From Chamaea fasciata (lineage: Eukaryota; Chordata; Aves; Passeriformes; Sylviidae), in assembly GCA_029207755.1 (NCBI GenBank), contig JARCOQ010000017.1, positions 10,552,945 to 10,616,944 on the forward strand: a DNA stretch of 64,000 nt, given 5' to 3'. A program made the position numbers and the translations under genes. The number at the start of each line of letters is the position of its first letter. Within the stretch, counting starts at the first letter, position 1. Shown piece by piece: positions 1-64,000 of the stretch. Below the pieces are notes generated by a model. That model saw only the letters and a program-made list of their open reading frames with translations. It was not told the DNA's origin and made no database searches.

Positions 1-3000
1 ACGACTGGATGCCAGGAGCATGACACATAGTTGTGGGGAATTCAAAATCTGATTGAAAACCCACAAGATACCTTTATTTGGCACCATGGCTCATCTTTAA
101 TTTCAGCATGAGCATGGTGTCTCATATTTGGGTCTGCATCTTCGAAATTCATAGAGCCATGTGTTCCAGCTCAATCCTACTCTGAGGGAATCTAAGGTTC
201 CCTGTTATTTTCCTATAGTTTTCTCTCCCTGCCCTTTCTGGACCCTTTAAAATCTCTCCTTTACTAGTCCAAGCACACTCAGATTCAAGGATATTATTTC
301 CAAGCTGCATATTTCCAAGAGCTACATGTCACAGAACGTGACGAACACAGAAATCTGTAGCGTGGGTGGATTTGTGAAAGAAGAGCTTTTGAGTGTGGCC
401 TGCCATTCAACTCTGCACCTGGCAGAGAGGGAAAACAATCCCAGCCAGCCAACTCAAACACAACAAAAAGCAGGAATGGAATCAGCAATCTCAGGGCAAC
501 TCTTGCCACAACCCTGCTAAAGTTTCACGAATCCCACATTGCCTGCAGCTGGAAGAGCAGCCAGGTTTCTGTCACTAACCAAAGCCACCAGCATTTGTGT
601 GACCGGTCACCTCCAGAATGGGGATTATTGAGGTAATGGGCCAGCTCCCTCACTGGGGTAAAGTGGCACCATGCCAACCGTGACACACCAGCCAAGGATC
701 CAGTCCACGATTTTTTGCATCTTAATAGGCAGACGTGGAATTATTTTGTCTCTGCAATTATTTCTGACTAATTCCTGCCATTATACCTCTTTGCATCCAG
801 CACACCCCTGGGGGAAAGTAGATGATTTGTCTGGTGATATCAAGTTAAGTTGCCAATCAAAACAGGGGTTATTAATATAACACTGAAAAATATATCTAAT
901 TAATTTAATAGCATTTGAAATCCGCATTCTGCTCCACACACACCCACTTCAGTAGTATTTTGAAAATAAGTCAATTTTTGGGACAATCTGAAAACAGTGA
1001 TATTAATAACATTCAGTAAATTGATGGCACACCCTTCCTTGGATGGCTATGTTCACTCCACACTCCATTTCAAAACCAGATGTAGCGGAAATAAGCAGCC
1101 CAAGAATGGAGAAGGAAAGATTTTTTTGAGATTCAGGGAAAGACTTCCATATGATATTGGTGAAAAGACTTGATTTAGTGAGAAGATCAGGAAGAGTGAG
1201 CAGCAGACAGCACAGCACATGTGTTTTTTTTTATCCTTATAAAACAGAAACAAAGAAACAGCAGGTAAAGATGAATGAAAACAAATTCAAACCCAATTAA
1301 AAAAAAATTTGGTTTCCTGTGCAGCCCACAACCAAGTTATGGAGCTGATTGCTTCATATAAATTATCACTGACTGAAGTATTTATAAAGATCCAAAAAGG
1401 ATTAATCATTGGCATTGATAATCAAAACAATAAGTTAAAATAAAAACTTAAAAATACAGTTGAACAATTGCCAATTATTAACTGCCTGAGATAAAAGTAC
1501 CTCACTCGTGCAAAATGCAACTCCCTGGTTACAGGGTATCATGTAGGGTTTCTTCTGAAGGATCCTAGCTGGCTACTGATGGAGGCAGGATATTGGATCC
1601 CATTTGCTGAAGCAACTCATAATTTCTTATTTGGGGATTCAGGGGGCAGTAGGTGAAGTACTGCAGGGTGCCCATCAGGGAGGCCCTCCTGAAGCAGGCA
1701 TGAGGAGCACTCTGAGCAGAGATTAGATAAGGAGGAGATACCTAAGAATAAAATGTTCCTTTTTGGTTAGAAAAAAAAAAAAGTTTCACATAATAGAGGA
1801 AGCTGAGGAATCGCGTCAAGTCATCATCTTGACCAAAATTTGCTAGATACCAGTTCAATTTCTGAGCCTTCCTTAAGCAATAGCAGATTCTCATTATGAG
1901 ATGTTATTCACTGAAAGGTTTAAACGTGGTCAAAACAGTTTGTGGTAACTTTTGCTTTAAACATTCATATTTTGTGTCCAGGCACTGCGGGTCACCCCCA
2001 GAGCTGGGTGTTGCTCAGTGAGATTACCATCACCCGGTCACATCAAAACACTTCCCTCTGTCATTGGCATGAGAGAACATTTTCTGAAATCCATAGAAGT
2101 TAAAGAAAGGGGACACATCCACTTCTTGTGAGTATAGAACACTAAATTCTGCTGCATGAGGCCACTGAGAAATCACATTCCTTCAATTTCCCAAATCCTC
2201 TTGTCTCCCTTGCCTAGAAGCTGTAACATGTCCACAGTCACCCCTGGTACACAGTGTGGGGTTGTTTTTTTCTTGCTGGACCAACTTATTCTATTTTTCC
2301 ACTCCAAATTCAGTCTTCCTTGGTCAAAAGTTATCTTCAACATAGTTTAATAGCAAGAAACATTCCGCAAAGGCTGCACAGCATTATTTTGTTCTTAACA
2401 TACTGGGAAATGAAGTGTGTGGGTTTTGGATTCTAGGATCCAGACCATCTGTTAAACCTATCAGAGGTTTGAATTCTAATTTGCTGTTGATTTAAAAATA
2501 GTCCCAGCATTACCCTGTCATTTTCTGTAAATTATATATTATTTAGTTTGCCATTTTTAAATATTATAGCATCGTCTTCTCTCTTCTCTTATGGTTTAAT
2601 TTAAATTCCTTATCATCTGTACTGGTACCATTCTCCCCTCCCAGTAACTGATCCTTGCCTCTGTTCTATGCCAGGGAACCTACCTCACCACTCACAAGCT
2701 GGCTCAGAAAATGATGCCAGTGCTGTAATCTGAACACAACTTTATAACAGCTGCAAGATGCCATCTCTGTATAAAAAAGCAAAAACCAACAAAAATTCAT
2801 TCATTCCATTTATTTCATCAGTTTACCTATAGCTACCACACTAATAATATGTCTTGCAGTACCTTGTGTTACCACTTAACTGACCAGCAATTAAGGTATC
2901 ACTGCCACTGAGTTAAACTGACAAGCTTTGCAAAAATTTTCCTAGAGAGTCACAATTTGTGTTTTTCAGAGTGAAGATGGACCTTATTCTCATATTTTAT

Positions 3001-5400
3001 CTTTACCAACTGACTCAGCACACATCATCATCCGCCATGGCCCTGCCTTCTCAGTCCATCTCTCAATGTTAAATATAACACCTATTTTCTCAGACTATAA
3101 ACTATTGGGTTTCAGTTTGCCTCTAATGAGGGTGCGAGAAGTTAGTCCTGCTCACTCGTGGCTTTTTCTGCTGAAAGAGCCATCAGGTCGAGCAACAAAA
3201 ACCTGAAGGTTCAGTTGTACTCCACATTACCTGGATGCTCCTTTAAACTTCTTTAGAAATTCCTTTTACTTGTATTACACACACCACAGGAATGGAGGTT
3301 GCTGTTTTCAAGCTCTGGTTGCGGCAGGATCCAACACAGACCCATTCCACAAACAGAGGCAGAAACTGGAAGTGATTTAGGTTTAAGTAAAACCTGACTG
3401 CAGCTGCCCATCGGCTCAGCTGAGTGAGGGATGGTACAGCAGGGCTCTGAACAGCAGCACTTTTTACATTTCCTTGCTGTCTAACCCCAGCCAGGGAAAG
3501 ACAGACCCAAGGCCCACATTTGACAGTCTCTCTCAAAACAGTGGCTTATACAGATATTTTTCTGCCTGGCACATTCCTGCCCCCTCACTTCAGACTCCAG
3601 CTAGGAAAGAGCACTTGGCACAAATGGGACTATGTGCATGCTCTATCTTATTAATTATTTGTAAAACACACACGTCTAAAGCAGTGATTCTCCAACATGG
3701 CCAGTGTACAATAAATTTATTTCCCATTACTCAGTTGTATTTTGGTTTAGCTATCAAAACTGCAGCTGTCATGAATTTGTGTGGCTGCAGATGCGGCCAC
3801 ATTAAAAATGAATTGTGTACAGTGGGTTACATACATGAATCCACAGACTGAGCAGGGTGGAGGACAGATAACAGGTGAAAAAAGGGAAGAAAAAAAATAA
3901 AGGAATAGAAATCTGACAATTCTTGGGAGTTTATTTAACACTTAAGATGATGATTTTTTTAAATTTTTTTAAATATTAACTATTTTTTAATAGTTATCAA
4001 TCCCAAACTAAGGCATCTTGGAGTTATCATCCCTGCATGTGCAGAGCCAAATCCAGCTCTCAGGCACACTGAAACCAAACTCAACATCTGTGTAACATTC
4101 ACTGTAGAGAACTGACCTACTGCAAACTCTAATCCTCAGGGTAGCTCTACCCCTGACATCTAAGCTCTCCAACTCAAGATGTCTAAAAATTCAGGGATAA
4201 TCACCAATAATCAAATTAAAGGGATATCATTAGATGCAAGAGAAGCCCTAAGCCCCTCCACAGGCAAAATAAAACACTTCCTCAAGTGTCAGTGCCCCTA
4301 AAAGTTTGACAAATTTGTCTCATCAGAGTTTATAATGGCTTATAATTCAAAAAACTTGTCATATCTTAAGAAATACAGATCCTAATCCTTTCAAATTGCA
4401 AAGATCAAGAGTCACAGTTTGGTCCTCTTTTCTAGGGCAGCCTTAGAAAGGACATGTTTGTTATTACATGAAGTGTTTTGAGGATTACAACCAAAAACTA
4501 TCATCTACTGACCCTAGCACTGGACATGCCAAAAATTCCTACCACTGAGCCTGTTAGTCACAGAACCTCTGGACTGCAGGCACAGATTGGTGCATCTCCC
4601 AGAAGTTCAAATTACCATATTTTTCCACATAATTTTAGATCTCCAGTTGCAGATTTGAAGACTCTTAACTCATTCTCCAGCCGCTCTGTCTTTCCATGTC
4701 ATGGGAACACAAGGGCAAGCTGACAGAAGTGCTTGTCCACATTTAATGAAGATACATTTGGAGTCAGGAGCAAGGCTTCTAGGAAATGTACAGCAAGGAA
4801 TTCAGCAGGGCTGGTCCCTACTGTGCTTCTGTGAAGCTCACATGACAAGATACATCTATGCTGACAGAGAAATTACCAGGGGAAAATCACCAATGAAACA
4901 GATGTTTCACCCTGCCTGTTCTTCCAGGGAATTAAAGGCCAAGAAGGCAAACAGCAAACTGGAAGAACCCAAACAAGAACCGCACAGGTAAGGAGGGCAA
5001 GGAAAACAAGCCCTGTGGCAACAAAAAGAAGCTCTGTGGCAATGAAAAGGATGGGGCAGCAACTTTTGCGGGGAAACAAATAGGGCTTTGCCAGCTTTTC
5101 TGACGAGTTTTAATTCCCCTTATGGATCAACTCAAGCTTACAGCAGCTTCTCCTAATATTTGACGTGCCAAACTTCAGCTGCACAAAGAAAAGAAGGCTG
5201 GACCAGTGAAAACCCCAGGGACTGGAGCTTGGCAGGGTAGCTCTGATGAAGGCTGTGCCCTTGAGGCTCAGCCCTGTCCCACCGAGCTGGAGTGAGCTCC
5301 AGCAGCCAGCCCCAACCTCATTCCTGGGCTGGTATTCGCCTGAAGTCAGAGGCAGACACGAGAGGGCTGTGGCAACACATGGTGGTGGCCTCCAGCAGAC
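1..5400. other. Non-coding stretch, no gene recognised
   Basis: I see no exon, RNA gene or intact mobile element here. Open frames on both strands are short (longest about 125 codons) and none resembles a known protein. The stretch is AT-rich with scattered short A and T runs. About 30 bases near 1570-1600 vaguely resemble the amniote repeat fragment found at 25240, but the match is too short to annotate. Confidence 0.55.
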
Positions 5401-5760
5401 TCTTCAAACCATAAGTGTACATTAAGACTTTGTTTTGGCCAGACTCTCCTTTGGGTGGTTTATTTTTACTACTTTTTAATTACTCTAATTGAAGGGGGAA
5501 TATTTCCCTACATTTCTGCCACTCGGTCGCTTCACCTCCTCCCACCGGCTGCTCCCTTTGAGTCTGTGCCTGCAAACACCACTGTTAGTCATATTTATGT
5601 GTTAGGGTGAAGCCTGCTCGGGCCTCCCCCCTCCCTTAATTCTGCTGGAAAATAGAGAACAGATGAATTTCATTAACTCCCTCAGCTTGTAGGTTGACAC
5701 ACCCTACGACTCGTAAACACAGGGATTAGCGAACTCCTTCTAATAAACAGAGAGAAAAAA
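5400..5760. other. Candidate conserved non-coding element (weak)
   Basis: This segment has a compositionally complex texture with several TAAT/ATTA homeodomain-type cores (around 5475-5495 and 5670), a few isolated CpGs and no low-complexity sequence. That texture is common in conserved non-coding elements of vertebrate gene deserts. I cannot test conservation from one sequence, so this is a guess from appearance only. No open frame supports coding. Confidence 0.2.
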
Positions 5761-8700
5761 AAAAATCTGTCCACTATTTGTTCAAGGGATTTTGTGTTTA
5801 CAAAGGAGAGGGGAGCATAGGGGAGCAAACATGCTATTTAGCCCTGATAGAAGTAGAAAGGCTTTCCTCACACACAGATTTTAAGTCGGTCATCTCCAAA
5901 CAAAGGCTGGAACCATGGCGCCTTCACAATCCTTCACAAACTCTCGAAAAGACTGATCTAGAACTTATTTTTTTCTTTTTTTTCTGGAAAGTACAGCTAG
6001 AACCTAGACCTGCACCACAGTCTTGATAGGTAATTAACTGGAATGATTTCATTGTTTCTGTGCATGCATTCAGCTGAACAGCACAAAGCAGCAGTGCCCG
6101 TTGTGGCAGGTGAAGGAAGGTGAGAGGCCTCTGGGATCTGGCAGAAAGGAGCAGGCTCTTCAGAGTAACTCAGGAAGCATTCAGCACCTGCCTCACTAAT
6201 GCAGAACAGGCTTCCAAATCCCCTGCAGATTTTTTGCTCAACTTTTGATATCCATTTTTCACATCCAATTATTAATCTGCATATACTGAATTCTTTGGTT
6301 TCTGCAGATCTGCCTGATTATTTAAGGCCTGAAATAAGAAGGCAGAAAATGAGAGAGAAAATGAAGATCTGATTCCCAGATGGATGCTAAAACAGGGAGG
6401 GAGGTGGGGGCACACAGATTACGTCATTATAATTCAGGATATTTATTTCTTGTTCTACAGCCTTACCAAATAAGAATTTGGATCAGAAGAGGCAAGGCAG
6501 TTTGGGATTTAGTAGTGATTTCTGTGAATGACCATAATTATTGCAAGTCCTCAAAAACTGAAGCCTCACATTTCAAGGTCTTCCCCATCCTGTTATTCAG
6601 AAACATTTGCCTTATTTTACATTTCAACTCTTAGAGGAAGAACCACACTTTAACAAATCTAACACTGCTGATATAATGAAATGCCTTTTATTGTTAATGC
6701 ACTGTCACGGGCATTCCCAAAAATAGTGAAAGTGAAAAAGTGTAAAACATAATCTGAGAGGTCAGTCTGTAAAAAGACACTTCTATGCATAACCTCAGGT
6801 CCTTCTGGCCAGAAGAATAAAACTTACAGTTTTTCGTGTACATCTGTCTTTTCATTAATGCCTTTTGAATTTTCACCCTCCCGTCCTCCCCCGTCCTCCC
6901 CCCCCCTAATAAACAAGTCTATTTCTCTTTTAAAAATGTTTTCATTTTCTGATAAGGAATCAGATTCTGAAAAGGTCAGAAGCAGTACCAGCAGATTAGT
7001 AGGTGCTTCCACTGATTGCAACTGGGTTATGCAAAACACATCTCATTTCCTTTGAGCTCTCAAGCCAAGGTTTGAATACAGAGAGTGAGCAAATATAGCA
7101 GCACAGCTGCTTTGAGCTTCCTCCGATGCTCACTCATAATGCACAAGTGGTGCTCCTGCAGCAAACTGTGCTGCGATCAAAACCAGCTGATCCTGGGTTT
7201 ATCAGGACGCCACTGTTCAAACTGCACTCGAGTTTTCACATTTTTCCCCTGGTATGTTTTACGGGGCTCTTGTAAATCGGATAAAATGCTGGAGCAGCTA
7301 TAGCTGAGTGCTACTAATGCCTCCCTGCACAATTTCTCCTGGTGCTCTCCACTGCCTCGTGTGGTCCTCGGGGCTGCCTGCCTCTAACTCTGCTCCAAAG
7401 GAATCGTTTATCCTCTTCATTCCTTGTTTCTGTTGCTCAGAGATGGACACCTAGAACACCCTTCACGTGCAGATCACAGAGCGCTCATCACTTATTAAGA
7501 GCAAATGACAGAAAAGAACTTAAATTACAAAGCAAGGCAATTTAAATAATTCTTTCAGACTTGATTTAACACACACAGCAACTCAAAACAACAATGTGGG
7601 CAGAATCCACTATTATATGAATTCAATTTTTTTTCCTGTCATAGATACAAAAAGAATGAAGGCCTCACTAGCTAGATGACATATAAGGTTGAATCCACAC
7701 ATTAGCCCACCTTGAGTAGTTTCAGGTCACACACAGCTATCTTATTTCCTGGAAAATATGACAATTTTTAGTTCTGAACTTCAGAAAATGTGTGTTAACA
7801 CCTGCCTAGAAGCTCTGAAGTGAGTGTCTAAGATCAGTTTCCAATCTCCTAGCCCTGCCTGGCTGCCTGTGGTACTTCCCAGCATGGGATGTGAGCCCAT
7901 CCCTTCTGCAGAACAAGCTCAGGAGAGATTTCCTACTGACCTGTGGCAAGTTCTGATCTGATGATCATGTGCCTTCAACAAAAAGTACCCACCATCTGCA
8001 GTGTGTCTAAGAGCAGGTGTTAACATCCAGTTCAAACCATGCTGCTTGGAAACTCCTTGAGCATCAGCTGCAGAGAACCTTGTTAGAGTTAAAACCTTTT
8101 TTAGCTCACAGGAGACTGCAGCAATAAGGTCACCTGCCCCAGACCAGACTGGGGGTTTTCTGATGGCAGCAATGTGAAGCATGTTTCCAAGGCTCTGCTG
8201 TGTTCCAGCAGCCACTAACAGCGGATTTACAGGAACTGCTGCTTTAAGCATGCAGTGATTGTGTCCCTGATAGTCCATAACACTAAATGCGTCTGGTTCA
8301 CCTGCCATGGCAGAGACAACAAGCAAAGCCGTTAAATTGCCCTCCTTGAACTTACAAACCTCTCCAAAGTAACATCTCTGCACATGAGCAGCTTTGCTCC
8401 AGCTGAAAAAGCTCTGCTTATCCATGTTAAGCCTGCCATGCAGGACACCATTTCCTTTTATTTTCTCCCCATAAAAAGTTAAATTATTAAAAAAAAAGAG
8501 AGAGAGAGAGAAAAGAAACATTTTCTTGAGTGGTTGCAGGTCACTCTGGATCAGTGAGGTTTAACTTTAGTGTGTTGTGATGAAATATTAATACTGAGTC
8601 AGTGTGTTTATTTCTTCAAGCGTCTGGAGCCACTGAGTGTTTATGCCTCAAGATTAGCAGGAAGTGTGCCCATGCATAGGAGCTGTACTTAGAAAGTCTG

Positions 8701-10780
8701 AGATTTCAACATTTGAAGACTGTCCACAGCAAATCAGCTGCATTGGATTGTGTGTCAGTTCTGCTGTGAGACAGAGTCATTCCCACGGGATTTCAACCCC
8801 AGAACAAACCAAGAGATTGTCAGGTTAATAGCAGGGCTAGCAAGGCATGTCTCAGTCCCTTCATTTCTGCTGCAAAGTATTCAGACTTATCTAGAGCAAG
8901 CAAAATTAGGACATAAACTTACTACCAGCAGCCGAGATGGTAAGAGTCCCAATTTATTCATTGTGACAGGAAACACTTTCTGGTCAGGTATAGCTCACTC
9001 TGTGTTTCAGCATCTAAGACATGACCTGCTCAAAAGAGAGAAAGCCAGTTCTCCAAGTTTCGAGGAAATAAATGAACTCATGCTATGCTAAATGGACACA
9101 GTTTGGCAGGTTATAAAAGCTTCCCCCAGTGCCTCCTGTAAGACACAGCAGCAGCCGCTGGGAGAGGTGGGGCCGGGAGAATTGTTTGCACAGAAGGCCG
9201 GGACAGGAGGGCTGAACCAGCGCCAGGAAATCTATAGCCTCCCTCAAAGCCAACCCGCTTCACTTCACTCCATAAACATGAGGGACAGGAAGCCACTTGC
9301 CTTTCCCATTGAAAGGGTAGAAGGGTCCTAAAGGAAGGGCAAGCGTAGGAGCAAAGGCAAACGTAGAGGAAAAAGGATACTGCAAGGTCCTGCCCCAGTT
9401 TCACAGTGTGGCTGGGGGCAGATCCACTTCCCTTGTTCCTACAACAAGTGGAAACAGGATTTGTGTTTTGGCTGAGAGTCCCTCTCGTGTCATTTATGTG
9501 GGGCTATCTCAGAATTAGTCTTTTTAGGTGGGTGTTTCTCTAAATGGATGACTCACAAAACCGAGGTCCTGGCCCCACAGCAATGCTCAGTCTAGATTTC
9601 CTTGCTGTAGTTTTCAGTCTGGCACTGACAATTGGTGCCAAAGCAGCTGGAGCTGCTCGAAAGGAAATGCAAGTGACTGGACCGATTTGCCTTTGGTGCA
9701 CAGGAGGAAATCCAGCACAGTGCATTACTTACGCCAAGCAATTTTCCTGCAAACAGTAGCCCAGGATGTCTTTCTGAGAGGAATATAAAAGGTCAGCGTG
9801 GTGAGAGGAGAGTTCCCAGGCATGAGACATTCCTTTCATGGGACACAAGGAACCTCTGCATGTGCAGGTGCTGGCTGGGGATGCTGCTGATGAGGTGGCT
9901 CACCCTGACAGTGGCAGGGTGTGACCAAGGGGACAGAGGGAAGGCAGCCCTGGTTGTCATGGCAGGGACACACAGGTGAGGTTTCAGAGGAAGGCTCAGA
10001 GCAGCAAAATCAGCCTGTGTGCTCCCACGTCTGTGCTCATGTTTGACATTCAAGCCTGACACAGAGGTGACGTGAACATGGGGTCCCACCTGGCTGAGTT
10101 TTTGTCTAGTGGATCCTTGCTGATGTTGTACAGCAGTTTCCTAAAACACTTGATGATGATTCAATACTCCACCAACTGCCATCTAGCCTATAGACACAAT
10201 GGTGTAGAGGATTTTTAATTCTAGTCCAATTATCCAAGAAAAAAAAATTAATGAGCATGATTAAAAAATTGATCATCTCTAGTACAAGAAAGCCGTAAGT
10301 CAATAAATATTCCTTTCCAAAGAATGGTGCCAACTTCACAGACATCATACACACCTCGGTGTCTATTAAACTAATTTATACCTGCAGTATACAGCTGTGT
10401 AAATTTGAGAGCAAACAGAGATGCTGCTGGGATCCTACAGAACTGCAATCATTAAAACAACAGCATGGTGTTCAGAATGGGGCTGGTTCTGCCCTCCCTA
10501 GTATTCTTTTACCTACCTGAAAAAGAGGGCTGAAGCAAATATTCAGGCCTCTTTCAGATCCCCTCAAAAATAAAGATATGTATGTAGACAGACAGACAAA
10601 GAGATTATCTCTGCTTGGCATAAACGTTGGCAGTGGAACTAGCGAGACACACACACAAAGAGGAAAAACTAAATTAGGTAAGTCATAATAGTACTACAAT
10701 GAAACTATAAAGCAGGAGACTGCTCCAGGCATTTGACATGCATCTTAGCACTTTTAATGAGGGAAAACAAAAGACTCAAC
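5761..10780. other. Non-coding stretch with simple repeats and three uncertain open frames
   Basis: No gene is recognised. There is a C-rich run (about 6878-6906) and a short GA repeat (about 8496-8512). On the minus strand 7919-8521 is open for 200 codons. It begins in the antisense of the GA repeat and shows no domain I recognise. On the plus strand 8750-9091 (113 codons) and 9544-9759 (71 codons) are also open. I regard all three as probably chance frames. Confidence 0.5.
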
Positions 10781-10845
10781 GTGAACCCTCAAGAGCCTGC
10801 GTGTGTGTGAGAGAGAGGGGCAGAGCAGGCGGGGCCGGCTGGCAG

Positions 10846-10892
10846 GGGGGAGGAGGATGCAGGGGAGGAGGAGGATGCAGGGGAGGAGGATG
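10846..10892. repeat. GC-rich minisatellite
   Basis: A unit of roughly 18-21 bp built on ggaggaggatgcagg is repeated in tandem about two and a half times, with small length differences between units. It sits in a purine-rich, GC-rich patch (about 10800-10960) that also holds a few CpGs. I see no gene attached to it. Confidence 0.7.
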
Positions 10893-10960
10893 CTGCTCGC
10901 TGAGGCCCATCAGGTAGCTGTAAATCTGCCCCGCCGGGCGCTCCCCGCCTTGCTCCTCAC

Positions 10961-12180
10961 GCTACATTAGGCTCGCTGTACTCCCTCTGGTTTATGGAGG
11001 GCTGTGGTGCTAAATGAGCTAGAACAAGAGCTGTGCTATCAGGGGATCTGGTGGCTGTCTCCACCACGCAGCTCCACTGAGTGAGGCTTTCTCCATCCCT
11101 CTCTTTCTGTTCCAGGGGAAAAGCCAAATGCACCCCCCCCCCCCTCAAATTGCTGTACAAGTGATTTGTGCACACCCCAAGTTTCTGGGTCTGCATTTAG
11201 CACTCCGAGCTCTGGGAAAAGCGTTATTTTTCTCAGCTGCCACTAAAATGCAGTTTTGTGACTTGTCTTAATTTACTAGCCTATGTTTTGTAGAGAAGCA
11301 GAGCATCTGCAGTTTCCAACCAAATCCCTGGCAGTTTCGGATGGCCAGGTCATGTGGCAGCATCCTTTGGAAAAGCAGAAAGATGTGCAGTCATACCTTA
11401 AACCCATGGCTGGAGCATGACCCTAAGCTGCTGCTTCCCTCTGCCATTCTCAGCTCCTCCTGGAACCAGTTTTCATCTTTTCCCTCACTGTTCTTCAGTT
11501 GCCTCCTGATCTTTTAGTATTTCGAATTGATTCATTTTTTTATTTTCTTTAACTAAAAGTCATAATTCAGCCACTGCTGTATTATTTTCATGCCTTAAAA
11601 GACCAAGAACAAGTTTTGCACAAGTGCGTGGGCCATGCAGGAATATTGGTGGGCAAAAATCCAAAACCAAATCATTTGCCAGACATTCATAACATTTCAA
11701 AACATGTTTTCATGTCACACGGGGGCAAAAATTCAAAATGTTTTAATGGAAATATAAGAAATGAGATGGGATGTTAGAGTAAACCAGTGCTCTGTACATT
11801 TTAATGTACTGAACGTGGTTTCAATTTCCTTCTGGAAACTAAAAATCCAGCTTCAAGCTTTGATTTTCAGAGCACTCCATTGTGGGACTCTAATTTGTCT
11901 GATAGCTGCTCAATTCTGACCAATATTATGAAAAGACCACTTTAACAACCACACCACTGTCTGCATCAGGAACAGGTATCTGCACTGACAAAACCACACA
12001 CAAAAAGAAAAACACAATCTGAACCTAAGTTACAAGATGATCAACTTAGAATTAACTACCACATCTCAGAGAATTCATTGTGTTTTTGTCAAAATCTAAC
12101 CAATGCTTAGCTGTAGATAAAAAGCAAAGGGAAAGTCAAAAATTAAGAAAGAAAAAAACACTTCCTTTTATGACCACTGG
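10961..12180. other. Non-coding stretch
   Basis: There is no recognisable gene. A run of 12 C residues lies at 11133-11144. The rest is AT-rich unique-looking sequence with open frames below 80 codons. Confidence 0.55.
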
Positions 12181-12189
12181 CTCCAATAT

Positions 12190-12345
12190 CTTGAGTATCA
12201 GATGCAGTTCTGGTTGCCTCAGCAGAATTGCAAAAAGTAGATCAAAGAAATAGGCACAGAGATATCCAGGAAGGACTGGACAGACTAAACAGACTCCTAG
12301 AAAAGAGGGATGACTAAGGACGGATTACAGTAGAGCTCAGCAAAA
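12190..12345 (+). mobile_element. Degraded CR1/L3-type LINE fragment
   Basis: The segment reads like the end of the reverse-transcriptase region of CR1/L3 elements. A 'gcagttctggt' block is followed by a lysine/arginine-rich block and then a purine-rich 'ctagaaaagagggatgactaag' type block, in the same order as in amniote CR1-family consensus sequences as I remember them. It is heavily mutated with no open frame, so it is an old insertion. The assignment rests on memory of the family, not an alignment. Confidence 0.45.
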
Positions 12346-12988
12346 ACACATCAGTAATAATTACAATTCCATCAATTGTATTGGACAGTTATTAGGAAAC
12401 ACTCACTCAGTGGTTCTAATCCAGGAAGAATTGGATTATCCAATGAAACAGAAGGCATGGAGCTGCAAAAGAAAGGATGTTTTCATCCTGTATGTGTTCA
12501 AACTGTTCCCAATGGATGTTCTCAGCCCAAAAAATATGAGCACTTAAAAAATATAAGGAATTGAGCGTTTCACAAGGGTAGGTGGGCCCACTTGGAGAGT
12601 AACAAGAATTTTCTGGGGGTCTGGGGTACTGTGGAATGTGCAAACTTGCCCTTGTTGCTGGAAAGGAAGCACCTGACTTGTATGTCACAGGGGTTTGAGC
12701 AAACCTTGGTGTAATTGCAGGACCAGGGTAACCAGACACTCCCCAAACTGCCTGTCCCCCCTGCCCAGCACAGCCAGGCACCCTCAGCTGCCCTGGGGAC
12801 ACCCAGCTGATCATAGGGGCTTTTAGCGTGTCACCTCCTGCCCTTCCCACTTTATCTGAGAATGCCATGACCTTGCCTTGCCCAGCAGAACTTCTGGGGA
12901 AGGACTTCAATGGACAAATATGGCTTTGTATCCAGAAAGGCAAATGGCTGACCAGCAACACCTCCATAGCAGGCTTTTAACACAAAAA

Positions 12989-13041
12989 TGTGTGTCTGTA
13001 TATATATATACACACATATATATATGTGTATGTATATGTAT
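12989..13041. repeat. TA/CA/TG microsatellite with palindromic core
   Basis: Mixed TG, TA and CA dinucleotides run through this segment. Positions 13012-13029 form a perfect 18-bp palindrome (acaca-tatatatat-gtgt pattern), so the DNA could extrude a small cruciform. Confidence 0.85.
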
Positions 13042-14429
13042 CTGGATTCACAATTTCAAGACCAAAAAAAATAGCATAAATCTTTAATATATCTACCCTG
13101 ACTCTGAAATTAACCCACTTTTGTTGATTCTGGGAAAGAAAAAGGAAATTTATTTAACTGTTATCCTAATACCCTGTAAATTTTTTCTAAAAAACAGTAG
13201 TCCAGAGACCCAGGGTGGAGAAAACCATTAAGGAGGTTTAGTTCTGGTTTCTTCCCACTCTCACGATGCCATTTGTTCACACAGAAGAAACATTCTCTAC
13301 AAAAATCCAACTTACTGCACGTTCTGATGGCTATAACCACGCATATGGAGGGCATTACGATACCACCAGGACAAAAATACAGAAAATGATTTAGAGGCAA
13401 CGCTTAGCAGAACATATAGTATCCCACCCTCCTGCTTCCTGACCAGCTTGGTAAGAAAGTATTTGCTTGATTGCTTTAAGAAGTTCTTGGCCACACCTCA
13501 TTTAACTTATTTTCCAGATCAATCAGGTCAAGCCCCTGAAAAATCCCCTCAGGTTGCCTTTTTAAACGTTGACTTGCTGCCTTTTAAGCAAACAAAATAG
13601 AAGTTTCCTTTTCAGCTGGCATGAGCTGGAGTCCAGATGCAGGGCTCCAACCCAAAAACAGCATTCAGCAAAGGACCCACATACCAAGCAGGATGACTGA
13701 TTTTTGCCTTCACTTCCCCTCCCCTTTTTTTTTTTCCCTGCCTTGGGAAATATTTGGGATGCACAAGTAGAGAGCCTTTTTTAGACATCGCCTGCTTCTA
13801 GGAAGAAAGGAGTGGGTGAATGGATACAATGGGCCCAGAAAGTAGAGCTGTTTAATCAAAGGCAGGCACGAACAAAAGAAAGCCAAGGAGCCCAGGAGGA
13901 TAATTATATTTCACACGTCAATTAACATTCTTTTGCTGCCACTTAAGAAATCCCATTTAATTGCCTGATTGTATAAGATGTTGCAGAGAAGGTGAATTGG
14001 CTGCAGTGGAGGGTGCCATGGTGCAGAGAGCACACAAAGCTGGACCAGAGCAAAGTCTGTCTGTCTGTTTGCCTGTTGTCTCCCGTGGATGGCACCAGAG
14101 CATCCCCAGCCTGTCCAGGATCACAGGCAGCCATCCCAAATCTCATCCCAGTCACTCCACAGCAACTGGGGTGTCAGCTCTTTATATTCCTATCACAATA
14201 GCAGTTAAAGGCTCCAACAGAGCTCTGTGAACACAACAAGACACTCTCTCCCTGTTAAGTTAAAGGCAAAGGAAAAGCAGCATGCTTGTAGCTAAGGCCT
14301 TGGACAGATTGAGCAATTTAATTAAGCAAGATCATAAGAGAAGAGCTGGAAAGTGGCCTCAGATCTCTGAGTCTCGAGTCTCAGCTCCTTAATAACAGGT
14401 ATTTTTCTTTCACTGGGATTTCTAAATGC

Positions 14430-14458
14430 TAAAAAAATAAAATAAAATAAAATAAAAA
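14430..14458. repeat. AAAAT-type pentanucleotide repeat
   Basis: Four consecutive copies of an aaaat-type unit are flanked by A runs. It is a simple repeat with no sign of function. Confidence 0.85.
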
Positions 14459-16071
14459 ATGCAAGCATCATCATCATCTTTCTTATATTCACTTTCCATG
14501 AGGGAAGAGGGGCTATAGGAAAAGGTCGATGTGCCCAGTGTTTGGCAAATATAAAATACATTTTTCCGATGCACAGAAATATTTTTTTTAAAAGTTTGAA
14601 AGCTGAGCAAACCATTTCTACTGGAAAATCTGCCCAAAAGAAAGCAAGCCAAAATACTTTTTTGATTATTTATTGGAACACATTTGAGCATTGCACGGGT
14701 GGCAAGTCAAAAAGCATCCTCCGCCGACCCTCTGGCTCCCACCACAGGCATCCTCAGCAGAGAAACTCTGTCCAAACCCTTCCGCCCCTCACACAGCAAC
14801 CACCTCCCTTCTGTGGCAAGTTTTTGTAGCCCTTTTTGTTTGGTGTTTTCAGTAATTGGGGTACATTTTTCAGAGTCCATGCTGAAATCCCCTCTGGATT
14901 CCTGCAGGAGCACAGACCTGCCCGACACTTCAGAGCAGCCTGGCTCAAAGAGCTGAGCCAGGAGACCTCATATCTAGCACTTTTTTTCTTTCTTCCCCCA
15001 AATTCTGTTGAAAAAGACTTTGACTTTGCACTTTGATCTGCAGGAGCACTTCTGCTGCACAAGTGTTGATTTGACATCCAGCTCCTACTTCATCCATCTT
15101 CTTCACCAACAGTGCCCACAAAACTTCTACACTTAGAGTACGTCTTAAATGTAGACTGGATAATACATAAACTTATGAATTCAAAGCTCACTGACACCAG
15201 GATATCTACAGAAATAGAGTTTAATCCAGCCATACAGAATAATAAATTTTAAAAGTCTTACAAGAAAAAGAAGTTAACTTCCCTCCACTTAGTGAGGATA
15301 ATGAAAGCTGAATTTTTCCTTTTGTCTTTATGGGGTGCTGTATATCTGATAGAGGAAAACCATATTAAAGATACAGCATGTTGTTATTTTTAAATCATGC
15401 CCTTTTCTCTGTCACTAAGAAGTAACAGATTTTATTCAATAAAGCAGTTAAAAATATATGCATTGTGACAGCCACACACACAAAAAGAATAAACAGGAAA
15501 TCATGAAGATTTTTTTTCCTGTTCTTTGAAGTGGAGACACTTTTTTCCACCTCAAAAAATACTACATTAATTTAGATTAACTGAAAACACTACTACTTTT
15601 TTTGATTAATTGCATGATCTTTCCACAAAGTATGTGACTCCTTAGGCAGTCTTGCCATATGGACTTAAAAGTCTCCACGGATGGACTGCAGCTCCACCAT
15701 AGATCTGTTTCAAATCAGCTCTCTCTGCTCAGTGTCTACAGCAGGAGCTATTTATGAAATAGGACTTAGGAACTTCTGATTTGAACACACTGATTTCTTT
15801 TAAGGTATTTAATTGTCACTAATTTTGACTTGCTATTGTCAAGTAAGAGCTGTTATTATAATTTTTAACTTCTTATTAACACAATCTGTGACATTTACTT
15901 GCAACTAAAGAATATGCTTTTTAAACTAATTTTTAAAAAAAGTAAATTTTAGAGTTGTAAGCCATATCTTTAGAGCACAGGACAAATGTTATATGAAATT
16001 GAATTTAACTGACCAGGTCAGCTGGCTCTCCTGCCAACCTTCAGCCATGCCAGGCTCTCCCTGACCTGCAA

Positions 16072-16256
16072 TGAGTTGGCACAGGGTGCCCAGAGAAGCT
16101 GTGGCTGTCCCTGGATCCCTGGAAGTGTCCAAGGCCAGGCTGGACAGGGCTTGGAGCAACCTGAGACAGTAGAAGTTGTCCCTGCCACGACAGGGGTGGG
16201 ACTGGATGAGTTTTAAGGTCCATTCCCACCCAAACCACTCTGGGATTTTGTGAAAC
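16072..16256 (+). mobile_element. CR1 LINE, 5'-truncated 3' end
   Basis: The sequence follows the canonical avian CR1 3' region closely. It has the 'cacagggtgcccagagaagctg' block, 'ccctggaagtgt', 'aaggccaggctggacag', 'tggagcaacctg', 'gtccctgcc', 'gactggatga', 'aaggtcc' and 'cccaaaccactc', and it ends in a degraded terminal octamer region (gggattttgtgaa). Only the last 185 bp or so is present, which is the usual severe 5' truncation of CR1. Retained similarity suggests moderate age. No reverse-transcriptase frame survives. It is one of the main reasons for calling the window avian. Confidence 0.9.
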
Positions 16257-18229
16257 TGAAAGGAACCCCTGGCACTGCTTGAGGAAATTAAAGCAAAAGA
16301 TGAACTTTCAGAGAGGGTCACCAGAATGTTCCATTTCACTGGACAAACACACACAGTTTGAAGGTGACTAAAGTAAACCCATTAAAACTTAATACCCACT
16401 AAACCATTAAAACTTATTTTCATATGTAGCCAACATTTTTGTGGATGCCATTTTACATCTGCAATTTCCTTACTGAGACATGCAACTCCTTGTCTTACCC
16501 TATGTACACACCCACCCCTTGGAGTCACAAACCTTGTTCCTGTTATTTCTCAAAGCAGACTGGAGAGGCAAAAATGGAAGTAGAACTTTTTACGAGTGCC
16601 AAGCCATGCCATGCAAAGCTCAGGCAAGATTAATGCTGGTAAAGGGTAAAAAAAGGAAAAAGAAAATAAGAAAAAAGGCAGAACGTTTCTTTGAACCAGT
16701 GATTTGTTAAATCGGTGTTGTAGTAGATTAGAAGGTGAGAGTTTCCAAACCTGAGCTGTAGCAGTGATACTGGCAGGAACTTCAGAGCGGTACAGTCTCC
16801 TTCCTCGGACCTGCAGCACAGTTATGCAGGGTCTCTGAGCAGTAACACAGACCACTGCCAGGATGTCAAACATGTTCCCTCTATCTCCAGTGACTTTCAG
16901 TAGATTTAATCAATCTCTGTCTCTGTCTTCACCTCAAAGGTGCTCAATACCTTCGAAAAAACCTAAATATTTGAAATGAAGGATGCGATGCACAACAAAT
17001 ACCACCAGGAGCTGGGGACCTCCACAATCCTTCCTGCCTTCAGTTCTACTTCAGCACCTTTCCACCCTCCTTCTCAAATATAAGCATAGAGTGAAACAAA
17101 CATTTAAAATCAAAAAAAGAAACAAAAAGCCTCCAAAGAGGCTTTCTGAACAGTAGGGAATTCAGCCAGACATGAAGCCTTTAAACTAAGGACAAAATTA
17201 ATAAACCCATGACATATTAGTCATATTTCTCCAAGCATTGTAGCAAGACACTTAGAACTAATGGGGGATACAGAAGGAATGGGAGAGAAAAGAAGGATGG
17301 TTTAATGGCTGAAGAACTTCACTGGGAATTGCAATTTTTGTTTTCTGTTTTCAGTTTGCTATAGACCTCCTGGATACCAAACCAGTCAATTAATTTGCCC
17401 ACCTGTTTTTTAAGCAAGATAATGACAATAGTTGTTCCTTTCCTGTGCCTGCATCTGTCCAAAAACTCATTTTCCTTTTTCTTTTCTCACAGATTGGGGT
17501 GCAAGCTCCCACAGTACACCATAGACAGCACATCTTCAGTCAACTGTTAAAAAAAGCAAAGGTTTGTGATTACGCTTTTTTTAACAAAAATGCTTAGAAA
17601 TCAGTGTTAATCACAACTCAATTTCTTAATTTACTACTTTTTTACTAAAATCTGTTTTATTAACATATTTATTCATACAGAATAAGTTTTCAGACTAAAT
17701 CTTAATGAGAAAAAAAAGCAAAAACAACCTCCTCTAGTCTTTTTGTTGTTATTTTTAAACCCGAACTAGCCTTTTATGCGCACAGCTCCTGTATCAGGAT
17801 ATTTCACCCTCTGGTTTGGAAAAGCCTGGATTTTCCTCACTACTGGCTGTTCAGAGGAGCAGCCATGGGCTGCTGCAGTCAGCTCAAGACCAGCAAGGGC
17901 TGGCATTGCATGCCAGGAGCCTGGACCAAAGCCCAGTCATGTTTGAGCTATTAGAGATCTAAGAATGTAAAAGGAGACAGAAGCAAATGAAAAGAAAAAT
18001 AAATAAATAAAGGAAAGTGTTTAGAGGAGGGCTGGGAAAAGAAAAAATGCGGGCCCTACTGGAGATTAAAACTTTGTTCAGTGTCCAAAATCCAAAAGCA
18101 GCTCTTCTGTGGGTTGGCTCCTGCTTCTCTACAAACAAGCTGGCCCTGTTTGTAACCTGTATTAATTGATGGAGCCACCAGCAGAGGCAGAGCCCATCCC
18201 AATCCCTGCCCTGCTGTTTGCCCGCTGTT
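16257..18229. other. Non-coding stretch
   Basis: I see no gene, RNA or clear repeat here apart from short A-rich runs. Open frames are at most about 120 codons and none is recognisable. Confidence 0.55.
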
Positions 18230-18740
18230 GCAGAGGCAGATCACGCGGAGGGAGCTGCCGGGGGGTCACTCGGCAGTGATGTCCTTTCAGCTGCTCGGGA
18301 CGGCTCTGTGTGCGCTGAAAGCAGTGTGACCGTCCTGCCGGGGACGGGCTGAGCTGTCCGGCGGCCTCGGGCTGCCCAGGGAATGTCCCCGATGTCCCCA
18401 GCCCGGTGTCACAGCCGGCTCCTCCGGAGCGCTGCCCTGCAGCGGGGCACGGGAGGGGAAACGCGCACGGCGAGAAGGGATGGGATCACCCTCCCTCTCC
18501 CCACACACTCTCCTTTTGTAAACCCGGGAAAAGCCATTTTCAAACACACGCCCGCACTCAGAATGAACGCAGTGTGTCCTAAATAGCCGCCAATGCCGTT
18601 TTGGTGGAAAGAGAAGATCTTTATCCCGCGGCACGCCGGGGTCACCGCGGCTTGGGTTAGGTGGCAGAGTGCAGGGAGCGCCTGGTGGGCTCGGGCTGGG
18701 GACAGCTCTGCTCCCGAGAGCTTCGCTCTCTCAAATGAGA
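18230..18740. promoter_or_regulatory. CpG-island-like patch, possible promoter
   Basis: By eye there are roughly 35-45 CpG dinucleotides in about 500 bp of GC-rich sequence, far above the surrounding DNA, where CpG is rare. This is the only such patch outside the LTR element. In vertebrates, CpG islands usually mark transcription start regions or exon-1 sequence. A splice-donor-like CAG|GTAACT lies at 18759-18763 just downstream on the plus strand, with a second GTAAG-type site a few bases later. Both strands have frames of about 110 codons across the patch, but neither resembles a protein I know. It could be a promoter of an unrecognised transcript or a GC-rich repeat; I cannot assign a gene or direction. 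Confidence 0.4.
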
Positions 18741-21700
18741 GCAAATTTACTTCTTTAGCAGGTAACTGTAAGTAGATTTAGGCACCTTATAGAGTCGTCA
18801 TCTGGCACAGGCAGTGCAACGAGTTTGAGTGACAAGGCTGTAATACAGGTACAACACCACAAGACTGATTACCCGGAGAGGCTGGAAGCTGTCGAGCTCT
18901 CCCCACCCTGTGCTTGGCCAGCAGGAGATCAAGCCACTTGCTTTAAAATAACCCAACCGGTGAGCAGCCTCTTTCATTCCCTCTCTGCCCCCAGAGGTTA
19001 TAAAAACACTCCCACCGATGCCTTTGAGGAGATCCCTCACAAAGCACCAGTTCTTTTCAGAACAGAGCTCTGTTTTCTCTATCACTGGTAACTCTCTCCA
19101 TTCATTTTTTCCCAGGTTACTCCTACTCATGAGCACCTGCGAGGTTCAGACTGCCTCTGTCCACAAGTGTTCTGCTGAGTTTACCCACAGACTGTTCAGT
19201 TTTCTGAACTGCTGGTTCTTCCTGTTTTCCCTTTGTTTTGTTCTGGAGCTAGGAAAAGACTCATTTCTTGGGATCAGGATAGAACTGTCCATTCCAGAGT
19301 AGGTGAAGCTGTTACATTTGGGGCTCCAGTTACCACACTGACAAAGTGAGGAAAACAAGATCATTGAAGAGCCAAATCCACCCTCCAGATTACTGCAGCA
19401 CATGCGATCTTTATGGAAACCAGCTATAACCTCAAATCCAGACATTATCGAAGGTGCCATAAAATGATATCTTTTACTGATACAAAGACATTTGAATTGT
19501 AGTAAAGCCATGAAAATGTTTCAAGGTAAGCCACCCTGCCTGGGAGGCAAAGACAGACATTCAGTGATCCACCAGGAAGCAGAGTGAGCTGGATGCAAGG
19601 GGTCAGGGTATGAAGTCAATGTGCATTGTGACTCCTGGCACATGTAACCAGGGCTGTATTTGCATTTATGCAACAGAGAGCTCATGAGCAGTTCTGTTTA
19701 GTCCTAAATTCCACAAAAAAAGCATTAGGGACAGTAGGGGTAAAAAGAGAGTCACCGCACTGTTCTCTAGACTGATTTGCACCCACTGGAGCCACGAGGG
19801 GGGATCACATCAGGGCACACACTCCATGTGTGCGTGTCTGAGACAGCTCCTAAACCACCCCTCTCTGGAGCACTTCAGAATATCCCAGGAGTTCCTGGAG
19901 CTCCAGCAGGGATCAGAGCTAACATCAGGATTTTCAGTCTGTCCCTCACAAACTTTATGTTTGTTTTTTTCTTTTTACTTTTGTAATCGTGTTTCCAAAA
20001 CCTTACTCAAAAACTTAACCCTTTGCCAGAGCAAGGGGTGTTTTTATTTGAGGCTTAACAAATTATTCAATTCCACTCTGATCCAGAAGAGACACACAAA
20101 AATCTGAATAAAAAGTTGGGAATGGACAATCTTCTGGGGTACTGGATGTTCAGGTATCATTCTCTCGAGATTTCCAGAGTGAATTTTTATTCCATAGAGC
20201 CCTGGCTGCCTGCTGCCCCTCTAAAAGTCATTGGTCTGTAGATTATGCCCATGCCTACCATACCTGCAGGAATGTTACACTACACCAGGGCTTCAAAGTG
20301 ATACTAAAATACAGATTAAAATAACACACATTATATTAGATAATATTTAGTTAACTCCCTTTCTTCCATCCTGACTTCAGAAATAAAATTATTTTTAAGA
20401 CTATTCACATTTTAAAAAATACAATTTATTCCTACTTCCTAGCAGCTTCCTCAGAATTTACATCACTAAAGGACTTCTAGTGATCATTGAAATTTCTGCC
20501 CTCTCTCTTACACCTTTACATTGTCGCAGGCCATAAAATTCACTTTGTGGATGCAGTTGTGGGTTTGGAGACAGCATCCTGCAAAATTGGATTAACAGTG
20601 CAAAATCTTCCTCTGTTATGATAAATATTTTCACAAAAGAAATACTTTTCCCTTTCAAAAGTAAAGCTTCATAACAAGAACATAATGCAAAATGTTATAA
20701 AGTTAACGGGAAAGGCAGAACTGTGATCATGAAATATCTTCCAGCATCAACTTGGAAGAAGTAATCCCCTAAGTAGCACAAACTTCACGATGAGATATCA
20801 TTAAGGGCATAAATGGGGCATAACTTCAATACAGATGCCATCAATATATTCATTTCTTATAAGAAATTAGAGAAAATTCCAACCTTTTTTTTCCAAATGT
20901 GACTGTTGCACTGCTCAGTGAGAACTTGAGTTGTGCAGAGATTCAGAGCCCGGGTTTGAAATACTTTGCAGTTGTTAGAAATATTTATTTTGCCACTTGG
21001 AAAGCATTGCACTCTGTGTGTGTGTGTGGTTTTTTCCCTACTACAGTCTGGGTTTTCAGAGGGTTTTTTTTACTCTCACATAATGCAAGAGAAATTTCTG
21101 GATCGGCTTTGCCCAACATTTTGGAGAGACCATAATTTTTGACAGCCACCAAGAAACACAAATTCCAGCCTAACAGGTATTTTTTTCCAGAGACCCTAAA
21201 GCACTGAAAACAGTGTCATAATGGGAGATGTTTCGCAACCTTAACTGCAGAGTGGCTGCTCCTGGCGCCGTGATGCTCCATGGACCTGCAGAGATACACA
21301 CAGAAAAGAGGCACTGGAGATTGCAGTTGATCTTTTTTTCCTGTCTTTTTAACTCAAATTATATGCTGTAGTCCGTAGGATGAGTTCTCTGGATAGAGCT
21401 GTATCTGAAGGAAACTTTGTCCTCATACTGCAAAAGGAAACCAAAAATAGAGGCTTTGCCAGTCTGGGGCTTTCCTAGTAGCCCACTTGTAATGAATGTA
21501 GGAAAGGACACGGTGGCCTACTTTTAAAAGGATATTTCTGCCAAGTCACAAAATAATAAGAGAAAGAATTTATGGTATAACCAAGAAAATATCTTTAGGT
21601 TGTGGAAATTATGATGGATGACATCTCTTGCCCCTGTTGCCTGTGATCTGTTTGAACATATACAAGACCTTAATTACAGCCTTGAAGTAAACGATCAGGC

Positions 21701-24700
21701 TTAAGGAACACTCTTGGCCCAAATGGAGGAGCAATCCAGGCAAAGGAACAGAGCTGGAATAAGCAGAAGTGTTGAGGTACTGGAGGATGAGCTGAACCTG
21801 GGAATGAGAGTGACTCAAAAGCACCAACATTTGTCCTATTGTCTTTTACGGTAGGCAGTGCAATCCCACATCTCCAGTATTTATTAATTCATTCTCTTTG
21901 GCAGCCAAAAACAGGCTTTCCCTGATCATATACTTGCAAATCTGAAAGCAGCAAAAAAAGACCAAGTTCCTCAATATGAAATACTGAAGCCAGAAAAATT
22001 ATTCCATATGCCTTCCCCTTACACAGCCTAAGACATGCTCTATCTCCAATGATTTTACCTCAAGTAAAATGTGCTAAGCCAAAAATGGCCAAACTTTTAG
22101 CACTAAAAGAAGCCCAGGGTCCATTTCACCAGAGATCCCCAAATTCAGGCTCACAGATGGAGGTATAGAGATGGCACTAGGCTGAAGTATTTTTACCAAA
22201 ACCATGAACCCTGGAACTGACTTTAGATCCCAGCCTTGCCTAGGGAATCTCAAGCATCTTCAGGATGGTTCCTCACCCACACTTCAACACTAGCAAACAG
22301 ACTTTAGCAGATATTGAGTTTTGCAGCCCGCTCTGAAAGGTCAGGTGAAGTGCTGGGTTTTTGCAAGAATAGCTGAAATTTGACAGGAAAATTCTAAGTC
22401 TGTGTTTACTTCAACTAGGACACAGAAGACTGTGCAAGATGTTGACTGAAGCTTATAAGATGATGTAAGAAATGGTGCACAAGGACCCCGACTGAGAGGT
22501 CACTGTGAGGAAATAAAACACAGCAAAAAGGTGTTTTCACACCATGTGTAACCAAGCCCTTGCATTCATGGCCATACAAATTTAAATATTGTAGCTGCAC
22601 TGACAGAAAAGCAAGGTAAATTGGTGACCAGCAATGAGCTGGATATCAACAGAAACTAAAGTTGGCTGGATTCCACCATGCACCAAGTAATCACTGGAGA
22701 GGCCCTCTTGTTCCAGATTTACTCACACAGGTAAATCTCCTAAGTAATTTCCTCCACTGCAGGCTTTTGCTGTCCGCTGAAATATGAAGTTCTGCCCAGT
22801 GCAGACATCAATATGCAAAATTAGGTGGCACGTCCAAAGGCAAACCATGTAGGGCCAAGCACAGAATGTACACACAAATCAGTATATTTTTTTCTCCCAA
22901 TTTTTCTAATAAAACAAGCTCTTTAAAATAGGAGGTGGGAGAAAATCATACCAGAGGAGCCCGATGAACTCCTCCTGCCACCATCAACATAACATGGGTT
23001 AAAGAATCCCACCTCTGGTGAAGGAAGACTGTGCTTCCCTTCTGCATAAGTAAACATGGTTTTGGGCAGCACCTTGAGGCTGACCCACAGGCTTTTTCTA
23101 AAAAACCTGATCTGAAGTTAGAGTCCAAGTGGTGATGGATTTATCACTTCCCTTGGTAAACTGCTCCTATAGTTAATTATCCTTACTATTTAAGTTACGT
23201 CTCATTTCCAGTTTCTGAGAAAAAATTGCTGCAGGCCTCATAGTATTTTTTCTACAGTGTCGATATGCATGTTTTTTGTGTGTGCACACCCACACACATG
23301 CTTGTTTAAAATAATCCCTCTAATTTCTAAAGAAGTGTTCTTTTTCCACATGCAATATTGTATTATCACTGGATCTGAGAGCTGGGATTTTAATTCAGAA
23401 CGGCTGCTACACTGATATGTAGTTGTATGGCAAAAGATTCCTGTTCCCTACCCGAAGTCAGGCTTCCTAAGGCAAACTGACAGCAAGCAGTTGGATTTCC
23501 CTTCGAAAAATAGGAGTTGCAAAAGGTCTATATTTTCTCCTACGTTTCTAGGCACAGAACTGAATGCATGCGTGTATTTCATCAGTTACTGCTGCATGGT
23601 TTACATTATAACTATTAAAAGGCTAGCCACTGCTTATAATTATCAAACGTAGGCTTATAGACAAGTTTACGTCCAAGTTATGAGACATCTTAAAAAAAGA
23701 CTCTTCAGCCAACTCACGGTCAACATGAATTTTTCTTTTTTTCCCAAACGTTCTAGAGTTTTCACAGCTTTTCTTTTGTGATCCTGTCATGCTACTATTA
23801 TTAACATTCTGAAAACTTCTGAAAAGACTGAAAGATACGAAGCTGTATCGAGGAGGCTACATGAAAAGAGAGCTTGCTTTGTCTCTACTCCTGCAAAATT
23901 TCTGCTGTCCAGCTGCAGTGTCTCTCACAGACGATGAATCATATGCCTAGAAAGAAACTACATATCTGAGTAAACCACATTGGGTTGCTGTCTCTGTTTG
24001 GTTACATATTAGGTAAACCCAACCAATCAAAGCTCATCAGCTGACACAGAAGCCAGTGGAATTAAAACGCAGACACACAAAAATTCTTGTAAATTATTAG
24101 TAGGGTCACACAAGGCCTTAAATATTGAGAAAAGCAAAACAATCTATTAATAACTGAAACGCTGATAAAGTTTCTGCAGAGTCTAAAAGAGAAGAGACAA
24201 GCAAGAGGTGGAATTTCCAAGTTTTTGCGGTCAGTGAATTTTTAATCTGATGCGAAAATGCTTGCGTGCCTCCATGTCCCAGGACAACCAGGACCCAGGG
24301 CTGAGAGACAGTTCAGCTGGGGGTAAATGTATTAAAGGATTATGGAAAAGGGGGGGAAACAAAGGTAGGGAAAACATCGTAAATTATTCTGGTCATATGC
24401 AAAGCGAGACATGTTTTTATGCAACATCAGAAGCAGATGAGCTGGCAGCTGTGACCCAACTGGGCCAGCCTCTGTTGTTTCTGCTGCTGTTTGCATCAGA
24501 CCTCTGGGATTTGCTCTAGCAGGAGACCATGAACACTGTCTGGAGATCCAGAGCAACTCAGGAGGCTGTTCTGAAAGAACGAGCGGGGTTCAGGGAGCCA
24601 ACAGAAAAAGATTTGTCCTACAAAGCCTCCAGCAGCAGGATGAACACCACACTGAGCAACCCAGAGGTGCTGCTGCGCTGCCAGGGCCCAGCACGATGCA

Positions 24701-25239
24701 TCCCACGGGGTGCCAGCCTGCCAGAGCCCACAGCAAGCCTGATGGAATGGGCTCATCCTGCTGGCAGCTGAACAGCATCTTCGGGAAAACCGTGGCTTTA
24801 ATGTGCAAGCAGTGTGCAGAGTAACCTGATCCAGTCACAGCTTGTGTCACCTCAGGTCAGAAATTATAGAGAAAGAAGAAACTGTGGGTTTTGTTTGTTT
24901 ATTTGGTTGAAATATGTGGCCAGTGCAAAGATCTGTTGTCAAATGGAAACCATTGGTTGAGAAGTATTGAAAAAAAGAAACAGTCCCAAGAGAAGGGCCC
25001 TCTGTGCCACAGTGCAAAATCCACAGGCCCCCAATCCCCTTTAAGGCTCTGTCCGAGCAGGTTTAAACTCGATTCTCCACAGATCCCAGAAAAACTGCTT
25101 TGTATTACATCCAAATCCCAGCATTAGGCTGTAGAGCTGCAAGGCAGAAGCCAGTTTGCACTGAAAAGAAAGTCTCCCTGAACACCAAGTTATCTGCTAG
25201 CTGTCCTTTCAAGAACATATAAATATACTTCCTGCTGAA
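18741..25239. other. Non-coding stretch
   Basis: No gene is recognised. A short GT repeat lies at about 21014-21028. The sequence between about 23540 and 24250 is complex and contains several ATTA/TAAT cores; it may contain conserved non-coding elements, which is untested. Open frames stay at or below about 121 codons. Confidence 0.5.
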
Positions 25240-25320
25240 GTGGCATCTGGTCTGGCCACTGGCTGGAACAAGACACTGGGCTGGATGAACCAGTGGCCTG
25301 TGCTGGTGACACTGATCCCC
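25240..25320 (+). mobile_element. Ancient amniote repeat fragment (CR1-like 3' end)
   Basis: The block 'tctggtctggccactggctggaa...gacactgggctggatgaacc' matches my memory of a repeat 3' end that is common in reptile and bird genomes and usually followed by a 'ggtctgac' motif. Here that motif is degraded. The fragment is short and old, and the family name is uncertain. Confidence 0.4.
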
Positions 25321-27860
25321 TGGCTCTGGGGAGTGCCCAGCAGAGACACTCCTGGCAGAGAGGCATTTCCCCATTCAAGTGCAGGCCATATGTGGGGAAT
25401 GAAACAACAACTTCAAACAACCACGCAGCATCCACTGTGCTTTTGGAGTAACAGCCTGGCCATCAAGTACAGGCAGCAATGGCTATCAGCCCTGCTACTT
25501 CTTCCCATTCTGAATCTCATCTAATAACTATTCGGGAGACATCAAAGCCCTGTCCGTGGCTCATAAAATACTTTGGTAACTTTTGGAACAATGTTTTCTT
25601 GATGTAGTGAATGGTTCAACACTGTTGTGTCTGACCTGCTTCAAGCCTAAATCCAGTTGACTGCCAAGCTACACATCTTGACTCAGGAGGTTATTCCTGT
25701 GTGACATGTAGGGACAACCTACACATGTCTCTGAATAGCCAAAGTCTGCCTGTGCTTTCAGCACACCCAACTGCACAGGGATTCCCCTCCTTGGGGACCA
25801 CTGTGCATTTCTGTGCCTAGTGCAGCAAAATTTCTCTCATATCAGCCTTTGAGGTGTTGCTACAAAAGCAGCATTGGGTGGATATTATGGTCAGGACAGG
25901 TAGGACAGCACTGGCACTAAATGTGATTTAAAGACAGTGTGAATCTCTAGAGAGAAAATGGGAATGCAACCTGTAGGGCCTTAAGAGCACACAGGAGTTC
26001 AAACCAGCTCTTGAGATCACCCAGCACTAACAAGTGCAGCCACTGATCCTCAAACTCTGCAGGGATAATCCACCTCTCCACCATTGCAATGGGAACTTGC
26101 AAAGAAGCCCCACAGTGAAGTGATGAATGTTCCTCACATGAATATCTCAACTTCATGACAGCCGTCAGTCATCCTGAGACACCACATCACTCAAACAGCT
26201 AAACAGGGATTAAGAGATACAAGAGGGTGTCCTCTCCCTGACAGACCTGCCAAATGAGATCATTTAAATGAGAATTTTGCCAAGAACATAAAACTGGTGA
26301 GCACCACAAAGCAGTACCAGCCCAGCCAAAGTGCCTCAGGAATGTTGAATCAATGCCTTGAATGGCTACTGGTGTTAAAAAGCAAACATAGAACTTAAAT
26401 ACAGCAGCTGGACCTGTGCTGCTGGGTCTGAAGCACAGTTTCCATCTCCCCCTATTGTAAAATGTAATTCATGGCAGCTTTAAATGCAGTGAAGGTAGAG
26501 GAGATGTCAAAATGTGGTGCCTTTTTCTCCCCATTTGGAAACATAAAGTGATGAAAGTGTGCTCAGTTACTCTGAAAATTCAGCCTCCAGTTTGGATTCA
26601 ATTATTTTTTCCAATAGCTGAATCAAAGATAGGGCTTCCTGTTTTCCAATTGCAGAGAAAGCCTGCCAATGAAAGAAGTTCTTTTAAAATTTTAAATCAA
26701 GTGTTGTAGAAAAACACCACATTTTTCAAGTTCCTCTGCTGTTCATTATGCATACTAAGCACCCATGACTTACACTTTTGCCCCACAACATGGATAAGGA
26801 ACAGAGAGAATCATCTCCCATGCCCAGCTTGGCCACTTCCTTGGTTCCAGAAGAAGCAGAGACTGTTTCACTTCACCCTCATGAACATTTCAGCCTCCCC
26901 AGGCACAGGTGTTTAATGGTTTTTCAGGAGGTTTTGATTTGGATCAGGGGGTGGGGGGGGGGGGGGGGGGAGGAATTGAAATAACAAGAATAAATCTGGT
27001 GACATTTTAGAATGGGATATAAACCCAAATGGAAATAATTATGTTTCAGTGATGGACTGATCTCTGTCCTTACTTTCTTGAGGCACAAATTATGGCCAGG
27101 ATCTTAGCTCTTAGGCCCAAACTTCAAGTGCTATAAACTTTCTCAGATCCATGCTGACTTACCCTGGCAGAAGGCTTGGCCATTGTACATACGCCTGTGA
27201 CTAATACATTTGAATGGAACTTTGAAGTCCAAGCAAGTTGAGGGAAAAAACAAGATATTACAGTAAAGGCACCCAGTCCGCAGGCCAGCTGAACAGTCCT
27301 TGAACCAAATCCAAAAGAAAAAAGTTTGGACTTAGTCCATTCTCAGCTCCCATGGGACTGGAGAACAAGCCACAAATGCCAGACTGCAGTTCAAATTTGC
27401 TTTTATCTCTCCCACCTTGTTCCCATTCTCAGAACGGCACCAACAAGATGATGAATGTTATTCTGCAGTGACCCCTGCTCCGTAGAAACAGCATGGCAAT
27501 CCCTCCCACTCCTTTCATTCCCAACCCCTTTTCTTCTCAAGAATCACTTTGAAGGTTCATAACATTCAGCCCTGAAGGCAAGAGGGTTTTTCCAATGTAA
27601 ATTTCTTTTGGTCACTGCAATATGAACAGAAATCTTGGGCATCTCTGTTCCATGACAGGGTTTTCATATTTCCCTTTGCCTGCCCAGCTATTTATCATTT
27701 TCCAATAATCCCATGCCCTGAAGACAATAACACTCCGCAAATGGCCTTAGCTCCCCTCCCCCTACTCCACACACAGAATAATGTTTCCATGCCTGAAAGT
27801 CTGTCCGTCAACGCTGATCGGAAAGAAAGATTTTTATCTCTACATATGGCAAGCCACAAA
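25321..27860. other. Non-coding stretch with an 18-base G run
   Basis: No gene is recognised. Positions 26953-26970 are an uninterrupted run of 18 G residues, preceded by another short G run. The remainder is unique-looking AT-rich sequence. Confidence 0.55.
26947..26970. repeat. Poly-G tract
   Basis: Five Gs, a T and then 18 consecutive Gs are present. Such a tract can form a G-quadruplex and is also hard to sequence, so the exact length is uncertain. Confidence 0.9.
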
Positions 27861-27930
27861 AGTTAGAGATGGAAAAAGATCTATTAGATCATTGAGTCCC
27901 AAGCGCTGCTAGTGAAGGACAGAGCCCCCA
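27861..27930 (-). mobile_element. Ancient CR1/L3-type LINE 3' fragment
   Basis: Read on the plus strand, 'agagatggaaaaagatctattagatcattgagtcc' followed by 'ctgctagtgaaggac' resembles the antisense of the 3' end of old CR1/L3 elements, in which a '...gaccta...agatcat..agtcc' block precedes a 'cctgccagtgcagg' type block. It is short and degraded. Confidence 0.45.
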
Positions 27931-30900
27931 GAGAACACAGAGTTGTTTTTAAACAGATGCAATAAATTGTCCTTCACGATGTGGTGGCCAACTGAGATAT
28001 TTCACGTCCTTGACTTTGAGGTAGGGGATGCTGCAATGTGGAAGTTTTTGTCCTTTCCCAATAGAGTCATGACAAAAAATTTGTTGTTGGTTTCTGCTAA
28101 TATGCTCTAGTTTCCAAAAGACGGACCAACCACAACCAGAATTCTTCCGTCACTGCCTGATCCTAATTTAGTTAAGATACTTGCTGAAGTCATCAGTTGG
28201 ACTGTTCTCAAATGACCCCAAGCTAGGATCACATATGGAAATACAGAAAAGCAATGTGTTGCAACAATCCAACAATATCCTTCCAATTAAATCTCAAACT
28301 TTGGTAGGTTCAGTCGAACACCACCTCTTTGTCCTCCTAGCAGTCTCTTGTTTGCTTAAGGGTTCACAGTCAAATTCTGTGCTCTGGAAACACCCAGGGT
28401 GCACCAGAACCAAACCAAAAATGACTCTGTATTGCATGGGACTGGGAGAACACAGTCAGAAAATGCAAAATAAAGAAGGGAAAACATCTCTGAGTAATTC
28501 AGGTGTCTAAGAAAGCCACTGGAGCACATCCTGAGAGTCACTCAGCCCACAAATATCCATGGCCAGGCTGGTTGTACCTGACCCATCATGGTTGATAAGG
28601 ACCTTTAGGAAAGGAATAATATCAGCACAAAAAGTAGCTCCAAGGTCAGAAGTGTGGCTCTGTGTTTGGATACAGTTCCAAATAGGTATTAAATTACAGA
28701 GCACATAGACTAGACATCCATTACTCTCAGCTTCATTAACATATTTTAGAAATTAGGAAGTTCAGTTCAATGTTAAATCTAGAGCTATAAACAGTTTTAT
28801 AAAAGTAGGACACCTCATGGAAATGAATCCCACCTTCCAGGCTTATGTGACACTGCATATCACTTTATCCCAATGGGAGACACAAGCAGGGACAAGGTGT
28901 GGACATGCAGCTATTGACACTTTGAAAATCCTCAAACCTTGGTATTCTAGTGGTCACTGGGTTTAGCTGCACTGGAATAAGTTGGCACATTTTGGAAATG
29001 CTTTAATTGTTTTAATTGACACATTTTTCAGCAAAAATCAAGAGACAGGTAGCAATGGTCAGAGTAACCTACAGCAGTTGCACATCAATGTATGCCCACG
29101 TAACAGGGAAGTTGGGTATGTAACTCCTTTCACCCCATATGGAAATCCTAGCCAGAAAATAATTTTAAAAAATACTCTAGCTAAACGTGGATTCTGAAAG
29201 AATTTAAGAATAACCATCTTTTAAACACAGCCATCCAAATCCAAGTTATTTAGAAAACAGGGACTGTTGCTGGTGACTCTTTCTTTTTCAACACATCTTT
29301 TTTTGTGCCGTACTCAGGTTTTCCAGTATCCAGTGAATAAATGCAACATCAGAGCATCGCAGCCTTACTGCCTTCTACACCCAGAGCAGACCAATGCAGC
29401 CTAATATTTTTATAATACAGGCAACAGCAGTATGTACATTAAAAATAAATAAATAAAATTTATTGCTCCGCCGGGGCAATAGAAAATAAAATGTGTGTGG
29501 TAGACATAAGTCATGTCAGCTACCAGAAGGTGTTCAGATTTGAAAACAATCAGAGTAACAACTAACTAGGTGGGGAGTGTGTCAGAGCTAGGTGATTCAC
29601 AAAAACTTCTTTAGAACATTCATTTTCCATTTTGTGTATAAACCTTGATTCAAGATTTGGCTTTCTATATTGACACACTGGATTCCAAGAATCTGGTCCA
29701 AAATTGCTCCCACATCTCCCCCTACCTCCACCCAAACACTTCTTAAAGTAATATTGACACAACTGCAAGTAGAAGCCTTCTAAATTAAAACATCTCTTTA
29801 AAGCCTGGGCATACAGTGCAGCAGTTACAAGGTTCTGTGAGGGACATCAAATCCATCTTGAAGGACTGTGGTTATTCTGTCTGTGGTATCAGTGCAGTAG
29901 CACAGTGCCTCTCTGGAGCTTGTGTAACAAGCACCAGCAGATGAAGTGCTCAAATTGCATCTCATCTTGCAGTCCAGTCTTGCTGGGTTAGATTGGCAAA
30001 CAGAGGAAATCCTTCAGACTGCGCCCCAACTTGTGTCTCCAGGACAGAGCTTGGGCAAATCACATGGTTTGTTGTTTGTCAGAATAAGGACATCAAATAC
30101 TGACTTTGCAGTTTGCCCTTGAAAACTCAGAATAAAGTTCAGCTGGTCCATCTGTGCTGTCATTGTAATCCCTTGGGATCTGCACATTAGGAACAGGTTT
30201 TCTGCAAAGCCAAAGGACTAAAACGACATGAAATACTCCAAACTGAGCTTTAAATATTCAGTATCAGACCCACTCATCCCTCAAAAGACAAGATTATTCA
30301 AGGCTTTTTAGGTTTGAAAAGGAGCAGTGAAATGCCCATGCCTCATTCCCATTTGGCACTGCCTGATTCCAGCCAGGAGCAGAACCACAGGTAACTTCTT
30401 GCACTCATAACAGGCCTATGGAAATTCTCATTAACCTTTGCTAAAAAAAGGCAAAAGGATACAATTCATAGAAACAAAGAGCTCATAGGGAAAAAGGAAA
30501 GGAAAAGAACACCCCCATTTAGAACACTGCAGATGTTGCAATTTTCCTCTGAATTGACACATTTTTTTTCTTACATTTCATTTCTACCACGACCATTTCT
30601 AAAGATCTTCATTTTCAAAATGGATAAAATGAAATTTCAAGAATAATAATAAAAACCTGACAAAAATCCAATCCAGCAGCGAGACATGATTCTTTTGTAC
30701 TGAAAAACAAAAAGAGAAAAGAAAGGTGTATCCAACCTTGAAAAACCAGAGTTCCACAGGAAAAAATTATTTTAATTTTTTTTAAAATTAGGTAAAAGTT
30801 TCAGTTTCAAAAGCAGTTTATCTTCCCTTACAAAAAATGCAAAAAGTATCTTGAAGTCATAGGATGATGAAAAACAAACAAACAAACCAATCAACCAAAA

Positions 30901-31691
30901 AAACAGAACCAGATCTATTTCTTGTCTCTCTGCCTGGCCCAAAACACATAAATAAATACCTTCTGAGATTTTCAATCTAGTTTTACAGTCCCAAAAGACT
31001 TGAACCATTAAAATATTATGTAAGTTTTTATTCAGACCAACTACTTTGAAGTCCATCTGTTTATATCGGAGTTGGCCCCAGCAAAAATCCGAGAACAAAA
31101 CACACACACTGTGTGATACTGAAATCAGATCCAAGTTTTCTTGGTTGGCCCCTTTTATGCCATTTGCTGTGAGTCCATTAGTCAAAGCCACTCTCCCAAA
31201 TGGTGTGGGGAACACCTCTTTCAGGGTACCCCCTCCAGACCTCAAACACAACAACAGCCTTGAGAAATTAATCTCTGCCCCTGATAGCCAAGAACGACCA
31301 GCAGTGCCCAATCCTACATTTCTCTTCCATTCCTCTTTCACCCTGAAACATCGATCTGCTTTCCAGCATATGTCCCACCAGCAGCCAAACACACATCCAG
31401 GAGAGTTTATTGTTTTGTGAAGCACTGCCTGGACTCTGAGTTATTTTTTTTTACATCCAAGGCAGCTGGTGGGCTGAGGGTGCAGTTACCCATTCCACAC
31501 TACACTCCTTGCTCTAGGCTTTTGGGTTAATTTCTCTAATTAGCTTAACCATATCACAACAGAGGCTCACAGCCTCCTCTTTCTCTAACAGCATTGGGTG
31601 TGAGCTGCAAATTCTGTTTTTTTCCAGTGATTTTTCCCTTCTCCCAAGTATAACTGTACATGTCCATATCCTCACACACGCGTGCCTCCAG

Positions 31692-31711
31692 TCACACACA
31701 CACACACACAC
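31692..31711. repeat. (CA)n microsatellite
   Basis: About nine consecutive CA dinucleotides form a simple repeat. Confidence 0.9.
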
Positions 31712-34700
31712 GTTTGCCTTTGGAGAATATTTCAAACCTACCCAACCTAAATAAGGAGAACTTTTAAATGTATTTTCTTTTCCCCTTGATGTGGTGAGAT
31801 TCACAGGCTGTGGAAAAAGAGGCTGGGACAAGACACGGTTGCATCTGGAGCGGGGGAGGCATTCTTTTTTGTGGTCGTCTGATGAATTATCAAAGCCGAC
31901 TTGTAAGGAGTTTGGGGCCCAGAACTTTAAACAGATAGAGATTTTCCTCTCTCCTTCCCTTTCTGTCTCCAACTGTCCTGGGGATTTGACTGAGTCATGT
32001 TACACTCGCTGTGACTTCAGATCAGTCGTATCTGGCTTTAATAATGTCTTTATTTTTATTGCTGTTATTTTTGGCTGCCTGGGCACTCTTCAGAGCCTCG
32101 TTGCGCTCACAGCAGAGGCAGCAGCCGGCGCTGGGAACAATGCAAGGACACGAGGGATCCAGGGATGGAGATGTCAGCATGGAACCTCTGGGACTCACCC
32201 AGGGCCAGCTCTGAGCTCCCATGGAAGCCCAGTCAGGAATGCCTGGCATTCCCATCCCTTCAAAAGATCACTCAGGGCTCCCCACCTGAAGCATCTCCCC
32301 AGTGGGGCTGCATGGGAACTGAACAGACCTCAGGATGCTGGGGAGAGGGAGGGTGGAGGTAAAGAGCTCCTGGGACATGTGAAATGCATGTCCAAATGGA
32401 GCAGCTCTGGTTCAGAGCTAAACAAACCCAGCTTAGGTTAACCTCAAAGGCTGCAGCTGATGGGAAATCCCTCTGGGGAGGTCCAGGTGTTGGGCAGAAA
32501 AAAAAAAAAAAAAACCACCAAAATTTCCCCCACCCTTCCCTTTTTCCCCCCATTTTGGTAACCATTTTTAGAGTCTGAAGTTACAGGATCATGCCTCAAT
32601 GGAGACACGGGAAAAGGGAAGGAAGGATTTTCACAGGTCAAGTCTCTTCCATTACATTTTTTATATTTTTTAATTTATTTCCAATAAAAGAGACAGTACA
32701 TCTCCAACTTTTTATAGGAGTGCAAATATGAAGCCAAAGAGCTTCCTGCCTGAGACAGAGTGGGGGGAGAAAGAAATGGAATGGCTTATTAGTGGCTACA
32801 TTTCATCTTTCAAAGGAACATCTTGGAGGCCATCCCAGAAGGATCCTGCTGTGTTTCAATAAAGTGACTATGGGGATTGAAAGCCCAGTTGAGGCACCTA
32901 AAGAACAGAGCCAAGAAGGCAACCAGGACCATTAGGGGTTTATTTTATTCATGCTCAGAAGATACAGGGGGACTGGGGAAGGCTGCAGAAACACATCTTG
33001 AAGGCACAACATGCGGGGATACTATAGAGGGCTTTAGGGACTGAGGATCCTCACCCATTTCATCAGTAGGATACATAAAATATATAAATGAGTTCTAAAG
33101 TTCCTTGTTCGAATCAGTTCCACAACTAAAACCTTAGATCTTAGTGCTAGGGATCTCTGAGAACAGGCCTTGGAAGAAACAAAAGCTTTTATCTACAAAC
33201 ATAACTTCATTTCAGTCACTTACCAAAAATATCCCATTAGCATTCACTCTACTTTTTCTTCTTTGTGTCAGCCATGCAAAGCAGAAAGGCTGCAAGTCCT
33301 ACAGAATATCCCCAGAAGCCAAACTAACACATATTAATAGAAGAGAGAAGAGAAGTTCAAGACAGGAAGGAAAATATAAATTTCAAATATCTTCTTGCAA
33401 AGCAGAAACGATAACGGGCAACTCATGCAGCCATTGACTAGATCACATATAATGAAAAGTCATAGAGCAAACAAAGAATCTTCATTAAAATCAGCATAAA
33501 CATGAAAACTGATGTGAGTAGCAACAGATCAGTCACTAGTAAATAGCTGCTCATTCCAAGTTTGGGTTGGACACAGGCATTATCCAAAGTAGCCTGAAAA
33601 GAGCAACATCCTCTCATTCACTCATCCCCCATCAAGCACCTAATGCAGATAATATTGTCCCTCCAGAATTATTATATTAAAAAAAAAAAAAAAAACTTCA
33701 AAAATTATAGCTCCCCTTCCTTCTTGGAGTCTCATCTCTGTCCCTCACCTTACTGCCACACCCAGCTCCCTCTGTCAGCTTACCTCACACAGATACTGCA
33801 CAAAGGCAGGGGATGGGGATTTGGCCTGAATACCCAAACAGGGAGGCAGATAGCAGAGATTTTTCTGTGGCTCACTCCCCAAACCTGTCTGAGAAAGAGA
33901 GCTGGGTTATAGAGGGATCATGGATCGAGCTCTTCCACACTCATGTGGCCTGGACAGAACCTGAATGCAGCAGCCCAACCTGGAATGTTTCTCTCCAGAT
34001 GCTCAAGCCTCTTCCCATTTTCTGTCTCTGTGTTTGTATCAGACTGGAAGCTCTTTACAAAGGCCCATTTCACAAGTTAGAGAAAGCATTTTGCTGTTCT
34101 CTTGAGGGCATGCGAGAAGTTTTCCGAGGGAACTCTGAAATCATAAATACAGATTTTCAATCCCACAAGCCTCACTTTTCCTATTTACTTTCATCTTTAA
34201 GAACTAGCATTAGTGGGAAGACTATAAAAGCAAAAGGGCAAGACAGCACAAAACAAGCACTATGATGTACGCCTCAAACCCAGTGCAAAGGCTGTACAGG
34301 TGTGTGTGCACACAAGGATGGAGAAGTCAAGAAGATAAGGAATTCAAAAGTTCTAGAGCTCCCGATAACTGTCTGGAGGAGCACTGAAGAAATTCCGTGG
34401 TTTAAGAGCTTTGTAGATAGTGTTTAATTCAAATGCAGCTATAAGAGGCAATCATCGCTGTAGAGAAAAAGAAGAATCTACTGAAGACCACCTTATACAG
34501 CAGAAACTCAGCTGCTCACTCAGCCTACTTGGCAAGAAATACATTTCAGTAAGGAGTAGGTTTCTTTTCTTTATCCTGAATATGAACTTTTGTACCTGCA
34601 AAAAGTGTTTTCTTTACATATTTTTATTTCAAAATATAAACAAACAACCTTGGATGCACAGAGTTCAATGATGAAACAGGTGAAGAGTCACAGCCAAAAA

Positions 34701-35248
34701 TACATTTCAGCAAATCCTAATAGTCCATTTCCGATTTGCAAAACTTCCTGAGCATCTTCAATGACCAAAATAAAAAAACCATATCACAACAAGAAAGGTA
34801 ATTCATAGCTGCTTGATCTCAATAAGTTTTAGAAATACTGCATATTTTTGGAAATCCAGCAGGAAAAACTACATTTTTCTTAACTCCTTCCCCTTCTCCC
34901 TATACAGATTTGTGTTTAAGTTAGGACTTAAACTTCAATAATCAATATATTTTGTCAATTCATGATGAGAAAATCTCTGCTGATTTCAGACAGACAGCAG
35001 CTGAAAACCTATCAAAGGCTGGTCAGAAGAGGGAGTAACTTTAGCCTATCACTTTGAACCATGGAATGATTTCTGAGCAACAGTAGGCAAAAATTATCTA
35101 TTAAGATACTCTGTTTTGTTAGCTTGGACTTTGCTTTTTTGGCCAAGCTGCAGTACTAATAGTAGAAGAAATGGTCACAAATGCAAAAGGAATATTTTTC
35201 CAATGTGTAAGCTGGCTCAGGGATAAAAACAACCCTCTACCTGAACTT

Positions 35249-35285
35249 AAAAAAAAAAAAAAAAAAACCAAAAAAAAAAAAAAAA
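35249..35285. repeat. Double poly-A tract
   Basis: A run of 19 A residues, two C residues and a run of 16 A residues follow one another. It could be the A-tail of an old retroinsertion, but I could not find an element body attached to it. Confidence 0.85.
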
Positions 35286-36035
35286 CCCTGAATCAGGTTT
35301 TATCCTGTGTTAGCCAAAGCAGTGAACATTAATTCTTGGTCTCCTCAGAGTTTTATTCAAGTAAAACCCTCTCCTGTTGAAACCATAGATTTTACATCAT
35401 AATACACGTGTAAAGCTGGTTATTCCAGAGTTTAAATCATGTTTCAAATCTCTCTTACCAACATCGTCCCCAATGCCGGGCTGTTTGAACAGGTGTGCAG
35501 ACACATCGATAACAGCTCCCCCCAGGTAAGGAGATAAACAGTTTTTACCACTGCACAGGAAAGTGCTGCTTATGATTTACTATTCACCAGACAGAGCTTT
35601 CATTCTCCAGAAGTCTAATCTGCTTCACCAACTCATTCTAGGAGCTGGGAAGGTCTGAGCCAGACAAGCATCAGATGTTTTACAGAGAAACTCTGCACAG
35701 TAAAAGGTAGAACAGAAGGTATTACCTTATTAGAAGTTAAGGTTTTGCTTACTGAAAGCCAAGGAGGTCCAAAAATTGAAACCCAGACAAGGTCCCAGAC
35801 ACAAGCCATGTGGGGGTCTGAATTCCAGCCTCATTTTCCCTTCACCAGAAATATGAAGGCTTATGCCCTGCAGCTCCAGCTATAGCTGAAAATGTTAATA
35901 AAGCAGTTTTTCCATTCCTATATGCTAATTCTGGTGTTGAGATAATAATCACTGCTCAAAGTAAGAAGCAAAGAGCCCCGTGCCACAGTGGCCTGCACTT
36001 TGGCAGACAGAGCATGTGTGTGGAAGAAGGAATAA

Positions 36036-36100
36036 TGCCAGAGGGGCAATTTGAACTTGGATCTCCTGAAAGCAAGGACAGCACCTTAGCCCGTGCAGCC
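36036..36100 (-). mobile_element. tRNA-derived SINE (MIR-like) head, degraded
   Basis: On the minus strand the segment carries an A-box-like 'ggctaaggtgctgtcc' and, at tRNA spacing, a B-box-like 'aagttcaaattgcc' preceded by 'caggagatcc'. That is the layout of MIR and other amniote tRNA-SINE heads. I could not recognise a body or tail after it. Confidence 0.4.
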
Positions 36101-37977
36101 TCAGGTTACAGAGGAATTTGGGAGTGTGGGTGGAAAAGGGTAATAAGTTTTATAAGGTCTTGATGCCATTCTGACACCTAATATATATTTCTTTATAATT
36201 CCGAAATGTTTTATGGGATCATAACGTATCCTACCAACCTTTACCTGGTGCTTTTCGCCAGCACCGCTCCAACATCCTCCTAGATCAGACACAGATGCTG
36301 CACTGACTTGGAGAAGTCTATTTACTGAATTAGTAATTACCACATCCTACAGCACCTGAGTTTTCCTTGGAGCTCTCCCAGCCATGTCCTGCCCATAGCC
36401 TGCATTGCTTAGCTGGTGAAATCTGACAAGTTCTTGGCCAGCAGCACAGCAGCTTTGGCCGCGCATCTAGAAATATTCAACCTGCAGGGAGAGCTGAGCC
36501 AGAAAAGATTTCTAAATAATTTGGCAATTTCACTCCGCCTGTTGCTGGTTCCTTCTCGTGTTCTTTTTACTACACCAGACTGGCTGGGGTTATTTTTGTG
36601 TGGCAGCTGGGTGGGTAGGGGAGAAAAATCAGCCTGCGGAATACAGAGCACCGCTGAAAATCTGGCTCTTGGTTAACACACACAGAGACTCCCGTATCAG
36701 ATATCCTACTTCCAAGCTGCTCTCTGTAGAAAACAAGAGTTTCTCCCTGGCAGAAAACAAAAAATATGCAAAAGAAATAAAATGATAATAAACAGAAGAA
36801 AGCCCCAGCCCTGAGGAGCAGCTCAGCGCTGAATGAAAGGGAATGCAAGCTGTTTTACATGCTTTTCTTGTCTTCCTTCCCTCTGTTGTCATTGGTTGTT
36901 TCCTTGTTTGCAAGAATGGAACAGAGGGGAAAGCTGCATGTCAAGTACTGAAATTTCTCTTTGAAGGTCCCTTTTTCAGATGAAAAAAGGAGCTTCAGAC
37001 AGAGCTCCCGAACCCCACTTCGACCTTCAAAGTCTGACTAATCCTTTGTCAGAGTGGCATTTGCCACTTAAGGCATAAAGCCCTTTTTAACACTCAGATC
37101 AGGAGCCTGTTTTCATACCTCCTCCTAAAAGCATAACCACAGCAGACTTTCATTCATTGTAAAAGTGTGGGAAGGGGTTGTTTTGTTTGTGCTTTTATTT
37201 GCCAGCAAGGGGGCCAGGAATTCAGCTCCATGTTCCAGGGAAAAAATACAAAACTTGAAAAGCCTGAGATGATGTGCCTGTGGTTCACTGGGGCTCAGAG
37301 GGCATTTGGGGTCAAAGAATACTTGGGCTATGAAGGCAAAAGAGTCTGTTTGCAGTCAATACCCTCTAAAGACCTGTCACTGGGCATCCTGGGTGCTGAA
37401 ATTGTGGTTGGCACGAGCCAGTCTGGTGCAAAATCTACAACCTTGACAGTTTTGTTATTCCACCAAGTTTTCACAAGAAGGAAGCCACTCATTTACATGC
37501 AGTATGATTAAACTGAAAAATTTGTATTGTAAAGGGTGAATTTCATCCAGTGAAATGTGCTGACTGCTGGAGTGAAACAACACAACCCTTTTGGATGGCA
37601 CAAACATTTAAGAATAGAGGTGTTTTTTGTGCTTCTTGTTTTGCTTTTTGTTGTGGTATTTTTGGTGTTTTGGTGGTTTGCTTGTTTTTGCGTTTTTTGT
37701 TTGTTTGTTTTTTAATCTTAGATTTCATTGAGACCTTGAATGGACAGAATGCTTACCCAGTCAGACCTTAAGCAGATCACTGGATTTCATCCCAACATTT
37801 TTGCAGAAGCTGCTGCAAGGTCTTTTCTTGCAAGACTGCCAAGAATGGCATATTGGCAAGCAACATCCAGAGCAACATCAGCCTCGTCTGCAACAGCAGC
37901 TTCTGCAGCCTTAATAAAGAGCAGTGGGGATGGCAGTTCTAAGCCACCACAGCTGGGACAGCTGGACTCAGCCTTTA
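36101..37977. other. Non-coding stretch
   Basis: No gene is recognised. A T/G-rich low-complexity tract (37620-37713) lies here. The sequence at 36410-36580 is complex, with a few CpGs and overlapping short frames on both strands, none of them recognisable. Confidence 0.5.
37620..37713. repeat. T/G-rich low-complexity tract
   Basis: The plus strand is almost purely T and G, with repeated TTTG/TTTTTG units. It is low-complexity sequence without evident function. Confidence 0.8.
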
Positions 37978-38050
37978 ACTCAAGTCCAGACTGAGATTTA
38001 CACTTAAAAATTCGAGATCCATAAACTGATTGTCTTAACCACCTTGCCAA
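37978..38050 (-). mobile_element. Possible tRNA-derived SINE head (MIR-like)
   Basis: On the minus strand, 'ttggcaaggtggttaagac' (A-box-like) is followed at tRNA spacing by 'aagtgtaaatctcagt' (B-box-like), much as in the MIR head. The downstream minus-strand sequence (to about 37787) is an 87-codon open frame rich in alanine; it does not look like a MIR core. The element could equally be an unrelated conserved sequence. Confidence 0.3.
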
Positions 38051-39180
38051 AATATTTTCATCTAGTAAAACATGAGGGTTGTGTCCAAATAGCAGTGTAA
38101 GAATGTGATTTTGAGTGCTACCAGAACTCCAGCTCAGTTCAAAAAGTATCCCAGAAATACACCTGGGGACTGACAGAATGCAGAGACAAGGTAAGTTCCG
38201 GGGATTGAATTCCCTCCTAGGTATCTATAAAAGCCTTACATAGCTATAAAATAATACTTGTTGCAATACCAAATAAAATATGAATAATTCTTTATCTGAC
38301 TGAATAGGCCTGTACTGTTATGCCTTTAAAAGGTTATGAAATCCGCATATGCAAACTACAAGAGACATTGAGTGTGGAGGGATTCTGGATCAAAACCAGG
38401 AGAAATGTTACAGATAAGTATTCTTCTGCAAGTGAAGAATTCACACACCTTTTTGGCATTCCAAGTGTGTGTTGTTCAGAGAAAGTACAGCCTGTTCTTA
38501 CCCTACCAAACTGAAATCTATGCAAAAAGTGAGGAAGATTTTTAAAAATTGAGGACAAAAGCAAGGAAGGTGTGGTGGATCTCAAAGGATTTCCTTCAGG
38601 TCAGGAGTCACCTTGGAGTTCAGATTTAAGAGGAAGTATTTAATCTGAAATATAGACCATAACATATTTTTGGATAAGAACAACAAACATGAACCTTCAC
38701 CTACAGCTGAAACCAAATGCAAAATCAACCTTTGGTGCAGTTGAAAGGTAAGGGACTGGATCCATGCACCATGGGATACCTGGAAGGCCACGCTGAGCAC
38801 CAAGGCAGCTGCAGTCAGAAAGAGCCATTTGTTATTTTCTGTCTGCCCTGTAGCAGCTCTACATTGCACTGAGGCTTTTCTGTGCCTTTAGCTACAACTC
38901 CAGTTACAGGGCCAGGGAATCAATTAAGGAACAACAACTCTGCAGTGATATTAACTCCCAAATGCAGGTATTAAAGGTAAGAAAAATCCAAATGTTTTGA
39001 TAAAGATCCATACGGAAATCAACCTGTACAGTCTTTAAAATGACACTACCACAAGAGCCCTCCCTTCCTAAGCTGCCAGTCTGAAAGCTGCAATCAGGAA
39101 ACATCTTAGGGAGTAGAAACATCTCTGGGTAGACAAAGCCTCTTTTTCTTGCAATGGTTACAAGTGACACACTTAATGAG

Positions 39181-39282
39181 GAAAAAAAAAAAACTAAAAC
39201 AAGGTTTGTTTTTGTGGGGGTTTTTTTGGGTTTTTTTTTGGTGGGGTTTTTTTTGTTTTTGTTTTTTGGGGTTTTTTTGTGT
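39181..39282. repeat. Poly-A followed by T/G-rich low-complexity tract
   Basis: A run of A residues is followed by about 80 bases of T and G homopolymer blocks. It is low-complexity sequence. Confidence 0.85.
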
Positions 39283-39610
39283 TTAAACTTGTTTCTAAGA
39301 TGGAACTCCTTTCGACTGAATTAAACTCAAGAAAGTCTACACCACCACGTATTTGCTTTAATATTAATATTTACCATACTAACAGAATTTCCAAAAATCA
39401 TAATAGTAAAGGCAGGATTCTCCATCCACCCCTTTTTTTTTATCTTTTACAAATTTTCACTCATGAACAAAACAGATTGGCTACTCTTTCACATCTGCTT
39501 GGGAATAGAGAGAAGAAAAGGGTTGCAACATCCTATGGCCAAGCATAAGAGAAGCACAGGAGTGATAAGAATATTTGTAAGCCATTAAAAATTCACTGCC
39601 ACAAAAAACC

Positions 39611-39654
39611 AACCCCTGATAAACAGGTATTACCAACCCTGATGAACAGGTATT
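39611..39654 (+). repeat. Two-copy direct repeat
   Basis: A unit beginning aacc-ctgat and ending aacaggtatt occurs twice in direct succession with two or three differences. It looks like a small local duplication. Confidence 0.75.
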
Positions 39655-42118
39655 TCAAGTTTCCTGTCTGTCTGCATGGAATATGAGAAACAAAGTGACC
39701 AAAGAAAGTCAAGAAGCAGCAACCCGAGGCTGAGTAAAACTATTCCTGACACTGACTGCACTGACTGGCACTGATGGACAGTCTTGAGCAGAGATGCACT
39801 TGGACAGTGAGTCTCATCAGGGCACAGTGCAGGGAAGGACCAAAGTGTACATTTTTCAACAAATGAGTGGCAAAATCTTTTGTAATACGTCAGGGAGAGG
39901 TAACAAAATATGTACACGTGTAGAAAACTTACTCAGAACTTCACGCAGTAAAAACTGCAAGCACACAAGAAAAAACAACTCAAGGAAGAAATAAGTAAAG
40001 AGAAGAAAAGGAAATAGCCAAGTATCTCTCTCACTCTCTCTATCTCAGTCCAAGAAAGCTCTGTCAGCAATTACTGCAAATCCAAATTATTCTTATACAA
40101 ATATCACTGAAGTATGAAACACAAGATAAATTTAAAAGCAGATTCTCCAAGCCAATCAGACAGTTGGGGAGTTCTCTTGCAATAGGTGGAGTTAATCTAA
40201 GACTACATGGTAACTTTGGAAACCTCAGCCAAAAAGATATCACAATTTATTTTACTTTAAGCCATCGTGAATATGCTTAATGAGCAATCAAATCTAACCT
40301 TCCAAACTTTAGAAACACAAGTATATTATGAGCACATCCAGGAGAAAGGGAGGCAGAAATTCACAGAACTATAAAATAGAGTAATTCAACCAATCACCAC
40401 CAGACCAGCAATGTCACTGGTGTGACTGAGCAAAGCCTTCTAAAGCAAGGCTTCCACCAGGACAAACACACGTGGAATCAAATTCCTCAGTACAGCACAG
40501 CCTCTCGCTCCCTAGAACAAAACAATTCACAAGGCATCATCTAGTGATACAGACAATCAAGACTAAAAATAATTCTATTTCCTTTCAGGGCGTGAATAAA
40601 AATTTTGAAGCAACCCATCAATTCCAAGACAGAAGAAAAACTCTCTTAACTTTGCATTTACAAACTCTGCATGATTTGAAATTGAAGAAATGACCAGGGA
40701 TTCTTTTGCCTGTAGCACTGTTAATTTCCCCCATACAGGCATAAATGATGCTCATCAATAGAAATGTGATATTTCCGAGTATAAAAAAGCAACATAAACT
40801 GCACTTACTAGGTCTCCTCTGGTTCCCATTTAATTTCTTTTGTCTAATGTAAACTCACTGGGCTATGACTAACAGCTAACATATAATTTCTAATTGTATG
40901 GCATTATGTTATGTTAGTACAAAAACATTATCAGAGCCAAGAGAGAGACAGAAGCAGATCGTTCAGTCTTACTGGGAGCAGACAGGAATGGAAAAATACC
41001 ATCAGTATCAACTGCATTTGTCAAGGAAGCAGATTAAAAGCCAGCTTTAATGGGAAAATTTCCTTCCTACATTTTGCTTTCCTTCTTTTTAGATCATAGA
41101 ACTGTTACATAAACAAACCAAAATATGTTCACCTTTTCAAGGGCTTATGAAAAAGCAATTGGGTGATACATGACATTACTGTTTTATTCTTTGGAAGATG
41201 TTCTGTATATTTCTACAGAAATGGCCTGAAGCTTTAGAGAGATATAAAGCCTGAAGCCACATGATTAGCCATAGAACCTATTCTTGTTGCAGAATTATGT
41301 TCAGATTTACATTTGAAAGAATTATGAGCCAGAGTCTCTGCAGAAAAATGAAGGGGGGAAAAAAAATCTGATTTACACCCTGTAGAGATTTCCCTCCCTG
41401 GGGAATAAACCAAAGGAACATAAATCAAGAGCAAGGCCACTAGAAGTACTCTCCTGAGCCTGCAGATAGTCTGCAACAATAGCTGCAAGAGCTGCCATCA
41501 GCCCATATCCTCCCACTGTGCTAATCATGAGTTCAACACAGACAAATTAGACGGCAAATGTGACAGACAGCACTGGCTTTTTTTGTTTAGGGCTGGCTGT
41601 GTGTGATGCTGCTCTGAGAAGCTGGGGCTGGGCACCTCATCCCACAAAACCCTGCCTTAGGCCAGGGAAAGCAGCGTGGGAGAGGACCCCAATCCCACCA
41701 GACACTGAGTGTGCCCAGTACTGGAGTGCAGAGAGAGACGGATGGAGAGAATGAGACCAAAGACAAGCAGGAGCCTGTGCTGGAGCAAAGACAGGGACAA
41801 AGCTGAGAGCAGCAGGGAGGGATCCACAACAGGGTCCTTGGAGGGGGATGGGTGGAATTTGTTGAAACAGGTACTTAAAAAGGACTGCCTTGACCTTGCT
41901 GTCACACAGAAAGCAAATGAATTACTGAAATCAGAGCAAATCTGAAGAAGAGCTATCTGCATGAGAGAGCAAAGAGAGGAGGATTTGTTTATATTGTCCT
42001 TAATTTAATCTGTCTTAACCCAGATCAAATCTGGATCTTGATCTGAATGTATGCTGTTTTAAAGCATCTATATACTTTTTTAGCTTGTGTTCCAATAAAA
42101 CACATCTTTTGCAATTTA

Positions 42119-42123
42119 AAATG
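42119..42123. repeat. Target-site duplication, left copy (aaatg)
   Basis: The five bases immediately before the element's first T are aaatg, and the same five bases follow its last A at 43562. The flanking bases further out differ between the two sides. A short direct duplication at the exact ends of a TG...CA unit is the signature of retroviral integrase. Confidence 0.85.
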
Positions 42124-42805
42124 TGTTGGGGGTTGAGTTTGTTCCTTCTTTCTCTGAGGAATTTTTTCCCCACGAGTTGCCAAGGGGACCGGGTGTTGGA
42201 TACTTGAGAGTGCTTGGCTGAAACAAAGAGATAGACAAAAGGTGGAAAGAGAAGATAACGCAAGTAAAAGACACAGCTTGAGGCAGCTGCGTGCTTTTTT
42301 GCTTCCGGCGTTCGGGAGACGCGTGTCGGCCGCTCCTCGAGGATCTCAGCCGCCGCAAAGCACGCCAAGCAGAAGCTGGGCCGCTATTCTGCCTCGCCTT
42401 CGAGCTTCTTCGGCGCTGCTCCTCTTGCTGCAGCGTGACCCTGCACCCCCTGCGCTGCCGGGACATCCTGCCCCTGCCTGCCGGGACACCCTGCCATCCC
42501 AGCTACCAGCCCGGGACTTCTCCACTGTTCCAGCTTGGTGCTCTGAGGATCCTGCAGGGACACCGAAACCAAACTGCCCTGGGTTTTGTGAAACAAAGCC
42601 CTCAAGGTTCTTGGTACTGTTGTCGTTTGTCATTAATGCTGTAGTTGTTTGGTGGGGGGGGGAGTTTTTTTTTTTTGTGTTTGTTTGCTTTGTATTACAT
42701 ACTAGTAAAGAACTGCTATTCCTATTTCCCAAATCTTTGCCAAAGAGCCTCTGATTGTAATTTTACCTAGCAGATACCTGTCTTCCTAAACCAAGACAGA
42801 TTTTG
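42124..42805 (+). mobile_element. LTR, left arm (U3-R-U5 on plus strand)
   Basis: It begins with the canonical TG and runs through a moderately AT-rich U3 into a CpG-rich block (about 42300-42370), which is probably the promoter or R region. A G9/T12 homopolymer pair follows (42654-42672), and then a U5-like end reading ccaagacagatttt-g. I see no clear TATA box or AATAAA signal. A 170-codon frame (42242-42754) crosses the LTR, but it has no retroviral or other domain and appears identically in the other arm, so I do not call it a gene. The inner end keeps the bases that normally lie between U5 and the primer-binding site (the GATTT after the terminal ACA). So this is not a simple 3' LTR end; it derives from sequence next to the primer-binding site. 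Confidence 0.85.
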
Positions 42806-42881
42806 ACCCGGCTAGCTCAGTCGGTAGAACATGAAACTCTTAATCCCAGAATCGTAAGTTCGAGCCCCACGTTGGGCGCCA
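42806..42881 (+). tRNA. tRNA-Lys(CTT)-like sequence with encoded CCA, retrotranscribed primer copy
   Basis: The 76 bases align end to end with vertebrate tRNA-Lys(CTT). They show the 5' acceptor strand, an intact A box (tagctcagtcggtag), anticodon CTT at 42839-42841, a T-loop ttcgagc, the 3' acceptor strand gttgggc, discriminator G and CCA. Nuclear tRNA genes do not encode CCA, so this copy came from a mature tRNA. Compared with the canonical sequence recalled from memory there are eight differences, at tRNA positions 1, 24, 30, 41, 45, 46, 51 and 52. Seven are G to A. Six of the eight (1, 24, 30, 41, 51, 52) create A-C mismatches in stems, and one alters the first base of the B box. The last 24 bases match fully. 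It is therefore unlikely to yield a working tRNA and is best regarded as a pseudogene-like primer copy. Positions 42880-42881 overlap the mirrored arm. Confidence 0.85.
42864..42881 (-). promoter_or_regulatory. Primer-binding-site sequence (Lys type) for the right LTR
   Basis: Read on the minus strand, the right LTR is followed by TGGCGCC and the rest of an 18-base complement to the tRNA-Lys 3' end, exactly where a provirus would carry its primer-binding site. In this element the site is simply the complement of the 3' end of the central tRNA copy. A few bases (GATTT) separate the U5 ACA from the TGG start. Confidence 0.8.
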
Positions 42882-43561
42882 AAATCTGTCTTGGTTTAGG
42901 AAGACAGGTATCTGCTAGGTAAAATTACAATCAGAGGCTCTTTGGCAAAGATTTGGGAAATAGGAATAGCAGTTCTTTACTAGTATGTAATACAAAGCAA
43001 ACAAACACAAAAAAAAAAAACTCCCCCCCCCACCAAACAACTACAGCATTAATGACAAACGACAACAGTACCAAGAACCTTGAGGGCTTTGTTTCACAAA
43101 ACCCAGGGCAGTTTGGTTTCGGTGTCCCTGCAGGATCCTCAGAGCACCAAGCTGGAACAGTGGAGAAGTCCCGGGCTGGTAGCTGGGATGGCAGGGTGTC
43201 CCGGCAGGCAGGGGCAGGATGTCCCGGCAGCGCAGGGGGTGCAGGGTCACGCTGCAGCAAGAGGAGCAGCGCCGAAGAAGCTCGAAGGCGAGGCAGAATA
43301 GCGGCCCAGCTTCTGCTTGGCGTGCTTTGCGGCGGCTGAGATCCTCGAGGAGCGGCCGACACGCGTCTCCCGAACGCCGGAAGCAAAAAAGCACGCAGCT
43401 GCCTCAAGCTGTGTCTTTTACTTGCGTTATCTTCTCTTTCCACCTTTTGTCTATCTCTTTGTTTCAGCCAAGCACTCTCAAGTATCCAACACCCGGTCCC
43501 CTTGGCAACTCGTGGGGAAAAAATTCCTCAGAGAAAGAAGGAACAAACTCAACCCCCAACA
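42880..43561 (-). mobile_element. LTR, right arm (inverted copy)
   Basis: This is the reverse complement of the left arm at equal length. For any left-arm position x its partner is 85685 minus x, and this holds at both ends, at the G9/T12 homopolymers and at the ends of the mirrored 170-codon frame (42931-43443, minus strand). On the minus strand it reads U3-R-U5 and then directly into the Lys primer-binding complement, as in an ordinary 5' LTR. On the plus strand the tRNA CCA is joined directly to antisense U5, which is the structure of tRNA-primed minus-strand strong-stop DNA extended through U3. Confidence 0.85.
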
Positions 43562-43566
43562 AAATG
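43562..43566. repeat. Target-site duplication, right copy (aaatg)
   Basis: This is the partner of the left copy. It follows the terminal CCAACA directly, and the next base (t) differs from the base preceding the left copy, so the duplication is five bases. Confidence 0.85.
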
Positions 43567-43829
43567 TTTTTCTGAAGAGCTCACTTTAAGGAAGAGGTAC
43601 AGCCAGGCCCACCTGAGAGCTCTTGCAATCTTGGGGTCCCGTTCAAGTAACACACATTGCCAATGGCCACTGCATCAATGTGGACTTCAGATAAAGTTTC
43701 ATGAAGATGCTGTTTGATCAAGCAAAAACCCAAACAGCCTTTTCGGTCTGTAACCATTCAAGCATCTGGTTGAATTCCAGGAGCTAGGAAGAAACTGCAA
43801 GGAATAGAGACAGAGAGTTGTGGTCCTGT

Positions 43830-44040
43830 GTTAGGGATTTTGGGTTCACTTCCAGCTCTCCAGAGAACCCACTGCATGGTCACAGCCTGCAACATGACCC
43901 CTGGCAGGTCACCCCAGGTTCCTGTGCTTGTGCTTCTCTTCTCACATAGCCTATCAGGCCCATTCCTTACACCTGCAAACTCTGCAGGACAACATTTACA
44001 TCTTGTTATGTGTTTGTTCAGGGCTTTATATAAGGAAGGT
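43830..44040 (+). mobile_element. MIR-like SINE, degraded
   Basis: The order of blocks follows MIR/CORE-SINE: a B-box-like 'tgggttcacttccagctct', then 'atgacccctggcaggtcacc', 'cctgtgcttgtgcttctcttctcaca', and further on 'aacatttacatc' and 'gtttgttcagggcttta'. This corresponds to the tRNA 3' half, the 'tgaccttgggcaagtca' core, the 'ctgtgcctcagtttcctc' block and the 'gtaaagcgcttt' block of the family as I remember it. It is old and gapped, so boundaries are approximate. Confidence 0.5.
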
Positions 44041-44501
44041 CTCATCTCAGCTGAGGAATCCTCACAACAACAGAGTGAAAACACTGGGTCTGGGCTCTCC
44101 CTTGGCACAGGCCAAACACCATCCTCAAACCTGTACAAATCTATGATTCTACTCCATTATTTTTTCATCCAGGAATCCCACATTAACCAAAAAAGAATCC
44201 TAAAACTCCATTCACCTGACCTTTAATGTCATTGTCACCCAGCATGCACCTGGCAGCACCCAATCAAAACCTTCCAGGGCACCATAACCTTGATAGTATT
44301 GACCAGCATTGCTCTGATTTAAATTTCAAACAGCCTGCAATTTTGATTCTTTTTTCCCCCAGCTCTGAAAGCAAACATTATGGATTTTATAGGGAAGAAG
44401 GCCCCGGCCACACACTTGATTCGCACAGACTTCGCATACGTGAAAAGGCAGTCAATACAAACAGAATTCCTTTTAATTAACCTGAATATGCTGATGAAAA
44501 T

Positions 44502-44523
44502 GGGGGGGGGGGGGGGGGGGGGG
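44502..44523. repeat. Poly-G tract
   Basis: There are 22 consecutive G residues on the plus strand. The true length is uncertain because such runs are unstable and poorly sequenced. Confidence 0.9.
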
Positions 44524-47500
44524 TGTTTCAGGAGCAAATAAGTAGAGCCACATACACAAAAACATCTGCTTTGTTAATGACACGCACACACATCCAATAA
44601 TACAGTCATGGTTAATTATGGTCCTTGTTTCCAAACTTAAATTGTTACGATCAAGATGAGGAGCTGCTCCAGTCAGTGAGCACGTGGCCTTTTTTTGGGT
44701 TAGGTGGAGTAGAACCTGGTGCTGAGATTTTGATCTTGCCGAAGATATTCAATTTTCCATCTAATCATCTAGCCACATGTGCCTGTTTGGGATAGGAAGA
44801 AACTTGTTGTACTTCCCCAGCCTGGAAAATCCAGTGGAAAAATTCCCCTGGATAAGAAGGGGGCTCAACTGCAGCATCTCTTTGATAAGTCCAAGGAGTT
44901 CATTCCACACAAAATCAGGAGCAACTACTCAAAAAAGTGGTAATGCTGATGAAAAACCAGAGAAAAGAGGCAAGAAACCAGTCTATGAAACTACTATACA
45001 CAAAGAGAAGGCAAATACCAGCAAGTGAATTAAGATCTCTTTCACTCAATTTAAACCTAAGCAGCCAGATTTAGTTAGGTCTGGGAACAGAATCTCTAAA
45101 TGGACATGCTCCAAGGGAAGAAGAGTTTACTTCAGAAGAAGGCATAGCACCATGGTGATTTCCCTGTCCATTACTGAAAAATTTCAAGCCAAAGCAGACA
45201 CCTAAGCACAAACAGATTGAAGGTTCTCCAACCTTTATAAAAAACAAAACCAAATAATTTTAAACATCTTCATTCCAAATGTGTCTTTGCCTCCATGAGG
45301 AGCAGCTCTCCCTCTAAGACTTACCTGGGCCCAGCCAAAAGAATTCAAAATGAACCTGGTGTGGAAAGGGTGAAGGAGTCAAGCACTTCAAAGAATGAAA
45401 CTGTTTTGCAATTGTTTTTGGGAATATGTAGGAACTCATTCTGAAAACTTGCTATGAAATATCTGTGTATCAGCCAAATTTCTGGCTATGGCTGAAACTT
45501 TTTAGTTATTTCCCAAAAGCAGAATACAGGAAAGGGGGAAAAAAACAGATCTCTTAGGTTTCCTCAGCACTCTTATCTTATCAGCGCAGTGAGCACGTGC
45601 TGCACAAAGAAAGCAGATCCAAGACACAAACCCGGGTATTTAATGTTTGTTCAGTTAGAAGAAAAATATTGCCAAACCAATGGATTCAAGAATAATAGAG
45701 TTATGCCCTGAAAATCATAAGATTTGAGACTCACTCTCTTCACTTTCTATTTTTTAATCTTCCAGGGTGCTTTTGAGTTACATATCTATATTTGAGAGCC
45801 TGCGGGTTGGAAATTTATTTAAGATGCAGCTAAGAATCTCATTAACAACATGAACCCAAGAATTGAGCTTTGAAGAAAATACACAGGTAATGCAAAATTT
45901 AAAGTCATGACAAGTGGCATCAGTGCATACAATATCAATATCTTGCTAATGGACCCGTAATTGGTTAACGAGCTGAAGCCCACAAGAATAATGGACAAAA
46001 AGGATCAGAAACGTGACTGCTAAGAATTATACCAAATTATTCAGACACAGGCAGCTCACTTACACAGTGGTGGACTGGCCTAATTCTAATGTCACAAGGA
46101 GTACTTTTAAGTAGGTAAATGCTTTATGATATACCTTGATTTGCATCGACATAACCAAGCAAAAGGGAGACTAAACAGACACTTCCATAGTTAAGCCAAA
46201 TAAGATGTGTTCTTAAGATTGTACACCAAACCACTACTTAATTGCTTAGTAGGATAATTATAAATTATGCTATTGATAGCTATCATTTCATCATGTCCAA
46301 AATCTAGGTGGTGTTAGAATTAGGCTGTTAAGATTCTGACAGCTGAGGATAGACAAGCATGTTGTAAAATGCATTTGGCAAGGCTTCAAAACAAACCAGT
46401 GCTGAGCAGAAACAGACAAACTCCCTTCTTGCAATATCTACTTCATGTTTGGAACATATCTGACATATTTCAAGTCTATTCTCATTAGATGCATCACCTG
46501 ACCTGTATAAACACTGCTGCCATCTGCCCTCCTCCCTGAAAATATTGACTAAACTTGGAAAGTGTAGGAAATAGCACTGCCAAAATCCAGTCTTCAGACA
46601 AAAAGATGCAAATGATTGTGCCTTCAGTAGTCTGCCTGATGCTGAAAATCACTACTGCAAATAGCCTGACTTTTCTGCAGAAACTTCAATGCAGAAGTTC
46701 ATGAGCACGAATATGGAAAGTAAATTCCACTCCTTGCAGCAACATTTCCCTCTATTTATACCTTAATAAATGCATTATGGAAATAAACATTTACCTGACA
46801 CTTGTCCTTAATAGAGGTTCTCTCCTTTTAAATTGATTGAGAGCTTTAGAGTAAGAGAAAAAAGCACAGGGGGATGTAGAGCAGTGGAAGTTTGGAGTTT
46901 AATGAACAAAGCCACTTATTCCCTCTCAAAAGCAGAGTGAGGCAGAGAGGGAGATGAAAGCTCTTGTTTCATTTTATGTGCAAAGCAGAACAGACATCTC
47001 CCATAGACATGCTAATGAAACATTGATTTGCTGGGGTGATGTCTCTTACCATGGGGCACTCCACCTTGGACTTCCAGGAGAAAGGATTCACAATTAATTA
47101 ACTCCTTTCACAGATTATCTGGAATCTAACTTGGGCTCAACCCCACTTTGTGATAATGTTGGTTTTGTTAGTAATATGCAGATCAACGAGCATAAATATA
47201 TATCTAAAGATGCATAGTAAACTTTTATATACATACAAACCTATAATGCATTATATAAAACAAATAAAAATAGATTACAAATAACATATCAAATGTACAT
47301 GTATTTGCAGCCATATAATTCCCCTCTGTAAACTCACCCACAATTTTCTGCCATTAGCTCAGCAACCCCATGGGAGACTACCACAAACTCCCCACACTTC
47401 AGGACAACCCCTGACCAACTCACCCAAACTCCTTCTTCCCACAAATTAATATCAAGCCAATACCCTGGTCCATGTTAACAAACATTTCTCCCCACTTTCC

Positions 47501-50500
47501 AAACCACCACTTTATTGGCTTTACTTAGGCACAGAAAAGAGACTAGCACTCACCTTTTAATATTAATAACAGCGGCAACAACAACAAAAACCTATTTAAG
47601 GGGAGATACGAAATAAATATTTAAATAAAAATACTTGGAAATTTGTTTATTTGCTTTCAGAAAACAGAAAGGGGAAAAGTAATTGCAAAATTCTCTTTCA
47701 GTTCAAAACAATTACACACAGCCTACAGGTTGTTTTGCTGTATGTGGACTATATGGCAGAGATGTGAGACACCAGATATCCCATATCAAGCGGTTTAATC
47801 TCATTTATCCTGTGCCTAACAGATCCTCAACCCAGAACTGCAGCCTGGTTAAACACTGCATGAAATTCTGCCACAAAGATGGGTTTCCCCACATTTGTGG
47901 GAACTCTTCTGTAGAGGGCTCAAAACAGAGCAGCAGAACAGCTTCATAACTGGTTTCCTAGTCAATGTTGAAAGTGGCAAAAACAGTAGCTCAGAAAGGC
48001 AGCAAACGTTATATTTTCAATTGGAATTCCAATAAATGCTGGTTAAAGAGCATTTTCCCTTAAAAATTCTAAGGAAATAAGGGAAAGAAATTCTGTGGAT
48101 ATTATCTTCCCAAGCTTTTCTTTTTCTCGTTGAAAAACCATTGATTGGGAAATAAGTAAAATAGATGGATTCCTTATTATAATCCAAGTATTTAATTTTC
48201 ATCAACAAGAACTCCAAAAAGTTCCAGAAGTAGATATTTCTTTCTTGTTTAAGTAAAAGAAGCCCTTTTCCTTAAAACCAAATTGTTAATACTCTGTGCT
48301 TCAAGTCCTGTGATGGGGCCTTAAAAGCTGTGGTAGGTTTAAATTTTTCTTTAAGGGATTTTAACTGGGCTTGGGGTGACTTTATTCTTTTTCTTCTGGG
48401 ATGCTCAACAGAATTATGAATATGATATAAGAAATAATTCTTTGGGATATTTTGATTCAAATAAAAACTAAAATTGCTTTTGAGTAACATATCTAGAGGA
48501 TCAAAGGCTTAAGGAGCAGCAACACCATAAATAATGTTCAACCTACTACTCTTTAAAGATTTTAACCGGAGAATTTGAAATAAATCTCTAAATGTACACA
48601 CACATTCCCTTTCTCCTTCCTCCATGAATACCATTAACGTGAATTTCAAGCAAGGCTCACCTTCACAACGGCTATTATTGACATGGGGTAGATGATCAAT
48701 ACAGAACAGACTTGAAGCTCATTTTCAGAAATTGATAAAAGTTCAAACCCCAGAGGGGTGAGATGATTTACAGCAGAGGTTAAAGCTATGCATTCGACTT
48801 TTCTCAAAAGCAAAGGTATTCTGGATGCTTCCAAATATTTATTTTTTCCCTAAATGCCTTTAAGTTCAAATACAAATTTATTTTCCTTCTTGGAATTCAC
48901 AGTTAGAGTAGGAATTAATTTTGCTGAGGGTATCTATCAAGCAGGTAACAGCACATAAGACAACTTCCTTTGTATAACAGGTGCAAGAATCACGGAGCTG
49001 GATCTTACTGGGACCTGCTCAGTTTCTCCCAAACCCATCCTCAGGGCCAGGTTTCCACTCATTCCTGGCTGGGATTTATTCCACATCCTCCTGCACTGGC
49101 ACCAGTGTCTGTCCTGGCTCATTCCCCACAAGGATACTGGGAAGTGCTGCGATGGGACTGAGGTCCCGCAGCCTTCACATCTTGGGGGGTTCAAGAGCCA
49201 ATGATGAGACACAAAGATTTGATACATTCATGAAGTACATATTTAAAAAAAAATAGTGGAAAGCGGTAGCCTTCAACTTCCTGTAGAGCTGGGAATATGC
49301 AGGACTTGGTCCCACGAAAAAGAGGTGGAAAAGACACCTCCAAGGAAACAGAGCTGAGCAGAGACAGTACCACACCTCCCCATGAGCAACAGGCTTTCCT
49401 CCCCAATTCTCTGCAACTTCTTTCCCATCCTCACCTCCTTCCCTCAAGGCAGCAGTCCTTGATCGGGAGGCAGCAGGAGCAGGAGGTTAAACTTGGCTTT
49501 TCTCCCCAGGTCATCACTAAAGACTGGCCTCAGTAATGAAGTGCTCTGGCTGAAATAATGAAAGGAAGGCCAGTACAGAACTCCTGTGAGTCCTGGCCCA
49601 GTCCAAACCCTGATGTTGATGTTGTTATTCCAGAGAAGCACAGAGTAGGTAGGGCAACCCCACATCCATCAGAGCAGTTAGAAGCCATTTTGTACTGTAT
49701 GCTTTTAATTATTTCATTGACAACCTTGGACTTGATAACTGTCTGAATTTTCCTGTCAACACTTTAGTCCTTCATTTTCTTCGTTAAATCACAGTTTTGA
49801 ATTGCGTTTTTTCTCCGCCCACACCCCAACTATTTTTTTGGCTTCTAATTCCCTGAATACCCCGCACTGTTTTAAATTACACGCTCATTTCAGAATACTT
49901 GGACTATTTATCTAGGAGGCAAATTTCAGAGTCATCTGAAATTAATTTCCCAACCCCAAGGATGCTGGGTACCAGCTTCCAACTCAGCCATGGAATTTCC
50001 TGGTGGTGCTGCGTGGTTTGGGTTTCTCCACACCTCCAGAGAGCCACTCCAGCAGCTGCAGGGCTGCAATGTGCCCTCCCTCCTGCTTCTGTTCCACTCA
50101 CCTTTCCAGCAGCAGAATAAAATCTACTTTGATTATTTTATAGATGCTAGTATAAGGTAAGCTATATAATTCTTAACGTTGAATCTAATCTTGGGACGTG
50201 GAAGTGTTTCAAACAACTGAGGGATACTCAGCATAAAATTCAGCCTGGAAGGTTGTTACTAATTATTTTGCCAAGTTCATTAATGGGAATCGGGTTCCCT
50301 GTATGTCCAGCAACACAAGTTTTAGAAGTATCAGTTACTCCAGGTGGTTTCACCTGGACTTTGGGCACCTCCACCATCTCTAATGTTAAGGCTACGGGCA
50401 GAAGTACAATCATTTCACACATTCCAAACATAAAATGAAAACCTTCTGCCATGAGAAATCTTGAATTTTATTTTGCATGTCTGTAAGGAGTCCAATCTGA

Positions 50501-52410
50501 TGGCAGAAATTTGAAATTCCCTGCTGTTTTGTTAAGTATATAAAAACAAGTCTCAAGTGTAAGAGAAGTTACGGCTTTTCAATGGTCAAAATATTTTCCG
50601 CCAAAATTATTTTTCTTTAAAATTATTTGTTCGTGTTAAACTATCTGTGACATCAAGTTTAACATGCTTTTAATTTGAAGATGGACACTTTTCAAAAAAT
50701 GCCATAATTCATTTTTTTTGGAAAAAACCTTCAATGACAGTTACTCTCAAAAACTTGTAAGACTTCTGGAAATATTTCCACCTAAAACTTGTTGGAGAAC
50801 TCAATGTTATTTTGGGAATAAGGATAGGGAATACAATGATTTTGCAATATCAGACCAACACATAAACATTTATTTCTGGGTATTTTGCTGTGACTGAAAG
50901 AGTTTTTACTTTTTCAACCAGAAACTGAATTTTTCCAACAACTTCTTAATTATTTCTTTTTCAGTATTTTCTGTGAGAAAATTACTCTAACCTGCTCCTG
51001 AAATCACCTCAGTACGAAAAAAAAAATAAATAAATTTAAAAAATGTTATATTATAGCCCTTAAGAAAGCAGCTTTTATACATCTAAGGCTGAAGGTTCTC
51101 TTACAGCAAAACTCCCAAGAGTCACCTAATCACAGCTGACAGTTGAAATCAATCATGTCATGCTACAGGATATTTATCAGAAACCTGACATTACACGTTT
51201 GATCCACACCTGCCAATGGACAGTGTAATATTGCTATAACCACCCTTAAAGGCAGTCTCTGGAGCCTGCAATCCCCAAATCCCTTTTCAGTGACAGGAAT
51301 TCAGGGAAATCAGCTAATTTTGGGGATTTTTTCCTCAGCTGACACCTTGCTCTAGGGACTCAGTGTGGGGCAGGTGGAACCAGCTGCGCAGCTCCTGTGG
51401 GCAGACGGGGTCCAGCTGCACCCAGACCACACCACAGCCTTCTCCCCCTTCTCCCAGGGAAAGGAGCCTCCCTACAAACAGGTCAATGGATGTGGTCACA
51501 CTGTGCTGACAGGTACTGATATCTTGACTACAAAAGACACACGAAGTGGAGGTTCATCACCAGACCTCCAATATGGGTCATTCACTTCCCAATACCCTGC
51601 CCCATGTTCATTTTGCTGCCCAAAAAAATCACATTGCCATGCTGGATCTTCATCCTAAAGCTGGAAACATTGGTATTCGGAGGTCAAGAGCAGCTAAATG
51701 AGCTACCTGGAAATTCCAGTGTCAGACTGCTCTGGGAAATGAGTGGCAGGACAGCCACTATGGATGAGACAGCAAAAGTAGAGGATAACACCAGGTCCAA
51801 CTACACATTGCAAGAGAGCCAGCTACTCAAAGATGTAACAACAGTATTTCCCCATGGATAAAGTGATCTGAGTTACCCCACCATGAGAGGTTGGTTGGTT
51901 TGCTTGTGTGGGGGGTCATGTGCTGTTTACTTGTTTGTTTGAAGGCAGACAACAACGGCATTCAGGCTGTGTTCACTTTGATCTCAGCTCTGAAAAGATT
52001 TTTCTCTCTGCAGATTTCCCAGTATAAAAGGTAGAATCTGAACTCAAAGAAGCCAAAATAGAAAAAGCTGCCAAAGGTTCTAGTAAGGACACTGTGAAAA
52101 TCTTAGAATGAATTTAAAGTGCAGCTACTTGAGCTCAGAATTAGGTCAGTGTTCCATGAACAGTCTTTTACAGGGCAAAAAAGTTCATCTTTTACAGAAA
52201 CAGAAATATAACATAAAACATATTCTGGGGAGGCCAGTTAAAAACCAAGCACAGAGGGTGAGGGTGGTTGCAAAACCATCTCTCCATAAAGCTGAGCTAC
52301 TGATGTTCATCATTCCAGAGCTGAGTCCTTAGAACTCAGCTGAACACAGGAGCTTCATGAAACTCATAGCAGCTCTGCTTTGCCACCAGCACATTAATAA
52401 AACTATACTG

Positions 52411-52427
52411 AAAAAAAAAAAAAAAAA
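52411..52427. repeat. Poly-A tract
   Basis: A run of 17 A residues follows 'aaaactatactg'. No element body could be attached to it. Confidence 0.85.
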
Positions 52428-54519
52428 CCTGGAAGGTGAGGTACATTTCAATCTTCCCTAAATTCTTTCTAATACATTTATTTAAACAAACTGAAATTTC
52501 ACCCTGCCAGCTGCATATTCAGCTGCTGTGGCAGCCCAGGCATGCACAGCCTGGCTACTTCATGGTGATGTTTTGTGGTCAACTCTGATTTCCAATAAAG
52601 GATCCACCATTTCCGCCTGACAAAGGTGGGCTGTGGGATGTACAGATGAAATGGAACCCTCAACAAACTCATGGTGCTTTCATGTAAAAGCTGTAGGCCA
52701 GGCAGCCTGGCATCAGCTGACAAAAACAGCAGTAGGCACGTATGGTTGGGTGTCTAAACCCCACCCTAAAATACCCAAGGAAAGAAGAAAGTAAGTTGAA
52801 ATAAAACAACACTTTGGTAGTCATCATCAAATGCTTTGAACAGCTGGAGCTCCTAAGTACATCCCTGCTCCTTAGAAGGGCTGAAAAGAAAAATATACTG
52901 TACCTAATAACTGCACATTAAAGGGTGGAGGAGGGAGAGAATCCATGTCTGCCTTGATGTCCTGGTGAACAAAACCTGATTGAGATCTCCACGTGTTTTC
53001 CATCTGCCTGGTCTCAGCTAGGTATTTCTGCATGGTTCGGTTTTCAGGGTTTCTTTGAGGGAGGGAAGAGCTCCTAAAATATTTTTTTAACATTTAATTT
53101 CTTCCCATTACCATTTTCATAAACAAAGGTTAGAAGCAGTAAAGGGCAAAGAATCTTCAAATGTTTCTAAAGCCTTTAAATGCTGGCAGTAATCACTGCC
53201 ACAATTAAGTGAAAAAAAAATAATGCCAACTTTCAGGGGTTTTGGTATCAATGATCACATTTTTCTCTGCCATAAGGCTGATCCTGAAGAGACTGCATTG
53301 AATTAAGGTTGTGGCCAATTTAATGAAACATTTAATACCTCCAAGGCCTCAGCTTTTCAAGAAAATTAGGTACATTGCAGCACAGGTACAGTAGGGGCAT
53401 AACTGTGTTCCCCTTGATCAATCAACTGGACCATATAAAGCTCTACAAAAAGTTATCTTTACATCCAGCTCACTTACATTTATCCTAGCAGGACACATTA
53501 GCTCTTACACATCACTGGTTAAACCACCTCCATTGCCCCTGGATCAGAACTGGCTCCCAGCCAGCTGGGGCAAAGCACAGGTTGAGAAGTTCAAACTTAT
53601 CTCCTTCCCTTCAATTAGCAATACCCTTCAGCAATTATTATCTCCTAAAGAACAAGGCAAATCTTCCCTGCAGCTTTTTCCTCCAACTATTCCTGCTTGA
53701 AAAGAGACTCAGCTGAGTGAATGAAAGGAAGCTGAGGGCACTGGTAAAAATCCGTCCTCAAGCAGCCACTCCACGTATAAACACTGCAAAAACCAGCTGG
53801 CATTATAACCAACAAGCGACTCACAAAACTCCATGCTTCAAGGCTAGGTTTAAGATTTCGAGAACAATTGGATGTTAAACCCAGATTACTGAAGATGACC
53901 GTTCATTTCCCTTCTGCAACAAAATCCCTGTGCAATTAATTAGAAAAACATTTTTCCCAAACTGACACATCCAACACAAAGACTGCAGAGAAGGTGAATT
54001 CCTCCCCAGTAACCCAGAAGCAAATGACAGGCTGTAATTGTGGATATTTGAGTCCTTGACTCGAGCCTGCGTGAGAAAAGCTGGTAAATCAGTACATGCT
54101 CACCCTGTTGCTAAATCAAAGGCTCACGAGAAGGGCAGGGTTGGAGTTCTGCCACACTCCAACAAGAAAACAACTGCAGCAGCTGCCACAACATCGGTGA
54201 GGACAGACACCAGACAACCCTACAACACCACGTGGGACAGAGGGTCAAGGAACTTGCTTTAAAAGTGTGCTTCTGCTCCAGCTCAGAAGAGATGGAGAGT
54301 CCTGTATCTCAGCTCTGCGTTCATCTACTTCTTTCTATAAATACTAAAAACAAACACCCACAAAATATTCTGAAAAGACCTCAGTGAATCAAAACATATC
54401 CACAAGATACAGATTTTGTTCTTAGGATTATGAAGGAAATTATTAGTTTCAAAACGCCATTATAACAATACACCATCATGAAACTGACACCACTTCACGG
54501 GCATTTCAATTGTTAAGGC

Positions 54520-54536
54520 AAAAAAAAAAAAAAAAA
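54520..54536. repeat. Poly-A tract
   Basis: This is an isolated run of 17 A residues in AT-rich non-coding sequence. Confidence 0.85.
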
Positions 54537-56103
54537 TCAGATTGTTCAAAGATTTCTCCAGTCTTAGCTTTGGAAAATCCACACTTTCATTCTTCAACTT
54601 GCTCTCCATATGTGGACTTAAGAAAGAAGAGACTTTACACCTCATGTTCTCCTTTCTTTCTCTCTCTCCATTTCTTCCAATCCACCTCCCCCAAAGCGGC
54701 ACTTACCACAGTGACAAATGAAGCAATAATAAGGTTAGTCATTTAACTCCTTGCATCCTACTTAAAAACCACCCTAATTACTGTGTAATGGGTCCACAGA
54801 GGCAGAAGAGTCTGGGTGAAATCTACCCGGAGGGCACCGGTATAGTTCATCTGTCCATTCCCTAATAGCACTCTAAAGTTCACCCTTATAAACGTGTCAC
54901 CTAGCCTATAATTAAGTGACTGGTCATTAGGTAACATATGTGGTACCTGTGGGTCACATATCAGTCAGCTGGTGATGGATCTTCATCCAGGAGCTCTGCA
55001 GGAGCAGCTCCAGAGTTCTCTGTCACCATGGCAGGTCCCCTCATGCACAGCACCCTCAGAGAAGAGTTTGTGTGGGTGGGTTTTTTTAAAGCAATAAGCC
55101 CTATGTTTGTGAAGGGTGAGACCCTGAGGGGAGGAGGGAGTGGAAGGACTGTCACAGTTCAGCCTAAGACCTGCAGATTGATGAAAAGCTCTGGTTTTTC
55201 TTTATATTCTGCAGGCATACTGGTCCTAAAGCACCCTTCAAACTTTGCTGACAGGTGAATTTCCCATTCACGCTCTGTGTGAGTCAAGGTTGCTAATTAA
55301 TATATTTTTATAAACTACAAGAGGACATCCACTTCCCTGGTCATATTTTAAAATAAATAAATCAATATCAAGTTATGCTTTTTAACTCCTCCTTCAGCTT
55401 TCATGGTCATGCAAGGACAAGGTGGACAGAGAGGAAAAGCATAAGCCAGCTTTATCCTTGATTTTCTCAAGGAAACAGGAAGAGTCTAGAAGCTACAGCT
55501 GAACAAACTCCCACATCACTGAAAGAACCACACACCCAGGCTGATCTGGCCATTCATCAGTGTGGCCACAAAAACAGATAAATACCACCAGTTTCACTGA
55601 ACCCCCTCCTCACCTCACTCTGCGCATCATGAGGGGCTTGATCAAGGGCAATATCAGAACAAGTGCAGGACATTTGAGTCAGGTTTTCCCTCAGTCAGAA
55701 CAAGAGCACCAGTTTCCAGCAGCTTTTGTTGCCCCCAAGAGACAGAAAAGGACAGATCACATGAAGTCTTGAAGTTCAGACTAGAGTCCTAGTAACCCTG
55801 AGGCTCATACCTCTTACAAAATTATTCAGTTGCTTCACAATTTAGAAGTTCTTTGAACTGGCAAGAGAAAGAAAATTAATTTCCTTGAGGAAGGCCCGCA
55901 AAGGTGGGCAACCAATTTAATTTGGCTACAAGAAGACTGTACCCCTGCCCCTGTGTTGCATACACTGTTTTCAAGGAATTCATTGTTACCTTCTGCATTC
56001 TTGGATTCAATAATGCAATGAAGAGCTGGACCACACAGATTTCCAGATGGTAAATGAGATTTGAGCTAAGCTTTTCTGGATAAGTAAATTATATAGGAAA
56101 TTG

Positions 56104-56120
56104 AAAAAAAAAAAAAAAAA
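56104..56120. repeat. Poly-A tract
   Basis: This is an isolated run of 17 A residues in AT-rich non-coding sequence. Confidence 0.85.
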
Positions 56121-59100
56121 GAATCTCATGCCCACAAGATTTAAAGGTTTATAATTGCTGGTTATTATCTGCAAGGAGTGTGCCCAAAGCCATGATCCTA
56201 TGGCAAATAAAACAAGACAAGACCTTGAAACCAACCCTCTGATCTCAAATGATGAAATGTACCTTAATTCCCACAAATATTAACCTCCCATGATGTCTTT
56301 TCTGGCAGCGCACCTTGGTTTGATATTCACAGCAAAACACTTGGGCCCCCCAGAGTTTTGATAGGACAGGAAATAGAAGATTTGGCAGAAGCATTACGTT
56401 GGCCAATTAATTCCAAGAACAAAATTCCAAGCCCAAGAAGAGGCATATCTCCATCAGTGACTAATTTAGCCCACTGTATTTAGAGACAGATAATTAGATG
56501 TAACTGGACACACAGTTACATGACTGTTTTCATGATTTACAGAATGAAGCAAAACCTGTCATTTTGACTTGAATCACATTGGAAAGATACAGAGATGCAC
56601 AGATTTCACCCCACAGGGAATTTTATCGCTTTAAATTCTGCAGTCAACAAGGGGATGAAATCTAAAGAAATACATTGTTCTTTTGCATATTTTGTAGAGA
56701 AAATACCTGCCCCTCTGGCCAAGATGAGAATTTATATCCCAAGATTTGCACTCTTTACCAGGTTGTCCACCCCTCATGTTCTTACTGCATTTCAGACAAA
56801 AGTTCTTCACAACCAGATCCATCAGTTTCTGTTTTCTTCACACTAAGAGAACATCATGCTGCTTTTGTACTCTCATGTTTTGCATATTTCCCCATATTCT
56901 CAGGTTCTTTAGTCAAAACCAAGATGAGCCAAGGGGAGTGACATCGAACAATATCTACAAAGACGATTTGCCATTTTAATCTCACACTCATGAAATACAC
57001 AGCTTAAAGCTGCTGTGTAGTACAGCTCATGCAGGGATCTCTTCTCCCTGGTACACTCTGTCTTATGCCAATAGCATAATTTGAAATGCTGTTTGCGAAC
57101 AGCAGAGATGACCCTTTCATTGCAAGCTATCCCATATAGAGTTCAAATCTTTTTTACTTGGAGGGTCTTTTACTCTGCCAGGGTCTCATATCAATCACCC
57201 AGTGATGGATGGGCATCCCATGCCAGGGTCATGTGTACCTGCAGTGCTTATTGAGCTGCAGCACCTCATCCTCCCCAGATACTGACGGCTGATCTATATG
57301 ATTCAGCTCCAATCGAAACTGTGATTTTTCACTGTTAAGGACTCTTCCATTTGACGTGTTTGCACTGAGGCTATCAGGGATCAAAATGGTGCACAGAAAA
57401 ACAGCCCTCAAATAAGGGGATTAGCTGACTAATGTGTGCTTGCACCACATAAAATTATAAAGTGGTCCCCATCTAAAGAAGAAAAAAAATCAGAAAGGGG
57501 AAAATCAGCAAAAAAGCCTGTGTGACAGTCAGTGACTTTATTTGAACAGTTATTTGAAACATCATTAGGACAATTCTGCTTCAAGAGTTTGGCAATTAAT
57601 CGGCACACACAGGAGCACGGCACAAATTAAACTTACCCCTTGTCATGGCCAAATGTAAGTCATGATGTTTAAGGAGGATGTAGAAGTGCAGGACAGGAGA
57701 GAGGATGGGTAAAACACAGAGAACCAAAGTGGTTTGACAGAAATTGAATAAATAGCAAATTCATTTACTGTCAGAGTGGAGCCTACATTAGGAAAGATTG
57801 CCTACAAATATTAAGTGGGCAGGGATACGAGCCTACATGAGAAAGGAGAGAGAAAATTTGGGAAGGAGTTTCTTTACATTTCTGTTTTTTTCTGTATAAC
57901 TCAGTAGGTGCATGATACACAACCAAAGATTAAGCTGATCTCAAGAAATCTTACACCTAAACAAAAATGGAGCCAATTCCAAAGAAAAAATTATGCTGGT
58001 TTTAGACAATTTGCCTTAGGTTTTATCCCTGATTGGATGCATCTATAATAGTGTCTTTTCTAATTCAATAAAAGAAATCATTACTCAAACTGCAATTCCT
58101 CCCTGTGCCAGTAAGGTGGTCTGATTGCACTTTTTTGGCACTCTCTGCTGCAGTCAACACAACATGTGCTCTTCCCATGCAATTGCCACACCCTGAGAAA
58201 TATCCAAGCTGAATGCGCTAAAATGCCAATCCCAGAGCTCTGTTTAAACCCAAGGTGGATTTCCTTACATACCTAGGAAAGTGATGTGGTCAGATCTGAG
58301 ATTTCAGCTGACAGTAATAGCTGGCTTTATACTTTCCCTGTGGTTACAGCTGTTCACACTGATCTGCTGCAACATGCAGAAAATGGAGAAACACGAGAGA
58401 CTGACATAAGGAAAGGCAAATAAAGGAAAACATTGTCCTTTTGGAGTGGACATGACCAGAAGGATGTTGGGAGTTGTCTGGAATGGGACATAGAGGGACC
58501 AATTCTTTGCTGGTTGCAAATTACTCCTCTGCAAAGAGGATGTAACTCATTACTCTATTTACGCAAGTATAGGTGACCACAAAGAGACAAGGCAAAATAG
58601 TCAGAAAGAAGACTTCTGCAACTCATTCCCCACTTACCAATAGCTCACTGGGTGGTCTTGAACCATAAACCAAAGACATAGTTAAATATTATTTTACACA
58701 GCAATTCCAGGGTCCAGCACTCCACAGCAAAATATTTGCACTTTCTTAGCTGCACAATACTTTTAAAGTATATTTGGTCTCATTAATGTATACAGTTATT
58801 TTGCCTTTGCTCTGAATAATTTCATGAGAATTTTTTGTCCCTAAATACTTACAAGTACCTGAAAAACTACCACTGTTCTGTGGAACAGGAATATGTCATT
58901 GTTCCCACTTTGTAGAACAGGCCCAAAGGGTTGTGAATCTGTCCTTCCATACATATGACATCCTCACAGAACACCTTCTGCAAGTTTGCATCCATGTGAA
59001 GAGCTGCCAAATCCTTTCAGAACTAACGGCTGTCCAGTGTTCCTCAAAAAGAACTCAAGTTTCAAAACAGACACCTTGTGTAAATTGACCATACAGACCA

Positions 59101-62100
59101 CATTTCTGCTTTGTGTCTCAAACGTGCACATCTGACAGATTAAAGAGCACTTTGATAGGATTTTTTCCCCCTATTTTGCTGTGGTACCAATCATAGAACC
59201 AATCTGAGGGCAGGTGTTTATTTTATTTTTATTATTCTGCTAAGCACAGCATTCTCTACAACCTTCAGGGAAGGGGAATGGGGAAGAACAGCGTCAACTT
59301 CCAAGAAAATATCAAAAAGCTAATAACCACTCTTCTGAATTTTAATCCATAGCCAACCCTAAAATAGCTCACTTCATACACACTTTGCACTTTTGATAAG
59401 GAGAAAAGGAGGTGCTTCATTCCAGAATCATCTTAAAAAGGGGATCACGTTAATAACAGCAAATTAACACTGATTCTTAAAAATTATACTTTTCTCCTTA
59501 AAATAGTAGTCAAAAATTGACATTATGAAGTAATTCAGGTTCAAATAATAGTTCTCACGTGAATGCAGATTTCATAGAAGTTTCCTTTTTAGTTTGCACT
59601 GTGGGCTAAATCGTTGGAGAAACAATTTTCTAAAAGAGATTTGTGATAACGTCCTTGATGCCACTGTGGATGGGCCACTGTCTTTGTCGTTTCTGATGTG
59701 CGCAGAGCCAAGAAGAGTCAAGAGCATTTGGGCACAGCCATTTGGTGCCTGAAGTCACCACTCCCAGCTGACATCAGGACCTTAATCCACTCCAACACTT
59801 CGGCTAAAGTGACCGTGCAACCCTTGCAGCACCACAGCCACTCATGGCAAATGAGTGAGGTTGAAAATACCTTCAGCACCTCCACATTCATCCTGGGGAA
59901 AACCTGTTTTCTAATTTGTCTTTTTCAGTCCTTCAGCTGCATGAGTTTTACTGTGGGTGAAAGATGTGAGTATATTTATGCAGCAGAAATTACCAAATAA
60001 TGAAGAACACTACAACACTTCCAGATTTTATTTGGAAGCCCGTTGGCACAGAATCAAAATGAAACACAGCACAAGAGTAAAAATAGAAATTGCAACCCAT
60101 AACTACTTAATTTTGACAGGAAAGGCTAACATGTTTCTTAATAATTTTACAGCTTTCAAAAACACCAAAGGATTTGTAGTCTCTACATACCTGAGCTTAG
60201 GTAAATTACAGGCAACTACTCCACAGACCTGCTTTCACTTTCAAATTCTTTATATAGGCTTATTACAATATGTTGAAAAATAAATTAGCATTAGACGTTC
60301 ACTGAGATAAAAGTTTAAGATTCCTTTTACTACTTTACCTTCCAGTCTTAATATTTCATAATCTTTATATTTCTCTCATCTTTCACATGCAGAGATAACA
60401 AAAAAACACCTAGAATGTAGATTGCCCCAGGTTACAATCATTATCCAAATGGACTGAAAGCTTTGAGATCATGGCCACATGTAATTACAAAACAATATTT
60501 ATGTCTTCTGCAAAGAAAATGATGGAACCTCGACCAGGATGGTCCATAGAAAAATTTGTATGGAGAAGAAACAGGGTATTGCTACCCAAATAGTTAAGAC
60601 TACTGCGCAATAGCATTTTCATATGTACAAATAAATGAGAGAGCACAGCCCCTGACAAAAACAGATTGGGCTCAAAATAGACAAAACACAAGCATAGCTT
60701 GGTTATAATTATGCTTAGGCCAGCAAGACCCAGGCACTCTGTGTAAACATCAGGCAGTGGGATTTGTTTATTTTATTCTATAAATGAAAACTAGATAGTC
60801 ATAGGCAATCTAGGGAGATAAAAATTAAATAAAATCTAAGTTTGAGTTTCGTTCTGAATGGATTTTTATGCTAACTGTACAAGATCTCTAGTGACCCCCA
60901 GCAAAGAGAACAGTCTTAGTTTGAGTCTCCTCAAAGAGACAAATTGCATTAGTGCAGCACATAACATTGGCCTGATGAATTAGCTTTTCCTTGACTAAGA
61001 GATTCTATGCAAATGTGAATAATCCCCACACAGAAGAGAGAAAAAAGGACAACCCTTCCCACAGCCAAGACACATAATTATACTCACATTAAAAAAGTAC
61101 AAATAGTTCAATTTCATATATAAAATATGCATAAAGTTAGGCCAGGGAAGTTTAATTATTAGTGGTCTGCTAAGACCTTGAGAATACCCTGAATCCAGCA
61201 GAAAGGTGGAACAGGTAGCTGAGAACAAGGCCTGGAGGAGGACCACAGGAATCTCAACCACGGGTAGAGGCGGTCTGCAGTCCCTGTGCCCAAACTAAGC
61301 TCCTCCCTCCAAGCCCAGGAGACCCTTATCCCATCGCCAGAAAATCCTTTAAGGAAAACTAAAAATTCCCTATACAAACAATCATCAAAAAATATTGTCA
61401 GGGATTGTGGAGAAACATCACCTTTTTTGCTGCTATTAAGAGATGCTCAGAATTTGAGCAATTTGTTAGGGACATTAAGAAACCACAGAACCCATTTTAC
61501 ACAACTTTAACATTTCAGCTGCTGTCACAAACCCAGAGGTACTTCCAGAGAAAGCTGGGAACTCAGGGGATTACAGTCAGCCTAAAAGAAGAACCAGAGT
61601 TGCTTCTGTGGAGCAGCAGCAGCATCAGAATGAACATAAGACAGAGCATAGAGCAATAACACTTTAACTCAATTTCTGATTAAGGGATATGAAAGATCCT
61701 CTCTGAGGCCTCTCACTAATGTTGCAGTGCAGATACACCACTCCAAAAACCAACCTGCTATCATGGGTAACTGCACACTTCTGATTTGCTCACATTTCAC
61801 GGTCTACTCAATGGCTATTTATTGTCCAGGTACAATTCTAATGAGCAGGTGAGATCTGGAGCTCTAAACAGTTTAGCGATGTCAGTAAAGACTTTAAGAT
61901 GACCCTAACACAGTTAAGCTGCAATAATCCCCTGAAGTGTTTAAGTGCCTTAGGTCAGCAATAAGCTGCTCTCAGGAGTTAATCAGGAAGGCTGTGTAAT
62001 CAGGACAATGAACTCTTCACCAGCACATCCCAATGAAGAAAGCCAATTATACTCTTAAAAGTCACAGACTCCTATAATCCCATGGAAGCCAAACCATGGC

Positions 62101-62644
62101 ATTTGCTAAATAAAGCAGACACACCCCAACCAACCTACACAAGCTTATGTTAAAACTGTTATTTAGTACCACATTTTATGCACCATTACTGATCTTGCAT
62201 TCTGTGAGTGAATTACATGACTTTATCAGGTTTGTTTTTTTTGCAGAATGCAGCACAGGCTCTACACTACCACAGTGACCAGGAATACCCAGACTGATTG
62301 CATCCTTTAATGAGAAATCACCAGCCATAGAGTTTATGAATAATTTATCAAAATTTCAAAACTAGAAAAGAATAGAACAGCTAAAGAAGTTGAGATGTTC
62401 TTTTAATAAAGATTCCTTCTTTAAATATCACAAACTACTTTATAAGGCCTAAATTTCAAATTACTTGCTCTTCTGTAACAATGGTCCACCATTGAGTACT
62501 TTTTTATACCACAAGAGTACTTTTATCTATGTATTGTTCAACTTCAATTGAAATTTCACTTTCTAATTCAGACTGATGTTCATATTCTTTTGTGTTATTT
62601 GTTCAGAGCCAGATAATAAGTAGAATTAAGCCAATAGATCACAA

Positions 62645-62800
62645 TTCAAACACTGGAACAGGCTGCCCACAGCAGAGTGGTTGAGTTACCATCCCTGAAG
62701 TTATTGAACAGTGGTGAGCTTGGCAATGCTTCATTAATAGTCGGACTTGATGGACTATCAAATATCTTTTCCAATCTAAACAGTTCTACGATTCTATGAA
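62645..62800 (+). mobile_element. CR1 LINE, 5'-truncated 3' end
   Basis: The segment contains the CR1 3' blocks 'actggaacaggctgcccac', 'ccatccctgaagtt', 'ggacttgatgg', 'cttttccaatctaaacagttc', and the CR1 terminal repeat attctatgaa at the very end. Only about 155 bp is present, as is usual for 5'-truncated CR1. It retains the terminal octamer better than the copy at 16.1 kb. Confidence 0.9.
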
Positions 62801-64000
62801 TTGAGCTCCTATTTATTCAAAATCTTACAAAATCAAACCCTGTCTATTATAAGCATTTTATAATAAATTGTTTGAGTAAGAATTCAGGGCTAAACATAGG
62901 CTTGTCAAAACCCATGCAATGTCAGAATACTACACAAGCAACTCAACAGGCATCACGTTTAGTTGCATAAAACTATTTTAAACTTATTTCCGAGCTTGCA
63001 GGTTGAGTTGCTTTTGTGATTTGGGAATCAGACTGCACATCCAATACAAAAGTCTGGTCCTGCTTTTCTATGACAATTTGCCAGTATACTGAGAGTAGAT
63101 TCATAACTCATTGGCAGATGATTCATCATGAAAATGTTAGAATAGCTTCAGTGTGCTGAGGAGTATGTTCAGGTTACTGGTGTTCAAAGCACCATTTGGG
63201 GGGTGGGAAGTTTAGATACTTCTAAATATCTAAACTTCCCACCACTTCTAAACTTTTAGGCAAACAACCAAATACATGATTCAGGCAGGGTTGGCAGGAC
63301 TATCTTTGCTGACCCAGAGCATAAGGAATTAATCAGCATCACGAGAAATATGCAAGTACAGATTTAATAGAAGGGAACCAGCCATTTGTTGAGTCTGCTG
63401 AGTTTATCACGTGTACAGACTCTGTCAATGGACACACAAGCATTTTCTGGTTTTCTTTTGTTTTTATGGTCTCCTTTCTCCTAATCAGAGAATTAAAATT
63501 AACAACCTCAAAACCAGCTTGAGTTGCCAAGAGTCTTTCCTGGCCTTACTGTAAGTCTGGGACAGAAAAGATTTAACGTGAAAAAATTCAGGTTGGGAAT
63601 GACCTTCTGCACTGATTGACTTTAGTGGAATGTAAATGATGGGCAGTAAATCAGGAGACGTGCACACCGCTCAGTGAATCATACCATTCCCTTCAATCCC
63701 ATCTAGGGGGAGAGACATAAATCCTCCCAGTTCAAGCTGGGCCATGAGCAGTCCTTTATATTTCCAATTAGAGATGTACTGTCCTTTGCCCAGCACTCAG
63801 TTGGGACACTGCACATTAATATGGTAATCAGCAGCCCGGCAGTGGCGCACGGGGACCTCACTGTCTCTGCCATGTCCATCCCCAGGCTTCCTCCCAGCTG
63901 GATGGAGCAGGGTTTGGTGTGACAGGCAAATCCCGAGAGGTGAGAGAGGACCCTGCGTTAGAACTGATTTTAATGCCTCTCTGACAGTCGGCAATGCGTT
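62801..64000. other. Non-coding stretch to the window end
   Basis: No gene is recognised. The only structure is the perfect hairpin annotated separately. The last 200 bases are somewhat richer in GC and CpG and have a 65-codon minus-strand frame, which may be chance or the edge of something beyond the window. Confidence 0.5.
63202..63243. repeat. Perfect 17-bp inverted repeat with 8-base loop
   Basis: The left arm ggtgggaagtttagata (63202-63218) and the right arm (63227-63243) are exact reverse complements around the loop cttctaaa. The pairing stops on both sides. There is no adjacent T run, element body or target duplication that I can see, so it is neither an obvious terminator nor an obvious transposon. 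Confidence 0.85.

Follow-up and report, generated by a model that had tools for sequence, protein, structure and literature searches.

How does a complete tRNA come to lie between two LTRs that face each other? A provirus has one U3 end and one U5 end, and the primer tRNA is normally not copied past the part at its 3' end. The unit described here departs from both, and its structure, its parent family, its nucleotide changes and its relatives in the same genome bear on how it could have formed.

Architecture of the unit and its tRNA

The window, by which we mean the whole 64-kb stretch of DNA analysed (C17:10552945-10616944, in a searched genome of 1.19 Gb and 1341 contigs), contains no N bases. 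A repeat search (seed 14) found a single pair of repeats of at least 60 nt in it, namely the two arms of the unit at 42124-43561 (with its duplications, 42119-43566 or C17:10595063-10596510). These arms (42124-42805 and 42880-43561) are 682 nt long each, are 100% exact reverse complements of one another and enclose a non-palindromic centre of 74 nt. A direct repeat, AAATG, lies outside them (Table 1), and the left and right 300-bp flanks are each single-copy in the genome, both being located at the site of the unit. The initial annotation had described identical inverted arms of 682 bp, a tRNA-Lys(CTT) centre and an outer aaatg duplication, all of which is borne out by the sequence. Its equation of the arms with the LTR held in that they are inverted LTRs but failed as to length: the LTR proper (42124-42798) is 675 bp, and the arm further takes in the 5-nt spacer, GATTT, and a dinucleotide complementary to the terminal CA of the tRNA. 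We place the LTR limit at this point because the listed copies of the family either pass there from the LTR into the spacer, primer site and leader or are solo LTRs. The junction base right after 42805 is ambiguous by 1 nt.

Table 1. Parts of the inverted LTR unit, in window positions
Feature	Position	Strand	Basis
Left target-site duplication AAATG, 5 bp	42119..42123	.	
Left arm, complete LTR, U3 end TGTTGG outermost, terminus AGACA	42124..42798	+	Limits from 39 other copies, 2 of them solo LTRs
U3 stretch with all 9 LTR G>A changes; 7 in GG, 2 in GA	42136..42367	+	
Spacer GATTT, from LTR to primer-binding site	42799..42803	+	
TG, complementary to 3'-terminal CA of tRNA; perfect arm stops here	42804..42805	+	
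Whole tRNA-Lys(CTT) DNA copy including CCA; 8 G>A against host gene	42806..42881	+	ARAGORN, Rfam, host gene comparison
Right-arm spacer, flush against CCA	42882..42886	-	
Right arm, complete inverted LTR, U3 end CCAACA outermost	42887..43561	-	
Right target-site duplication AAATG, 5 bp	43562..43566	.	

In this arrangement U5 faces U5 across the tRNA, and U3 lies at both outer ends, inside the 5-bp repeats. The outer TGTTGG and CCAACA termini with AAATG on both sides are those of an integrase-type insertion, whereas the presence of U3 at both ends departs from the one U3 end and one U5 end that integrase-mediated insertion leaves. Likewise, the unit has neither direct LTRs around an internal region nor a single LTR, but two inverted LTRs with a tRNA between them. 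The 198-aa open frame of the LTR yielded no protein homologue at E ≤ 1, and no Pfam match was found in the 4 checked of the 10 window open frames of at least 150 aa. A motif of the bird CR1 element gave a single match, no more than expected by chance, and CR1 tail repeats gave none.

ARAGORN called the centre (42806-42881) as a tRNA-Lys(CTT) ending in CCA. The Rfam tRNA model gave it 26.3 bits, under the gathering score of 29, and six of its stem pairs have A-C mismatches. Vertebrate nuclear tRNA genes are not known to encode CCA, and the host tRNA-Lys(CTT) gene (L046, also called by ARAGORN) ends without it; in the unit the CCA is joined flush to antisense U5. Relative to L046, the copy shows 8 differences in 73 nt, every one of them G>A (nt 1, 24, 29, 30, 45, 46, 51 and 52). 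The chance of all 8 falling on G, among G and C, is 0.005, and 5 of the 8 are in a GG or GA context. Nucleotides 1-58 are present beyond the part found in proviruses, in a tRNA joined to U5 at its CCA, as read-through of a primer would leave them. Genomic tRNA with CCA is also a feature of tRNA-derived retropseudogenes; in contrast to these, the CCA here is flush with the antisense U5 of a retrovirus with a primer site that fits this tRNA, and there is no A-tail. Similarly, unlike in a LINE-mobilised retropseudogene, an antisense spacer and U5 follow the CCA, and the duplication is outside the LTRs.

The parent retrovirus family and the G>A changes

A search with the tRNA plus the right arm gave 41 matches among the best 40 of 2189 candidates, namely the unit itself twice and 39 other LTR copies; since only those best candidates were scored, the family exceeds 39 copies. 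The 39 listed copies have 96-98% identity and the same TG...CA ends. In 37 of them the LTR is followed by a 5-nt spacer (mostly GATTT), a Lys primer-binding site and a leader, the site being complementary to the tRNA-Lys 3' end over 18 nt or in a variant one base longer. The other two are solo LTRs with 5-bp duplications (L025, ACATG; L036, TCACA). A tRNA body beside the LTR was found in none of the 39, all of which were inspected. Since 37 run on into the primer site and leader and the other 2 stand alone, bases 1-58 of the tRNA do not belong to the inspected proviruses. Thus, the unit shares with family proviruses and solo LTRs an LTR of 96-98% identity, the spacer, the Lys primer site and the 5-bp duplication, whereas a family provirus has direct-repeat LTRs and an internal region without the tRNA body in place of inverted LTRs and a tRNA.

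The primer-binding site occurs in two main forms across L004-L042, CAACGTGGGGC and CAAGTGTGGGGC, and the form CAAGTGTGGGGC mismatches the intact tRNA-Lys(CTT) gene L046. Two of the copies, L019 and L020 (C40), which lie ~1 Mb apart, share 50 nt of identical sequence next to the LTR, owing to either segmental duplication or a duplicate in the assembly. Exact-pattern scans of viral contigs and genome contigs found no relative; their one primer-site match, L001, aligns to the element over 21 bases, has no LTR repeat around it and was put down to chance.

The domains for reverse transcriptase, RNase H and integrase are open in two 1.5-kb pieces of one provirus (L043/L044; C1:11763500-11766500). 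Their open frames, 500 aa for the reverse transcriptase/RNase H (the entire piece) and 314 aa for the integrase, are long enough to suggest a young insertion. Among solved structures, the reverse transcriptase piece best matches p80 chains of reverse transcriptase/RNase H and Pr125Pol chains of retroviruses, which are enzymes of the murine-leukaemia and foamy types. The length of its duplication would make the parent family ERVL-like, a 5-bp duplication being assigned to ERV3/ERVL in the available part of PMC6523648.

The arm differs from the 39 listed LTRs by 9 G>A, 1 C>T, 1 T>A and 1 T>C changes and by two extra T. All nine G>A (positions 13, 34, 52, 110, 125, 127, 129, 140 and 244) are in a GG or GA context (P 0.002) and within the first ~250 bp of U3 (P 0.0008). 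Eight of them, together with the T>C, are absent from all 39 listed copies, and the ninth occurs in one. Private G>A and C>T changes number 8:0 in the arm as against 16:19 in the 39 listed copies pooled (P 0.006), where no copy has more than 2 private G>A. The nearest U3, L075 (from the best 40 of 1774 candidates), shares the C>T and the T>A of the arm and has none of the nine G>A. The cluster (window 42136-42367) adjoins the polypurine tract, in the part of U3 that the plus strand should be the first to cover.

Strand-biased G>A in GG and GA contexts is the pattern of APOBEC-type editing, and the LTR changes look like a deaminase signature. In the LTR they would be the trace of a deaminated minus strand, and in the tRNA that of its deaminated DNA complement; the latter is plus-strand DNA and would then have been single-stranded. 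Strong APOBEC-type editing of zebra finch LTR elements is cited in the accessible text of PMC6523648, and the portion of PMC3880073 at hand reports APOBEC1 in the zebra finch and a lizard, with G>A editing in lizard L1 and not in lizard LTR elements.

Every change, including all nine G>A, is carried by both window arms, so either one edited strand or source served for both or the changes were made alike later; we favour one edited strand. The arms show 0 differences over 682 positions, which at assumed rates of 1.5-3e-9 per site and year bounds the age of the unit at ~0.7-1.5 million years, a clock that gene conversion between the arms would break. Over this bound ~0.16 changes are expected in the tRNA and 8 are seen; hence they were likely made at or before insertion.

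Related tRNA junctions in the same genome

The initial annotation had proposed a genome search for the joint of tRNA-CCA with antisense U5 as a check on recurrence. We searched with the 126-nt centre (best 40 of 671 candidates), with the tRNA plus 14 nt (best 40 of 246) and with the host tRNA gene (8 of 8), and the junction did recur: a tRNA body joined via CCA to antisense U5 of the parent family was found in at least two places besides the window, L047 and L049, both on C4.

In L047, an LTR in sense orientation is followed by complementary tRNA sequence (nt 76 to ~23), an 11-nt filler that is also present in the U3 of L047, and a U3 in inverted orientation. It ends in TGTTGG on one side and CCAGCA on the other, its duplication is AGTGC/AATGC (4 of 5 matching), and its arms are 81% similar by BLAST and 86% over 353 ungapped sites. 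L049 is flanked by CATGT on both sides, a 5-bp duplication. Its left arm has ~8 nt of LTR (about TGTTG + ACA) before the spacer and is read from this sequence as a probable, nearly deleted LTR; beyond the left arm come the complement of tRNA nt 76 to ~21 and a full inverted LTR that starts at CAAAATC, the point at which the window unit also resumes. Base 58 is A in all three units.

The changes in these relatives are more mixed. Against the 12 nearest copies, the changes confined to the right arm of L047 comprise 11 G>A and a single C>T along with 7 T>C, 4 A>G and others, those confined to the left arm 2 G>A, 2 C>T and others, and the changes common to both arms include no private edits. Compared with younger copies, G>A to C>T stands at 8:2 in the right arm, 1:3 in the left and 20:4 in both arms. 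Of the 60 tRNA positions compared with the host gene in each, 10 differ in L047 (4 G>A) and 11 in L049 (5 G>A, 3 C>T and 3 others), counts in which some differences fall past the endpoint of each tRNA copy. Judged by its identical arms, the window unit looks the youngest, and L047 and L049 appear as older, differently joined relatives.

Two further loci join tRNA-Lys sequence at CCA to U5-like ends. At L048 (match C4:56905913-56906008; locus ~1500-2150) a U5-like end and CCA are followed by the complement of nearly the whole tRNA-Lys, on the other side of which lies an old retroviral reverse-transcriptase frame in plus-strand sense. It may be a provirus of another LTR family that has undergone tRNA read-through and carries a deletion, its U5 being a candidate only. 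At L077 (C2:116437600-116439200; 751-1601) a frameshifted copy of Wnt without introns, which matches Pfam wnt positions 87-305 as four pieces spread over ~770 bp, adjoins complementary tRNA-Lys sequence (nt 10-76) with CCA and a U5-like end. This is possibly an LTR-mediated retrocopy, formed when read-through of the tRNA was followed by a switch to a host mRNA, with the LTR side again a candidate only. The two are similar to each other over 103 bases, mostly tRNA. Their joints to the reverse-transcriptase frame and to the intronless Wnt copy, respectively, rule out that L048 or L077 is a plain tRNA retropseudogene. Other tRNA matches were rejected as units: L078 and L080 are tRNA-like pieces whose match ends short of CCA, and L079 is a tRNA-Lys(TTT) gene.

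Possible origin of the unit and its significance

The structure was initially interpreted as an integrated by-product of reverse transcription in which the whole primer tRNA had become DNA. This is supported by a primer site that matches the tRNA 3' end, by the tRNA body in 0 of the 39 listed copies, by the CCA flush against antisense U5 and by a 5-bp duplication like that of the solo LTRs. Specifically, we propose, with a probability of roughly 0.64, that the reverse transcriptase copied through the whole tRNA primer and jumped onto an LTR plus strand, and that integrase inserted the product by its two U3 ends.

According to the available text of PMC13191261, plus-strand strong-stop DNA normally stops after 18 tRNA bases at m1A58; on an unmodified tRNA the plus strand runs to the tRNA 5' end, in a product that is not among the active ones. 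Reverse transcriptase was also found to copy attached tRNA-Lys3 in vitro after plus-strand synthesis, as stated in the accessible part of PMC10986323. Accordingly worded for the unit, the first step would be plus-strand synthesis (U3-R-U5) past the usual 18-base stop to the tRNA 5' end, a route that would account for the full tRNA copy and that might have been opened by, for example, a primer without the m1A58 block. Second, such a read-through product would be incapable of the normal second strand transfer, going by the same portion of PMC13191261. Third, its 3' end would transfer to an LTR plus strand at the ...GATTTTG terminus and copy back to the U3 end, the template being either its own strand by fold-back or a second strand from the same edited template. 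Fourth, the 8 G>A in the tRNA would stem from deamination of its single-stranded complement and the 9 in the LTR from deamination of minus-strand U3. Fifth, a 5-bp duplication accompanied the insertion, presumably by integrase, of the resulting linear molecule with its two U3 ends. As to how the return copy was primed, perfect self-priming from the acceptor stem was rejected: modelled on a tRNA sequence other than that of L046, it would yield a product 2 nt longer than observed, and the right length would come only from a slipped register plus a mismatch.

Several observations count against this copy-and-jump route. The nine LTR G>A are confined to U3, a clustering that its simple form does not predict; just 5 of the 8 tRNA edits are in GG or GA; and the clean editing of the window is not seen in L047 and L049. 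For L047 in particular, we favour two molecules or later change over one strand as the better fit to its differing arms.

It is possible, though we think it improbable, that host end joining linked the normal U5 end (...TTTTG) of one LTR DNA to the tRNA-copied U5 end of another before integration by the U3 ends. The window junction is nearly blunt, with its 1-nt ambiguity, the resumption at CAAAATC in both the window unit and L049 resembles a standard trimmed end, and the arms of L047 do differ in their changes. Separate LTRs should, however, differ in edits, whereas both window arms carry the 9 G>A, 8 of which are in none of the 39 listed copies, and the 11-nt filler of L047, found also in its U3, looks like template switching by a polymerase. 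End joining could be rescued by later arm-to-arm gene conversion or by an edited source copy outside the scored ones.

A rearrangement after insertion, either of opposite LTRs around a tRNA gene or pseudogene or through inverse duplication of a solo LTR by gene conversion, is very unlikely. Inverted LTR neighbours do exist, one of them near the L023 LTR, but here the target duplication encloses both LTRs, CCA and spacer meet flush at the inner joint, the U5-primer-site register of the family is exactly kept, and the arms are identical despite 8 changes in the tRNA. We give equally little credence to an assembly or library artefact such as read fold-back, which would not yield two different single-copy flanks with a duplication on both sides, and to which the complete non-palindromic tRNA centre and two diverged relatives elsewhere are likewise opposed. 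Finally, three units in one genome might suggest a family of palindromic elements that propagate themselves with the tRNA as a component. This is most improbable: tRNA endpoints, junctions and divergence all differ among the three, and none of the tRNA-like places found (8 of 8 candidates, plus 1 from a further search) closely repeats the window unit.

Some known products resemble the unit in part. Junctions of 2-LTR circles may retain tRNA primer bases, and these circles are like the unit in having tRNA-derived bases between LTR ends; they are, however, episomal U5-to-U3 junctions, whereas the unit has U5 facing U5 and was integrated by two U3 ends. The HIV-1 tRNA-Lys3 product P1, as described in the available part of PMC13191261, likewise has an attached unmodified tRNA copied to its 5' end, but P1 is an intermediate of reverse transcription, whereas the window copy is genomic and joined to an inverted LTR. 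Among the open-licence papers listed, no title or abstract opening describes an integrated LTR-tRNA-inverted-LTR unit. Within that scope, read-through of an unmodified primer tRNA is known as biochemistry, and its integrated, inverted LTR-tRNA-LTR form would be new.

On balance, we lean towards a distinct and recurring class of insertion, in which the primer tRNA is read through and the failed product becomes a two-U3-ended LTR-tRNA-inverted-LTR DNA that is inserted by integrase and kept in the germ line. Its members would be fossils of read-through and of integration by two U3 ends, and the tRNA copy itself would bear the footprints of a deaminase. The units also suggest how an LTR could become joined to a whole tRNA, to a pol fragment (L048) or to a host mRNA copy (L077), the LTR sides of the latter two being candidates only. 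If this is correct, genomes would record the frequency with which the tRNA block fails, the points in the tRNA at which the polymerase halts and those at which it jumps, as well as the acceptance of two U3 ends by integrase in vivo and the strand exposed to a deaminase. The consequences of primer-tRNA copying in the germ line would thereby be made visible.
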